Assembly (NCBI GenBank): GCA_013297995.1
Contig: JAAFJB010000007.1
Coordinates: 1-64,000 of the forward strand
From: Chitinophagales bacterium
Lineage (GTDB): Bacteria; Bacteroidota; Bacteroidia; Chitinophagales; Chitinophagaceae
Reading direction: 5' to 3'
Length of the DNA stretch: 64,000 nt
Positions 1 to 64,000 of this stretch are shown here, in pieces. Below the pieces are notes generated by a model, which saw only the letters and a list, made by a program, of their open reading frames with translations, made no database searches and was not told the origin of the DNA. Both the position numbers and the translations under genes were made by a program. Numbering within the stretch: position 1 is the first letter of the stretch; each line of letters opens with the position of its first letter.

Positions 1-1104
1 CAATGCGAGCCTAAGATTGGCAGCGTGACCGGGATTGTGGTGTTCACAACGAACATAAACACCACCGCAAGCGCCATAACCACCACCACAACCCACTCCA
101 TACGAAGGGGTAATCAAACCCTCATCTAATGCCACCAATGCTCCTAAGGGTTTAAAGGTAGAACCGGGTGGGTACTGGCCTTTGATGGCCCTATTGTACA
201 TTGGCTTTGCCGTATCCATCACCATTCTTCCCCAGTTTTTTCTGCGAGCATTGCCTGTTAAAACATTGGGATTGTAGGTGGGGCTAGATACCATTGCAAT
301 AATTCCACCAGTACGGGGATTGATGGCAACCGCACTTCCAATTTTATTTTGTAATAATAGTTCAGCCAATTGTTGCACTTCTACATCAATACTCGTAAAA
401 AGGTTTCTACCCGCAACAGGAATGGTATCAAATAATCCATTTTCATAAGGCCCCTGAATGCGACTTTTATTATCCCTAATAAAACGTTGAATACCCCGCT
501 CACCCATGAGAATGGACTCATAAGTCTTTTCTAGTCCGCTCATACCCGCATAATCGCCCATCTCATAACCAAACTGGTGATTTTTGCGAAGAAAAGCAGT
601 ATCTACTTCTGCAATATAACCCAGTAGTTGAGCCGCAGTATTGTAGGGATAGGTTCGAACCGATCTTTCGCTCAGTACAAAGCCAGGAAACTTGTACATA
701 TTCTCGGTTAGCTTGGCAAATAATTCAGCATTAAGTAGGGGTTCAAATACGCTGGGTTTTACACGGGTATTTTTAAAAATGGCATCCCGCATTCTTTTCT
801 TGTATTCAGCCGTATCTATATTAAGGATGGCACAGAGCGCAAAAGTATCAGTGCCTTTAGATTCAGATGGCGTAACAATCAAGTCGAAACTAATGGTGTT
901 TTCAAGCAATGCCCTTTTTTTACGATCGAAAATAATACCTCTATCGGGGTAAACGATTTTACGGTAGATGGCATTGTTTTCCGCAGCCAGCTTGTATTTA
1001 GCGGAAAAAACCTGAAGGTTAATTAGTTGAAAAGTGATCACAATAAATACCGCACCTATAATGATTTGAATAACCTTGCTGCGGCTTTGATTGAAAACGG
1101 ACAT
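1..1104 (-). CDS. mrdA: Penicillin-binding protein 2 (peptidoglycan transpeptidase), C-terminus cut by window edge
   Basis: Reverse-strand reading from ATG at 1104 gives MSVFNQSRSKVIQIIIGAVFIVITFQLINLQVF...YPDRGIIFDRKKRALLENTISFDLIV...GLEKTYE..L.GERG...AVAINPRTGGIIAMVSSPTYNPN...YPPGSTFKP; open to window start. Missing from the ORF track because its stop lies outside. Confidence 0.9.
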   Translation of the reverse strand, partial: MSVFNQSRSKVIQIIIGAVFIVITFQLINLQVFSAKYKLAAENNAIYRKIVYPDRGIIFDRKKRALLENTISFDLIVTPSESKGTDTFALCAILNIDTAEYKKRMRDAIFKNTRVKPSVFEPLLNAELFAKLTENMYKFPGFVLSERSVRTYPYNTAAQLLGYIAEVDTAFLRKNHQFGYEMGDYAGMSGLEKTYESILMGERGIQRFIRDNKSRIQGPYENGLFDTIPVAGRNLFTSIDVEVQQLAELLLQNKIGSAVAINPRTGGIIAMVSSPTYNPNVLTGNARRKNWGRMVMDTAKPMYNRAIKGQYPPGSTFKPLGALVALDEGLITPSYGVGCGGGYGACGGVYVRCEHHNPGHAANLRLAL

Positions 1105-1194
1105 ATAATTGGAGGAAGTCGATTAATTCGACAAGCAAATTTAAGATATAGGAATTAACAAGAAAGAATATTTTAATAAAATTCAACTTGAATT

Positions 1195-2976
1195 TTATGC
1201 TGTAAAATAATTCAAACGTTTTAGCCTTGATTCAATGGCAGTTTTGGTGCGACCCATTTCTTTGGCTATATCGGCAATATCAGATTGCATATCAAACAGA
1301 ATCCTTAATTTATCATCCAGCTCAGGCGTCCAAGGCTGGTAGGCTGCTTTGCTCACCAATCTTTTATCTGCAACCGTGTAAGACTTAGGGGCTGAGTTTT
1401 TTTGTATAGGACCACTATTTTCTTCTTTTACTTGTTTAAGTATATGAATATGAACCGATGCTGGTGTTTCTTGCGGTAGCATTTGCTCAGGAATTTTTAA
1501 TTTGAATTTAGCCCTGGTAAGCGCCACATAAAGCAAATTGATTTCTTCATTCAGCTTGGTGATATTTAGTGGTTCTTGCTTAGATTGTTGGGCAATTTTT
1601 TGTTTAATCAGTTTGCCTTCGCTGATAAAATCTTCTGCCAGCTCAACTTCATCGTATTCCATACCCTTGGCACGGTGAACAGTAGAAAAAATCATTTGTG
1701 CTTTGGAACGGTCGCCATCTCCCGTATGCTTTTCTTTGAGTGTATTGAGTAAGGAAGGTATACGATTGCCATATTCATTTACAATACTAAGCATCATACC
1801 CAATTGTATATCTTCTGTTTTTTCAATATACTCTTCCAGCTCATCAATGTCTTTCATTTGTGCTATCAGTTTGTCGCGAATACCGGTTTTTTTATTGTTG
1901 TACAAACTTAATACATCGTACAGGGAAGCTCCATCATCTGCATAAGTGTAAGAGTTGATATTGCCTTCAAAATATAAGTGGTTTATTTTTGGCTGTTTGG
2001 TAACGAACTCAATGGCTTTTAAAAGCAGGCCCAGATTGGTTCTGGCAATAATGGCTTTGGTCTTTATTGTATTGGTAAGCCCTTGTCCCTTGATAGATAA
2101 GGGTTTGGTGGCAGTCAACTGATTTTTCCAATACAATACACTACAAGCTAAATTAGCAATGCTTTGTGGAAAGCGGAAGCTGGTAGAAAGGGATAGTTTT
2201 TTGCACTTTACTTTTTCCAGTGAGTTTACGGCATAACGCCATCCATATATTTGCTGGTGCGTGTCTCCAACTATTACTTTTACGCACTGTTGTTGCATAA
2301 AAACATGCAGCATGGCAGGGGAAGCGTCCTGCCCCTCATCAAATAGAATACAGTCGTAAGGCAATTGAATATTGGCCAACTGGAATTTCTTTAAATAGAA
2401 ATCGTGTATAATTTCAATCTCAGCTTTATCCATCTTACTCAATAAAACCCGGGTGCCTTTTTCTATATAAGTGTAAAAACGTTTTACAAATTGATTGGCT
2501 TTTTCATCGGTAACAGTATCTAAATAATTTAAATCCTGTACACGAGCTTTATCACTGTTGCAGAAATAAGCAATGAATTTATTAATATGGTTGGCTACAA
2601 CATATTCCCCATGTTTTTCACCATCTCCGTTTAAATTTAGTAATTCTGTAATTTCATGAGTTTTAAAGGACTGGGCTTTTACTTTATAGTTACTGCCTTT
2701 AACAATATAGTTAAAGGCCAATGAATGCGCCGTTTCTACCCTTACATTATGAAGCTGATGCTCGGCAAATTTTCTGGCAGCATCTAGCTTAACCGATTTA
2801 TTAAAAGCAATATAAAGGATGCGTGAAGAGGATGGCTGCTTTGCAGCATATTGAATAAGGGTAGTGGTTTTGCCAGAGCCAGCAACAGCATTGATGGCAA
2901 TATCACCCGTTGATTGAATGATGGTATTTTGCTCGTTGGTAAATATTGGGGAACTCTCTTTGCTCATACACCGCAA
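1195..2976 (-). CDS. UvrD/Rep-like superfamily I DNA helicase with C-terminal Myb/SANT-like helix-turn-helix segment
   Basis: Walker A AVAGSGKTTTL, DEGQD motif, GDTHQQIYGWR, VHRAKGMEYDEV, LLYVALTRAK; C-term YQPWTPELDDKLRILF...AKEMGRTKTAIESRLKRL. Confidence 0.85.
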   Translation of the reverse strand: MRCMSKESSPIFTNEQNTIIQSTGDIAINAVAGSGKTTTLIQYAAKQPSSSRILYIAFNKSVKLDAARKFAEHQLHNVRVETAHSLAFNYIVKGSNYKVKAQSFKTHEITELLNLNGDGEKHGEYVVANHINKFIAYFCNSDKARVQDLNYLDTVTDEKANQFVKRFYTYIEKGTRVLLSKMDKAEIEIIHDFYLKKFQLANIQLPYDCILFDEGQDASPAMLHVFMQQQCVKVIVGDTHQQIYGWRYAVNSLEKVKCKKLSLSTSFRFPQSIANLACSVLYWKNQLTATKPLSIKGQGLTNTIKTKAIIARTNLGLLLKAIEFVTKQPKINHLYFEGNINSYTYADDGASLYDVLSLYNNKKTGIRDKLIAQMKDIDELEEYIEKTEDIQLGMMLSIVNEYGNRIPSLLNTLKEKHTGDGDRSKAQMIFSTVHRAKGMEYDEVELAEDFISEGKLIKQKIAQQSKQEPLNITKLNEEINLLYVALTRAKFKLKIPEQMLPQETPASVHIHILKQVKEENSGPIQKNSAPKSYTVADKRLVSKAAYQPWTPELDDKLRILFDMQSDIADIAKEMGRTKTAIESRLKRLNYFTA

Positions 2977-3023
2977 TGATAGGTAATATTTTGTTGCTAA
3001 CTTGCAGTATAAATACTTAGAAT

Positions 3024-3458
3024 ATGGATATTAGTTTAAATACCCCTGCATTGTTATTTCCTGCTATCAGCTTGATTATGTTAGCCTATACTAACCGATT
3101 TTTAGCCTTGTCTAACCGGGTTAGAAGCCTTCACGATAAATATGCCAGTCACGAACAACCCCATCTAATTCATCGGCAAATAAAAAATCTGCGCTACCGG
3201 CTAAAATTAATTAAAAATATGCAGGCCTTGGGCGTACTTACTTTTTTAAGCTCCATACTCTGTATGTATTTTATTTATGCTGAATGGAAAGTGATGGCAC
3301 ATTGGATTTTTGCCATTAGCCTCATCACTTTTGCATTGTCATTAATGCTTTCACTGTTAGAGATTCAGTTAAGTACAAAAGCATTGGAAATTGAATTGAG
3401 CGATATGGAAGGATTAGAAGATCCTTCGGTGATTCAATATTTAAAAAGTAAGTTTTAG
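3024..3458 (+). CDS. DUF2721-like small membrane protein
   Basis: 144 aa, NTPALLFPAISLIMLAYTNRFLALSNRVRSLH pattern with predicted TM helices. Confidence 0.6.
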   Translation: MDISLNTPALLFPAISLIMLAYTNRFLALSNRVRSLHDKYASHEQPHLIHRQIKNLRYRLKLIKNMQALGVLTFLSSILCMYFIYAEWKVMAHWIFAISLITFALSLMLSLLEIQLSTKALEIELSDMEGLEDPSVIQYLKSKF

Positions 3459-3470
3459 TAACCACCTATT

Positions 3471-3500
3471 GTGCCCGCTTGTATCAACAATTCTGGGCAC
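3471..3500 (+). terminator. Weak hairpin between DUF2721-like gene and RND gene
   Basis: GTGCCC (3471-3476) / GGGCAC (3495-3500) followed by TTT; long loop, so weak. Confidence 0.3.
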
Positions 3501-3517
3501 TTTAAATGTATTTTAAT

Positions 3518-6500
3518 ATGCTCAATAAAATTATTCGATTTAGCATACACAATAAACTTATTATAGGTGTTATTACCATTGCAATGGTTGTATGGGGAAT
3601 CTGGAGTGCTGCTAAATTACCTGTTGATGCTTTGCCAGATATTACCAACAATCAAGTACAGGTAATTACAACAGCACCTACACTTGCAGCGCAAGAAGTA
3701 GAACAGTTTATTACCTATCCGGTAGAAAAGGCATTGGCAAACATTCAAGGAGTGGTAGAAATGCGTTCATTCTCTCGATTCGGATTAAGTATGATTACCA
3801 TTGTATTTGAGGAAACTGAAAATATTTATTTTGCGCGACAATTGATTAATGAAAGATTGAAAGAGGCCGAGCAGCAAATCCCTAAAAATATGGGCAGGCC
3901 TAAATTGGCTCCAGTTACAACGGGACTAGGCGAAATTTATCAGTATATAATTCATCCAAAAAAAGGAAGTGAACAAAAATATTCTGCCATGGATTTACGC
4001 ACCATGCAGGATTGGATAGTAGGGCGACAACTAAGTGGGATAAAAGGAGTAGCAGAAGTCACAGCCTTTGGAGGAAACATCAAACAATATGAAGTAGCCA
4101 TTAATCCCGATAGGCTTAAGGCAATGAATACAAGCATTCCAGAAATTTTTACTGCACTCGAAAAAAATAATCAAAATACGGGCGGGGCTTATATCGATAG
4201 AAAACCCAATGCTTATTTTATCAGGGGTATTGGATTGGTTAAAACATTTGCTGACATTGAAAATACAATTGTAAAACAACAGAATGGAATTCCAGTATTG
4301 ATAAGAGATGTTGCCACAGTTCAGTTGGGTTCACCGCCACGCTATGGTGCCATCACCTTTAACGGTGAAAAAGAAGTGGTGGGTGGTTTGGTGCTCATGA
4401 TGAAAGGAGCCAACAGCGCAGCAGTAGTAGCATTGGTAAAAGAAAGAATGCTGAATATTCAAAAATCATTGCCAGCAGATATAATTATTGAGCCTTTTTT
4501 AGATCGTACCAATTTAATTAACAGAGCCATTCATACCGTTCAAACAAACTTAATTGAGGGCGCATTAATCGTAATTTTTGTGCTGGTACTTTTTTTGGGT
4601 AACCTAAGAGCTGGATTAATTGTGGCTTCTGCCATTCCTCTTTCTTTATTGTTTGCTATGTCGCTCATGAATTTATTTGGCGTGAGTGCAAACTTGATGA
4701 GTTTGGGAGCAATTGATTTTGGATTAATTGTTGACGGTGCTGTAATTATTGTTGAAGCTACATTACATCATTTGGGATTGAGAAAAACCCAAGCAATATT
4801 TACACAACAACAAATGGATGAAGAAGTATACCAATCGGCATCGGCTATTAGAAACAGTGCTGCATTTGGTGAAATCATTATTTTAATTGTATATATTCCC
4901 ATTCTTACACTTACTGGAATTGAAGGTAAAATGTTTCGCCCTATGGCGCAAACAGTAGGTTTTGCCATTCTGGGATCACTCTTGCTTTCGCTTACTTATA
5001 TTCCCATGATGTGCGCTTTGTTTTTACCTAAGAAAATAAGCTCTAAGCAAAATTTCTCAGAAAAGATGATGATTTTTTTTCAACGCATATACCAACCACT
5101 AATTCAGGGAGCTATTAAAATAAAATATACCATAGTGGTAATTACTGGGGTATGCTTTTTTGTTTCACTTATTATTTTTAAACAATTGGGCGGTGAATTT
5201 ATTCCCACTTTAGAAGAAGGAGATTATGCCATTGAATTTTTATTGCCGCAAGGATCTTCTTTATCACAATCTACTGAAACCATCCTACTTGCAGAACGAA
5301 TGCTTCGACAGTTTCCAGAAGTTAAAATGGTGGTGGGTAAAACAGGTTCGGCTGAAATAGCTACCGATCCTATGCCGCCCGAAGCCAGTGATTTAATGGT
5401 AATATTAAAAGATAAAAAAGAGTGGACTACTACCAAAAACTTTTACGACTTGGCAGACAGTATGAGTGAAAAATTGGGGGCTATTCCAGGCGTAATAGCC
5501 GAACCTAGTCAACCCATACAAATGCGGTTCAATGAATTAATGACGGGCATACGACAAGATGTAGCCATTAAAATATTTGGAGAAAATTTAGACAGTCTAG
5601 CCAAATACGCCAACAAAGTAGCTGCCGCCATTGGTAAGATTCAAGGAATAACCCAGCCAAGGGTAGAGCGGATAGATGGACTTCCACAAATTACCATTGA
5701 ATACGACCGAGCAAGATTGGCCAGCTATGGATTAAATATTGAAGACGTAAATCATGTTATCAGTACCGCTTTTGCGGGCGAAACTGCAGGTGTTGTTTAT
5801 GAAAATGAAAGAAAATTCGATTTGGTTTTAAGGCTTCAAAGTGATTATCGCAGTTCAAAAGACAATGTGAATGCACTGTATATTCCGTTAAAAAATGGCA
5901 ACCAGATTCCCTTATCACAGGTGGCAACCGTATCTTTTAAAACCGGACCTGCACAAATAAGTAGGGAAGCAGGTAAACGCAGGGTATACATTAGTTTTAA
6001 TGTAAGTGGTAGGGATGTAGAGGGAGTAGTAAAAGATGCACAAAAAATATTAAATGAACAAGTGAAATTACCCGTTGGATATTATTATACTTATGGTGGA
6101 AGTTTCGAAAATTTACAAAAAGCATCTGCTCGTTTAATGATTGTGGTACCAATAGCTTTATTATTGATTTTTTTTATACTCTACTTAAGTTTTCGTTCTG
6201 TAAAAGATGCAACACTTATTTTTACGGCTATTCCCATGGGAGCCATTGGCGGGGTATTTGCATTATTGGTAAGAGATATGCCATTTAGTATTTCTGCGGG
6301 GGTTGGCTTTATTGCCTTATTTGGCGTGTCGGTACTAAACGGTATTGTGTTAATAAGCACATTCAATCAACTAAAAAAAGAAGGAATAGCCAATACAATA
6401 GAACAGGTAATACTTGGCACCAGTACACGCCTGCGACCGGTGTTAATGACGGCAGCGGTTGCCGCACTTGGCTTTCTTCCAATGGCATTAAGTAATGGTG

Positions 6501-7834
6501 CAGGTGCAGAAGTTCAACGGCCTTTAGCTACTGTTGTAATTGGTGGGTTAATTACTGCAACTTTTTTAACATTAATTGTGCTGCCTTGTTTGTACATTAT
6601 TGTTTCAACTAAAAATACTATGCGTAAACCATCTGTTCTAGTAATGAGTTGTGTGATGCTACTTGGATTATTGGGTGGAGTAAGTGCACAGCAAACGGTA
6701 TTGAAAAGAGTAACGGTAAATGAAGCCCTTTTGCTTGCTAGTAATAATCTATTATACCCAATTAATAAAGCGCAAATTGATAGGAGCAAAGCGCAGGTTA
6801 ACACGGCAAATGCCTTGCCGAAAACAGGAGTTTTTACAGAAAATGAAGATATGCGAACCAGTGATCAAACTGGGATATTAAAAATTGGCATCTCTCAAAG
6901 TATTGCCTGGCCTGGTTTGTATAAAGCACAAAAATATCTTTATAACCAACAGTCAAAATACCAAACACTTAATACTATACTTATAGATGCACAGCTTAAG
7001 AAAGATATTCGCACTGTTTATTATCAACTTTGGTATTTGCAAAGCAAACAATATTTATTCATACGCTTAGATAGTATTTATAAATCTTTACACGCTGCTG
7101 CCATACTAAAAGTGAAAGCAGGTGATCGTCCCGGAATAGACAGTATTGCCGCCAACGTAAGAATGAGGGAGTTGATGGCCATGATGGATCAGGTTAATCA
7201 AGAATTGATGATTCAGCAGCAGTTGCTGATGCAGTTGTTGAATAGTGAAGAAAAAATATTACCCATATTGCAGCCCCTAGAAAAAATAGCAATACCTCAT
7301 TTTGTAGCAGATAGTATTCATCCGCTACTGGTATTGCAGGAGCAAAATATTAATATTGCCAATGCGGGAATTGGGGTTGTGAAAAATGAAAATAAACCAG
7401 AATTTTCAGGACGTTTTTTTTCACAGCGATTATGGGGTGCTCCCAATCCCTTTTACGGATTTTCTGTTACCGCTTCATTTCCATTACTGAATGCTAACGC
7501 TTATCGGAATAAAGTAAAATTTGCAGAAGCGGGAAAGGTGGTGGAGCAAAAGCAATTTGAATATGATAACCAGTTACTACTTGCAAAAAAAGCAGAAGCA
7601 AAAGCCAATGTAGAAAAGAATAAAACTGTTTTAACTTTTTATGAAACAGCAGGCATACAACAGTCCTATGAAATTATTAAAGCAGCTACATTAGCGTATA
7701 AATCAGGCGAGGTAAGCTTTGCAGAGCTATCGCAATATTTAGCACAAGGAATTGATATTCAAAAAAATTATTTAGAAAATCTAAATATATACAACCATTC
7801 TGTTATTCAATACAATTACTATCTCAATCAATAA
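3518..7834 (+). CDS. CusA/CzcA-family heavy-metal efflux RND transporter fused to C-terminal TolC-like outer membrane factor
   Basis: RND signatures (PVDALPDITNNQVQV, GLIVDGAVIIVEA, RPMAQTVGFAILGSLLLSLTYIPMM, VLNGIVLISTFNQL) then signal-peptide-like MRKPSVLVMSCVMLLGLLGGVSAQQ and a TolC-like coiled region. ORF opens at 3506; ATG at 3518 (MLNKIIRFSI) is the likelier start. Confidence 0.9.
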   Translation: MLNKIIRFSIHNKLIIGVITIAMVVWGIWSAAKLPVDALPDITNNQVQVITTAPTLAAQEVEQFITYPVEKALANIQGVVEMRSFSRFGLSMITIVFEETENIYFARQLINERLKEAEQQIPKNMGRPKLAPVTTGLGEIYQYIIHPKKGSEQKYSAMDLRTMQDWIVGRQLSGIKGVAEVTAFGGNIKQYEVAINPDRLKAMNTSIPEIFTALEKNNQNTGGAYIDRKPNAYFIRGIGLVKTFADIENTIVKQQNGIPVLIRDVATVQLGSPPRYGAITFNGEKEVVGGLVLMMKGANSAAVVALVKERMLNIQKSLPADIIIEPFLDRTNLINRAIHTVQTNLIEGALIVIFVLVLFLGNLRAGLIVASAIPLSLLFAMSLMNLFGVSANLMSLGAIDFGLIVDGAVIIVEATLHHLGLRKTQAIFTQQQMDEEVYQSASAIRNSAAFGEIIILIVYIPILTLTGIEGKMFRPMAQTVGFAILGSLLLSLTYIPMMCALFLPKKISSKQNFSEKMMIFFQRIYQPLIQGAIKIKYTIVVITGVCFFVSLIIFKQLGGEFIPTLEEGDYAIEFLLPQGSSLSQSTETILLAERMLRQFPEVKMVVGKTGSAEIATDPMPPEASDLMVILKDKKEWTTTKNFYDLADSMSEKLGAIPGVIAEPSQPIQMRFNELMTGIRQDVAIKIFGENLDSLAKYANKVAAAIGKIQGITQPRVERIDGLPQITIEYDRARLASYGLNIEDVNHVISTAFAGETAGVVYENERKFDLVLRLQSDYRSSKDNVNALYIPLKNGNQIPLSQVATVSFKTGPAQISREAGKRRVYISFNVSGRDVEGVVKDAQKILNEQVKLPVGYYYTYGGSFENLQKASARLMIVVPIALLLIFFILYLSFRSVKDATLIFTAIPMGAIGGVFALLVRDMPFSISAGVGFIALFGVSVLNGIVLISTFNQLKKEGIANTIEQVILGTSTRLRPVLMTAAVAALGFLPMALSNGAGAEVQRPLATVVIGGLITATFLTLIVLPCLYIIVSTKNTMRKPSVLVMSCVMLLGLLGGVSAQQTVLKRVTVNEALLLASNNLLYPINKAQIDRSKAQVNTANALPKTGVFTENEDMRTSDQTGILKIGISQSIAWPGLYKAQKYLYNQQSKYQTLNTILIDAQLKKDIRTVYYQLWYLQSKQYLFIRLDSIYKSLHAAAILKVKAGDRPGIDSIAANVRMRELMAMMDQVNQELMIQQQLLMQLLNSEEKILPILQPLEKIAIPHFVADSIHPLLVLQEQNINIANAGIGVVKNENKPEFSGRFFSQRLWGAPNPFYGFSVTASFPLLNANAYRNKVKFAEAGKVVEQKQFEYDNQLLLAKKAEAKANVEKNKTVLTFYETAGIQQSYEIIKAATLAYKSGEVSFAELSQYLAQGIDIQKNYLENLNIYNHSVIQYNYYLNQ

Positions 7835-7836
7835 GG

Positions 7837-9033
7837 ATGAAAAATTTATTTACGCATCTCTCCAATATTATTTTTATAACGGTATTCATTGCTTGTGGAA
7901 GCAAGGATACCCAAAAGGTAAAAACAGTTGAAGCACCCGTGCTGCATGAAGCTGAAACAACAGATATTGCTGAGCTTACTCAAGCGCAGATTAAAACAAT
8001 TGGCATTGAAATGGGCTTTATTGAACAGAAGCAATTAACTGCTTCACTTAAAGCCAATGGAGTACTTAAAATACCCAATCAACATAAGGCAAGTGTGCAT
8101 TCACTTTACAGCGGTGTAATCAAATCAATATTGGTAATACCAGGTAATTTTGTAAAGAAGGGACAAACCATAGCCACCGTTTCAAATCCTGAATTTATAC
8201 AATTGCAAAGTTCCTATTTAAGCACCCGCTCAAAAATTCAACTGGCAGAGTTGGAATTGAAGCGACAGCAAGAGCTGAATGAAGGCAATGCAGGTGCACT
8301 TAAAAATTTGCAAAGTGCTGAAACAGATCTGCGTAATTTAAAAATATCCAAATCAACTTTAGCGCAACAATTACGTTTGATGGGATTAAACCCAGAACAG
8401 CTTTTAAATGAAAAATTAGTTTCTGAGTTATCCATTAAAAGTCCCATTAGTGGTGTAATAAGCAATGTAACTGTAAAAATGGGCTCCTATATTGATTTAT
8501 CTTCTGTAGTAGTTGAAGTGGTAGATAATAGCAAGTTGCACTTAGATTTATTTGTGTATGAGAAAGACATTCACAAATTAAAAAATAACCAGACCATACA
8601 TTTCAGCATTACCAATAATCCGGGTAAGGAATATGATGCAACCATACATTCATGGGGATATGCGTTTGAAGATGAGAGCAAAGCTGTGTCTGTTCATGCT
8701 GAGGTAGAAGGCGATAAAACGGGCTTGATAGAAGGCATGAATGTAACGGCAATTATCAGTCTCAATAAAGCTACTTCACCTGCGGTACCTACTGAGGCAA
8801 TTGTAACGGTGGAAGGGCTGGATTTTATTTTTGCAATGATGAATAGCAAACCAAAAAGCGATTCAGCAATTGGATATATTTTTAAACGCATACCCATAGC
8901 AAGAGGCAATTCAGATATTGGATATACCGCAATTACATTGCTGAAAGAAATACCCAAAGATGTTAAAGTGGTAACAAAAGGAGCTTTTTTTGTGTCGGCT
9001 AAAATGACCAATAATGCCGAGCATGAACATTGA
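7837..9033 (+). CDS. Efflux RND transporter periplasmic adaptor (CusB/CzcB-type membrane fusion lipoprotein)
   Basis: Starts 2 bp after the RND stop; lipobox-like FIACG, barrel-sandwich segment VHSLYSGVIKSILVIPGNFVKKGQTIATVSNPEF. Confidence 0.88.
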   Translation: MKNLFTHLSNIIFITVFIACGSKDTQKVKTVEAPVLHEAETTDIAELTQAQIKTIGIEMGFIEQKQLTASLKANGVLKIPNQHKASVHSLYSGVIKSILVIPGNFVKKGQTIATVSNPEFIQLQSSYLSTRSKIQLAELELKRQQELNEGNAGALKNLQSAETDLRNLKISKSTLAQQLRLMGLNPEQLLNEKLVSELSIKSPISGVISNVTVKMGSYIDLSSVVVEVVDNSKLHLDLFVYEKDIHKLKNNQTIHFSITNNPGKEYDATIHSWGYAFEDESKAVSVHAEVEGDKTGLIEGMNVTAIISLNKATSPAVPTEAIVTVEGLDFIFAMMNSKPKSDSAIGYIFKRIPIARGNSDIGYTAITLLKEIPKDVKVVTKGAFFVSAKMTNNAEHEH

Positions 9034-9050
9034 GGTGATACCTGCCAATC

Positions 9051-9686
9051 TTAGTTTCCATAAAACTTACACCACTCGCTCAACCCACATATTTCACACT
9101 TAGGATTTCGAGCAATGCAAGTATAGCGGCCGTGAAGTATCAACCAGTGATGGGCTCTGTAAACATGTTCGGAAGGTATATTTTTTATCAATTCTTTTTC
9201 TACGGCTAATGGGGTACTGGCTCTGGGGCTTACCAAGCCAAGGCGGTGACTCACCCTATACACATGCGTGTCTACCGCCATATTGGGTTGTTCATCTATT
9301 ACGCTGGTAATTACATTGGCTGTTTTTCTACCAACACCGGGCAATTGAACTAATTCATCTACCGTCATAGGCACTGTTCCATTAAATTTTTCTAAAAGCA
9401 TATTGGCCATGCCAATCAGGTGTTTGGTTTTATTATTGGGATATGAAATGCTTCTGATTAAGGGGAATAAATCGTCGAAGCTGGCTGCTGCCATTTTTTG
9501 CGGACTAGGATAAACTGAAAATATATTTGGGGTAGTTAAATTCACCCTTTTATCGGTACACTGTGCTGAAAGTATTACGGCTACCAATAGTTGAAAAGGA
9601 TTGTCGTAAACCAATTCCGTCTCGGCAATGGGAGTGGTGTTGAGGAAATAATTGATGACTGCCTTGTAGCGATCTTTTTTTAGCAT
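9051..9686 (-). CDS. nth: Endonuclease III
   Basis: HhH motif LPGVGRKTANVI, catalytic DTHVYRVSHRLGL, FeS cluster C-x6-C-x2-C-x5-C (CIARNPKCEICGLSEWC). Likely start at MLKKDRYKAV (ORF opens at 9704). Confidence 0.95.
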   Translation of the reverse strand: MLKKDRYKAVINYFLNTTPIAETELVYDNPFQLLVAVILSAQCTDKRVNLTTPNIFSVYPSPQKMAAASFDDLFPLIRSISYPNNKTKHLIGMANMLLEKFNGTVPMTVDELVQLPGVGRKTANVITSVIDEQPNMAVDTHVYRVSHRLGLVSPRASTPLAVEKELIKNIPSEHVYRAHHWLILHGRYTCIARNPKCEICGLSEWCKFYGN

Positions 9687-9735
9687 ACACAAATGTAGAA
9701 GCAAAGGCTTAAAATATTGCCAAGGGTTGCGTAAT

Positions 9736-9960
9736 TTATTTCTTGCTCAATTTAGCGTAATCAAGTATGGCTTTAATAGATTGTTTAGAGGGTGATTTTA
9801 GTTGAAGTAGATTGAGTTGTTCAATCGATCTTTCAATACTATTTACCCGATGCTTTAGTTCAGCATCTTCTTCAATAGCTTTACCTATGGCGGCGGTTAA
9901 TTCCGGCGTGCAATCCTTGTATACGTACATAATCAATTCCTCTTCTTTAAAGTTTTTCAT
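9736..9960 (-). CDS. Small conserved-looking hypothetical protein (74 aa)
   Basis: Complete ORF in a plausible intergenic slot; MKNFKEEELIMYVYKDCTPELTAAIGKAIEEDAELKHRV. Confidence 0.6.
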   Translation of the reverse strand: MKNFKEEELIMYVYKDCTPELTAAIGKAIEEDAELKHRVNSIERSIEQLNLLQLKSPSKQSIKAILDYAKLSKK

Positions 9961-10082
9961 AAGCAGCTATCTGCATGATTCAAAGAGGGCACGGGATGCT
10001 ATTAAAACGCTGGGCTTTTTTAAATATTGTTATCAATTAAAATAACTACCCAAAATAGCTGGTGAACGAAGTTCTGGTTGAA

Positions 10083-10391
10083 TTATTTTTTGGCAGCAGC
10101 GGAATCTTCCAGAATAAAAATATCTTCCCCATCTTTTTTCATGAGGTAACGCTCACGGGCGTATTTCTCCAGCGCGGCGGGACTATTTTCTAAATCACCC
10201 AATTCTTTTTTGGTCTTGTCTATTTCCTGCTGGTAATAGGCTTTTTTCATTTCAAGTTTGTGAAGTTCATCCCTTCTTTCTTTTTGTTGAAAGTAGTCGC
10301 GTTGGTCGTAAAATAACATCCACACAACAAAGAATACTGATGCAATTAAGTATTTGTTGGTGATATATGGAATTATTTTCTTCATGTACAA
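10083..10391 (-). CDS. Septum formation initiator family protein (FtsB/DivIC-like)
   Basis: Single N-terminal TM, coiled-coil, and LEKYARERYLMKKDGEDIFIL signature. Confidence 0.85.
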   Translation of the reverse strand: MYMKKIIPYITNKYLIASVFFVVWMLFYDQRDYFQQKERRDELHKLEMKKAYYQQEIDKTKKELGDLENSPAALEKYARERYLMKKDGEDIFILEDSAAAKK

Positions 10392-10466
10392 ACAAAAGAT
10401 TGGCAGATAAAAGTAATCATAAACCTCTATCTGCCAATGCTTATTTAGTGCCTAAATATGCGGCAA

Positions 10467-11762
<1,296 letters not shown>

Positions 11763-11822
11763 TTAATTGATTTATTTTTGTAATATCATTATTTCAAGTG
11801 CCGAAGATAAGAAATATGTAGT

Positions 11823-12554
11823 TTATACACTTATCAATCCTGTTAAGGAATGGAAAACCTTTTCTAATGAGTTCTTAGCAGTGAGGTTTTCTAGCTGATC
11901 ATCGGCCACAATTTTACCCTTGTGAATGATGATTACCCTGCTACAGATGGCTTCTACTTCTTGCAGAATATGGCTTGAAAAGAGAACGGTTTTATCCTTA
12001 CCAAGCTCTTTAATTAGGTTGCGGATTTCTATGATTTGGTTGGGGTCTAGTCCACTCGTAGGTTCATCTAAAACAATTACTGCGGGATTGTGTAAGATGG
12101 CGGCAGCCAGCCCCACTCGCTGCTTATATCCTTTGGAAAGCTCGCCAATTTTCTTGTGTTGCTCTGCATCTACCCCCACTTTTTTAATAATATCGTCCAC
12201 CGTCTTATTACCACGGTCTGCCGTCCACTGTCCACTGCCTATTCCATGCACCCCAGCCACAAAAGCAAGGTATTCTTTTAGGTACATATTGGTGTAAAGG
12301 GGATTGGCTTCTGGGAGGTAGCCTATTTTTCGCTTACAATCAATAGGGTATTGCTGCATATTAATTCCACAGATTTGAATGCTGCCCTCATCGGGAGGCA
12401 GGAAGCCTGTGATCATTTTTAGGGTAGTAGTTTTGCCAGCGCCATTCGGCCCAAGAAAGCCTACAATTTCTCCTTTGTTTACCGAGAAACTAAGTTGATC
12501 AACTGCTTTTTGTGCACCATAATATTTAACCAATCCAGCAACTTCAATGGACAT
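11823..12554 (-). CDS. gldA: Gliding motility-associated ABC transporter ATP-binding subunit GldA
   Basis: Walker A GPNGAGKTTTL, LSKGYKQRVGLAAAILHNP signature, Walker B VIVLDEPTSGLDPNQ; overall GldA-like sequence. Confidence 0.8.
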   Translation of the reverse strand: MSIEVAGLVKYYGAQKAVDQLSFSVNKGEIVGFLGPNGAGKTTTLKMITGFLPPDEGSIQICGINMQQYPIDCKRKIGYLPEANPLYTNMYLKEYLAFVAGVHGIGSGQWTADRGNKTVDDIIKKVGVDAEQHKKIGELSKGYKQRVGLAAAILHNPAVIVLDEPTSGLDPNQIIEIRNLIKELGKDKTVLFSSHILQEVEAICSRVIIIHKGKIVADDQLENLTAKNSLEKVFHSLTGLISV

Positions 12555-12681
12555 ACCCTTAGTTTTTTCAAAAATAACTTAAATACGGTAGTATACTTGT
12601 TAAAAGCTACATGATCTATTTAATTACTTAAGCCAATTCAAAACAGGTTAACCCCCTTTTATTTCTATCTTCACGCTTATT

Positions 12682-14019
12682 ATGAGCATAAGTTTCCAAG
12701 ATCTCAACCTCAATACTGCCTTATTTTCTGCGTTGGATGATTTGGGTTTTACGCACCCAACTACCATACAGCATAGGGTATTTCCCATTGCCATGTCTGG
12801 CAGAGATATTTGTGGTATTGCCCAAACGGGTACAGGTAAAACCATTGCCTATCTATTGCCTTGCTTAAAACAATGGAAATTCAACAAGAATAAAGATCCG
12901 CAAGTATTAATTGTTGTTCCTACCAGAGAATTGGTTGCGCAAGTGGTGGAAGATATTAAAAAGCTATCTCCCTATATGAGTTTGATTGTAAAGGGAATTT
13001 ATGGGGGTGTAAATATCAATACCCAAGCGCTTGAATTAGAGAAAGAAGGCGTTGATATTTTAGTGGCAACACCGGGTAGACTATACGACCTTGCCATGAA
13101 TGGATCTTTTAAAACCAAATTCATCAAAAAATTGGTGATTGATGAAATGGACGAAATGCTGAATTTGGGCTTTCGTACCCAGCTAAAAAATATCATGGAT
13201 TTGTTGCCACAGAAAAGGCAAAACCTTTTATTTTCTGCTACCATTACAGAAGAAGTGGAAGCGCTAATAGCATCTTATTTTAATGATCCCATACGGGTGG
13301 AAGCAGCACCCACAGGAACCCCACTTGAAAATATTGAACAAACCAATTATATAGTCCCTAACTTTTATACCAAAGTAAATTTATTGGAATTATTATTATT
13401 GAATGATGCTTCCATGACGAAAGTATTGGTATTTGCCGCCACCAAAAAATTAGCAGATCAGCTGTATGAACAATTGGAACCTTCTTTTTCAGGTAGGGTT
13501 GGAATTATACATTCCAATAAAGAACAAAACCATCGTTTCAATACGGTTAAGCAATTCAAAGAAGGAAATTATCGTTTTTTAATTGCTACCGATATTGTTG
13601 CGCGTGGGATTGATATTGCGGAAGTATCGCATGTAATTAATTTTGATACACCCGATATACCCGAAAACTATATTCATAGAATTGGTAGAACGGGAAGAGC
13701 CGATAAAAAAGGCATTTCTATTACTTTTACAAGCCCCAGTGAAGCCAACCATAAAGCAGCTATTGAACAATTGATGAAATATACTATTCCTTTGCTGCCT
13801 CTTCCTTTAGATTTGTTGATTTCTACGGAATTAACCGAAGATGAAAAGCCAAAGGTATACATGAAAATACCGTATGTGAAAATTAAAAAGAAACCAGATG
13901 CGGGTGCTGCATTTCATGAAAAATCTGCAAAAAACAGCAGGCGTACAGTAAAAGTCAGCCGCAAAGATGAGATGCAGAAAAAGTATAAAAAGCCAATCAA
14001 AAGAGCCCCTAAAAAATAA
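12682..14019 (+). CDS. DEAD/DEAH-box RNA helicase
   Basis: AQTGTGKT, PTRELVAQV, DEMDEML variant of DEAD, SATI, ATDIVARGIDI, HRIGRTGRA; basic C-terminal tail. Confidence 0.93.
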   Translation: MSISFQDLNLNTALFSALDDLGFTHPTTIQHRVFPIAMSGRDICGIAQTGTGKTIAYLLPCLKQWKFNKNKDPQVLIVVPTRELVAQVVEDIKKLSPYMSLIVKGIYGGVNINTQALELEKEGVDILVATPGRLYDLAMNGSFKTKFIKKLVIDEMDEMLNLGFRTQLKNIMDLLPQKRQNLLFSATITEEVEALIASYFNDPIRVEAAPTGTPLENIEQTNYIVPNFYTKVNLLELLLLNDASMTKVLVFAATKKLADQLYEQLEPSFSGRVGIIHSNKEQNHRFNTVKQFKEGNYRFLIATDIVARGIDIAEVSHVINFDTPDIPENYIHRIGRTGRADKKGISITFTSPSEANHKAAIEQLMKYTIPLLPLPLDLLISTELTEDEKPKVYMKIPYVKIKKKPDAGAAFHEKSAKNSRRTVKVSRKDEMQKKYKKPIKRAPKK

Positions 14020-14029
14020 TTTTCATTAA

Positions 14030-15460
14030 TTATGCTTTAAAAAAAGCATCCATGGTTATTTCATGTTGTAAGAGGCCTGTATAGCTGTCTCTATTTTTAA
14101 TGCCATTGGTGGTTAACATGGTTAGGAACAAGGTTTTTTTTGTTTGGGTGGCTTGCTGAAAAATACTTAATTTCTCTCGTAGTTCATCAGCATATTTTTT
14201 GGTGATTTCAAATGGATGGATAGAAAATTTTAACTCACAAATATGAATACATTGATCTTGCCTATCAATTACTAAATCAATTTGCGCACCTCTTTCCTCC
14301 CCTAGGGTTTTGGTTTGCCAAATACTGGTCTCGGTATAAACGCCCTCAATACCCAATGTCTTTTTTATTTGAAGAATATGTTTTATGCCTATATTTTCAA
14401 AAGCCAATCCACTCCAGCTTTTCCATGAATTTCCTGTGGATAATTTTATCCAAGTACCTGGCCCAGTTGATCTACAGTTTTCTATAAATTTCAAATAAAA
14501 TAAACAGTACTCATCTGTTAATTTATAAATAATATCTTTTGCATTTTTGCCAAATGGAATATAAGCAGTAATAAACCCAGATTCAATAAGTTCTTCAAGC
14601 AATTGAGTAATACCTCCTCCAGAACTTAGTTTACAAACTTCTATAATTTCATTTCTTGATAATCCCTTTCCTTTTTTTGAAAGCGCCCTGATAATAGCTA
14701 AGTGATAATTTGCATCATCAAAAAGCGAATAAAAAAGTTCTTTGAATTCTTTTTGTAATAAGCCGTCCTTAGAAAAGCATATTTTATCAATCGCTTGTAC
14801 CGCACTTTCTCCTTTTTCAATTGCTTTTAGATATTGAGGAATGCCACCCATACCCATATACAATTGCAATAATTGGTATCTATCTAGATTTATTTTCCTT
14901 GCTTTTAAAAATAATTCCATCTCTCCAATTGTAAAAGGCAACAGCCTTATTTTTCGAGTAACTCTATTGTGCAGCCCGCCCCTGTTGTTCACTACTTTTT
15001 CAATCATCCAGGAAGCAGCAGATCCACAAATCACTACCACTAAATTTTTTTGAACAGATGCCCAAGTATTCCAAAAATTTTCAAATGCTTGCATGAAACC
15101 TGAACGGGGTGAGCTGAGCCAAGGGAATTCATCAAAAAAAATCACTTTTCTTTTCCTTTTTACCAATGGGGTGAGGTGTTGTATGAGCATTCCGAATGCC
15201 TCCATCCAACCACGTGGTTTGGCCAAGCCGAACCCTGTTTTCTTAGATAAAGCAGTACTGAAATTTTCTAATTGCTGATGGATTGAAGCATGGTGGATTC
15301 CTGATATTTCAAACGCCAGCTGATTTTCAAAAAAATTTCGAATTAAAAAAGTTTTACCTACCCTTCGTCGCCCATACACCGCCAAAAGTTCAGGTTCTCC
15401 TGATTTCAATAGCGTTGATAGTATATTTTTTTCTACATCTCTTCCTATAATTGTTTCCAT
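14030..15460 (-). CDS. AAA/STAND-like ATPase with C-terminal DUF234-type PD-(D/E)XK-like domain
   Basis: Walker A VYGRRRVGKTFLIRNFF, Walker B VIFFDEFPWLSS, GSAASWM; middle winged-helix-like segment; C-term GAQIDLVIDRQDQCIHICELKFS (D...ExK). Confidence 0.85.
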   Translation of the reverse strand: METIIGRDVEKNILSTLLKSGEPELLAVYGRRRVGKTFLIRNFFENQLAFEISGIHHASIHQQLENFSTALSKKTGFGLAKPRGWMEAFGMLIQHLTPLVKRKRKVIFFDEFPWLSSPRSGFMQAFENFWNTWASVQKNLVVVICGSAASWMIEKVVNNRGGLHNRVTRKIRLLPFTIGEMELFLKARKINLDRYQLLQLYMGMGGIPQYLKAIEKGESAVQAIDKICFSKDGLLQKEFKELFYSLFDDANYHLAIIRALSKKGKGLSRNEIIEVCKLSSGGGITQLLEELIESGFITAYIPFGKNAKDIIYKLTDEYCLFYLKFIENCRSTGPGTWIKLSTGNSWKSWSGLAFENIGIKHILQIKKTLGIEGVYTETSIWQTKTLGEERGAQIDLVIDRQDQCIHICELKFSIHPFEITKKYADELREKLSIFQQATQTKKTLFLTMLTTNGIKNRDSYTGLLQHEITMDAFFKA

Positions 15461-15526
15461 AATTCCGCTGGTTGATATATTGCTAGTATTGTTTTAATAG
15501 CGCATTATTTTTAACTGAACAGTTAT

Positions 15527-15630
15527 TTATATTTCGCCAAATATATAAAATTAGCACTTATTTGGCGAGATATAAAAGATTTATATTTCGCCAAATATAT
15601 GGAATAAGTACTTATTTGGCGAGATATAAA
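15527..15630. repeat. Two 50-bp palindromic repeat units (15527-15576 and 15581-15630), 46/50 identical
   Basis: TTATATTTCGCCAAATATAT-N-ACTTATTTGGCGAGATATAAA in each unit; four inverted TATATYTCGCCAAATA arms in total. Confidence 0.95.
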
Positions 15631-15695
15631 TATGAATTATTGAATACGGCTACCATTAAAATTTAATTGCCATTTCAGGTAAACGGCTAAAGCCG

Positions 15696-15703
15696 TACTT
15701 TTG
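15696..15703 (+). promoter_or_regulatory. Putative Bacteroidetes -7 element TAnnTTTG (TACTTTTG) for prfA
   Basis: TACTTTTG just upstream of prfA, adjacent to inverted repeat ACGGCT-AA-AGCCGT (15683-15696). No clear -33 element found. Confidence 0.45.
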
Positions 15704-15723
15704 CCAACTCAATTGAAGAAAAT

Positions 15724-16785
15724 ATGCTGAATAAGCTAGAAGCAATTAAAGCGCGGTTCGATCAAGTAGGCATAGCCCTTACCAACCCAGAAATTATTAA
15801 TAACCAAAAAGAATTTGGAGTATACAGCAAAGAGTATCGCTCTCTAGAAAAAATTGTACAACCCTATGAAGCCTATATTCGCGTGCTTGCCGATCACCAA
15901 TACGCTAAAGAAGCGTTAAACAGCAACGATGATGAAATGCGGGAACTCGCTAAAATGGAATTACCCGAACTCGATGAAAAGAAAGATGCACTAGAGAAAG
16001 AGCTTACCAAATTATTGATTCCCAAAGATCCACAAGACGATAAAAATGCCATTCTAGAAATACGTGCGGGTACGGGTGGTGATGAAGCCAGCCTTTTTGC
16101 AGGGGATCTATTGGGCATGTATCTCCGCTACTGCGCTAAAAAAGGATGGAAAACAGCTGTAGTAACTGAGAGTGAAGGAACTGTTGGAGGTTATAAAGAA
16201 GTAATTGTTGAAGTAAGTGGAGAGGATGTGTATGGTGTATTGAAATTTGAAAGTGGGGTACACCGAGTACAAAGAGTACCCAATACAGAAACCCAGGGAA
16301 GGGTGCATACTTCCGCCGCTACGGTGGCTGTTATGCCCGAAGCGGAAGAACTAGATTTTGAATTGAAAGAAAGCGATGTAAAAATGGAGACCGCCAGAAG
16401 TGGTGGCGCGGGGGGACAAAACGTTAATAAAGTAGAAACAAAAGTATTTCTTACCCATATTCCCACAGGGGTTGTTGTTGTTTGTCAAACCGAACGTTCT
16501 CAATTGGGAAATAGAGAAAAGGCAATGACCATGTTGCGGACTAAATTATACGAAGAGCAGGTTCGCAAACAAGAAGACGAAATATCTCGCCAGCGTAAAA
16601 CCTTGGTAAGTACTGGGGATAGAAGCGCAAAAATTAGAACTTATAACTGGCCGCAAGGAAGGGTAACCGATCATCGGATTGGGTTAACTTCCTATAACTT
16701 AGACGCTGTTATAAATGGTGAAATAGAAGAATTTATTGAGGCGTTGCAGATGGCCGAAAATGCTGCCAAAATGGTGAACCAATAA
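15724..16785 (+). CDS. prfA: Peptide chain release factor 1
   Basis: [23 protein letters not shown] (GGQ motif), [15 protein letters not shown]. Confidence 0.97.
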
Positions 16786-16788
16786 CTA

Positions 16789-16822
16789 AAAAAAGCTGTC
16801 GCATTTCTACGACAGCTTTTTT
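16789..16822. terminator. Bidirectional Rho-independent-type terminator between convergent prfA and TonB receptor
   Basis: AAAAAAGCTGTCG-CATTTCTA-CGACAGCTTTTTT perfect stem with A and T tracts. Confidence 0.88.
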
Positions 16823-16842
16823 ATTAATTAACGATGGAGATT

Positions 16843-19800
16843 TTATTTCTTACAAAAATCACCAATTTCTAAGCTAATTCTTGCGAACAAGAATCTACCA
16901 TTAATTCCAAATTGATTTACAGGGAATAAGAAACGCTCACGGTTTGAAACATCTCTTGCAGCAGCATATCCACCCGTGGTTTTAGCAGTGCCAAGTGCAC
17001 TTGCCACAGGGTTTGTGTATACATTGGCAGCACTATTTCTAGGGTCAACAAAAATTCTATCAGGATATACGTCTAACAAATTGTTGGCTCCAAAAGAGAA
17101 GGAAGAATTCTTATAAAAGCGGTAAGTAACTACTAAATCAGTATTTATTTTTGCACTAAAACTTTGATCTACTTCAAATGCAACATCATTCCAGAATGCA
17201 CCTGCCGCATTTACCGAGCGAGGATCAACAATATTAACTGACTCAATTTTACCAAAGCGAACAGCTCTTAACAAGAAATTGAATTTCTTGATGGTGTAGT
17301 TAACAGTAAAGTTGATTTTACTATTAGGTTGCGCCACTTCAATTCTTGAACGTTGTTGACGATCAAACAATAAATTCTTAAAATCCTGTGCAGGATCTTT
17401 GGTTGGATCTGTTAAACTAGGATTGTTTACCGCATCATCAATTTTTGAATTGGTATTGATGCCACCCATTACTTTATTCTCATTAAAATTAGCTGCTAGG
17501 GATACAAATCCATTTCCTTTACCTAACTTATATTTCTGGGTAAGTACCAGATCTATACCTCTAGTGCGGGTGTTTACAGCATTGGTCCAGAACTGAACAC
17601 TTGAAACAGCAGGATCTATACCAGCACCAGTAAGAATGCCATTCACCAGTGAGTTTGTTCTAGCAAATTGTGTAGAAAGTACAATTCTATTGTCGATATT
17701 AATATTGTAGGCGTCAATAGTGAAAGTGGTATTCTTTCCCAGTTTACCTACCAATCCAACCGTGAAACTGGTAGAAGTTTCGGGACTAAGGTCTTTAATT
17801 CCAAAAGCATTTTTTACAATCGGGTTGTTGTTATTTGCTGTTAAAACGGTTGTTGGAACGCCGGCCACAAATTGAGTGGACTGATTCTGAAAATACCTTT
17901 GTTGCAAAGAAGGGGCTCTAAAGCCAGTACTAACAGAACCACGAATAGCTAAATTTGATGTAAGATCATATTTGGCTGTAAGTTTAGCACCCGTTCCTTT
18001 GTAAGTAGAATTTTCTTCGCCATAGCTTTCGTACCGAAAAGCACCTCCAATAAGGAATTTTTTGGTTTGATATTCTAAGTCGATATAAGCAGAATTAATA
18101 TTTCTTTTGGCCCTAACTTCATCACTTTTTTGAAAGCCAGGAAATACCTGTGAACCAGGTGCTGAAGGGCCACCAGCTATATTTACAACTTGACCAGTTG
18201 GCGTATACGTAATAGAAGGTACGGTGAACAATCTGCCACCATTTACAGAAGAACCCGTTTCGCCCGCAAAAATTCTATATTCTTCAAATCTATTTTCTAA
18301 TCCTGTAGCAAAATTGAAGCTAGCTCCATTTTTTAGATCGTATTTACGCGATAAATCCATATTAATGGTATTCTGCGTAAACATTATTTTACCCGCATCA
18401 AATTTGGTTTGCACACCGGAAGAAGCAGGTAAAGAGGCATTACCCGTGTTTTGGATATTGAACCCAACACTATTATTGCCAAAAGTATTGCTCACATCAA
18501 ACGACCAGGCCCCAAAACTCGTTTTTAGTCCCGCCATAAAAGATTGGTCTAATATTTTAGTATGAATCTGTGGCAAGAATCCATCTGTATAAAATCTAGA
18601 TCCATTTGGGTTTACGGGTTGCTGGTTCCAAGCATTGGGATTGCGGCTAAAGCCAGAAGCGTTTCCGTCTCTTTGAGAAGCACCACCTGTAAAATAAATT
18701 TCTGTTTTGTCGTTTAGCTTAACACCCGTGTTAATGAATCCACCCAAATTGGTGCTGGCTGAATTTCCAGCCACTATATTTTGACGATTATATCCACTTG
18801 CAGCTACTTGAGCCTTGTCTTGATCTATCATCCATCTTCTAAAGTCGGCTGTTGGAACACCTGTTGGTGCGTTGGGGAAAGCACCTCCATTGCCTAGATA
18901 TACCAAGGGAATATTGTCGATTCCACTTCTATTCGTTGCCTCTCTTTTTAATATCTGCATACTACCTGTGAGGTAAAACTTCTTATTAGAAATACCTCCA
19001 ACAATATCCACTTGTTGGTTTAATCCGTCTTGAATTTTTATACCGCCATTATAAGGCATATTGGTATTATTTTGGCCAGTCATTGCAGAGATATTCAAAC
19101 CTTTGTAATTTTTCTTTAGTACAACGTTTATTACACCTGCAATGGCATCAGATCCATATTGTGCAGCTGCACCATCTCTTAAAATTTCAATTCTTTCAAT
19201 AGCTGCAACAGGAATTGCATTTAAATCGGTGCCCACAGATCCTCTTCCAACAGTACCATTGATATTTACCAATGCCGTATTATGTCTGCGCTTGCCATTC
19301 AATAAAATCAAGGTTTGATCGGGCCCTAAACCCCTTAATCCCGAAGGATCAATATGATCCGTACCATCCGAAATGGTTTGTCTTGCTGACTGAAATGAAG
19401 GTGCCACATAAGTTAATAATTGGGTAAGATCTGCTTGTGCAAAATTTTTAATTTCCTTCATCTGAACCACATCAACAGGAACGGGCGTTGAAATACTGCT
19501 TCTCGGAAACTTATTCCTAGAACCAATTACTACAACCTCACTTGTTTCTTGAGCCTCTTTCAAAAATACCGTAGGTAAATTAATGGTGCTGCCTGCAACA
19601 ACTGTTACTTTAGTCTTTTCAGTAGCAGTACCCACATAACTAGTTAACAAAGTATAAATACCAGCGGGGAGATTTAAGCTGAAATTTCCTTCCGCATCCG
19701 AAATAATAGTGGTATTTCTACCCTCTACTTTAATTGTTGCTCCTGCAAGAGGCTGCCCCGAAGCATTTTTTACAGAGGATTTTATGATTCCTCCTTGTGC

Positions 19801-19872
19801 AAAAATTGCGACGCTAATAAACAGCATACCCATCAATGGTAGCAGTCTTTGAATTAATGCTAATTTTTTCAT
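16843..19872 (-). CDS. TonB-dependent receptor with N-terminal carboxypeptidase-regulatory-like domain
   Basis: Signal peptide, SSVKNASGQPLAGATIKVEGRNTTIISDAEGNFSLNLP, plug GLRGLGPDQTLILLNGKRRH...IERIEILRDGAAAQYGSDAIAGVINVVLKK, barrel. Confidence 0.92.
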   Translation of the reverse strand: MKKLALIQRLLPLMGMLFISVAIFAQGGIIKSSVKNASGQPLAGATIKVEGRNTTIISDAEGNFSLNLPAGIYTLLTSYVGTATEKTKVTVVAGSTINLPTVFLKEAQETSEVVVIGSRNKFPRSSISTPVPVDVVQMKEIKNFAQADLTQLLTYVAPSFQSARQTISDGTDHIDPSGLRGLGPDQTLILLNGKRRHNTALVNINGTVGRGSVGTDLNAIPVAAIERIEILRDGAAAQYGSDAIAGVINVVLKKNYKGLNISAMTGQNNTNMPYNGGIKIQDGLNQQVDIVGGISNKKFYLTGSMQILKREATNRSGIDNIPLVYLGNGGAFPNAPTGVPTADFRRWMIDQDKAQVAASGYNRQNIVAGNSASTNLGGFINTGVKLNDKTEIYFTGGASQRDGNASGFSRNPNAWNQQPVNPNGSRFYTDGFLPQIHTKILDQSFMAGLKTSFGAWSFDVSNTFGNNSVGFNIQNTGNASLPASSGVQTKFDAGKIMFTQNTINMDLSRKYDLKNGASFNFATGLENRFEEYRIFAGETGSSVNGGRLFTVPSITYTPTGQVVNIAGGPSAPGSQVFPGFQKSDEVRAKRNINSAYIDLEYQTKKFLIGGAFRYESYGEENSTYKGTGAKLTAKYDLTSNLAIRGSVSTGFRAPSLQQRYFQNQSTQFVAGVPTTVLTANNNNPIVKNAFGIKDLSPETSTSFTVGLVGKLGKNTTFTIDAYNINIDNRIVLSTQFARTNSLVNGILTGAGIDPAVSSVQFWTNAVNTRTRGIDLVLTQKYKLGKGNGFVSLAANFNENKVMGGINTNSKIDDAVNNPSLTDPTKDPAQDFKNLLFDRQQRSRIEVAQPNSKINFTVNYTIKKFNFLLRAVRFGKIESVNIVDPRSVNAAGAFWNDVAFEVDQSFSAKINTDLVVTYRFYKNSSFSFGANNLLDVYPDRIFVDPRNSAANVYTNPVASALGTAKTTGGYAAARDVSNRERFLFPVNQFGINGRFLFARISLEIGDFCKK

Positions 19873-19896
19873 AATACAGTTTAGTTTGAATAAAAA

Positions 19897-19922
19897 TATA
19901 GAAAATACAATTATTTTCTATA
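19897..19922. promoter_or_regulatory. Perfect inverted repeat upstream of TonB receptor start
   Basis: TATAGAAAATA-CAAT-TATTTTCTATA, 24 bp upstream of the reverse-strand ATG at 19872. Confidence 0.6.
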
Positions 19923-20014
19923 AAAATTGGCTTATTATAGGTATTGTTTTACTTTTTATGATGAAAAAGTATTAAAAAATAAACATTTTATTTATAATAA
20001 TATATATTTTATTG

Positions 20015-21043
20015 TTATATATTCTCTTTTTCTTTTAAGCTTAATTCCCATTTCCAAGCGGTATCCATCATTTCTTTGAGGCCATATTGAATATTCCAAC
20101 CCAGTTTTTTTACGGCAGCATCATTATTTGCATAGATGGCTACCACATCTCCAGCGCGACGAGGGCCTGTTTCGTAATTCAGTTTTACGCCGCTTACTGT
20201 TTCAAAACTATGAATAGCTTCCAGCACACTAACCCCATCGCCCGTACCTAAATTAAATATATCGCAGGTTGTTTCATTTTTTTCGGCTAATAAATACTGA
20301 ACAGCTAAAGTATGCGCATGGGCTATATCTGAAACATGAATATAATCGCGAATACAACTGCCATCTCGGGTGTCGTAATCGGTGCCATGCACCCACATTT
20401 TAGGTAGTTTTCCAATGGCAGTCTGGGTAATTGCAGGCACCAAATTTTGCGGTTTGCCCACGGGCAACTCTCCAATATATATAGATGGATGAGCTCCAAC
20501 TGGATTAAAATATCGCAATAAAATAGTATTGGTAGCAGTAGCGTTGGTAAAATCTTTCAGAATTTCTTCTCCCATTTGCTTTGTTGCGCCATAGGGCGAT
20601 TCTGCTTTTTTGGTAGGCGTAGCTTCTGTTACAGGAATTGCATCTGGATTGCCATACACCGTGCAAGAAGAGGAGAATACAAAATGCGGCACTCCAAATT
20701 CCTGCACACATTTTAATAAATTAATTAAGCCAAACATATTATTCTCATAATAGCGAAGTGGCTCCTGTACCGATTCTCCTACTGCTTTGTAAGCTGCAAA
20801 ATGAATAATGCCATCTATATCGGTATGTTCTTGAAAAACGGCTTGCGTATCATCAAAATTCTTGAGGTCCACCGCATAGTTCTTAACTTTTTTGCCCGTA
20901 ATTTTTTCTATACCTTCTAATGCAGTATTCGTGGATCTGGAAAAATCATCCAGTGATATCACGTCAAAACCATTTTCTAGTAGATCTACAATAGTGTGTG
21001 ATCCAATATAGCCGCATCCACCCGTAACCAATATTTTTGCCAT
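20015..21043 (-). CDS. galE: UDP-glucose 4-epimerase
   Basis: VTGGCGYIGSHTIVDLL, SSSCTVYGNP, SPYGATKQMGEEI, LRYFNPVGAHPS, RDYIHVSDIA. Confidence 0.96.
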   Translation of the reverse strand: MAKILVTGGCGYIGSHTIVDLLENGFDVISLDDFSRSTNTALEGIEKITGKKVKNYAVDLKNFDDTQAVFQEHTDIDGIIHFAAYKAVGESVQEPLRYYENNMFGLINLLKCVQEFGVPHFVFSSSCTVYGNPDAIPVTEATPTKKAESPYGATKQMGEEILKDFTNATATNTILLRYFNPVGAHPSIYIGELPVGKPQNLVPAITQTAIGKLPKMWVHGTDYDTRDGSCIRDYIHVSDIAHAHTLAVQYLLAEKNETTCDIFNLGTGDGVSVLEAIHSFETVSGVKLNYETGPRRAGDVVAIYANNDAAVKKLGWNIQYGLKEMMDTAWKWELSLKEKENI

Positions 21044-21106
21044 AGTATAAGATTATACTGTGCAAGATAAAACATGAAGGTGAATTGGGCAGAAATGATT
21101 CTTTAA

Positions 21107-22150
21107 TTATACAAATAACTTAAGCAGAAAATAAACAATCGCAGCAATAATTGCAGATATCGGAATGGTAATAATCCAAGCCCAAAGTAGGTTTATAGTA
21201 ACCCCCCAGCGAACCGCACTAAGTCGCTTGGTAGCACCAACCCCAATGATAGCACCCGTGATAGTATGCGTAGTAGATACGGGTATTTTAAAGTGTTCGG
21301 TCATGAATAAAGTAATTGCCCCAGCAGTTTCTGCCGCAACACCCTCTAATGGCGTTACTTTGGTAATTTTAGTACCCATGGTTTTTACAATTTTCCAACC
21401 TCCACTCATAGTACCCAATCCAATACAAAGAAAGCTGGTAAAGGGAACCCAAGGGTAGGCTGCTACAAAAGAATTAAAGTCTAGTATTACCCCGTGTGCT
21501 GACTTTTCATAAAAAATAATAGCCGCCCCAATAATACCCATTACTTTTTGTGCATCATTGCCACCGTGACCAATACTGAATGCAGCAGAAGACACCAATT
21601 GTAATTTTTTAAACCAGTTCTCTGCCTTATAGGGATTAGATCGTTTACACAGGTGTACAATAAGAATGGTAATTACAAATGCAATAAACATCCCAATTAA
21701 TGGGGCAAAAAAAATGAATAAAAAAGTAGGAACTACTTTAACGTAATTTATTACGTCTACTCCTTTATCACTTAGCCCCCCAGCATGTGCTAACGCAGCA
21801 CCTACAAACCCTCCCATTAATGTATGCGAAGAGCTGGAAGGTATACCGAACCACCAAGTAACTAAATTCCAAATAATGGCAGCAAGAATTCCAGCCAATA
21901 ATACTTCGAGGGTAATAAATTCGGCGTTCACCCATTTTGCTACCGTATTGCCAATACCAAATTCTTTAAAAATGTATTTTGAAATAAAGAAGGCGGCAAA
22001 ATTAAAAAATGCTGCCCACACAACCGCCTGAAATGGGGTTAATACCTTGGTAGAAACAATGGTTGCAATAGAATTTGCCGCATCGTGAAAACCATTAATA
22101 TAATCAAAAATAAAAGCAAGTACAATAATAACTACCAGTAGTGTGAACAT
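21107..22150 (-). CDS. Inorganic phosphate transporter, PiT family
   Basis: FDYINGFHDAANSIATIVSTKVL, GIPSSSSHTLMGG, SIGHGGNDAQKVMG, IPVSTTHTITGAIIGVG. Confidence 0.94.
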   Translation of the reverse strand: MFTLLVVIIVLAFIFDYINGFHDAANSIATIVSTKVLTPFQAVVWAAFFNFAAFFISKYIFKEFGIGNTVAKWVNAEFITLEVLLAGILAAIIWNLVTWWFGIPSSSSHTLMGGFVGAALAHAGGLSDKGVDVINYVKVVPTFLFIFFAPLIGMFIAFVITILIVHLCKRSNPYKAENWFKKLQLVSSAAFSIGHGGNDAQKVMGIIGAAIIFYEKSAHGVILDFNSFVAAYPWVPFTSFLCIGLGTMSGGWKIVKTMGTKITKVTPLEGVAAETAGAITLFMTEHFKIPVSTTHTITGAIIGVGATKRLSAVRWGVTINLLWAWIITIPISAIIAAIVYFLLKLFV

Positions 22151-22165
22151 AAGTTCCGTTTTGCT

Positions 22166-22813
22166 TTACGCGTATTTGATGATAATAGATTCAATCACAT
22201 TGGCTGCATCCTCACATTTATCTGTGGCTATTTCCATTACCTGATAAATTTCTCTTTTCTTAATCACTTCTTTGAAGTCGTTCTCCTGTTGAAACAACAT
22301 TTCAATACTCATATCAAATACATCGTCTGCCTGATTTTCAATACTGTTTACTTTCACCATTGCTTCGGTCATCTCCCGTAAATTTTTCATATCTCGCAAG
22401 CCAAATACCGCTTTTTCAATTTCAATGGAACCTTGCAAAATAAGGTCTGCCATTTTTTGAATGCCAGTATCATTTGGATTTACATTGTAAAAATTTATTT
22501 TCTTCGCAGACGCATAAATATAATCTGCTATATCATCTAGAGCACTCGCTAAATAATGAATATCTTCCCGATCAAATGGAGTAATAAAATTCCTCCCCAA
22601 TTCGGTAAAAATTTTATGGGTATTATCATCGTTTTTATGTTCCAAATCAATGATAAGCGTTAAGATAGCCGCTCTTTTATTGGGGTCAGGTTCACTCACC
22701 ATCTCTTTTAGCTTGATACCCATTTCATGCACTTTTAATGCCACATCCTCAAAAAGCTCATAGAAAATTTTATTCTTTGGCATAAAAAAGCGACCGAATG
22801 TATTCATACCCAT
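22166..22813 (-). CDS. DUF47 family protein (PiT accessory/regulator)
   Basis: DLEHKNDDNTHKIFTELGRNFITPFDREDIHYLASALDDIADYI; adjacent to PiT gene. Confidence 0.92.
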   Translation of the reverse strand: MGMNTFGRFFMPKNKIFYELFEDVALKVHEMGIKLKEMVSEPDPNKRAAILTLIIDLEHKNDDNTHKIFTELGRNFITPFDREDIHYLASALDDIADYIYASAKKINFYNVNPNDTGIQKMADLILQGSIEIEKAVFGLRDMKNLREMTEAMVKVNSIENQADDVFDMSIEMLFQQENDFKEVIKKREIYQVMEIATDKCEDAANVIESIIIKYA

Positions 22814-22943
22814 GGTAATTCTGTTTTAGCAAAAATAAGTGTATGCAAGCTATACTGCTAAGTAATATAATTGGTAACAATTCCTTAATACCCTTATTTT
22901 ATTGAAAGATTTGTTTTTTATTCATAAACGATTAATAACCCTA

Positions 22944-24017
22944 TTATTCCTTCTTACTTTCAAGCGTAAAACCAACCGTTGTGCCAATGTCTAATTTACT
23001 CCTCACATGAATGGTTTGCCTATGTGCTTCTATAATATGCTTACAAATTGCTAGTCCCAAGCCAGCACCACCAATATCTCTGCTTCTTCCTCTATCTGTT
23101 CTATAAAATCGTTCAAAAACCCTCGATAAATGTTCCTCGGCTATGCCAATTCCATCATCACTCAATTCTACTAATACATGCATTCCATCTGTTTTATAAA
23201 TGCTGGCTACAATATGCCCCTCTTTTTTTCCGTACTTAACCGCATTTTCTACTAGATTATTTATTACTTGTCTTACTTTTTCTTTGTCAGCAAATACCGT
23301 AATTGGGTATTCACATCCTTTCTTTATTGCACACTTGGTATATTTTGCAGCCATTTTAATGGAAAGGGTTTCAAAAATTTCTTTTATTAAATCTTGAATA
23401 ATAAAATTCTCTTTATACAGTGGCTGCTCCCCACTTTCTAGTTTAGATATTTCATCTAAGTCTTGTACCAAATGAACCATCCGATCTACATTTTTTGCAG
23501 CATTTTCTAGAAATCGTTTACTAATACTCGGATTGTCTATTGCCCCTCCCAATAAGGTGTCAACATAACCTCGAATAGCAAAAATGGGGGTCTTAAATTC
23601 ATGGGCTAAGTTTTGTAAAAACTCTTTTCTATACGCTTCATTCTGCTTTAATAGTTCAATTTCTGCGCTTCGTTGTTCTGCCCATTTTTCTACATCTGCC
23701 CTTACCTCATCAATACTTTTTTGTGGCAAAATATACTTATAATAGGTTTCTTCTCTTTTGGTTGCTTTGGTTTGGTAAATAAATTTATATATCAATTTTA
23801 TTTTTCTATAAATAAAAGATTCCAATACAAATCTTATGAGGAAATAACTACCTAAAAAAATAATAACAAAGGCTACCAATGCAATCATCCACTGAGGACG
23901 TAATAAATAAATACCCAACGATAAAGGAATAGAGAGAATACAAGCCGTAAAAGCTGAGAGCTGGTGCGGAGATAAATTTTTTGTTTTAAACATAGCTTGT
24001 TGCAAGTTAAGCATCAA
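22944..24017 (-). CDS. Sensor histidine kinase
   Basis: Two TM helices, H-box LAHEFKTPIFAIRGYVDTL, N/G boxes NNLVENAVKYG, ELSDDGIGIAEEHLSRVFERFYR, GGAGLGLAICKHI. Confidence 0.93.
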   Translation of the reverse strand: MMLNLQQAMFKTKNLSPHQLSAFTACILSIPLSLGIYLLRPQWMIALVAFVIIFLGSYFLIRFVLESFIYRKIKLIYKFIYQTKATKREETYYKYILPQKSIDEVRADVEKWAEQRSAEIELLKQNEAYRKEFLQNLAHEFKTPIFAIRGYVDTLLGGAIDNPSISKRFLENAAKNVDRMVHLVQDLDEISKLESGEQPLYKENFIIQDLIKEIFETLSIKMAAKYTKCAIKKGCEYPITVFADKEKVRQVINNLVENAVKYGKKEGHIVASIYKTDGMHVLVELSDDGIGIAEEHLSRVFERFYRTDRGRSRDIGGAGLGLAICKHIIEAHRQTIHVRSKLDIGTTVGFTLESKKE

Positions 24018-24720
24018 ACTTATATCCTACACCTTTAACCGTAGTTATACAATCTACGCCTAATTTTTGCCTCACTTTTCTTATATGTACATCAATGGTT
24101 CTGTCGCCCACAATCACATCATTACCCCAAACCTGTGAAAGAATTTCATTGCGAAGAAATACCCTGCCAGGTCTTGACGCTAATAAATACACCAATTCAA
24201 ACTCTTTTTTAGCTAAAATCATTTCCTCTCCCTTAATATTTACCAAAAATTTTACTGGATCAATAGTAATTTCCCCAATACGAATTAATTTGTCTGTGTC
24301 TTTGGGATTGATTCTTCTAAATAATGCATTAACGCGACTAATAAGTACTTTGGTGCTGATGGGCTTATTTACATAATCATCCGCACCCATCTCAAGCCCT
24401 TTTATTTGAGAAGCTTCATCACTCATGGCCGTAAGAAAAATAATGAATGTATCTTGAAATAATGGCTGAGAACGTAAGATTTCGCAGACTTCTACACCAG
24501 TTTTTCGGGGCATCATTATGTCAAGAATAATCAAATCAGGTGTTATATTTTTTGCTTTTTCCAATGCCTCAATCCCATCTTTGGCAGTATGCACTTCATA
24601 GCCTTCTTTTTCTAAATTATAGCCTACAATCTCTAGAATATCAGGTTCATCGTCTGCAATCAGTATCTTCTTAGCCTTGCCTTCCATGTTAACATTAAGT
24701 TTACACAAAGTTAATTTCAT
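24007..24720 (-). CDS. OmpR/PhoB-type response regulator
   Basis: ILIADDEPDILEIVGYNLEKEGY, LIILDIMMPRKTG, winged helix DRTIDVHIRKVRQKLG.TVKGVGYKF; overlaps the kinase start by 11 bp. Confidence 0.94.
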   Translation of the reverse strand: MKLTLCKLNVNMEGKAKKILIADDEPDILEIVGYNLEKEGYEVHTAKDGIEALEKAKNITPDLIILDIMMPRKTGVEVCEILRSQPLFQDTFIIFLTAMSDEASQIKGLEMGADDYVNKPISTKVLISRVNALFRRINPKDTDKLIRIGEITIDPVKFLVNIKGEEMILAKKEFELVYLLASRPGRVFLRNEILSQVWGNDVIVGDRTIDVHIRKVRQKLGVDCITTVKGVGYKFDA

Positions 24721-24819
24721 TCCTTTGCAATCTCCTATTTTATCATTATTATCTAATTGTTAACACCTCTGGTGCTCATTTCTATGATTTTGCCATAAAT
24801 GAACTTAGTTTTGTAAAAT

Positions 24820-26985
24820 ATGTGTAGCAGGCTGTTTTTGATACTAGTATTTTCTATTTTGCTGTATTCCCCAATTATGGCAAAGCAACTGGATAGCATT
24901 CCTCCCATCCCCCCAATGCGTCAATTGCACCATGAATATATTCTTAGGTCGCTTGAAGAAGTTGCAAAATTGAATCAGTTTTCACCTGAACTTGACTCCA
25001 TAACAATACAATCAGCTGCAAAAAATATAAACCGACTCCGATCAATTATTGAATTAAACAATCAGCTTGACAATAACGGCAAATACACTTGGCTCAGAGG
25101 GGTAAATGATTTGCTCACCGCATTTATTACCGCATTTAAATCTCGCTTTATTACCAGCAGTCACTACTTGATGCTAATTAATTCCTATGACACGGCCATG
25201 CGTTTAACCTGGCAGGAAGATTCTATGGAGTGGCTGGTAAAATCGGGTAGCTTTGAATTGGGGACTATTTTGGTAAATAATTTTGCACTGCAGCAGAATA
25301 GGGGTTTGGAACTTGCAAAAGATGCATTGCTGGTAAAACAGTGTGAGCGGAATCCCGATAATATATTATCCATTCTCTCAAAAAATCCTACAACAGCTTC
25401 CGCCGATTCACTCATTGTAAAAGTTGCATTTAAAGATCCAGAAGCATTGTATAATTATGCAGCAGCACCCGATAAATTGGGTAAGAAAATTCAATCGGTA
25501 AATCATCCATTTGTAAAGCTATTATCGCAACTAGCACTTACCAGTACCGCTCGCATGTATTTTCCTTTTTTAGATCAATTGTACAAAGGCAAGCTAACCA
25601 TGGATTCTATTACCCGTTACGTAGGCAATGATACCGCTATTGGATATTATAAGTTATTGGTTAAGACCAGAATTGAATATGCAGCTAGAATGAAACAGTG
25701 CGATACCCCTATGGCAGTAAAGGTATTGACGAACAAGTTAAAGTCAAAAGGAACAGAGCTTTTCATTAATGAAATCAATGCTTTGCACACTGAAAAAAGT
25801 GATGTAATTCGGTTTAAAAAAATAGAACTTCTTTCGCCTTCTGAATTGTATTATCTGGCTGTTTTGGGAGAAGAAGAACTGTATACTTCTAGTTTTGTGT
25901 CTGGTATTTATCCCCGTATTTTTAGTAAGATGCGTATACCAAGATCCGACACATTATTGCACTTGGTTTCAGAAGATTATTATAAAAAATTTATTAAAAT
26001 AACTGCTGCATATAATAAGCTAGACGACTTCCTATCTAGAATGAATAGCCGAGATGCAGAAGTATTAATGAAACGTTTTGTAAGTAATCTAGACGATACC
26101 AAAACCTTGGAAGATGCGGTAGATATTGCCGACTCCTACGCCAGTATTTATAACGTATCTATCCGACAGTTAATGCTTAATAAAGTAGGCTTAGAACTGC
26201 AACGTTGTGAACTAGAGAAACAAAAAAGGGGACAAGTTATTTATGGTCTTCTGAAAACCATTTTTACCTCACTCGATTCTACCAATAAAAAAACAATGTC
26301 GGCCACATTGAATATACCCCCAGTTTTTGAACTACCATATAAAAGCATGCGAGATAGTATTACAGGGACTATAGCCATGCAATTATTTTTTTATGGTGAT
26401 AAAGATGGGAATGTGGTATTCAACGCTTTCTTGAACAAATTCAATCAGCCATTTTGGAAAATTACCCGTAAATCGCAATGGGTAGAAGTAACCTCACTTA
26501 AAGGAATGCCTATAACTATTTTTGCCAACCTGCCATTGGATGAAATATTTGAGCTGGATGAAAAATCGCAAGACAGCTTGAGTGCTTATTTAACTGATAA
26601 TCATATTCATCCTTCAATAGTGGTACATCGAGGTCACAGTTATTACCTAAATCGTACTATAGAGAAAATGCCATCATCAGCCAAATTGGTACTGCTCGGC
26701 AGTTGTGGTGGATACCAAAAATTGCATGATGTTTTGGCCATTGCTCCTGGTGCCCATATTATTTCTTCCAAACAAATTGGCACAGGTATTATTAATCAAG
26801 GATTAATCAATATGATTAGTGAGCAACTTCGGTTGGGCAAAGATTTACACTGGCCGGATATTTGGACTCAACTAACTGCCCGCTTTAAGGGCGCTGCCAA
26901 AGAAAAATTCGACGATTATATACCTCCCCACAAAAATCTTGGTGCCATTTTAATTACGGCTTATCAAGCACAGATGCTGGAATAA
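24820..26985 (+). CDS. Secreted hypothetical protein with putative C-terminal clan-CD-like (caspase/CHAT-like) domain
   Basis: N-terminal signal peptide; near C-term SIVVHRGHSYYL (H603) and KLVLLGSCGGYQ (C629), each after a hydrophobic strand. Confidence 0.65.
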   Translation: MCSRLFLILVFSILLYSPIMAKQLDSIPPIPPMRQLHHEYILRSLEEVAKLNQFSPELDSITIQSAAKNINRLRSIIELNNQLDNNGKYTWLRGVNDLLTAFITAFKSRFITSSHYLMLINSYDTAMRLTWQEDSMEWLVKSGSFELGTILVNNFALQQNRGLELAKDALLVKQCERNPDNILSILSKNPTTASADSLIVKVAFKDPEALYNYAAAPDKLGKKIQSVNHPFVKLLSQLALTSTARMYFPFLDQLYKGKLTMDSITRYVGNDTAIGYYKLLVKTRIEYAARMKQCDTPMAVKVLTNKLKSKGTELFINEINALHTEKSDVIRFKKIELLSPSELYYLAVLGEEELYTSSFVSGIYPRIFSKMRIPRSDTLLHLVSEDYYKKFIKITAAYNKLDDFLSRMNSRDAEVLMKRFVSNLDDTKTLEDAVDIADSYASIYNVSIRQLMLNKVGLELQRCELEKQKRGQVIYGLLKTIFTSLDSTNKKTMSATLNIPPVFELPYKSMRDSITGTIAMQLFFYGDKDGNVVFNAFLNKFNQPFWKITRKSQWVEVTSLKGMPITIFANLPLDEIFELDEKSQDSLSAYLTDNHIHPSIVVHRGHSYYLNRTIEKMPSSAKLVLLGSCGGYQKLHDVLAIAPGAHIISSKQIGTGIINQGLINMISEQLRLGKDLHWPDIWTQLTARFKGAAKEKFDDYIPPHKNLGAILITAYQAQMLE

Positions 26986-26986
26986 T

Positions 26987-27625
26987 TTATTGCAGAAAAG
27001 GATTATGTCTTTTCTCATGCCCAACTGTAGTAGGTATTCCATGACCAGGATATACTTTTACTGCATCAGGTAATAGGAATATTTTTTCTCGAATACTCTT
27101 TAACAATACTTCATGATTACCTCCAGGCAAATCCGTTCTTCCAATACTCTCTCTAAAGAGTACATCCCCGCCAATCAAAAACTGATGTTCAGCAGAATAA
27201 AAACAAATACTAGCAGGAGAATGACCAGGTGTTAAAATAATTTCTAAAGCATCATTTCCCAATAAAATAGTATCTCCCTCTTCAAGAAAATGAATGGGGC
27301 CAATATAATTATTAAAAGGCAATCCCCATTTTTCACCAGAAATGGGAGCCAGCTCAAGCATCTGCGCCTCCCCTTTGTGAATATAAAGTGGGGTTTTATA
27401 AGTATCATATACCCATTTATTGCCAAATACATGGTCTAAGTGACAATGCGTGTTTAACAATTGTATGGGCGTTAAAGATTCCCCATCAATAAAATTACGC
27501 AACGTATCTTGTTCTGCGGTAAAATAACACCCTGGATCTATGATCAAAGCCTCACTTTTTTCATTATAGAGTAAGTAAGTATTTTCTTGAATGGGACTAA
27601 ATGTAAAAACCTTAACCTTTATCAT
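26987..27625 (-). CDS. MBL-fold metallo-hydrolase (glyoxalase II-like)
   Basis: NTHCHLDHVFGNKWV (HxHxDH), LTPGHSPASICFY, GGDVLFRESIGRTDLPGG, VYPGHGIPTTVGHEK. Confidence 0.93.
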   Translation of the reverse strand: MIKVKVFTFSPIQENTYLLYNEKSEALIIDPGCYFTAEQDTLRNFIDGESLTPIQLLNTHCHLDHVFGNKWVYDTYKTPLYIHKGEAQMLELAPISGEKWGLPFNNYIGPIHFLEEGDTILLGNDALEIILTPGHSPASICFYSAEHQFLIGGDVLFRESIGRTDLPGGNHEVLLKSIREKIFLLPDAVKVYPGHGIPTTVGHEKRHNPFLQ

Positions 27626-27684
27626 TATCTAATTTTACTTGCTTTTGATTGTAAATGACTAATTTTAAATACCAAAGTTCGGAT

Positions 27685-30600
27685 ATGCAATTGAATAGAA
27701 CCTGTAAACTAGTTTTTTTTATTATTTTCTTTCTGCCTTTAGCTATATATGCGCAGGTAAATAGTGTTGAATTTGGAAAAAATCGAATGCAACATACCAA
27801 GTTCAAATGGAAATTTTACCAGTCGCCTAATTTTAATACCTATATCTCACAGAATGGGGTTGAACTGGGCAAATTCGTAAGCCAAGTAGCAGAAGAAGAA
27901 CTACGTTCTATAGAAAATTTTATTGAGTATTCACTGCAAAGAAGGGCCAATATTGTGGTGTACAATACTTACAACGACTTTAAAAGCAGTAATATTGGAT
28001 TGGGAATGGACTGGCAGAATTCTGGTGGAATGACCAAACTGGTAAACAATAAACTCGTGGTTTATTTTGATGGCAATCATACTAAACTAAAAAACCAAAT
28101 TAGAGAAGGTATTGCTAGAATTCTAACCGATAACTTATTGTTTGGCGATGATATTGGTGAATTTGCCAGCAATCAAGCCCTTCTTGATTTGCCCAAATGG
28201 ATGGTAGATGGGTATATAGCATATGCTGGCCAAGCTTGGAGCACCGAAAAAGACGATGAATTAAAAAGTGCCATCCTTAGTGGCAGGTATAATTCGTTTT
28301 ATCAATTTGCTTTTGAAAAACCAACCCTTGCTGGTCAAGCTTTTTGGAATTATATAGGAGAAAAGTATCGAAAAGAAAACATCACTTATCTGCTTTATTT
28401 AGCCCGAATTTATAAGAATGTAAATAGTGCATGCGTAAGAATTTGTAAAAAGAAATTCAAAGAAGTATTGTCTGAATTTATGCAGTTTCAGCAAGACCGT
28501 TATATAAAAGACATAAGGCAACGCAAAAACCAGCCCAAAGGGCAAATGACGGTTTCTGAACTGATTGGTAAGAAAGATTATTTCCGCTTTCAAGCAAATC
28601 CCAATTTAAAAAGTAATACCTATGCTGCACTTGAATTTAAAAAAGGAATCTACAGCGTAAGGCTGCTAGAAAATTTTTATGATGCTAAAGTGCTGCTTAA
28701 AAGTGGTGTATTAAATAACGGTAATGATGTGAATCCCAATTATCCAATTTTAGCCTGGGATGGAAAAGGTACTCGGTTATTGGTTATTTATTGGGAACTT
28801 GGAAAAATTAAAATGTTTGTGTACGATTTAATTGCCAAATACAAAAGATACAAGCAAACTATTGAAGGATTTGATCAAATACTCGACGCCAGTTTTATGC
28901 TTGATGCCAATACCTTAGTGCTTAGTGCCGTTAAAAATGGACATACAGATATTTTTACCTATAAAATTGAAGAGCAAAAAACAGAACAAATTACCAATGA
29001 TATTTATGATGACCTTGATCCTACCTTGGTTTCATTCCCCAATAGGGTTGGAATTATTTTTGCTTCAAATCGTCCATCAGGTTCAGCACCTAATAAAGAT
29101 ACCGTAATTCCCAGTCGCTATAAGTACAATATTTTTATGGTTGATATTCTCAACAATAGCAAAGAAAAACAAATTGCCCAGCTTACCAATATAAAAATGG
29201 GTAATGCGCGTTTTCCTATGCAATACAATACCAATCATTTTACCTTTGTATCCGATGAAAATGGAATAGGCAATAGATGGGCTGGCTTTTTTGCAACCCA
29301 ACGAAATGGATTAGATACCCTTTACTATATTGGCGATGAAATATTAAGGAATCCAATACCCAAAGATTTTGATTCCACACTCATGGCATGGCAAAAACAA
29401 GAACCCGATAGTGTTAGCTATTTTCAAGTATATAAAGATTCTACCTATACATTTCCCATTACCAATTATCAAAGTTCATTGCTCGAAACTAGAATTGCAG
29501 GTAATAATGGACAGGTAAGTGAGGTAAGAAGAGAAGGCGACTTTAAATTTTTATACAAATTGAAGGTAGATGAACAAGCCCTTAAAAAACGAAATATAAA
29601 TGCAAAGCCAACAGAATATATTAAAAAAGCATTAGAAGAAAAAAAGGCCCTAGAGGGTAAAGCCTTACAATATCGTGCACAGACTGTTATTGATACCACC
29701 CCCAAAGCGCAATTTTTTCAAAATGAATTTGCCGATGAACTACCTGACACAACTGCAAAACCCTTGATAGGTTTTAATATTGGCAATAAGCAAAATAGTT
29801 TGTCAAAATCTAAGCTGTTTGATTACCGAATGAAGTTTAACTCAGATTTCTTACTTGCTGGTTTTACCAATAATATTTTAGTGAATAGATACCAGCCCTA
29901 TGCAGGAGGTTCAGGCCCTATTGAACTTAATAATGGAAACAACTTAAATTTTTCTTTCCGAGTAGGTATTAGTGAATTAATGGAAGATATAAAATTTGTG
30001 GGCGGAATTCGGTTTGGTGCAAATTTAGCTGATAAAGATATTATGTTCTCTTTCCAAAATATGCGCAAGCGTATTGATTGGGGGCTTACTTACTATAGAA
30101 GCAATGTGACCAACTTTTTTAATACTTCTTTCACCAATATATTGTTTACCAATTTATACCAAGCCAATGCTTCATATGCTATTAATGAAGTGAAAAGTGT
30201 AAGGGCTTCGTTGGGACTTAGATCAGATAGAGGAGTTCTAAAACCTTACGATAATGCAAGTGGATCCCCCAATCCTAATGCGCTTGCATTTAAAGATACA
30301 GTGTCTAAATTCATTCTTTCCCGTTTTGAATATGTACACGATAATACCTTAAACCCTACCCAGAATATTTGGAATGGATTGCGGTATAAAGTGTATATGG
30401 ATATTAATATCCCTACCTTAAAAACCGCATTGAATGAGGGTAAACCCACTATGAATTTTGGATTTGATGCTAGGTATTACCATAAAATTTATAGAAACTT
30501 TATTTGGGCTGGTCGCGCTTCTGCAGATTTCTCTTGGGGTAATCAAAAACTGATTTATTATTTGGGTGGAGTTGATGGCTGGCTCGGACCTAAGTTTAAT

Positions 30601-31050
30601 AATGAGAATAGACCTGCACAAGATCAGCAATATGCGTTTCAGTCGTTAACGGTGAATATGCGCGGCTATCGACAAAATATAGCTAATGGCAACAACGCCT
30701 TTGTTATAAATAGTGAATTTAGATTGCCCCTATTTTCTACTTTTATTGACCGACCTATCAACAATGCCTTTCTCAGAAATTTTCAATTGGTGCAGTTTGT
30801 AGATCTAGGTACTGCATGGAATGGAAAATACAATGGCATCAAACGTCCGGGGGATGTAATCACAGGAAATAATACCCCAGTAATTGTAAGAATAGATGCA
30901 GGCGGGCTCGGGCCTTTTGCAGGTGGTTATGGATTTGGAGCTAGAACTACTTTATTGGGATACTTTCTTAAGTTTGATGCAGGATGGCCTATGAAAGGCA
31001 TTTTTAGGGGTAAGCCAGTGTATTATTTTGCACTTGGGTTTGACTTTTAA
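27685..31050 (+). CDS. Large outer-membrane protein: degenerate peptidase-MA-like region, TolB-like propeller, C-terminal beta-barrel
   Basis: Signal peptide MQLNRTCKLVFFIIFFLPLAIYAQ (ATG at 27685 within ORF opening 27655); propeller-type repeats (PNYPILAWDGKGTRLLVIY, IIFASNRPSGSAPN); barrel-like C-term ending in FALGFDF. Confidence 0.7.
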   Translation: MQLNRTCKLVFFIIFFLPLAIYAQVNSVEFGKNRMQHTKFKWKFYQSPNFNTYISQNGVELGKFVSQVAEEELRSIENFIEYSLQRRANIVVYNTYNDFKSSNIGLGMDWQNSGGMTKLVNNKLVVYFDGNHTKLKNQIREGIARILTDNLLFGDDIGEFASNQALLDLPKWMVDGYIAYAGQAWSTEKDDELKSAILSGRYNSFYQFAFEKPTLAGQAFWNYIGEKYRKENITYLLYLARIYKNVNSACVRICKKKFKEVLSEFMQFQQDRYIKDIRQRKNQPKGQMTVSELIGKKDYFRFQANPNLKSNTYAALEFKKGIYSVRLLENFYDAKVLLKSGVLNNGNDVNPNYPILAWDGKGTRLLVIYWELGKIKMFVYDLIAKYKRYKQTIEGFDQILDASFMLDANTLVLSAVKNGHTDIFTYKIEEQKTEQITNDIYDDLDPTLVSFPNRVGIIFASNRPSGSAPNKDTVIPSRYKYNIFMVDILNNSKEKQIAQLTNIKMGNARFPMQYNTNHFTFVSDENGIGNRWAGFFATQRNGLDTLYYIGDEILRNPIPKDFDSTLMAWQKQEPDSVSYFQVYKDSTYTFPITNYQSSLLETRIAGNNGQVSEVRREGDFKFLYKLKVDEQALKKRNINAKPTEYIKKALEEKKALEGKALQYRAQTVIDTTPKAQFFQNEFADELPDTTAKPLIGFNIGNKQNSLSKSKLFDYRMKFNSDFLLAGFTNNILVNRYQPYAGGSGPIELNNGNNLNFSFRVGISELMEDIKFVGGIRFGANLADKDIMFSFQNMRKRIDWGLTYYRSNVTNFFNTSFTNILFTNLYQANASYAINEVKSVRASLGLRSDRGVLKPYDNASGSPNPNALAFKDTVSKFILSRFEYVHDNTLNPTQNIWNGLRYKVYMDINIPTLKTALNEGKPTMNFGFDARYYHKIYRNFIWAGRASADFSWGNQKLIYYLGGVDGWLGPKFNNENRPAQDQQYAFQSLTVNMRGYRQNIANGNNAFVINSEFRLPLFSTFIDRPINNAFLRNFQLVQFVDLGTAWNGKYNGIKRPGDVITGNNTPVIVRIDAGGLGPFAGGYGFGARTTLLGYFLKFDAGWPMKGIFRGKPVYYFALGFDF

Positions 31051-31166
31051 ATTAGTAAGGTTACTTTAAAATAGTATGTTTAAAGTTCCTTATTCCGTAA
31101 AATATTTTCCTGATTCGGTATTTTAATTCAGTTAAATGGCTGCAATTTTGCAAAAAATTTAACAGA

Positions 31167-33635
31167 ATGAGTGCTAGACTACTATATTGTTTAATAGGAT
31201 TTTTTTCCTTTTTTAATATTGCTGCTCAATCAAAAATACCCTATATCGGAAAAGTAGTAAATATAAACGGAACCCCCCTTGCTGGTGCCAGTATACAAAT
31301 TCAAAAACTCAAATTAAACACAATTACTAAAATAGATGGAAGTTTTTATTTTGATACATTGCCAGAGGGTAACTACCAACTATTTATAAGTTATATTGGA
31401 ATGCAGCCTATAGTAAAACAAATTAAAATATTAAACGGCACTCAACTAATATCCGAAACATTCAAACTAATTCCAGCTGACATTGAACAACTACAAACTG
31501 TAGAAATAATTGGTCGTAGACAGTTGAGCTATAAAAGTGACTATAGTTTTGCCGGTAGTAAGATTGCCATGGCCACTAAAGACATTCCACAAAGTATTAG
31601 TGTAGTTACAAAAGAATTAATGGATGATAGACAAATATTCCGCCTAAATGATATAACCAAAGCTACTACAGGTGTAAACCAATTCAGTGCCAATAATGAT
31701 TTAACCATTCGTGGATTTAGGGCAAGTGATGAAGCTCGCCTGATAAATGGATTAAGGAGCGGGCAATTTTTTTTTACCCAACCTATTACTTCTAATCTCG
31801 AAAGAATTGAGGTAATCAAAGGACCAGCCAGTGCTCTTTTTGGAAATGCTCAACCTGGTGGTACCATCAATATGGTTACTAAAAAACCGTTAGATATATC
31901 CCGCAAATCAATCAATATTAGTCTCGGCTTATTTAATACATTTAGAACAGCATTAGATCTTACAGGCCCCCTTAATGAAGATAAAACGCTGCTGTATCGC
32001 TTAAATATTGGGTATGAAAATGCAGGAAGTTTTCGAGATTTACAAGGTGGCGAAGTGTATATGATTGCACCATCACTCACATTTCTTCCTTCTCCTAAAA
32101 CAAGTGTAAATGCAGATATTGTAGTAGTAAATAATAGAACCAAATTAGATAGGGGACAGGCAGTTTTTGGCGCAACTGCTGGAGTTACCAATTTAAAGTC
32201 TACTCCTATCAATATTGCTTTAGCAGCAACCAATGATTTTTACGCAGTAAAAGACTTAAGTATTACTCTATCCTTATCGCATAAATTTTCTGATCAATTT
32301 TCATTTAATTCATCTTATATGAAGTTCCGATGGAGTGAAGATCTTGCAGAGCATAGAACTTCAAATGCTTATGCGGTGGACTCATTTGGTCAAACATTGA
32401 ATACATTGGCAGGCATGCAAGTGTTTTTAAGGCAACAACAGATTATTACTGATAATATTACCAATTACTTTACCTATAAATACAATACTGGCGCACTCGA
32501 GCATATTACGGTTGCAGGGTTCGATTTTTTGCAACAGATTAGGCCTGTTGGTGGCAGCCAGCTCACTGCTAGTGGGTATAGAAATAAAGCAAATACTGCA
32601 ACTGCAAATTATAGTGCAGCCAGTGGAGCAAATTTCAGCATCACTAATTTTTCGGGTAGAAGATCTCCATTACCCAATGTTGCACATTTTGATTTAACTA
32701 ACCCAGGGGGATATGGATACAGGCTTTTTAGTAATTATATTTATACCAACGCTGTATTGGCAGCAACTAAATTCACTGGTACTGGTGCATATATTCAACA
32801 CCATATTACTTACAACAAATTTAAATTATTAGTTGGTGCTCGTTATGATGAATATCGTGATATCATCAGATATAAAACTGGTACAGATAGTTCAGTGAAA
32901 CAAAAAAGCTTTATCCCTAGAATTGGACTAACCTATATGCTTACTAACAGCATTAACTTGTATGCTACCTATGCACAAGGTTATATGCCTCAGGTAAGTT
33001 CAACAATTGTAAACCCAAATAGTGGTGGTCCTTTTGATCCACTCATTAGTAAATTATATGAGATAGGTGCTAAGGGAGAATTGTTTCAAAAGAAATTAAA
33101 TGCCAGTATTTCAATGTATGATCTTACGCAAAACAATGTATTGGTAGCAGACCCTCAGCCTGGGAATCCTGATTTTCGACGCCAACGTGGCTTACAGAGA
33201 AGCCGTGGTATAGAATTAGAAGCAACTGGCAACATCAACCGATTACTTAGTATAAGTGTAGGGTATGCCTATAATGAGGCTACAATAGTAGAAGATATTG
33301 CTGCTTTGAAAGGACTTCAAAAAGAAAATGCACCCCTGCATAATGGAAATATCTGGATAAAATATGCCATACAAAGTGGGGTTCTCAAAGGGCTTGGGAT
33401 AGCAGGCGGTTTTAATTATATTAGTAACAGATATCCATCTCAAACCCGCAGTTTTGAATTGCCAGCCTACGCTTTAATTGATGCGGCATTCTATTACCAA
33501 TTTGATAAATTTAGGTTGGCCCTAAACCTAAACAACCTCACGAATCAAAAATATTGGGTAGGTGGTTATGATTTTCTGCGCATGTTTCCTGGTTCGCCTC
33601 GAAACGCAATGATTAATTTTGGGTACACTTTTTAA
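31167..33635 (+). CDS. TonB-dependent siderophore receptor
   Basis: DIPQSISVVTKELMDDR, LTIRGFRASDEARLINGLR, IEVIKGPASALFGNAQPGGTINMVTKKP, C-term MFPGSPRNAMINFGYTF. Confidence 0.93.
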   Translation: MSARLLYCLIGFFSFFNIAAQSKIPYIGKVVNINGTPLAGASIQIQKLKLNTITKIDGSFYFDTLPEGNYQLFISYIGMQPIVKQIKILNGTQLISETFKLIPADIEQLQTVEIIGRRQLSYKSDYSFAGSKIAMATKDIPQSISVVTKELMDDRQIFRLNDITKATTGVNQFSANNDLTIRGFRASDEARLINGLRSGQFFFTQPITSNLERIEVIKGPASALFGNAQPGGTINMVTKKPLDISRKSINISLGLFNTFRTALDLTGPLNEDKTLLYRLNIGYENAGSFRDLQGGEVYMIAPSLTFLPSPKTSVNADIVVVNNRTKLDRGQAVFGATAGVTNLKSTPINIALAATNDFYAVKDLSITLSLSHKFSDQFSFNSSYMKFRWSEDLAEHRTSNAYAVDSFGQTLNTLAGMQVFLRQQQIITDNITNYFTYKYNTGALEHITVAGFDFLQQIRPVGGSQLTASGYRNKANTATANYSAASGANFSITNFSGRRSPLPNVAHFDLTNPGGYGYRLFSNYIYTNAVLAATKFTGTGAYIQHHITYNKFKLLVGARYDEYRDIIRYKTGTDSSVKQKSFIPRIGLTYMLTNSINLYATYAQGYMPQVSSTIVNPNSGGPFDPLISKLYEIGAKGELFQKKLNASISMYDLTQNNVLVADPQPGNPDFRRQRGLQRSRGIELEATGNINRLLSISVGYAYNEATIVEDIAALKGLQKENAPLHNGNIWIKYAIQSGVLKGLGIAGGFNYISNRYPSQTRSFELPAYALIDAAFYYQFDKFRLALNLNNLTNQKYWVGGYDFLRMFPGSPRNAMINFGYTF

Positions 33636-33644
33636 AACTCTTAC

Positions 33645-34799
33645 ATGCTAAGGCAGAATAAAATTAAATCACTTATACTGTGGGCTCATCGTTGGTTAGG
33701 ATTAATCAGCGGAATTGTAGTATTCATTGTTGCAATTACTGGTTGTATTTATGTGTTTGAGGAAGAAGCACGCGATATTTTTCAACATAAATACCTTTAT
33801 GTTTCGCCCGGTTCTGCTAAATTGCCCTTGGTTAAGTTGAGTAATATTGTTGCTAAAAATTACCCCAAAGAAACCATTACCCAAATTCGGTTTAAAGAAA
33901 CAGCCAATGCGGCCGTTCTCTACTACACCAAACGTAAAACTGCCATTTCTATTAATCCTTATACGGGTGCTATTATTGGCGTAAGAGATATGGAGGCCGA
34001 TTTTTTTAATTGGATTGAAGAAATGCATGTAAATCTTCACTTAGGTAAAACGGGTGAACAAATTATTAAGTGGAACGTGCTTATCTTTTTCATTCTATGC
34101 ATAAGTGGTTTGGTAATATGGTGGCCCAAACAAAAGCGTTTTTTTAAGCAAGCCGCTTCTATCAATTTTAAAACAAAAAATTGGAAACGATTCAACTGGG
34201 ATTTGCACAGTGTACTGGGCTTTTATGCTTTATCGGTTTTATTGGTTATTTCCCTCACAGGTATTTTTTGGGTATTTGATTGGGCCAAACAATTTACTGC
34301 CTTTGCTACTTCTAGTAGAATAGAAAAGAATCCTGAAAATAAAATAGAAGCTAATTCAATGGGCTTTACTATGGAACAGGCTTATGAACAATCCAAGCAA
34401 TTATACCCAGGTGCCGACCAAGTTTTTCTAAGCTATCCGCCAAAACCTAAGGACCCTATTCGCGTAGTTTTCCGTTATCCGTATAAAATTGTGCGAAAAC
34501 AAAACACCCTTTTCTTTGATAAAGGCACAGGTGCCATTCTGAGGCAGGATCTCTATAAAAATTATTCAACCTACGATAAAATTGCAAAAAGCAATTATGA
34601 TTTTCATACTGGTGGTATTCGTATACTTGGAATAGGAAGTAAAATTATTTATTTCTTCGCCAGCCTTATTGCAGCTTCCTTGCCCATTACTGGCTTTTTA
34701 ATTTGGTGGGGTCGCGGCAAGAAAAACCGCAATAAAAAAATTACCAATAAACCCGCAGAATCAACAACAGCTAAAAATTATTCCATGCAGCTTAATTAG
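33645..34799 (+). CDS. PepSY-associated TM protein (putative siderophore-iron reductase-like)
   Basis: LILWAHRWLGLISGIVVFIVAITGCIYVFEEE, MHVNLHLGKTGEQI, WDLHSVLGFYAL; 10 bp after the siderophore receptor. Confidence 0.88.
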   Translation: MLRQNKIKSLILWAHRWLGLISGIVVFIVAITGCIYVFEEEARDIFQHKYLYVSPGSAKLPLVKLSNIVAKNYPKETITQIRFKETANAAVLYYTKRKTAISINPYTGAIIGVRDMEADFFNWIEEMHVNLHLGKTGEQIIKWNVLIFFILCISGLVIWWPKQKRFFKQAASINFKTKNWKRFNWDLHSVLGFYALSVLLVISLTGIFWVFDWAKQFTAFATSSRIEKNPENKIEANSMGFTMEQAYEQSKQLYPGADQVFLSYPPKPKDPIRVVFRYPYKIVRKQNTLFFDKGTGAILRQDLYKNYSTYDKIAKSNYDFHTGGIRILGIGSKIIYFFASLIAASLPITGFLIWWGRGKKNRNKKITNKPAESTTAKNYSMQLN

Positions 34800-35598
34800 C
34801 CATATCCGAAGGGTTGTCTTCCGCACTATCTAAAGTAGGCGATCTTAATATTACAGATTTAGTAGTAGATTTTCTCATTTTCATATTCAACAACTCTACG
34901 CTGAATGAAAATGCCATTGCAAAATATACATAGTTCTTTAAGTGTAATTCATGTGCACCAGCCGGGTTCCATCCCTCTACTAATAATACCAGCCCAATCA
35001 TTACCAGAAAAGATAATGCCAACATTTTTAAAGTAGGATGCTTGTGAATAAAAGCTGATATTTTTGGGCTGAATAAAAACATCACCATCATTGCTATTAC
35101 AACTGCTGCAATCATAACTTCTAGGTGTTTTGCAGTGCCCCCAGCGGTGATAATGCTGTCGAAACTAAATACCATATCAATCAATATAATCTGGCCAATA
35201 CCACTAGCAAATCCCAACTCTTTTTTGTTATTACCTGCTGCAACTGCTTCCTCCCCTTCCAGCTTATGGTGTATTTCTTTTACGGTTTTATAAATCAAAA
35301 ATAATCCACCCGCTAGCATAACCAGACTGGCCAAATCAAAATCTTTGCCCCATATACTCAATACTGGCTTTCCCTTTTGGGTAAGCAACCAACTCAAACA
35401 GAATAAAAGTATGGTTCTGGTAATAATGCCCGTAACCATCCAACTAAGTCTCGCCTGCTTCTGCAATGCTTTGGGCATTCTATTCAAAATAATACTCACG
35501 AAAATCACATTGTCAATTCCTAAAACAATCTCCAGAATGGTTAAGACTAAAAAACTAACTAAACTTTCGGTAGTAAATAAATGCTCCATAAAATACAA
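34792..35598 (-). CDS. TerC family integral membrane protein
   Basis: LEIVLGIDNVIFVSIILNRMP, QIILIDMVFSFDSIITA, FLVMIGLVLLVEGW. Confidence 0.93.
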   Translation of the reverse strand: MYFMEHLFTTESLVSFLVLTILEIVLGIDNVIFVSIILNRMPKALQKQARLSWMVTGIITRTILLFCLSWLLTQKGKPVLSIWGKDFDLASLVMLAGGLFLIYKTVKEIHHKLEGEEAVAAGNNKKELGFASGIGQIILIDMVFSFDSIITAGGTAKHLEVMIAAVVIAMMVMFLFSPKISAFIHKHPTLKMLALSFLVMIGLVLLVEGWNPAGAHELHLKNYVYFAMAFSFSVELLNMKMRKSTTKSVILRSPTLDSAEDNPSDMAN

Positions 35599-35630
35599 TT
35601 GGTTGCAAATATACGCTGCTTATGATTGTA

Positions 35631-36722
35631 TTAATGCGCAGCCAAATAGGAGCAAATATTTTTTACAATAGAAGGGCCCTCATACACAAAACCTGTCCAC
35701 ACTTGAACCAAGGAAGCACCTGCTTTTATTTTCTCTTTGGCATCTGCACCAGTAAAAATACCACCACTGGCAATAATGGGAATGGCGTAATCGGTCTGTT
35801 CTGCCAAATAGGCTACCACTTGGGTGGAACGAGCCTGAACGGGTTTGCCGCTCAATCCACCCATACCAATTGCCTCACTTAATTGCGCAGATGCAGCACT
35901 TAAATTAGAGCGGTCAATGGTTGTATTGGTGGCTACCAACCCACTCAGCTTCATCTCTAGTGAAAGAGAAACAATATCGTGTAGTTGTGATTGATTTAAA
36001 TCAGGAGCAATTTTAAGCAAAAGTGGTTTTGGTTTTGCATAACATTGGTTGTCATTTTGCAGTTCAGCAAAAATTTTTCTAAGCGCATCTTTTTCCTGTA
36101 ATGCCCTTAGGCCAGGTGTATTGGGTGAACTCACATTCACCACAAAATAGTCCACCACTTGATGCAGCTCATTAAAACAAATTTTATAATCGCGCCAAGC
36201 GTCTTCATTGGAGGTAACTTTATTCTTACCAATATTTCCCCCAATCACTAAATGATTGCCGGTTTTATTTGCTTTGCGATGGTTCCAATCGTTGAGTCGC
36301 TTTTTTACACTCCCCACCCCTTCATTATTAAATCCCATTCTATTTATAAGCGCTTGGTCGGCTGGTAGCCTGAATAAACGAGGCAGATCATTACCTGATT
36401 GTGCTTTAGGCGTTACCGTACCAATTTCTACAAACCCAAAGCCAAGGGCTTCTAACTCACTTAGGTAAAGCGCATTTTTGTCGAAACCCGCACCCAGCCC
36501 CACCGGATTGGGAAACGAAACACCGAAAACAGTCTGCGCCAAATCGTTCGATGGGTATTGAAAAATTCGCTTTAGTACTGTATCGGTAATACCCAATTGG
36601 GTAACCGTTTTCAGGCAATTCATAGAAAAATAATGAACCGATTCGGGTGAAAAATTAAATAAAATATTTCTGAGAAAGCTGTACAAAGCAAGAGTTTTGG
36701 CGAAAATAGGCAATTCAGCCAA
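35631..36722 (-). CDS. pyrD: Quinone-dependent dihydroorotate dehydrogenase
   Basis: FPNPVGLGAGFDKN, NRMGFNNEGVGSV, VVNVSSPNTPGLRALQ, LVATNTTIDR, IIASGGIFTGADAKEKI. Confidence 0.96.
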   Translation of the reverse strand: MAELPIFAKTLALYSFLRNILFNFSPESVHYFSMNCLKTVTQLGITDTVLKRIFQYPSNDLAQTVFGVSFPNPVGLGAGFDKNALYLSELEALGFGFVEIGTVTPKAQSGNDLPRLFRLPADQALINRMGFNNEGVGSVKKRLNDWNHRKANKTGNHLVIGGNIGKNKVTSNEDAWRDYKICFNELHQVVDYFVVNVSSPNTPGLRALQEKDALRKIFAELQNDNQCYAKPKPLLLKIAPDLNQSQLHDIVSLSLEMKLSGLVATNTTIDRSNLSAASAQLSEAIGMGGLSGKPVQARSTQVVAYLAEQTDYAIPIIASGGIFTGADAKEKIKAGASLVQVWTGFVYEGPSIVKNICSYLAAH

Positions 36723-36784
36723 CGACGAAACGAAATTACCTGCTTAAAATATTAGTTGCATAAACAACTTTTAAGTAGAATGCG

Positions 36785-36792
36785 TATATTTG
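36785..36792 (+). promoter_or_regulatory. Putative Bacteroidetes -7 element TATATTTG for thiolase gene
   Basis: Matches TAnnTTTG 20 bp upstream of ATG 36812; -33 element not clear. Confidence 0.35.
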
Positions 36793-36811
36793 AAGTCTTA
36801 AAATTCATTGT

Positions 36812-37987
36812 ATGCAAGAAGCTTATATAGTTGCTGGTTACAGAACCGCAGTAACAAAGAGTAAGAAAGGTGGATTTAGATTTTACAGACCAGATGATTT
36901 AGCGGTAGAACTGATAAAGGCATTGGTGGCATCTGTGCCCCAATTAGATACCAAAAGAGTAGATGATGTAATTGTGGGCAATGCAGTGCCAGAAGCGGAG
37001 CAGGGCTTGCAATTTGGAAGAATTATTGCCGCCAAAGCATTGGGCATAGAAGTGGCAGGCATTACCATTAACCGGTATTGCGCCAGTGGGCTAGAAAGTA
37101 TTGCAACTGCTACAGCTAAAATTCGTTCGGGTATGGCCGAATGTATTATTGCTGGAGGAACCGAAAGCATGAGTATGGTACCTACTGCCGGATGGAAAAC
37201 CGTTCCTTCTTATGCTATTGCAAAAGATGAACCTGATTATTACCTAGGTATGGGCTTAACCGCGGAAGCGGTTGCCAAAGAATTCAATATTTCTAGAGAA
37301 GACCAAGATGAATTTGCTTACCATTCGCATAGAAAGGCAAAAGCGGCTATTGAAAATGGATATTTCAAAACGGGAATACACCCTGTAAATGTAGAAGAGA
37401 CTTATATTAATGAAAAAGGGAGGAAAGCAATACGATCTTATATAGTAGATACCGATGAAGGATTAAGGGCAGATACAACGGTAGAAGGGTTGGCAAAATT
37501 AAAAGCAGCATTTGCCATTGGCGGAAGTGTAACCGCAGGTAACTCTTCTCAAACAAGTGATGGGGCTGCTTTTGCGCTGGTGATGAGTGAGAGAATGGTG
37601 GTAGAATTGGGATTAAAACCAATCGGTAGGTTGGTGAATTGTGCGTCTGCTGGTGTACATCCTCGCATCATGGGAATTGGTCCCGTTGCAGCCATTCCTA
37701 AAGTATTGAAGCAAGCTGGTATGCGTCTAGCTGATATTGAACTGATAGAATTGAATGAGGCATTTGCTTCTCAATCCCTTGCCGTAATTCGTGAACTGGG
37801 GTTAGATCCAGCCATTGTAAACATCAATGGAGGGGCTATTGCCCTCGGCCATCCACTGGGTTGCACGGGTTGTAAATTAACGGTTCAGTTGTTAAATGAT
37901 CTGCAGCGACTGAACAAAAAATACGGCATGGTAACCGCCTGTGTAGGTGGTGGACAAGGTATTGCTGGTATTATTGAAAGGCTCTAA
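36812..37987 (+). CDS. Thiolase / acetyl-CoA C-acyltransferase
   Basis: [16 protein letters not shown] (catalytic Cys), [40 protein letters not shown]. Confidence 0.95.
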
Positions 37988-38001
37988 ATTATTGCTAGTA
38001 A

Positions 38002-39684
38002 TTAATTTAGGTATTTCCCTACTATCGGCATCCTTCTCCCAACGCCAAATGCTTTGGGTGAAATGCGAATGATGGGACAAAACTGATTCCGCTTGTATTC
38101 ATTATTATTCACCATCTTCAGCGTACGGTCTACCAATGCAGCGTCAAATCCTTGTGCTTTAATTTCTACTGGTCCTTGGCGTTTTTCAATATACTGGTAC
38201 AAAATTTTATCCAAAATAGAATAGTCGGGTAAACTATCACTGTCTTTTTGATTGGGTCTCAATTCAGCAGAAGGAGCTTTGGTAATAATATGGGTTGGAA
38301 TTATTTCTTTGCTTCTATTAATGAATTTAGCCAATTCGTACACTTGTAATTTATAACAATCGCCCAGTACGCCCAACCCACCAGCCATATCCCCATACAA
38401 AGTACCATAGCCAGTAGCCAACTCGCTTTTGTTGGAAGTATTTAATAAGATATACCCGAATTTATTGGCAATGGCCATGAGTAGATTACCGCGACTCCTA
38501 CTCTGTATATTTTCTTCAGCCAATGAAAACGGAAGTCCGTTAAACAAAGGCGCTACTGTGTTTAAAAAACAATTGTACACATCATCTATTCGTACAATAT
38601 CATACGGATTATTCAAGTTTTTACTCAACGCAATGGCATCGTTTACTGAATGATCGGTTGAGTAAGGAGAGGGCATTAAAATGGCACGAATATTTTCTGC
38701 GCCCAATGCTTCAGAAGCCAGTGCCAAGGTAACGGCTGAATCTATTCCACCAGAAGAACCAATGATGGCTTTGGTAAATTGCATTTTTTTAAAATAGTCG
38801 CGAATGCCCATTACCAGTGCGTTATACACTTGCTCAATATTCAAACTTTCTATTAGCGTATCCGGATTCAACACTTGGTTGGGCATCCGATTGGCTAGCT
38901 CAAGAATGGGGGCGTTGATGCTGCCATCCTCGTTTAATTCAACAAAATCAAGTGCTTCTTCAAACGCAGGAAGGGCTTTTATAAGGTTGGCATTTTTATC
39001 AAAAACCAGGGAAGCACCGTCAAAAACAATCTCGGTTTGACTCCCCACTGCATTGCAATAAAACAAGGGTAATTTATATTTCAATACATTGGCTTTAATC
39101 ACTGCTTTTCTATCTTCATCATGTGTATAATCAAAAGGCGAGGCGCTAAGGTTAAGCATGATATCGGGGTTCTGCTTCATCAGTTCATCCATGGGGCAAA
39201 TTCTGTACAAGGAATTATTACCCAAATTCCAAATGTCTTCGCAGATGGTTACCGCCAGCTTTTTTCCTTTGAAAGAAATTACTTTCCACTCAAAGGCTGG
39301 CTCAAAATAACGGTATTCATCAAATACATCATAAGTGGGCAAAAGTGTTTTGTGCACTATTGCTTTCACCTCATTCTCGTATAAAAAATAAGCGGCATTG
39401 AAGAGGCTCTTTCCTTTCTGCTGTGTATTTCTATCAATACTGCCAATAATTACTCCAATGGTATCAGCCTTTTGTTTAATAGCGTTTACGGCTTCATCGC
39501 ATTTATTTAAAAAATCATCAAACTCTACAAAATCCCTAGCAGGATAGCCAGGTATGCACATTTCACTGAACAGAATCAAGTCGCCTCCTGCTGCTTTGGC
39601 TTGGTCAATAGCATCCATCATTTTTTGGGTATTCCATTCAAAATTTCCAATATGATAGTTTTGCTGGGCAATAAAAATTTTCAT
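38002..39684 (-). CDS. nadE: Glutamine-dependent NAD+ synthetase
   Basis: N-terminal nitrilase domain (LILFSEMCIPGYPARD, LAVTICEDIW) plus synthetase IIGSSGGIDSAVTLALA, NTSNKSELATGYGTLYGDMAGG. Confidence 0.96.
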   Translation of the reverse strand: MKIFIAQQNYHIGNFEWNTQKMMDAIDQAKAAGGDLILFSEMCIPGYPARDFVEFDDFLNKCDEAVNAIKQKADTIGVIIGSIDRNTQQKGKSLFNAAYFLYENEVKAIVHKTLLPTYDVFDEYRYFEPAFEWKVISFKGKKLAVTICEDIWNLGNNSLYRICPMDELMKQNPDIMLNLSASPFDYTHDEDRKAVIKANVLKYKLPLFYCNAVGSQTEIVFDGASLVFDKNANLIKALPAFEEALDFVELNEDGSINAPILELANRMPNQVLNPDTLIESLNIEQVYNALVMGIRDYFKKMQFTKAIIGSSGGIDSAVTLALASEALGAENIRAILMPSPYSTDHSVNDAIALSKNLNNPYDIVRIDDVYNCFLNTVAPLFNGLPFSLAEENIQSRSRGNLLMAIANKFGYILLNTSNKSELATGYGTLYGDMAGGLGVLGDCYKLQVYELAKFINRSKEIIPTHIITKAPSAELRPNQKDSDSLPDYSILDKILYQYIEKRQGPVEIKAQGFDAALVDRTLKMVNNNEYKRNQFCPIIRISPKAFGVGRRMPIVGKYLN

Positions 39685-39740
39685 ACAGCAAAATTCAGCA
39701 TTTTAACAACATGATGGCATTCCTTTGCGTTATTTCGCAT

Positions 39741-40745
39741 ATGCAACGTTTAATATATTTACTCTCACTGCTGTTTATATTTACTGCTTGTAATCAAAAT
39801 AAGCAGCACCCGAATGTATCCAGCATCTCCATAGTCGTAGCAGAACAACGCTATGAACAAGATTTTTTTAAGGTAGATACGCTTCAACTCAAAACCGAAC
39901 TACATCAGCTAGATCAGCGCTACAAAGGCTTTAACAGCGATTTTTTGTACAATATTTTAGGAACAACACCCGAAGCAGCGCAGAAAGATATTCCTGCTTT
40001 CATCAACAGCTATCGGTCTATTTACCAAGATGCCAATCTTATTTTTAAAAATACAAGACCTTGGGTTGATGATATAAAAAAAGGATTTCAATACGTGAAA
40101 TATTATTTTCCAGCATACGAGCTACCGAAAAAAATCACCACATTTATAGGCCCTATTAATAGTTTTGGCACCATTATTACCACAGATGGAATTGCTATAG
40201 GGTTACAGCTTTTTCTAGGAAAAAATCATCCGCTTTATGCAAGTGAACAGAGTCAATCTTTTTATCCTGCTTATGTATCACGCCGTTTTGAACCGGCTTA
40301 TATTCCCGTAGCTGCCTTGCGCAGTATTGTAGAGGATCTTTATCCCGAATCTGCACTGGGTAAGCCTTTGGTAGAACAGATGGTAGAATCTGGAAAGCGT
40401 TTGTACCTGTTAGATCATTTTTTACCCATGCTTGCAGATAGTCTTATTACGGGCTATACTGATGAGCAATTTCGTACCTGTGTAAACAATGAAAAAAATA
40501 TTTGGAGTTTTTTTATTCAGAACGATTTGCTGTATAAAACAGATCCACAGGTTACCCGTGATTTTATGAATGATGGGCCTTCTACCCAAGTATTTGGTAG
40601 CAAATCACCAGGAAATATTGGACAGTTTGTAGGCTGGCAGATTGTAAAAAAATGGATGAATAAACATCCTAAGATGGGCTTACAGCAATTGTTGCAAAAA
40701 AATCCAGCTCAACTATTTGAGGAAGCCAAGTATAAGCCAGCTTAG
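39741..40745 (+). CDS. gldB: Gliding motility lipoprotein GldB
   Basis: Lipoprotein signal MQRLIYLLSLLFIFTAC; YEQDFFKVD...; GPINSFGTIITTDGIAIGLQLFLGKNHPLY; WQIVKKWMNKHPKM. ORF opens at 39711. Confidence 0.85.
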   Translation: MQRLIYLLSLLFIFTACNQNKQHPNVSSISIVVAEQRYEQDFFKVDTLQLKTELHQLDQRYKGFNSDFLYNILGTTPEAAQKDIPAFINSYRSIYQDANLIFKNTRPWVDDIKKGFQYVKYYFPAYELPKKITTFIGPINSFGTIITTDGIAIGLQLFLGKNHPLYASEQSQSFYPAYVSRRFEPAYIPVAALRSIVEDLYPESALGKPLVEQMVESGKRLYLLDHFLPMLADSLITGYTDEQFRTCVNNEKNIWSFFIQNDLLYKTDPQVTRDFMNDGPSTQVFGSKSPGNIGQFVGWQIVKKWMNKHPKMGLQQLLQKNPAQLFEEAKYKPA

Positions 40746-40755
40746 TATCGGCTGC

Positions 40756-41142
40756 TTAATTTAATTTGGTGGGTGCAATCAGGTCAAAAGCCGGAATGGG
40801 AACCTGGAATTTTTGCAGGGTATATTGGTTTTCCATTTCATAACTGCCATTCATTCTGCCCATTTCTGTTTTTAAATTACAGCCACTTACATAGGTATAG
40901 CGCTCTCCAGCACCTAATACAGGCTGAACGCCTACAACCCCTTCTCCTTCTACCTCTCGGTGTTCTGTATTGCTGTCAAAAATAAACCATTGTCTACGCA
41001 ATAATTTAACCGAAAATTTATTGTGATTTTCTAGAGAAATTCTATAGGCAAAGATGAATTCGCATTTAAGTGGATTGCTATAGTCTGATTGATAGAAGGT
41101 TTCTACTGTGATCTCTATTCCTGCTGAAATTTTTGAAACCAT
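40756..41142 (-). CDS. apaG: ApaG domain protein
   Basis: ITVETFYQSDYS...FAYRISLENHN...LLRRQWFIFDSNTEHREVEGEGVVGVQPVL..GERYTYVSGCNLKTEMGRMNGSYEM. Confidence 0.94.
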   Translation of the reverse strand: MVSKISAGIEITVETFYQSDYSNPLKCEFIFAYRISLENHNKFSVKLLRRQWFIFDSNTEHREVEGEGVVGVQPVLGAGERYTYVSGCNLKTEMGRMNGSYEMENQYTLQKFQVPIPAFDLIAPTKLN

Positions 41143-41245
41143 GGAGTTAAGGTTATAGGGTAAAAATAAGTAAATTAAACCAGCTTATAGCCAATGGCGA
41201 TGAATATTGGTACAATTTTGTGAGCTTTTTTGCACGCTCAACCCG

Positions 41246-41253
41246 TACTTTTG
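41246..41253 (+). promoter_or_regulatory. Putative -7 element TACTTTTG for icd
   Basis: CCGTACTTTTGC, identical 12-mer to the one upstream of prfA (15694-15704 region). Confidence 0.45.
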
Positions 41254-41275
41254 CTGAAAGAAAAAAAATACCAAT

Positions 41276-42730
41276 ATGACAAAAATTGCTGTTGCAAAAG
41301 GCGATGGAATCGGTCCTGAAATTATGGACGCAGTACTATCTGTTTTTAAAGCTGCCAAAGTGCCCCTGGAATACGAAACGGTAGATATGGGAAAATGGGT
41401 ATTTGATAAGGGCTATAGCAATGGCATGACGCCAGAAGCGCAGCAAACCATTGAAAATCTCGGAATTTTATTCAAAGGTCCCATGGAAACGCCTAAGGGA
41501 AAAGGCGTAAAAAGTGTGAATGTAACCGCTCGTAAAACCTGGAATACCTATGCCAACAAAAGAACATTCCAAACCCTTCATGGGGTAGATACAGTATTTA
41601 GTAAAGCGGGCATACCTATTGATATTACAATTGTAAGAGAAAATATTGAAGATACCTATGGGGGCATAGAACATATGCTTACCAATGACGTAGCATTGTG
41701 TAGGAGGTTTATTACTCGTCCGGGTAGTATGCAAGTAATTAAATATGCTTTTGAAATGGCCAAGAAAAAAGGAGCCAAAAAAATTACTTGCGGCCACAAA
41801 GCAAATATCATGAAACTCACTGATGGCCTGTTTTTAGAAGTGTTTTATGAAGTAGCAAAAGACTATCCAGAAATCACAGCCAACGATATTATTGTAGATG
41901 ATTTGTGTATGAAACTGGTGAGTAGGCCCGATCTTTTTGATGTAGTGGTACTTACTAATTTACAGGGCGATATTGTGAGCGATTTATGTGCTGGTCTCGT
42001 GGGCGGATTGGGCTTTGCCCCATCTGCTAATATTGGAGATCATATTTCTATTTTTGAAGCAGTTCATGGAACAGCACCCGATATAGCAGGGAAAAATATT
42101 GCCAATCCCACCGCATTGTTGTTAAGTGGATTTGGCATGTTGCGTCACTTGGGACTAATGGAAACCTCTGCAATGATTGAGAATGCCTTGTTATTTACCT
42201 TAGAATCTGGAAAACATACAGGCGATTTTGGCGCAAAAGGCACCGAGTCTTTAAACACAACAGAATTTGTGGAAGCCATTATTCAGAATTTTGGCCAATT
42301 GCCCGCTCATAATCCCAAGCCCATCCTAGCCAATAAAGACATTACGCCTACTGTATTCAAGCTTGAAAAAAATCCAATGCTTGAATCGGCAGATCATAAT
42401 GGTGAATTTATTGTTGGAGTGGATGTGTTTTTAGAGAGTAATGAACAACCCAATATGGTGGCAGAAAAATGCTTAAAGCATACCCTCGATTTATTCAAGC
42501 TGGTTACCATCAGCAATCGTGGAACACAGGTATGGCCCAAGGGATCTGTGTTTACCAACCTAGTAAATCAATACCGCTGCCGATTTGAAAGTGTGGGCGA
42601 TGTGGCACTTACTCAAGTAGATATTGTGGAGTTGTATAAGCGGCTAACGCAGGACTTTAAAGTTTGCTCCACCGAAATATTAAATATGTGGGGAGATAAA
42701 AAAGCATATAGTCTTGCACAGGGTCAATAA
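41276..42730 (+). CDS. icd: NADP-dependent isocitrate dehydrogenase
   Basis: AKGDGIGPEIMDAVL, IVRENIEDTYGGIEH, VLTNLQGDIVSDLCAGLVGGLGFAPSANIG, EAVHGTAPDIAGKNIANPTA. Confidence 0.92.
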   Translation: MTKIAVAKGDGIGPEIMDAVLSVFKAAKVPLEYETVDMGKWVFDKGYSNGMTPEAQQTIENLGILFKGPMETPKGKGVKSVNVTARKTWNTYANKRTFQTLHGVDTVFSKAGIPIDITIVRENIEDTYGGIEHMLTNDVALCRRFITRPGSMQVIKYAFEMAKKKGAKKITCGHKANIMKLTDGLFLEVFYEVAKDYPEITANDIIVDDLCMKLVSRPDLFDVVVLTNLQGDIVSDLCAGLVGGLGFAPSANIGDHISIFEAVHGTAPDIAGKNIANPTALLLSGFGMLRHLGLMETSAMIENALLFTLESGKHTGDFGAKGTESLNTTEFVEAIIQNFGQLPAHNPKPILANKDITPTVFKLEKNPMLESADHNGEFIVGVDVFLESNEQPNMVAEKCLKHTLDLFKLVTISNRGTQVWPKGSVFTNLVNQYRCRFESVGDVALTQVDIVELYKRLTQDFKVCSTEILNMWGDKKAYSLAQGQ

Positions 42731-42787
42731 ACGAGTTGATTTTTAACGTAATTTTACGGCTCATTTAAAGCAGACAATAATTTTTAT

Positions 42788-44431
42788 ATGGCTGAAGTAA
42801 TTTTAATGCCCCGACTGAGTGATACTATGACCGAAGGTGTAATTGCCGCCTGGCACAAACGGGTTGGTGATTCGGTAAAAAAAGGTGATTTACTAGCAGA
42901 AATTGAAACCGATAAAGCAACTATGGAGCTAGAAAGTTATCAGGATGGTATTTTACTTCATGTGGGTACTCCAGATGGTGGAAAACTGCAGGTAAACGAT
43001 TTGCTCGCTATTTTGGGCAACTCCAATGAAAATATAAATGAGTTATTGGCCATACATGCAGGGGGTGCTGCTGCCGTACCAGCCATTTCAGCAGCAGTTT
43101 CAATACCTGATATTGCACCTTCAGCACCAGCAAATACACCCGTATTAGATGTTTCAGCCATGGAAGAAGTGGTATTAATGCCGCGGTTAAGTGATACCAT
43201 GACGGAAGGAGTAATTGCCTCATGGCAGAAAAATATTGGCGACGCAGTAAAAAAAGGAGAAGTGTTGGCTGATATTGAAACTGATAAAGCCACCATGGAA
43301 TTGGAAAGCTATAAGGATGGAATTTTATTGTACCAAGGTGCAAAAGCAGGAGAGAAAATATTGGTGAATGATTTACTGTGCATCATAGGAAACGAAGGTT
43401 TGGATGTTTCGGCCATAGTAGCTGCCGTAAAGAATGGGGCAACTGCACCTGCTGTTATAGAAACACCTGCGGCAACCGTGGCAACTGTACCTGCTGCTAC
43501 ACCAGCTGTTTTACCAGTTTTAGCACCAGCTGAGCCCATAAATGAAGGAAGAATATTTGCGTCTCCACTGGCTAAAAAAATAGCAGCGGAAAAAGGAATC
43601 GACTTACGTTTTGTAAAAGGTTCGGGCGATAATGGCAGAATTACAAAAACAGATATCAATCAATATACACCTGCGGCAATTGCAACGCCAGAAAGTATTA
43701 AGCCAATTGAAGCAGCAGTAACCACTGCGCCAGTAGCCGTTGCAGGTGTGGTAAGCTTTACCGATACACCCGTATCTCAAATGCGTAAAGTAATAGCCAA
43801 ACGATTGAGTGAGAGTTTATTTACAGCTCCACATTTTTTCCTCACCATGCGTATTGATATGGATGCGGCTATTGCGGCTCGTGCAAAAATGAATGAAGTT
43901 GCGGCAGTAAAAATTAGTTTTAATGATTTGGTATTGAAAGCAACATCCCTTGCCTTAAAACAACATCCTAAAGTAAATAGCAGTTGGTTGGGTGACACCA
44001 TTCGCACCAACCACCATGTTAATATTGGGGTAGCTGTGGCAGTAGATGAGGGCCTTTTGGTTCCTGTAGTACGTTTTGCTGATACCAAATCGCTTAGTCA
44101 GATTGGTACAGAAGTAAAACTATTTGCACAGAAAGCGAAAGATAAAAAATTACAACCTTCAGATTGGGAGGGCAGTACATTCACTATTTCTAATTTGGGC
44201 ATGTTTGGAATAGATCAGTTTACGGCTATTATTAATCCACCAGACTCCTGTATTTTGGCAGTTGGTGGAATATCACAAGAACCTGTAGTAAAGAACAATC
44301 AGGTTGTGCCGGGTAATATTATGAAACTCACACTGAGCTGCGATCATAGAGTGGTAGATGGCGCAACCGGTGCTGCATTTTTACAGACCTTAAAAGGCTT
44401 TTTAGAAGAACCAGTGAGAATGTTGGTTTAA
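42788..44431 (+). CDS. Pyruvate dehydrogenase complex dihydrolipoamide acetyltransferase (E2) with two lipoyl domains
   Basis: Two copies of VxLMPRLSDTMTEGVIAxWxKxxGDxVKKG...ETDKATMELES; E3-binding FASPLAKKIAAEKGIDL; catalytic LSCDHRVVDGATGA. Confidence 0.95.
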   Translation: MAEVILMPRLSDTMTEGVIAAWHKRVGDSVKKGDLLAEIETDKATMELESYQDGILLHVGTPDGGKLQVNDLLAILGNSNENINELLAIHAGGAAAVPAISAAVSIPDIAPSAPANTPVLDVSAMEEVVLMPRLSDTMTEGVIASWQKNIGDAVKKGEVLADIETDKATMELESYKDGILLYQGAKAGEKILVNDLLCIIGNEGLDVSAIVAAVKNGATAPAVIETPAATVATVPAATPAVLPVLAPAEPINEGRIFASPLAKKIAAEKGIDLRFVKGSGDNGRITKTDINQYTPAAIATPESIKPIEAAVTTAPVAVAGVVSFTDTPVSQMRKVIAKRLSESLFTAPHFFLTMRIDMDAAIAARAKMNEVAAVKISFNDLVLKATSLALKQHPKVNSSWLGDTIRTNHHVNIGVAVAVDEGLLVPVVRFADTKSLSQIGTEVKLFAQKAKDKKLQPSDWEGSTFTISNLGMFGIDQFTAIINPPDSCILAVGGISQEPVVKNNQVVPGNIMKLTLSCDHRVVDGATGAAFLQTLKGFLEEPVRMLV

Positions 44432-44474
44432 TAGAAAATAGTAATAAGCAAAGTGCATAAATTGCGCTAAAACA

Positions 44475-44515
44475 AATAAGCCCTGTTGTATCAGTAAGAT
44501 AGAACGGGGCTTATT
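44475..44515 (+). terminator. Rho-independent-type terminator downstream of E2
   Basis: AATAAGCCCTGTT ... AACGGGGCTTATT stem (one G-U) followed by ATTTT. Confidence 0.75.
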
Positions 44516-44546
44516 ATTTTAAGAAAAATCTATTAAAACTACTCTA

Positions 44547-45071
44547 CTAGCCGTTATTATCAGAAGACGGGGTCTCTGGAGTAAAAAGGGTAGGAGTTTC
44601 AACGATCACTTCTACAGGAGTAGGTAGCGCAACAGGCGCAATTTTTTTACGAACTGCTTTCTTCTTCTTTACAATTTTTGCCGCAACAATGGGTGCTGGT
44701 TTTGTAACAACTACGGGTTTTACTAGTTTCTTAACTACGGTTTTTTTTGCTGCTTTTTTTGGAGCTGCTTTTACTAGTTTTTTTATAGTTGCTTTTTTTG
44801 GAGCTACTTTTTTGGTTGCTTTTTTTGCTACTTTTTTTGGAGCTGCTTTTACTAGTTTTTTTACAGTTGCTTTTTTTGGAGCTACTTTTTTGCTTGCTTT
44901 TTTAGGCGCAACTTTTTTTGCCACTTTCTTAGGGGATACTTTTTTTGCCACTTTTTTAGGAGCAGCTTTTTTCGCTACTTTTTTAGGAGCCGCCTTTTTC
45001 ACTGCCTTCTTAGGAGCTACTTTTTTTGGGGCTGCTTTTTTTGCAGGTTTCTTTTTGCTTGCTTTTGCCAT
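44547..45071 (-). CDS. Histone H1-like Lys/Ala/Pro-rich repeat protein
   Basis: MAKASKKKPAKKAAPKKVAPKKAVKKAAPKKVAKKAAPKKVAKKVSPKK... Start at MAKASKKK (45071); ORF opens at 45140. Confidence 0.75.
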   Translation of the reverse strand: MAKASKKKPAKKAAPKKVAPKKAVKKAAPKKVAKKAAPKKVAKKVSPKKVAKKVAPKKASKKVAPKKATVKKLVKAAPKKVAKKATKKVAPKKATIKKLVKAAPKKAAKKTVVKKLVKPVVVTKPAPIVAAKIVKKKKAVRKKIAPVALPTPVEVIVETPTLFTPETPSSDNNG

Positions 45072-45152
45072 GATGGTATTAGTTTGAATGGTGGGTTTTT
45101 TAAAAGAGAAAGTTATAATATTTTTTTGAATAAAAAGCAAATAAAGGCACAG

Positions 45153-45497
45153 CTATTTTTTTTTGCTTTTTGTATAGCCATTTTTCAGCAGCCATTGTAG
45201 TACTTTATCCCGCTGATCACCTTGTACAATGGCTATATTATCTTTGGCTGAACCGCCTGTTCCACAATGGTTTCTAAGGCTTTTTGCAAGATTTTCTAGA
45301 TCGCTTTTAAGTCCCACAAATCCACTTACCAAGGTCACTGTTTTTCCGCCCCTTTGTTTATGATCTACTAAAACAAGTAGTTGCTGTTCTGCTGCATTCA
45401 AGGTATTAATTGGTTCCGATTCTTCGGCTTCTAATTTAAATGATGGATCTGTGCTGTACACAAGGCCAGAAACGCGGTTCAATTTTTTTTTATTCAT
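45153..45497 (-). CDS. SUI1/YciH-type translation initiation factor
   Basis: LVDHKQRGGKTVTLVSGFVG...LAKSLRNHCGTGGSAKDNIAIVQGDQRDKVLQWLLKNGY. Confidence 0.95.
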   Translation of the reverse strand: MNKKKLNRVSGLVYSTDPSFKLEAEESEPINTLNAAEQQLLVLVDHKQRGGKTVTLVSGFVGLKSDLENLAKSLRNHCGTGGSAKDNIAIVQGDQRDKVLQWLLKNGYTKSKKK

Positions 45498-45499
45498 GC

Positions 45500-47401
45500 C
45501 TATGCTTTTGGCAAAATAAGTGAAATTATGGTTCCCTCCCCAGGTTCACTCTCAATTTTTAGGATACAATCATTTGCCTGCGCATATTCAGAACAAACTA
45601 ATAATCCTAGGCCTGTACCTTTTTCATTTTTTGTGCCTTGGGTAGTAAAATGTGTTTTTAATTGAAATAGTAGGTCTACTTGTGTTTTGCTCATTCCAAT
45701 ACCATTATCGGTGATGGTTAGAAAAATATTCGTTGAATCTTGGGTTGCTTTGGCCAACACAAAACCACTCTGGTTGGTAAATTTAACGGCGTTCAATAAT
45801 AAATTTCTAATAATAATATCAATATGATGAATGTCTGCAAGTGCAATACAATTTTCTGCCACTTCATTTATAAGTCGAATTTTCTTTTGTTCAGCCATAC
45901 TCATAACAATATCCATATTTCTCTCAACCAATTCACGAAGCAAGACTGGTTTTTTATCGGGAAGTGTTTTGCCTTTCATTTGAGTTCTGGCCCAAATAAG
46001 CAAATTCTCTAATGTAAGGTTTAAGGATTTCACTTGTTTAACCAAATTGTTTTTTAAAGCGGCATAACTTTCATAGTCGAGCGATTCAGGCTCCAACATA
46101 GGAAGTACCGCACTCAATGAAGCAATAGGACCCCGTAAATCGTGTGAAATAATGGAGAAAATCTTATCTTTTAAAAGCAATATTTCTTCCAATGATTTTT
46201 TTTGCTCATTCAATTCCTTGTTGATTAATCTATTTAATTTTTCCTTTCTCCAGATTACGAATAGCATGATTAATACCGCAATCACCAACATCACCAAACA
46301 AAAGCTTAAAACTGTGTACTTGTTTTCATTGAGTATGCTCAATTCCCTTTCACTCTGTAAACTATTAATTTGTTCCTGTTTTAAATCAGCACCCATTTCC
46401 GCTTCTAGTTTAGCCAATTGGCTGCATTTTTTTTCTTGGAACATCAAACCAGAGAGTCTTCCGAATTCTTTTTGTGCGTACAAAGCTTTTTTATAATCTC
46501 CTACAGCTTCTAAAACCTTAGATTCTAGCTGATATATTTCAGCCGTTTCTGAGGTTGCACCAAGCTGTTTTGATAATGACAGGGCTTCTGTTAAATAAGA
46601 CAATGCGGGTTCGAAAGCCTTTTTTTGGTAACTCAATTTTGCCAATCGGTACAAGTTGGTTTCTTGCAAAAAGGCACTATTGGCTTTTTTTGCCATCAAG
46701 AGAGACGATTGATAAAAGAATTCAACACTGTCAATTTGATTTTTGTAATCCGCAATATCTCCGGCTGTTCTATATGTTAATGCCAGTTGGTAGGGATCTT
46801 GTAAGGCTTTATTATGTGTAATTGCATTTCGTATATATTTTGTGGCTAAGTCTGGGTTGCTATCTCTCAGCGCACAGGAAGCTAGATTATTTAAGGATCT
46901 GCCTATTTCTTTTTTATCGTTCAGATAAATCTGAATGTCCAGTGCTTTCTTTAAAAAATTTATTGCAAGGGTATAGTTGGCTTGTGAATGGTAAACTGCA
47001 CCTATATTTTTATAGGCAATTGCAATTTGGGGGCAATAATCAATGCTTTCATTCCATTTTAGGGCTTGAATGCCAAAGTCAAATGCATTGGTAAAATCAC
47101 CCTTTCTATAATATGCTATGCTAATATTGTTCAGCGCAATTCCCTTACCCTGAACTTGATAAGTAGCAGATCCAATTTCCAAAGCTTTTTTTGCCAATTG
47201 AAGCGACTGGTCTGCATTTTTATCTGCCAGCAGCTCAGACAATGTGTTCAGTTGATGAATGCCTGCCGAATCTCTACTTGCAAGGCGTATTATTTTAGCT
47301 ATTTCGTTTGGAAGATAAGATTGCGCATTTATGTTTAAAAAAATGGACAAATAGAATAGGCATAAAATAACTAAGTATAACTGTTTTGGGCTGTGTCTCA
47401 T
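45500..47401 (-). CDS. TPR-repeat sensor histidine kinase
   Basis: Signal peptide, TPR repeats, TM segment YTVLSFCLVMLVIAVLIMLFVIW, H-box FSIISHDLRGPIASLSAVL, ITDNGIGM, GTGLGLLVC. Confidence 0.9.
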   Translation of the reverse strand: MRHSPKQLYLVILCLFYLSIFLNINAQSYLPNEIAKIIRLASRDSAGIHQLNTLSELLADKNADQSLQLAKKALEIGSATYQVQGKGIALNNISIAYYRKGDFTNAFDFGIQALKWNESIDYCPQIAIAYKNIGAVYHSQANYTLAINFLKKALDIQIYLNDKKEIGRSLNNLASCALRDSNPDLATKYIRNAITHNKALQDPYQLALTYRTAGDIADYKNQIDSVEFFYQSSLLMAKKANSAFLQETNLYRLAKLSYQKKAFEPALSYLTEALSLSKQLGATSETAEIYQLESKVLEAVGDYKKALYAQKEFGRLSGLMFQEKKCSQLAKLEAEMGADLKQEQINSLQSERELSILNENKYTVLSFCLVMLVIAVLIMLFVIWRKEKLNRLINKELNEQKKSLEEILLLKDKIFSIISHDLRGPIASLSAVLPMLEPESLDYESYAALKNNLVKQVKSLNLTLENLLIWARTQMKGKTLPDKKPVLLRELVERNMDIVMSMAEQKKIRLINEVAENCIALADIHHIDIIIRNLLLNAVKFTNQSGFVLAKATQDSTNIFLTITDNGIGMSKTQVDLLFQLKTHFTTQGTKNEKGTGLGLLVCSEYAQANDCILKIESEPGEGTIISLILPKA

Positions 47402-47473
47402 GTATTTTTACGTAGGTGTAAAACTACATACAAATCTATTTGTTTAGAAATTAGTCTCAAAATGGGAATTTTG

Positions 47474-48334
47474 TTAAACAAAGCTGGCCTTTAGGCTGAG
47501 GTCAACACTTTTGGCTTGGTGTATCAATCCACCTACGCTTATATAATCTACCCCAGTAGCAGCATAGGCTAAAACATTGTGTAAGCCAATACCACCACTG
47601 GCTTCTGTTTCAAAATTGCCTTGGGTTAATTGGAGTGCCTTAGTAAGGAGCGGAACGCTAAAATTGTCGAGCATGATGCGAAAAACCTTTCCTTTTCCGT
47701 ATTTGCATACCAGTTCAACGTCTTCCAGCGATCTGGTTTCTACTTCTATGGGTAAGGGTTTGGCAAGTTTACTGTTGTATATGCTGGCCAGATCAATGGC
47801 TTTTATAATTCCTCCGCAATAGTCAATATGATTGTCCTTCAACATAATCATATCATATAGCCCAAAACGGTGGTTATTGCCGCCGCCAATTTTTACAGCC
47901 GCCTTTTCTAAAAGCCTAAAATTAGGGGTGGTTTTACGGGTATCTAACAAACGAGTTTGTGAGTTGGCTAGTAGTTGGGTATACTGTTTGGTAAGGGTAG
48001 CAATACCACTCATACGCTGCATGCAATTCAGCACCAGTCGCTCCGCTTTTAGAATCGTATGAACAGAAGCCGTTACTTCAAATGCAACTTCTCCAGCTTG
48101 CATACTGTTTCCATCTTTTTTTACAGGGGTGAAAATGGAAGCGGGCTCCACTTGCCTAAATATTTGTTCAGCAACTTGCATACCCGCAAGGATACCTGCT
48201 TCTTTAATTTTTAAAATAGCAGTTCCTTGTTGATCTGCTGGAATACAACAAAGCGTGGAATGATCCCCACTTCCTATATCTTCTTTTAAGGCAAGACTAA
48301 TCAATTCTTGGAGGGCTGTATTAAAATTATCCAT
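47474..48334 (-). CDS. nadC: Nicotinate-nucleotide pyrophosphorylase (carboxylating)
   Basis: EDIGSGDHSTLC, ERLVLNCMQRMSGIATLT, LLDTRKTTPNFRLLEKAAVKIGGGNNHRFGLYDMIMLKDNHI, EASGGIGLHNVLAYAATGVDYISVGGL. Confidence 0.96.
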   Translation of the reverse strand: MDNFNTALQELISLALKEDIGSGDHSTLCCIPADQQGTAILKIKEAGILAGMQVAEQIFRQVEPASIFTPVKKDGNSMQAGEVAFEVTASVHTILKAERLVLNCMQRMSGIATLTKQYTQLLANSQTRLLDTRKTTPNFRLLEKAAVKIGGGNNHRFGLYDMIMLKDNHIDYCGGIIKAIDLASIYNSKLAKPLPIEVETRSLEDVELVCKYGKGKVFRIMLDNFSVPLLTKALQLTQGNFETEASGGIGLHNVLAYAATGVDYISVGGLIHQAKSVDLSLKASFV

Positions 48335-48360
48335 CTTACAAAGCTATTGGGTGTACAATA

Positions 48361-48388
48361 AAAAACCCCGCAAAAAATGCAGGGTTTT
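48361..48388 (-). terminator. Terminator-like hairpin downstream of DUF4783-like gene
   Basis: On minus strand AAAACCCTGC-ATTTTTT-GCGGGGTTTTT (one G-U wobble, T-tract). Confidence 0.7.
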
Positions 48389-48405
48389 ACAATTCATGAA
48401 TAAAT

Positions 48406-48789
48406 TTAGCTGATTCTCATGGTAATAATATGAAGTATTCCTGCTTTTTGTTTTAATTGAATGGTAATGCTAAATACTTTGTTTCCGTTGGTAAGTTTAC
48501 CCAATAGATACTGAAGATTGCCCTTGCCTCCCTCAGAAACTTTGTCAAATCCCTTAATTTCTTTTTCAGTAAAAAATGATTTTAGTGCTAATTCAGCTTG
48601 ATTTTTACTCATATTTTTCACTTCATCTTTATCTAGTAATTTCAAATCAACAAATTCATCAAAATGTTCTGCAATCAATTCGGCATTTCCTGTTTTAAAT
48701 GCTTTCACTACCCGATCTGTTTCTGATTGTGCTTTTACGGTTACACCAGCTCCAATCATCAAGCACAATAAAAAAATTATTTTACGCAT
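48406..48789 (-). CDS. DUF4783-like secreted protein
   Basis: Signal peptide; DRVVKAFKTGNAELIAEHFDEFVDLKLLDKDEVKNMSKNQAELALKSFF pattern. Confidence 0.7.
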   Translation of the reverse strand: MRKIIFLLCLMIGAGVTVKAQSETDRVVKAFKTGNAELIAEHFDEFVDLKLLDKDEVKNMSKNQAELALKSFFTEKEIKGFDKVSEGGKGNLQYLLGKLTNGNKVFSITIQLKQKAGILHIITMRIS

Positions 48790-48900
48790 ATATTTATTTT
48801 ATCAACAATAATACACCAAAAACATGCCAAGATCAAGAAACCTGATTTTTTAATACAGTCCCTACCCACACAAGAGGCTTAAATGCGTTAACTTTACCCC

Positions 48901-50424
48901 ATGAACAATAAAGTAATTCTTATAATTATGGATGGATGGGGCTTGGGTAAAATACCTGCAGCTGATGCCATTCAACACGCAAAAATACCATTCGTTAGTT
49001 CGCTCTATACAACTTACTCCCATACAACCCTCATTACATATGGGGAGGAAGTGGGTTTGCCAGAGGGGCAAATGGGCAACAGTGAAGTAGGCCACCTAAA
49101 TATAGGTGCGGGTAGAATTGTGTACCAAGAGTTACAAAGAATTAATGTGGCCATTCGCACGGGAGAATTTGCTGCCAACCCCACTTTGTTAAATGCCATT
49201 CAATTGGCCAAAACAAGTGGTAAAAAATTACATTTATTAGGTCTTGTGAGTGATGGTGGTGTGCATGCGCATACCAACCATCTAAAAGCCATTACCACCC
49301 TTTGTAAAGATCAAGGTCTTACCAATGTATTTGTGCATGCATTTACTGATGGTAGAGATACAGATCCCAAAAGTGGAAAAGGATATATAACCGCCGTAGA
49401 AGCTTTCCTAAAAACTACTACGGGTGTTATTGCTTCGGTAAGTGGACGATACTATGCAATGGACAGGGATAAACGTTGGGAGCGGGTTGCATTGGCCTAC
49501 CAATGTTTGGTACACGCCAAGGGCAATACTGCAGTATCTGCAACAGCAGCTATTGAATCTGCTTATGCTGCGGGTATTAGCGATGAGTTTATTTTACCCA
49601 CAGCTATTCTAGATGCTGCTGGTAAACCCTTGGCAGTGATTGAAGATGGCGATGTGGTGATTTCCTTCAATTTTAGAACCGATCGTTGCAGGGAAATTAC
49701 AGAAGTGCTTACCCAGACCGATTTCCCAGATTTTGGTATGCACAAACTGAACCTAGATTTTACAACCATGACGCTTTACGATCATAAGTTTAAAAACATA
49801 CACGTTGTTTTTGAAAACGATAACCTCCGCAATACTTTGGGCGAGGTGCTTGCTGCGAATGGTAAAAAACAGATACGGATTGCAGAGACCGAGAAATATC
49901 CGCACGTAAGTTTTTTCTTCAGTGGTGGCCGCGAAGAACCATTTGAAGGGGAGAGTCGCATTATGGTGCCTTCACCCAAAGTGGCTACTTACGACCTACA
50001 GCCCGAAATGAGTGCTCGAGAAATAACGGCCCAGCTATTACCCGAAATTGCCAGCTCTTCCGCCGATTTTATCTGCCTTAATTTTGCCAATACCGATATG
50101 GTGGGTCATACTGGTGTATTTTCTGCTGCCATTACCGCTGCAGAAACGGTGAACGATTGCGTGAAGCAGATTGTGAATCTTGCTATTGAAAATGGGTATA
50201 CTATTTTCTTAACTGCCGATCACGGTAACGCCGATTTTATGATCAATGAAGATGGCTCTCCTAATACTGCCCACACTTTAAATCCTGTACCATTCATTGT
50301 AATTGATAAAGCATGGAAGGGGGAGTTAAAAGCTGGTAAATTAGCGGATATTGCGCCTTCAATTTTACATGTAATGGGCTTGCCCATTCCTGCTGAAATG
50401 ACGGGGAATATTTTATTGAAGTAA
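48901..50424 (+). CDS. gpmI: 2,3-bisphosphoglycerate-independent phosphoglycerate mutase
   Basis: LIIMDGWG, GNSEVGHLNIGAGRIVYQ, DGRDTDP, NFANTDMVGHTG, TADHGNADFM. Confidence 0.97.
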   Translation: MNNKVILIIMDGWGLGKIPAADAIQHAKIPFVSSLYTTYSHTTLITYGEEVGLPEGQMGNSEVGHLNIGAGRIVYQELQRINVAIRTGEFAANPTLLNAIQLAKTSGKKLHLLGLVSDGGVHAHTNHLKAITTLCKDQGLTNVFVHAFTDGRDTDPKSGKGYITAVEAFLKTTTGVIASVSGRYYAMDRDKRWERVALAYQCLVHAKGNTAVSATAAIESAYAAGISDEFILPTAILDAAGKPLAVIEDGDVVISFNFRTDRCREITEVLTQTDFPDFGMHKLNLDFTTMTLYDHKFKNIHVVFENDNLRNTLGEVLAANGKKQIRIAETEKYPHVSFFFSGGREEPFEGESRIMVPSPKVATYDLQPEMSAREITAQLLPEIASSSADFICLNFANTDMVGHTGVFSAAITAAETVNDCVKQIVNLAIENGYTIFLTADHGNADFMINEDGSPNTAHTLNPVPFIVIDKAWKGELKAGKLADIAPSILHVMGLPIPAEMTGNILLK

Positions 50425-50434
50425 TGATAAGCAG

Positions 50435-52702
50435 TTGTTAAATATAAGATTCTTGATTCATTCATACCCAAAAAAACAACCATTGAATTCTAGTAGAAAA
50501 ATCAGTGTATTTTTTTTGTTGGTTTCGTTTCTATGCTTTTATGAACTGCGTGCGCAGAACTTGGGCGATACGGTATTGAGCAATCCAAAATCTTTAAATG
50601 ATGTGGTTGTTTTTTCTAGCAAGTTTGCTGAAAAATTTAAGCGAATTGCGCAAACGGTTGACGTGATAAAATCTAAACCGCAACTTAATTTTCAGGCCAA
50701 TACGGCTGATGTATTAATGAACTCAGGAAAACTATTTGTCCAAAAAAGTCAGCAAGGCGGTGGAAGTCCCGTTATCAGAGGATTTGAAGCCAGTCGCATT
50801 TTACTAATGGTAGATGGTATTAGAATGAACAATGCCATTTATAGGGCGGGTCATTTGCAGAATATTATTACGGTTGACAATCAATTCCTTGATAGGATAG
50901 AACTAATTTATGGTCCTTCTTCTACCTTGTACGGCAGTGATGCCTTGGGTGGGGTAGTGAGTATGACCACAAAAAATCCATTGCTAAGTACCAACGGAAA
51001 AACCCAAGTAACGGGTAATACTACGCTTCGTTATACCAGTGCCATTCATGAGAATAGGGGTAATATTCAATGTAATATTGGCGGCAAAAAATGGGCATCA
51101 CTCACTTCAGTTAGTTATGGTTCGTTTGGTGATATGGTTCAAGGGGAAAATAGAAACGCAGCATATCCCGATTTTGGCAAGAAAAATTTTATTGTAGAGA
51201 GAATTGGCAATGCCGATTTTGCTAAAGTGAATCCCAATCCCGATAAACAAACTGCTTCTGGATACCAGCAGGTTGATATTGCGCAGAAATTTTTATTTCA
51301 GTCTTCGGCTAAAATTCAGCATATCATCAACCTACAGTTTTCAAATACCAATGATATTCCGCGTTACGATCGGCTGAGCGAAAAATCGGGTGTATTACCT
51401 GTTTTTGCAGAATGGTATTATGGCCCTCAAATTAGGAATATGGCAGCCTATCATTTTAATGCTACCGAACAACAAGGTTTTTTTCAGGATATAAAAATTA
51501 CCGCTAGTTACCAAGATATTGAAGAGAGTAGAATCAGCCGCCGATTTCAAAACAATAATAAAGATTATCGCTGGGAGCGGGTGAATATATTTGGGGTAGT
51601 TTTTGATGCCAAGCATTATAGTGGAAAGAACGAATGGCATATAGGTGCAGAAACGTATACCAATTTTGTTGGTTCTACAGCCGAAAGAGTGAATATAGTG
51701 AGTAAGGTTAAAAGTAGCATTACCACTCGCTATGCAGATGGTCCCACGTCAATGGCTTCGCATGCCATTTACGCGCAACATACGTATAAAATAAATGATC
51801 GGCTTACGTTAAATGATGGACTTCGCTTTAATTTAGTTCAAATGAATGCCCGTTTTGTAGACACTGCATTAACAAAATTTCCATTTACAAAAGTGAGGCA
51901 ATCCAATAAAGCCGTAACGGGGAATATTGGAATTGTTTATGCCAGTGATAATAATTTTCGTGCTGCATTTGTGTTGAGCAGCGGCTTTCGTTCACCCAAT
52001 GTAGATGATCTTTCTAAAGTGTTTGATTCAAGAACAGGATTGGTGGTAGTGCCCAATACTGCTATTCGTCCTGAGTACACTTACAATGCAGAATTTAGTT
52101 TGAATAAATACGGTAAAGTATTCAGCTATGGGGCATCTGTGTTTTATACTTTGTTTAGGAATGCGCTGGTATTAGATAAATTTAATTTCAATGCACAGGA
52201 TAGTATTTTTTACAGCGGGGTAAAGAGTGCGGTTTATGCATTGCAGAATAAAGCTGCGGCCCGCGTATATGGGTTTAGTGTAAATGCGGCTTATAATTTC
52301 GCAAAAGGAACCAGTATTGATGGCGTGGTAACCTATACCAAAGGACGGTTTACCGATCCCCTGAATGGCTCTATTCCATTAGATCATGTAGCACCATTAT
52401 ATGGTCGCTTTGCACTAAAGCATATTGCTGCTAAATGGCAAGCAGAATGTTATTCCTTGTTTAATGGCTGGAAGCGACTGGCAGATTATAATCCCAATGG
52501 GGAAGACAATCTCCAATATGCAACGCCCGATGGTATGCCATCTTGGATTACGTTGAATATAAGGATGGCGGTTAAAATTCAACCCAAACTAAACCTGCAA
52601 TTGGCAGTAGAAAATATTACGGATAAAAACTATCGGCATTTTGCCAGTGGCATTTCAGCACCTGGCAGAAATTTTTCCCTCACCTGTAGCGCCAATTTTT
52701 AA
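50435..52702 (+). CDS. TonB-dependent receptor
   Basis: GGGSPVIRGFEASRILLMVDGIRMNNAIYRAGHLQ, DRIELIYGPSSTLYGSDALGGVVSMTTKNP, barrel C-term. Confidence 0.92.
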   Translation: MLNIRFLIHSYPKKQPLNSSRKISVFFLLVSFLCFYELRAQNLGDTVLSNPKSLNDVVVFSSKFAEKFKRIAQTVDVIKSKPQLNFQANTADVLMNSGKLFVQKSQQGGGSPVIRGFEASRILLMVDGIRMNNAIYRAGHLQNIITVDNQFLDRIELIYGPSSTLYGSDALGGVVSMTTKNPLLSTNGKTQVTGNTTLRYTSAIHENRGNIQCNIGGKKWASLTSVSYGSFGDMVQGENRNAAYPDFGKKNFIVERIGNADFAKVNPNPDKQTASGYQQVDIAQKFLFQSSAKIQHIINLQFSNTNDIPRYDRLSEKSGVLPVFAEWYYGPQIRNMAAYHFNATEQQGFFQDIKITASYQDIEESRISRRFQNNNKDYRWERVNIFGVVFDAKHYSGKNEWHIGAETYTNFVGSTAERVNIVSKVKSSITTRYADGPTSMASHAIYAQHTYKINDRLTLNDGLRFNLVQMNARFVDTALTKFPFTKVRQSNKAVTGNIGIVYASDNNFRAAFVLSSGFRSPNVDDLSKVFDSRTGLVVVPNTAIRPEYTYNAEFSLNKYGKVFSYGASVFYTLFRNALVLDKFNFNAQDSIFYSGVKSAVYALQNKAAARVYGFSVNAAYNFAKGTSIDGVVTYTKGRFTDPLNGSIPLDHVAPLYGRFALKHIAAKWQAECYSLFNGWKRLADYNPNGEDNLQYATPDGMPSWITLNIRMAVKIQPKLNLQLAVENITDKNYRHFASGISAPGRNFSLTCSANF

Positions 52703-52726
52703 TAAATAGGTTTCTAATTTATCAAT

Positions 52727-52760
52727 AAACTGCTCATCCTGCCAACAGGTGGGCAGTTTT
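52727..52760 (+). terminator. Terminator-like hairpin after TonB receptor
   Basis: AAACTGCTCATCCTG-CCAA-CAGGTGGGCAGTTTT (one bulge, one G-U). Confidence 0.6.
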
Positions 52761-52774
52761 GATTAATTTGCAGC

Positions 52775-53401
52775 ATGGAAATTAAAAAAGCGGCTTACCT
52801 GATCTCCAATGCAGACTTCCAACAGTGCCCCAAAGCAGACCGACCAGAATATGCATTTATTGGAAGGAGTAATGTGGGCAAGTCGTCTCTTATTAATATG
52901 CTTTGCAAAAATAATAAGCTGGCAAAAACTTCATCAGCACCGGGTAAAACACAATTAATCAATCATTTTGAAATAGAGAGCAGCATCCGTAATAAGCAAG
53001 GATTTGGAAAATGGTACTTGGTAGATTTGCCTGGTTATGGCTTTGCAAAAGTAGCCCAGTCTAGTAGGAGAAGGTGGGAGCAGATGATTGAAAATTATTT
53101 GCGCAAAAGAGAGAACTTGGTTACGGTTTTTGTGTTGATTGATAGTAGGCATAAACCGCAGAAACTAGACCTAGAATTTATTGCCCAACTAGACCTGTGG
53201 GAAGTTCCTTTTTCATTGGTATTTACCAAGACTGACAAAGAAAAACCAGCCGTTGTGGCCGCCAATATTCAAGCTTTTTTTGACCTACTAAAAACCACTT
53301 GGCAATACTTGCCACAGCATTTTGTAACCAGTGCAGAAAAGCACCAAGGCAGGGACGAAATCATGGCTTTTATTGAAATGAAAAATGAATCATTAGCCTA
53401 G
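52775..53401 (+). CDS. engB: Ribosome biogenesis GTPase YihA/YsxC (EngB)
   Basis: FIGRSNVGKSSLINML, APGKTQLINHFE, LVDLPGYGFAKV, FTKTDKEKP. Confidence 0.96.
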   Translation: MEIKKAAYLISNADFQQCPKADRPEYAFIGRSNVGKSSLINMLCKNNKLAKTSSAPGKTQLINHFEIESSIRNKQGFGKWYLVDLPGYGFAKVAQSSRRRWEQMIENYLRKRENLVTVFVLIDSRHKPQKLDLEFIAQLDLWEVPFSLVFTKTDKEKPAVVAANIQAFFDLLKTTWQYLPQHFVTSAEKHQGRDEIMAFIEMKNESLA

Positions 53402-54682
53402 AATTGCATTCATGGCTTTGGCTTTTAACAAACATTCTTGGTATTCTTCTTCTGGGTTGCTTTGAAAAGTAATGCCACTGCCTACATGATAGCTAAGGTA
53501 TTGGGTATTGGTATTATAAAGTAGGCTTCTGATAACTACATTAAAATCAAAATCCATGGATGGATTTATATAGCCTACCGTACCCGAATAAAGCCCCCTT
53601 GGCACGGGTTCGTAGCAATCAATTAGTTCCATTACTTTTTTCTTGGGAGCACCCGTCATGCTGCCCATTGGAAAACTTGCTGCAATAATTTCATTCAATC
53701 CCAAGTTTGTTTTTAATTCGCCAATTACACTAGAAATCATTTGGTGTACCTGCGGAAAACGGTATATGCCAAATAGCTCTTCAACGCTTACTGTGCCTGC
53801 TTTACAAACCCTGCTTAAGTCGTTTCTTACTAGGTCTACCACCATCACGTTTTCAATCTGGTCTTTGGTGCTATTGCGCAACTGGTTTCTCAGCTCATTA
53901 TCTGCTACTGCATTTGCGCTATTTCTTTTATTGGTTCCTTTAATAGGCTGGGAGCGAAGTAGATTACCTATTTTCTGTAAGTATCTTTCAGGGCTGGCAC
54001 AGATTAAGTGAGCGTTGTTTATTTTGTAATAACAAGCAAAGGGGTTGGGAGAAATTTTAGTAAGGGCTTCGTATAAAAAAAGGGGGTTAAGGGATATATT
54101 TTCTGCAAAAAATTCTTGGCAAAAATTAATTTCATAGCAGTCGCCTTTAAGAATATGTGTTAGCAATTGCTGGATTATAAAAAGGTAATCGGTTTTGTTG
54201 GTACGAGCCTGAACAGCAATGGGTGGATGGGGAATTTCTTGAGCAATTTCACAATTGCGAATGGCTTTAAAAATAAGATCGGGATCTTGAACAGCTGCAT
54301 CAATGGTGAGTATATGATTGCTGAGTTGTAAAACCGTTTCAGGTTGCACAAAGCAAGCATTATTAAAGCCAATTAAATTGAGCTGATGGGTATATTTTTG
54401 GGAGAGATTAGCCTTGCCGAATTCGTAGGAAAAGTGACCAAAAAGCCAATCCTTATTCTTCCCATAAAAATCATCAATAAGAAGGGGGGTATCGGCACCG
54501 CTAAATACTTGTAATGCACCCACTGAAGCGAGGCATTCAACAGCACTATGGGCAGAAATGTAATGGTGATTGTCTAAAAAAGAGCAAGTACTAAACCCGT
54601 TTACCCAATGCAGCATTTGCTGCTTGAACAAAGGCAATGACTCAACGGGATAGCACTTGCGAATTCTTTTCAATAGTACCAA
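53393..54682 (-). CDS. pabB: Anthranilate/aminodeoxychorismate synthase component I family protein (PabB-like)
   Basis: GDCYEINFCQEF, SPERYLQ, RSQPIKGTNKR, MVVDLVRNDLSRVCKAGTV, FPMGSMTGAPKKKVMELID, GLYSGTVGYI. Confidence 0.85.
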   Translation of the reverse strand: MVLLKRIRKCYPVESLPLFKQQMLHWVNGFSTCSFLDNHHYISAHSAVECLASVGALQVFSGADTPLLIDDFYGKNKDWLFGHFSYEFGKANLSQKYTHQLNLIGFNNACFVQPETVLQLSNHILTIDAAVQDPDLIFKAIRNCEIAQEIPHPPIAVQARTNKTDYLFIIQQLLTHILKGDCYEINFCQEFFAENISLNPLFLYEALTKISPNPFACYYKINNAHLICASPERYLQKIGNLLRSQPIKGTNKRNSANAVADNELRNQLRNSTKDQIENVMVVDLVRNDLSRVCKAGTVSVEELFGIYRFPQVHQMISSVIGELKTNLGLNEIIAASFPMGSMTGAPKKKVMELIDCYEPVPRGLYSGTVGYINPSMDFDFNVVIRSLLYNTNTQYLSYHVGSGITFQSNPEEEYQECLLKAKAMNAILG

Positions 54683-54687
54683 TTGGT

Positions 54688-55128
54688 TTAGAAATCATCA
54701 TCATCATCATCGTATCCAGAATTCTTATCATTAAATAAGTCGAACTCTTTAAAGTCTTCATCTAACTTAAAATCGTCTTCCTCATCTTCCTTTTTTTTAC
54801 TTCCTCCGCTTGCTTTTTTTGCTTTGCTTTTGGGTAAATCAAATTCATCAAAGTCTGGATCCCAACTGTCATCCCCTTCTTCAGGTTTTTCCCATTCATC
54901 ATCTACCTCGTCGTCGTCTTCATCATCGTCTTCATCGTGGCTTTTTTTTGCACTCGATTTAGGGGCACTTTTTTTTGCACTCGGTTTTACTTGGGGCTCA
55001 TCGTCTTCCAAATCATCCTCATCTTCCTCTTCCTGCTTTTTAGCTTTAGGGGATGGGTTGGTTACCGAATTTTTTGCCGGAGTCTTGGGGGCTGAGGATT
55101 TTTTATCCTTATCAGATTTCGCTGCCAT
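54688..55128 (-). CDS. Low-complexity Lys/Ser/Asp/Glu-rich protein
   Basis: Complete ORF: basic N-terminal half, long D/E runs, ends GYDDDDDDF. No recognisable fold. Confidence 0.6.
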   Translation of the reverse strand: MAAKSDKDKKSSAPKTPAKNSVTNPSPKAKKQEEEDEDDLEDDEPQVKPSAKKSAPKSSAKKSHDEDDDEDDDEVDDEWEKPEEGDDSWDPDFDEFDLPKSKAKKASGGSKKKEDEEDDFKLDEDFKEFDLFNDKNSGYDDDDDDF

Positions 55129-55213
55129 ATTTCTAATAAGATTTTATTGCGTAAAATTACACACAAACAATTGTGAACCAATTTTTTTTCAATATAAAAA
55201 TAAATACAAAAAA

Positions 55214-56476
55214 CTATAAACAAATAATTTGATCTCTACCAGGACCATTCGACACAAATTTAACGGGCGCACCTATATATCCGTTGATAAAATTAATATA
55301 ATTATTCATTTCATCGGGTAAAGTATTGGCATCTTTTATTACGGTAGAGTCTGTGTTCCAACCAAGGAAGGTTTTAAACACAGGATCTACGGTAACCCTA
55401 GAGAGTTGAAAAGGCAGTTCGGTAGTTTCTTTTCCGTTGATACCGTATGCAGTACATACTTCTAATTCCTTAAATGTATCTAATACATCGGCTTTGGTCA
55501 TGATTATTTTGGTAACACCATTAATCATACAAGTATATTTAAGTGCAACCAAATCAATCCAACCACAACGCCTGGGCCTACCTGTAGTAGCCCCAAATTC
55601 GCTTCCTATTCTTCTTAATTCTTCGCCAGTAGCGTTTTCTAATTCAGTGGGGAAGGGGCCGCTGCCCACTCTGGTGCAATAAGCTTTGGTAACACCCATT
55701 ACATCATTAATAAGTTTTGGAGAAACGCCCAGGCCAGTACATACGCCTGCGGAAATGGTATTAGAAGAAGTTACAAAAGGGAAAGTGCCAAAATCAATAT
55801 CCAGCATACTACCTTGTGCGCCTTCGGCCAATACTTTTTTGCCTGCGGTAATTTGGTTGTTGATATAATATTCGCAGTTAATCACGTTGAGCGTTTTGAG
55901 GAATTCAAGTGCTTCAAAAAACTCTTCTTCCCAAGCAGAAATATCTTCAATAAAATGAAAATTATCGAGTAGTTTTTGGTGTTTTAGTCGCAGTTTAATA
56001 TATTGACTGGTAAAGTTCTTATTCAATAGGTCGCCTACCCGCAAAGCATTTCGGCCGGTCTTGTCCATATATGCAGGTCCAATTCCTTTGAGGGTAGAGC
56101 CAATTTTACTTTCTCCTTTGGAGAGCTCAGAAGCTTTGTCAAGCGCCCGGTGAGTAGGGATAATAATATTGGTTCTTTCCGAAATAAAGAGGTTTTTTTT
56201 CACGTCAATTCCATGGGCTGCAACGGCATCACATTCTCTTTTTAGGGTAACGGGATCGAGTACCACACCGCCACCAATAATATTCACTTTATTTTGGTGA
56301 AAAATGCCGGAGGGAATTTGGTGCAATACCATTTTCTTTCCTTCCACATAAAGGGTGTGACCTGCATTAGGGCCACCTTGAAAGCGAGCCACAATATCAT
56401 AGTTAGGCGCAAAATAATCCACTATTTTACCCTTGCCTTCGTCGCCCCATTGTAAACCGAGAATTACATCAACCAT
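55214..56476 (-). CDS. purA: Adenylosuccinate synthetase
   Basis: VILGLQWGDEGKGKIVDYFA, FQGGPNAGHTLYV, VLAEGAQGSMLDIDFGTFPFVTSSNT, TTGRPRRCGWIDLVAL. Confidence 0.97.
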   Translation of the reverse strand: MVDVILGLQWGDEGKGKIVDYFAPNYDIVARFQGGPNAGHTLYVEGKKMVLHQIPSGIFHQNKVNIIGGGVVLDPVTLKRECDAVAAHGIDVKKNLFISERTNIIIPTHRALDKASELSKGESKIGSTLKGIGPAYMDKTGRNALRVGDLLNKNFTSQYIKLRLKHQKLLDNFHFIEDISAWEEEFFEALEFLKTLNVINCEYYINNQITAGKKVLAEGAQGSMLDIDFGTFPFVTSSNTISAGVCTGLGVSPKLINDVMGVTKAYCTRVGSGPFPTELENATGEELRRIGSEFGATTGRPRRCGWIDLVALKYTCMINGVTKIIMTKADVLDTFKELEVCTAYGINGKETTELPFQLSRVTVDPVFKTFLGWNTDSTVIKDANTLPDEMNNYINFINGYIGAPVKFVSNGPGRDQIICL

Positions 56477-56549
56477 AATTTATTTTCTAAGTGGCAAAAA
56501 TAGGGTAAGAGATGGCTTATGCCTAATAAATTGTGGAGAAATATTTACA

Positions 56550-56624
56550 CGTCAGAACGTTGGGTCGTCAGAACGTCGGGTGGTTGGAAAGGGGGACGAA
56601 TGACGATCTGACGAATGACGATCA
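56550..56624. repeat. Two pairs of short tandem repeats forming an imperfect inverted arrangement
   Basis: CGTCAGAACGTTGGGT/CGTCAGAACGTCGGGT (56550-56581) and GACGAATGACGATCT/GACGAATGACGATCA (56595-56624). Confidence 0.9.
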
Positions 56625-58889
56625 TATATTGGTTTCTGTATCAAACCTGTCTACGGTTTGAATGCCGTTCAGCGATTTGAGCCGCTCTACCAATATTTCT
56701 AATTCCTCTTTATCATGTACAAATACTTTAATGGTACCCTGAAAATAGCCTTCTTTGGAATCAATGCTTAGCCCAGATATATTAATACGCAGGTCGCCAC
56801 TAATTACATTGGTTATTTTATTAATCACACCTACATCATCTAAGCCCACAATTTTCAATCCGGTTAAGAAAGAAATTTCTTTATTTTTTGCCCACTTGGT
56901 TTTTACTACACGGTGACCATAATTGGCCAATAATTGGGTGGCATTGGGGCAATTATTGCGATGTATTATAAGCCCTTTACCCGTGCTTACAAAACCAAAA
57001 ACATCATCTCCCGGAATGGGGTGACAGCATTTGGCCAAGTTGTACATAATTTTATCGCTGCTCTCTCCAAAAATAATTAGTTCTGAATCTTTTTTAGAAA
57101 CAGGTTTGTGCGCAGTTTCCGTGGGCAGTTCAATTTGAATGGGTTTGGGCTTGGGTATCTCAATTTTATCGCCCAACACCTGAAAATCTTTTATCTCTCT
57201 AAGATCAATGGCTTTGGTGGCAATTTTATAGTGAAGATCAAGCGAAGAATTTACTTTGTAATATTGAACCAGTTCTTCAATATTATAGTGACTGTAAGCG
57301 GCGCCAAATGATTCCAATCTTCTCTGCAAAATATACTTTCCGTCTTCGGCTATTTTTCTTTTTTCTTCCCGCAACGAATCTTTTATTTTATTCTTAGCTT
57401 TAGCCGTAACCACCAAGTTTAACCAGTCTTCCGAAGGTTTCTGTTTGTTGCTGGTAATAATTTCAATCTGGTCGCCGCTGCGCAGTTTATGACCGATAGG
57501 TACCAATTTATGATGAACTTTGGCGCCTATACATTTGGTGCCAATGGCGGAGTGAATAGAGAAAGCAAAATCCAATGCTGTACTACCAGTAGGCAACATT
57601 TTTATTTCACCTTTGGGCGTGTACACATAAATTTCTTCGGCTAAAAAAGAGGTTTTAAAATCTTGTAAAAAGTCAACCCCATCAGTATCTTGCGTGCTTA
57701 GTACTTCGCGAATTTGACTAAACCATTGATCAAACCGATCCTCATCACTATTGCCTTCTTTGTACTTGTAGTGAGCGGCCAAACCTTTCTCCGCAATTTC
57801 ATTCATGCGTTTGGTGCGTATCTGCACTTCAACCCATTTACCCTGCGGCCCCATAACCGTTGTGTGTAGGGCTTCATAGCCATTGCTTTTAGGATTGCTG
57901 AGCCAATCGCGCAATCGCTCTGGCGATGGGTTGTATTCATCGGTAATCATAGAATACACTTTCCAACAATCTTCTTTTTCTTTTTCGGGAGGAGAATTTA
58001 AAATAACGCGAATAGCAAAGAGGTCGTACACTTCTTCAAATGCAACCGATTTCTTTTTTATTTTATTCCAGATGGAATGAATGCTTTTGGGGCGGCCATA
58101 AATTTCATACTCAAAATTACCCGCACTTAATTTGTCTTTAATGGGTCGAATGAATTCATTAATATATCGGGTGCGTTCGCGTTTGGTTTCCGAAAGTTTG
58201 CGAGCAATATTGCGGTAAGCTTCCGATTCCATATACTTCATAGATAAATCTTCCAGCTCTGTCTTAATGCTGTACAAACCCATTCTATGTGCTAAAGGAG
58301 CATATACCCAAACGGTTTCGGAAGCAATTTTTAGTTGCTTCTCTTGTTTCATATGATCGAGTGTGCGCATATTGTGTAGGCGATCTGCCAGCTTAATCAA
58401 AATCACCCTAGGATCATCGGTAAGGGTGAGTAAAATCTTTTTAAAATTTTCTGCTTGCTGGCTAATATTGGTATCAATTACACTAGAAATTTTGGTGAGC
58501 CCATCTACAATTTTGGCAATCTCGGTACCAAATTCCATTTCAACATCTTCCAAAGAAATATCGGTGTCTTCAACCGTATCATGCAATAGGGCGCAGATGG
58601 TACTTCTTACGCCAAGGCCAATTTCTTCCACACAAATCATGGCAACGGCTATGGGATGAAGAATATAAGGCTCGCCACTTTTGCGGCGCATGGTTTTATG
58701 TGCATTGGCGGCCATTTCAAAAGCTTGGCGAACCATTTCCTTATCGCCTTTTTTAAGCTTGGGGCGTAAGCTTCTAAGCAAGGCACGGTAATGCCTAATA
58801 ATCTCTTTCTTTTCCTGTTCTTCGTTAAGGGTATATTTAGTTAGTACAGGCTCTATTGGGTCAATCGGTTCAATTGTTTCGGTATCCAT
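56622..58889 (-). CDS. RelA/SpoT bifunctional (p)ppGpp synthetase/hydrolase
   Basis: HD domain ICALLHDTVEDTDISLE, synthetase YDLFAIRVIL, NGYEALHTTVMGPQGKWVEVQIRT, TGS VYTPKGEIKMLPTGSTALDFAFSIHS, C-term ACT. Confidence 0.96.
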   Translation of the reverse strand: MDTETIEPIDPIEPVLTKYTLNEEQEKKEIIRHYRALLRSLRPKLKKGDKEMVRQAFEMAANAHKTMRRKSGEPYILHPIAVAMICVEEIGLGVRSTICALLHDTVEDTDISLEDVEMEFGTEIAKIVDGLTKISSVIDTNISQQAENFKKILLTLTDDPRVILIKLADRLHNMRTLDHMKQEKQLKIASETVWVYAPLAHRMGLYSIKTELEDLSMKYMESEAYRNIARKLSETKRERTRYINEFIRPIKDKLSAGNFEYEIYGRPKSIHSIWNKIKKKSVAFEEVYDLFAIRVILNSPPEKEKEDCWKVYSMITDEYNPSPERLRDWLSNPKSNGYEALHTTVMGPQGKWVEVQIRTKRMNEIAEKGLAAHYKYKEGNSDEDRFDQWFSQIREVLSTQDTDGVDFLQDFKTSFLAEEIYVYTPKGEIKMLPTGSTALDFAFSIHSAIGTKCIGAKVHHKLVPIGHKLRSGDQIEIITSNKQKPSEDWLNLVVTAKAKNKIKDSLREEKRKIAEDGKYILQRRLESFGAAYSHYNIEELVQYYKVNSSLDLHYKIATKAIDLREIKDFQVLGDKIEIPKPKPIQIELPTETAHKPVSKKDSELIIFGESSDKIMYNLAKCCHPIPGDDVFGFVSTGKGLIIHRNNCPNATQLLANYGHRVVKTKWAKNKEISFLTGLKIVGLDDVGVINKITNVISGDLRINISGLSIDSKEGYFQGTIKVFVHDKEELEILVERLKSLNGIQTVDRFDTETNI

Positions 58890-58970
58890 ACCTTACGAAT
58901 ATACGAATACTCATTTGCCCCAATTGGTTATATAGCAGAATATTTATTGGACTTCCACTGGAATATTATT

Positions 58971-58995
58971 ATATTTGCAACATTGTTACAAATAT
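58971..58995. promoter_or_regulatory. 25-bp palindrome overlapping putative -7 element TATATTTG (58970-58977), candidate operator
   Basis: ATATTTGCAACA-T-TGTTACAAATAT, 11 of 12 arm positions complementary. Confidence 0.65.
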
Positions 58996-59011
58996 TAAAC
59001 CGAGCAATAGA

Positions 59012-59713
59012 ATGACTGTCTTAAAAGCTATACAGCTAACTAAGGAGTACAATGGAGTGGCTGCATTGAACAATTTAAATTTAGAAATTAATGCAGGCGA
59101 AATTTTTTGTCTTCTTGGTCAGAACGGCGCTGGTAAAACCACTACCATCAACCTTTTTTTAGGGTTTATTGCGGCCAGCTCTGGAACTGCAACCATTCAT
59201 AATATAGATGTAAGTGCTAATAATGCAGCCACTAAAAAACTAGTTGCTTATATACCAGAAGTGGTGCAGCTTTATGGTAATTTAACGGGTATTGAGAATT
59301 TAGATTTTTTCAGTCGCTTAGCTGGTTTTAAATATTCAGATAAAGAATTGGCTGCTTTTTTAACCAGATCGGGATTACAATCGAATGCTCAGCCAAAGCG
59401 TCTCTCCACTTATAGTAAAGGGATGCGACAAAAAGTGGCTATTGCTATTGCTTTGGCAAAGAATGCAGCCATTATATTAATGGATGAACCTACTAGTGGA
59501 CTAGATCCGGTAGCTGTTGCCGATTTCACAAAAATATGTAAAGCATTATCAGCAGAAGGCAGAACCATCTTTATGGCAACCCATGATATTTTTAATGCAG
59601 TAAATGTTGGAACCCATATCGGTATAATGAAACAAGGTTCGCTGGTTCATCAAGTAACCACCAATTCCATTACGGCGAATGAATTACAGCAGTTGTACCT
59701 AGAAACTATTTAA
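59012..59713 (+). CDS. ABC transporter ATP-binding protein
   Basis: LLGQNGAGKTTTINLFLG, LSTYSKGMRQKVAIAIAL, ILMDEPTSGLDPVA. True start likely ATG 59012 (MTVLKAIQL), not the ORF start at 58856. Confidence 0.92.
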   Translation: MTVLKAIQLTKEYNGVAALNNLNLEINAGEIFCLLGQNGAGKTTTINLFLGFIAASSGTATIHNIDVSANNAATKKLVAYIPEVVQLYGNLTGIENLDFFSRLAGFKYSDKELAAFLTRSGLQSNAQPKRLSTYSKGMRQKVAIAIALAKNAAIILMDEPTSGLDPVAVADFTKICKALSAEGRTIFMATHDIFNAVNVGTHIGIMKQGSLVHQVTTNSITANELQQLYLETI

Positions 59714-59770
59714 AGGCGATTCCCCATAACTATATAATTACCTCACAATATTTTTAAGTAAGCGCATACA

Positions 59771-61186
59771 ATGATAGCTAAAATAATCAGTCACGAATGG
59801 CTACAATGGCGGAGAGACAGTCGCTTAAAATGGCTCACCATTTTTTTGGTGACAATAAGTGCATTTGCACTTTGGAATCAAATAAATTTTCAGTCTGGGT
59901 TATTAAAAACCAGGGTCAAAGCACAGCAAGATTCTAGACAAGAATGGCTTTCACAAGAGCTCAAACACCCGCATATGGCGGCTCATTTTGGAAATTATGC
60001 GTATAAAAAACCAACACTACTTCATTGCTTCGATCCAGGCCTTACCATCTACACAGGTACTTCGGTATATATGGAACCGCATAGGCAAAACGATTTTTTA
60101 TTCAGCCAAAGTCAAGAGAGTGATACAGGAATTAGGTTTGGCTGGTTAAGTCCCGCCATGATTTGCCAATTGATACTGCCACTATTAATTATACTCTTGT
60201 GTTTCAACAGCATTAATGGCGAATACGAGAAAGGTACTATGGCTTTATTAATAGCGCAGGGCGTGAATTTCAGGAGTATAATAATGGCTAAAACAATATC
60301 TGTATTTTTACTTTTTCAAGGATTTATAACCATTTATTTGTTAGTAACTGCCTATAGCTCCTCTCTGTACTTAGGCACCGTGCTTGATTTTTCAGCACTC
60401 TTGTATATCTGGATTGTGTATTCGATTTATTGTTTTATTTGGAGTTTATTGGGGGTATTAATTTCATCCTATATTAAAAATTCTGGCAGTTCCATCGCAG
60501 TACTTTTACTGGTGTGGATATTTACCCATATTATAGTGCCAAGGGCATCTGCAAATATTGCAGAGAATATGCGCCCCCTTATTACCAACCAAGCATTTAA
60601 ACAATTGCTTTCAGCTTCTATTGAAAAAGGCATTGATGGGCATGACCCGAAAAATGAACGCGCAAAAAAAATTGAAGAAGCTTTGTTGGTAAAATATAAA
60701 GTGGACAGTGTTCAACAATTACCATTCAATTTTGAAGGATTTATCATGCAGCAAAGTGAAGCATACAGTAGTAAAGTATACGACCACCATTTTAGTGAAT
60801 TGTTTATTTCCTTAAAAGCACAGAAAAAAATACAATCCTTATTTGGCTTCATCAGTCCCTATATTTCTCTGCGTAATATTTCTATGGCAGCAGCCAATGC
60901 AAGCTTGGAAACGGAGATTGATTTTCAACAACAGGCGGAGAATTATCGTAGGTCTTTCGTTCAAAATATGAACAACGATATGAAAGAAAATTCTGCCTAT
61001 GGTTCTTTTGCAACCTACCGTGTAAGTAAAGACAAATATGCTAGTATAGGCGATTTACAAGTGCAAAATCGTGCTATGAAATGGTCGCTCCCTTCACTTA
61101 TAGTTGAGCATATAAGCCTACTCTTTTGGTTGGTATTTTTAATGAGCTTGTTATTAATTAGTCATAGAAGAAAAATTTACAAATAG
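59771..61186 (+). CDS. ABC-2 type permease, DUF3526-like
   Basis: MIAKIISHEWLQWRRDSRLKWL, large periplasmic loop after TM1, PLLIILLCFNSINGEYEKGTMALLIAQG. Confidence 0.82.
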   Translation: MIAKIISHEWLQWRRDSRLKWLTIFLVTISAFALWNQINFQSGLLKTRVKAQQDSRQEWLSQELKHPHMAAHFGNYAYKKPTLLHCFDPGLTIYTGTSVYMEPHRQNDFLFSQSQESDTGIRFGWLSPAMICQLILPLLIILLCFNSINGEYEKGTMALLIAQGVNFRSIIMAKTISVFLLFQGFITIYLLVTAYSSSLYLGTVLDFSALLYIWIVYSIYCFIWSLLGVLISSYIKNSGSSIAVLLLVWIFTHIIVPRASANIAENMRPLITNQAFKQLLSASIEKGIDGHDPKNERAKKIEEALLVKYKVDSVQQLPFNFEGFIMQQSEAYSSKVYDHHFSELFISLKAQKKIQSLFGFISPYISLRNISMAAANASLETEIDFQQQAENYRRSFVQNMNNDMKENSAYGSFATYRVSKDKYASIGDLQVQNRAMKWSLPSLIVEHISLLFWLVFLMSLLLISHRRKIYK

Positions 61187-61191
61187 AATTC

Positions 61192-62649
61192 ATGAATTTC
61201 CAACAAGTAAACAACAATCCCATACCCGCTATTTCTCTAAGTACGCAGTACTGGCTTTTTATAAAACGAAGGACTAACTTATTATTACTCATTATTTTTT
61301 TTATTGCTGGCCTCTATGGTTTATACCAAGGATTTGCCTTTAAAAGCAAACAGGTTGCTGCCATTGATGGTTTTCAAAATGAAAAAATTAGCAAGTATAA
61401 CAACTTACTAAAAGGCTTTGATGCAGACACTACCAGTAAATTGGGAAAGGAAGCATTTGTAGCAGTAAGCAGTCCCCTAAAAAGCAACTGGAACATAGTA
61501 CTTCCTTCATATAAAATGCCTGTGAGTACGGCCATATTTGCAATAGGACAAGCTGATGTATTCCCTTACTATTATACCGTTAAAGTGGAAAGCTTTTTTA
61601 TGCAGATATTTAAGCAGGGAGAAATTGCCAATCCATTGAGATCACTTTCTGGACATTTTGATATCGCTTTCTGGGTGATTTATTTGTTGCCACTTTTAAT
61701 TATATTACTCTGCTTCAATACGCTTTCTGCCGAATTAGGAAATGGAAACTGGAGATTAATCAATAGTCAAGGTATCACAGTAAAAAAATGGCTTTCCTCT
61801 AAATTCTTATTTGTTGGCTATTGTATTGAAATAATGATACTGATTGTATTTATTACAGCACTTCTTTTAAATTATGTATGCTTTAACCAATCTCCTTCTT
61901 TGAATGATTTTTTATTCTTGTTGGGAGTGAATATTTACCTATTTTTTTGGTTGTGTTTAATTTATATGGTAAATACACTTGCAAAAAATACGGGCGTAAA
62001 TGCCATGTATTGCGGTATTGGTTGGGTGGTAATCTGTATTTTAGTTCCGGTATTAATATCAATGGCTATAGAAAAATCAATCCCCATCAATAATACCAGT
62101 ATCAGTAGAATGTCTAGGCGACCGCAAGGTGCTCAATTTGAGGACAGTAGTTTTGGAACAAAAATTATTCGTGATTTAGCAATCGCATACCCCATGCTTA
62201 AAAATACAACCATTGGTACCAATAGTGCCAGCTTTAAACTGGCCGTGTACTTGGCTTATCACAAGCTTTTAGACGATGCAAATACTGCTGAGGTAAAAAA
62301 TTATTTTACCAAAATTGAAGCACGCCAACAAATAACCAATCATAGCAGCATCATAAATTCAGCAGCTTCAATGGATGGTATTTTTGCTTCACTTGCAAAC
62401 AACGATGCCCAAGCCAATCACGATTTTTTTTGGCAAACAAAAACTTTTCATAGTCGCCTTAATACTATTTATTACCCAGCCCTTTTTCTTGAAAAACAAC
62501 TCAGTAAAAGCGACTATAAAAAAATGCCCATTTTTAAATACCAAGCTAATCAAAATCACAAAACCTTGGTATTTCCTTACACCATTTTAATCCTTATTTC
62601 ATGTTTGCTCCTATTCATTAGCAACAAACAAATGAGTAAGATTTCTTGA
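61192..62649 (+). CDS. ABC-2 type permease, DUF3526-like (second subunit)
   Basis: Same architecture as upstream gene: LLPLLIILLCFNTLSAELGNGNWRLINSQG; TM-rich. Confidence 0.82.
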   Translation: MNFQQVNNNPIPAISLSTQYWLFIKRRTNLLLLIIFFIAGLYGLYQGFAFKSKQVAAIDGFQNEKISKYNNLLKGFDADTTSKLGKEAFVAVSSPLKSNWNIVLPSYKMPVSTAIFAIGQADVFPYYYTVKVESFFMQIFKQGEIANPLRSLSGHFDIAFWVIYLLPLLIILLCFNTLSAELGNGNWRLINSQGITVKKWLSSKFLFVGYCIEIMILIVFITALLLNYVCFNQSPSLNDFLFLLGVNIYLFFWLCLIYMVNTLAKNTGVNAMYCGIGWVVICILVPVLISMAIEKSIPINNTSISRMSRRPQGAQFEDSSFGTKIIRDLAIAYPMLKNTTIGTNSASFKLAVYLAYHKLLDDANTAEVKNYFTKIEARQQITNHSSIINSAASMDGIFASLANNDAQANHDFFWQTKTFHSRLNTIYYPALFLEKQLSKSDYKKMPIFKYQANQNHKTLVFPYTILILISCLLLFISNKQMSKIS

Positions 62650-62723
62650 TGTTCATCGGTTTAAAAAAAATATTGAAAACACCCCAAAATCTTTTATATA
62701 AAAATTAATAAATACCTACTAAA

Positions 62724-64000
62724 ATGAACATGATGAGAACCGTTTTTTTAATGATTGGATTTTTTTGTTGCCAATTTTTTGCACATGCACAAACAACAAT
62801 AAATGGTAATATAGTGCTGAGCAATGGAGAAAAAGCAGTAGGAGTAACCATCCAACTGAGTCCACTAAATATTACAACGTATAGCAACGAAGAGGGAGAT
62901 TTTAAGTTTGCCAATATTGCCAATGGCAGTTATACCATAAATGCCACCGCCATTGGGTTGCAAGCACAAGAACAAAAGATTACCCTAGTTTCTGGCACAA
63001 AAGCAGTAGTTAGTTTTACCATGAAAGCCAGCATAAATTCATTAAATGAAGTGGTGGTTTACGGCAGTAATCGCTATTTAAAAAATTCGGTAAGTAGTAG
63101 TTTTAGAACTGCTGTAAATCCATTTGAAGCACCCCAGCAAATTCAAGTTATCAGCAGTAAATTAATTAGAGATCAGCAAGCATTTACACCAACAGACCTC
63201 GCTAGAAATGTGAGTGGCGTATCTTCTATTTTTCCTTTTCCGGGTGTGTATACTGACTTTAATATTAGGGGTACCAGGGCAACCCAAGGTAAGTTTAGAA
63301 ATGGTATGAATATGGGTATTGCAAGCTTTGGTTTATTGCAAGAAGATATGAGCTATACCGATAGAGTTGAGTTTATAAAAGGCCCTTCGGGCTTTTTAAT
63401 TGGTCAAGGCGAACCAGGAGGCGTATTTAATGTAGTCACCAAAAAACCACTGCCCTATACCCTTGCCAACCTAAACCTTACTACGGGTAGTTTTAATTTG
63501 TTCCGATTGCACGCCGATTTTGGCGGTGCGGTAGACAAAAAGAAAAAATTGCTTTTTAGAATGAATATAATGGCACAGGATAATAATACACATATTCAAA
63601 ATCAGAAAAACAATCGACTCAGCATTGCGCCCGTACTCACCTACACAATTGCAAAAAATACAACCCTTACTGCTGAGTACAATTATGATGCACAAAAAAC
63701 AAATGGCCTCGATATGGCAATCCCTAGTATCAACGGAAAATTTGAATTGCCAAGAAACTTTAATATTTCAGGATTGGATTCCAAACTTTCTTTTGAGCAA
63801 CAATATGCTTTTTTTAAAGCAGAACATATCATCAATCCCCAATGGAAAATTACTGCGCAAGCTTCCTATAACGGAGGATTTATTCGTGGCTTTGATATCC
63901 AAAGTAGGGGAAGGGTATTGGCCAATGATAGTGCCACCCGTGAAGCCCGCTATTGGAACAATATCGCTTCTAATTACAACGCGCAACTTTTTTTAAACGG
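62724..64000 (+). CDS. TonB-dependent siderophore-type receptor, C-terminus cut by window edge
   Basis: Frame from ATG 62724 open to window end: MNMMRTVFLMIGFFCCQFFAHAQ...INGNIVLSNGEKAVGVTIQLS...FNIRGTRATQGKFRNGMNMG...VEFIKGPSGFLIGQGEPGGVFNVVTKKP. Confidence 0.92.
   Translation, partial: MNMMRTVFLMIGFFCCQFFAHAQTTINGNIVLSNGEKAVGVTIQLSPLNITTYSNEEGDFKFANIANGSYTINATAIGLQAQEQKITLVSGTKAVVSFTMKASINSLNEVVVYGSNRYLKNSVSSSFRTAVNPFEAPQQIQVISSKLIRDQQAFTPTDLARNVSGVSSIFPFPGVYTDFNIRGTRATQGKFRNGMNMGIASFGLLQEDMSYTDRVEFIKGPSGFLIGQGEPGGVFNVVTKKPLPYTLANLNLTTGSFNLFRLHADFGGAVDKKKKLLFRMNIMAQDNNTHIQNQKNNRLSIAPVLTYTIAKNTTLTAEYNYDAQKTNGLDMAIPSINGKFELPRNFNISGLDSKLSFEQQYAFFKAEHIINPQWKITAQASYNGGFIRGFDIQSRGRVLANDSATREARYWNNIASNYNAQLFLN

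Follow-up and report, generated by a model that had tools for sequence, protein, structure and literature searches.

The 721-residue protein and its family

The window analysed here comprises the first 64,000 nucleotides of contig JAAFJB010000007.1 from a Chitinophagales bacterium. It carries a gene for a protein of 721 amino acids (P0001), which is present in a single copy in this genome and lies divergently from genes for a PhoB-like response regulator and a PhoR-like sensor histidine kinase, with three direct repeats between the regulator gene and the 721-residue gene and a gene for a large exported protein further along (Table 1). An earlier note on this DNA had proposed a secreted caspase- or CHAT-like protein with a catalytic His/Cys pair. 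The reading frame and length that it gave are borne out by translation, as are the codons of H603 (26626, within IVVHRGHSYY) and C629 (26704, within KLVLLGSCGGY).

Table 1. Positions in the window of the 721-residue gene, its parts and its neighbours
Feature	Positions	Strand	Basis or remark
PhoR-like sensor histidine kinase	22944..24017	-	two TM helices, almost no periplasmic loop
PhoB-like response regulator (receiver and winged helix), divergent neighbour	24007..24720	-	best NCBIfam model PhoB, under its cut-off
Three direct repeats, 11-bp period (GTTAACATTAA GTTTACACAAA GTTAATT)	24688..24716	.	between regulator gene and 721-aa gene
CDS of the 721-aa family member (P0001)	24820..26985	+	ORF and translation; homologues in genomes of the order
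Predicted signal peptide, about residues 1-22	24820..24885	+	hydropathy; such a segment in 189/197 members
α-Helical N-terminal module, residues 32-497	24913..26310	+	AlphaFold, all-helical; duplicated in long paralogues
C-terminal α/β domain, residues 498-721, putative catalytic	26311..26982	+	AlphaFold domain model
D527-K-D529-G530 motif, directly after the first strand	26398..26409	+	alignment and AlphaFold
H603-R604-G605-H606-S607 motif, end of strand 600-604	26626..26640	+	alignment and AlphaFold
G627-S628-C629-G630-G631 motif, after strand 623-626	26698..26712	+	alignment and AlphaFold
Exported protein of 1131 aa	27655..31050		C-terminal region β-rich by eye

The N-terminus (MCSRLFLILVFSILLYSPIMAKQ) is signal-like by hydropathy, in agreement with the signal peptide noticed earlier, and residues 20-23 are the sole stretch of the AlphaFold model with a pLDDT below 50. 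By a hydropathy heuristic, not SignalP, a hydrophobic stretch lies within the first ~70 residues of 189 of the 197 family members of at least 600 amino acids; among the remainder, four have another TM-like segment and two a lipobox-like motif.

A tblastn-type search covered 249 genomes of the order, and 104 of them contain relatives of the protein. The protein family is widespread. It is present in 59 of the 60 genomes sampled from the window's bacterial family, missing only from one of 2.3 Mb that belongs to the same genus, and it occurs in several other bacterial families too, yet it is nameless and without an assigned function in the libraries searched. No significant match was obtained to Pfam, NCBIfam, PADLOC or PDB sequences, and weak matches to designed helical proteins, EF-hand proteins and PADLOC models were set aside as chance-level. 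A scan of named genomes yielded 80 loci, almost all of them under the titles Sediminibacterium, Chitinophagaceae, Sphingobacteriia or Bacteroidetes. Sampling across the class also placed the C-terminal domain in two families (f119, f124) of another order. No significant relative beyond the same order was detected in a phylum-wide sample, where the weak matches of a domain search were discarded for in-frame stops or short frames, and none was detected in the viral contigs searched. The loci of f119 and f124 (L231-L239) have a single short copy, which in several adjoins an apparent RNA methyltransferase gene (SpoU/TrmH-like by eye), often with a MutS-like gene beyond it. A role in a defence system was set aside, as the family is vertically kept and has no defence neighbours.

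Two classes of paralogue are distinguished, a short one of ~700 amino acids and a long one of 931-1196, whose extra part is a duplicated helical module (hhalign E 5.9e-40). Families of the order other than the window's have the two in tandem, often start-to-stop (L031 6548-11944, L032 4367-9534, L033 2474-7271, and ~26 other loci). A divergent gene for a small lipoprotein of ~165 amino acids adjoins the long paralogue in L031 (12012-12509), L047, L067, L068 and L070.

Predicted fold and conserved residues

The full-length AlphaFold model, built on 75 relatives, has a pLDDT of 90 and shows residues 32-497 as all-helical, which supports the long helical N-terminal region of the earlier note. Modelled alone, the C-terminal domain reaches a pLDDT of 92.1 and a pTM of 0.91. 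It begins with strand 518-524, helix 530-539, hairpin 546-559, strand 565-570 and helix 579-593, continues with strand 600-604 (HRGHS), helix 607-616, strand 623-626 (GSCGG) and helix 631-641, and ends with strand 646-650 and helices 656-671 and 678-688. Both models (pLDDT 90 and 92) give the same succession, β1-α1-β2-α2-β3(His)-α3-β4(Cys)-α-β5-α-α. The caspase core consists of β1 α1 β2 α2 β3(His) α3 β4(Cys), its sheet being ordered 2-1-3-4 (PMC4357240); in separase and gingipain an extra helix lies between β4 and β5 (PMC4626109). In the order of its elements only, the clan-CD core (β1-α1-β2-α2-β3-α3-β4; PMC4357240) recurs in both models, and the predicted positions of H603/H606 at the end of strand 600-604 and of C629 after strand 623-626 correspond to those of the clan-CD His at the end of β3 and Cys at the end of β4. 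This succession of helices and strands is also compatible with a Ras-like domain.

Structural comparison, the other point on which the earlier note had let its proposal depend, gave no positive match to a recognisable caspase fold. The best 50 Foldseek matches of the domain model in the PDB are mostly small GTPases (best E 4.8e-4, TM 0.24-0.49), with no caspase, CHAT, gingipain, separase or other clan-CD enzyme among them, and viral models gave a similar picture of GTPase-like folds at low TM. On these matches the clan-CD fold is not established. The GTPase-like matches (E ~5e-4 to 2e-2) share a similar β-α order with the domain, but at such TM values they were not taken as homology, and the 721-residue protein differs from Ras-like GTPases in being exported and in having neither P-loop nor NKxD. 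With the full-length model, the best protease match in the PDB was TPR-CHAT (8d9f_A), at rank 4 and weak (E 0.097). A HAD phosphatase, considered on account of the DxDG motif, was dropped, since the protein has no other HAD motif and no Foldseek HAD match.

Profile comparisons gave nothing specific in favour of the CHAT or caspase membership considered earlier. An hmmscan of 20 family members returned no match to CHAT (PF12770), and neither the members nor hhalign matched C14 (PF00656) or C25 (PF01364). Against the CHAT, C14 and C25 relatives hhalign found no match, with CHAT at chance level, in a comparison of low power: in the positive control, known families hardly detected each other (CHAT-C14 22%, C14-C25 3.6%). 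Separase (C50) likewise gave no Pfam match; the likeness to it, a helical N-terminal region before a C-terminal His/Cys α/β domain, is one of architecture only. Of the earlier proposal, then, the exported protein, its helical half and an α/β domain with invariant His and Cys are supported, and a recognisable caspase fold is not.

The His/Cys signature is more than chance, because H603 (82/82) and C629 (81/81) are the only invariant residues among 14 His and five Cys in a family alignment of 82 sequences. The earlier note had made its proposal hinge on conservation of these two residues in orthologues, and on that point it survived. Invariant in the alignment are N320, Y344, D527 (82/82), H603, R604, G605, S607, G627, C629, G630, W678, Y700, P703 and N706, and H606 (codon 26635) is nearly so (79/82). 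The HRGHS motif is intact in all 167 short members whose C-terminus is complete, and in 28 of 32 long members. Three long members of one lineage (L035, L065, L226) have HRGLS together with DGSC and may be inactive; one further long member has HRGYS. C629 is kept in all four long paralogues with a changed H606. Loss of H606, seen in some long copies only, is compatible with inactivity of those copies or with H603 as the base.

NYTGHG and ITASC occur in the C25 relatives from these genomes, and YFSGHG and IIDAC in the C14 relatives; the corresponding motifs of the 721-residue family are VVHRGHS and LLGSC, in which G605-H606-S607 aligns with the G-H-G of C25 and C14. IVVHRGHS and KLVLLGSC resemble the strand-G-H-G and strand-x-x-C motifs of these two peptidase families in the same clade. 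Weak mean-field coevolution pairs (V601-V624, ranked ~59th, L623-I648 and A519-S599) suggest neighbouring parallel strands with H606 level with C629. Because of this motif alignment and the weak V601-V624 pair, H606 is preferred over H603, with moderate confidence, as the likelier catalytic base; the earlier choice of H603 as the catalytic His was probably a mis-assignment. C629 is the putative nucleophile. The spacing of 23 residues between H606 and C629 is short for clan CD and compares with 33 in C25 relatives. The clan-CD motif is defined by a catalytic His followed by Gly (PMC12445089), and in HRGHS neither His directly precedes a Gly, the nearest approach being G-H606-S. With the His-Gly motif altered and no structural match, the 721-residue protein is not filed in clan CD. 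These two results weaken membership of the clan more than they weaken a clan-CD-like way of working.

Linkage to a PhoB/PhoR-like pair

A conserved neighbour of the family, and a finding new to this analysis, is the PhoB/PhoR-like pair. The best NCBIfam model of the regulator is PhoB, at 230 bits, under the cut-off of 296, and its true start (MEGKAKK...) is probably downstream of the annotated one; the TM helices of the kinase were read by eye from the sequence. Among 103 loci whose protein is at least 38% identical to that of the window, 96 have the regulator and kinase no further than 2.5 kb away; of 60 loci under 38%, 21 still do, with more than one orientation represented. The metallo-β-lactamase and large 1131-residue neighbours are lost in loci below 38% identity, and in some loci the pair is still a neighbour where the protein is ~32% identical. 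One strong copy of the kinase is found in most genomes of the order, including genomes without the 721-residue family. The pair is named PhoB/PhoR-like because in three genomes without the family (L242, L243, L248) the kinase lies beside an apparent pst operon and phoU, as read from the sequence.

The 11-bp triple repeat (GTTAACA-like) is unique in the window, scoring 42.5 against 13.0 for the next best. It is conserved in most Chitinophagaceae loci with the regulator beside the gene, and not where the regulator is absent. For that reason the repeat, which has a Pho-box-like layout, is more likely, indeed probably, the regulator's own operator, and it is a candidate Pho-box for the Chitinophagaceae group. 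Control of the 721-residue gene by the repeat is disfavoured, since the repeat tracks the adjacent regulator.

The gene for the 1131-residue protein, which has no Pfam or NCBIfam match, is a co-conserved neighbour in close relatives. In a genome of the same genus without the 721-residue family (L240), prfA, galE, HK, RR and MBL are kept in order, and pit, phoU, the 721-residue gene and the large 1131-residue gene are missing at that place.

A putative envelope cysteine hydrolase and its alternatives

The explanation that fits best, held with somewhat better than even confidence, is an exported clan-CD-like cysteine hydrolase that is regulated through its helical half. Such a His/Cys hydrolase, periplasmic or at the surface, would most likely be an endopeptidase, of a family without an entry in the libraries searched; the protein probably represents a new type of cysteine protease of the cell envelope, with a fold unmatched to caspases. 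The analysis itself shows the export-like N-terminus, the invariant motifs, the predicted fold and the gene linkage; catalysis, a peptide substrate, the choice of His, control by the helical half and the tie to the phosphate response are inferred. The nucleophile would be C629, where one parallel strand ends, and the base a His of HRGHS, preferably H606 and possibly H603, where the neighbouring strand ends. The DxDG loop after the first strand would help to form the P1 pocket or bind a metal. The helical half of ~470 residues would serve as a module for docking and regulation, like those of separase and TPR-CHAT (Csx29). These two proteins resemble the 721-residue protein in having a long helical N-terminus before a C-terminal α/β His/Cys domain. 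With separase the likeness extends to the order of helices and strands, including an additional helix that follows the strand with the Cys (PMC4626109). Unlike both, the family is exported, was found here in Bacteroidia only, has a single α/β domain, carries HRGHS instead of a strand-H-G motif and shows no detected sequence similarity to them; nor does Pfam recognise TPR in its helical part. Should the family be a protease, a widespread, housekeeping-looking enzyme of the envelope would have an architecture that is known best from separase and TPR-CHAT in the cytoplasm or nucleus.

The possibility that the protein does not catalyse at all is unlikely. It would then be a binding protein, a Rossmann-like domain of Ras topology on a helical scaffold, in which the HRGHS, GSCGG and DxDG loops hold a ligand or metal. 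This is consistent with the placing of the domain nearest to G-domain folds by Foldseek, with a weak resemblance of the DxDG loop to EF-hand loops (E 0.88), and with the four long paralogues that keep C629 and not H606. However, neither a GKS P-loop nor NKxD is present in the domain, and a protein that is exported would not encounter GTP. Furthermore, the domain's invariant residues cluster at one edge of the sheet, and a nucleophile is the more typical role for an invariant Cys that sits in a strand-end GSCGG turn next to an invariant His.

A His/Cys enzyme other than a protease, for example an envelope transpeptidase, acyltransferase or thiol hydrolase, appears distinctly improbable. Legumain ligase and GPI8-type transamidases make use of this dyad geometry too, and the presence of the family in 59 of 60 sampled genomes is housekeeping-like; however, no lipid, sugar or cell-wall enzyme is a neighbour kept across the family in the loci examined.

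For the preferred cysteine hydrolase, the divergent position beside the PhoB/PhoR-like pair in Chitinophagaceae suggests that it may be co-regulated with the pair or act on its pathway. Its persistence beside a kinase almost without a sensor domain would tie proteolysis in the envelope to phosphate signalling in a concrete, testable way. A more specific version is tentative and on the whole doubtful: a new exported, separase-like protease family of Bacteroidota in which a helical sensor gates a clan-CD-like His/Cys site in the envelope, tied to the PhoB/PhoR-like pathway and accompanied in tandem by a longer partner with a doubled sensor module.

True membership of a known clan-CD family (caspase C14, CHAT, gingipain C25 or clostripain C11) is already disfavoured and very improbable: the general style of the motifs and the secondary-structure order speak for it, but none of 20 members has a Pfam, NCBIfam or PDB profile match, hhalign links them to neither C14, C25 nor CHAT, and HRGHS replaces the strand-H-G motif. 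C14 caspases, metacaspases and orthocaspases share the core order, with His and Cys at neighbouring strand ends (PMC4357240), but differ in lacking a profile match or a place among the best 50 Foldseek matches. The C25 peptidases of the gingipain/PorU type are likewise exported His/Cys enzymes of Bacteroidota with comparable motifs (NYTGHG/ITASC against VVHRGHS/LLGSC), but they have another domain architecture, no profile match to the family and a His-Cys spacing of 33 residues, where the family has 23 or 26. Besides the 721-residue gene, the window's genome encodes a C25 protein at another place and has a separate C14 gene.
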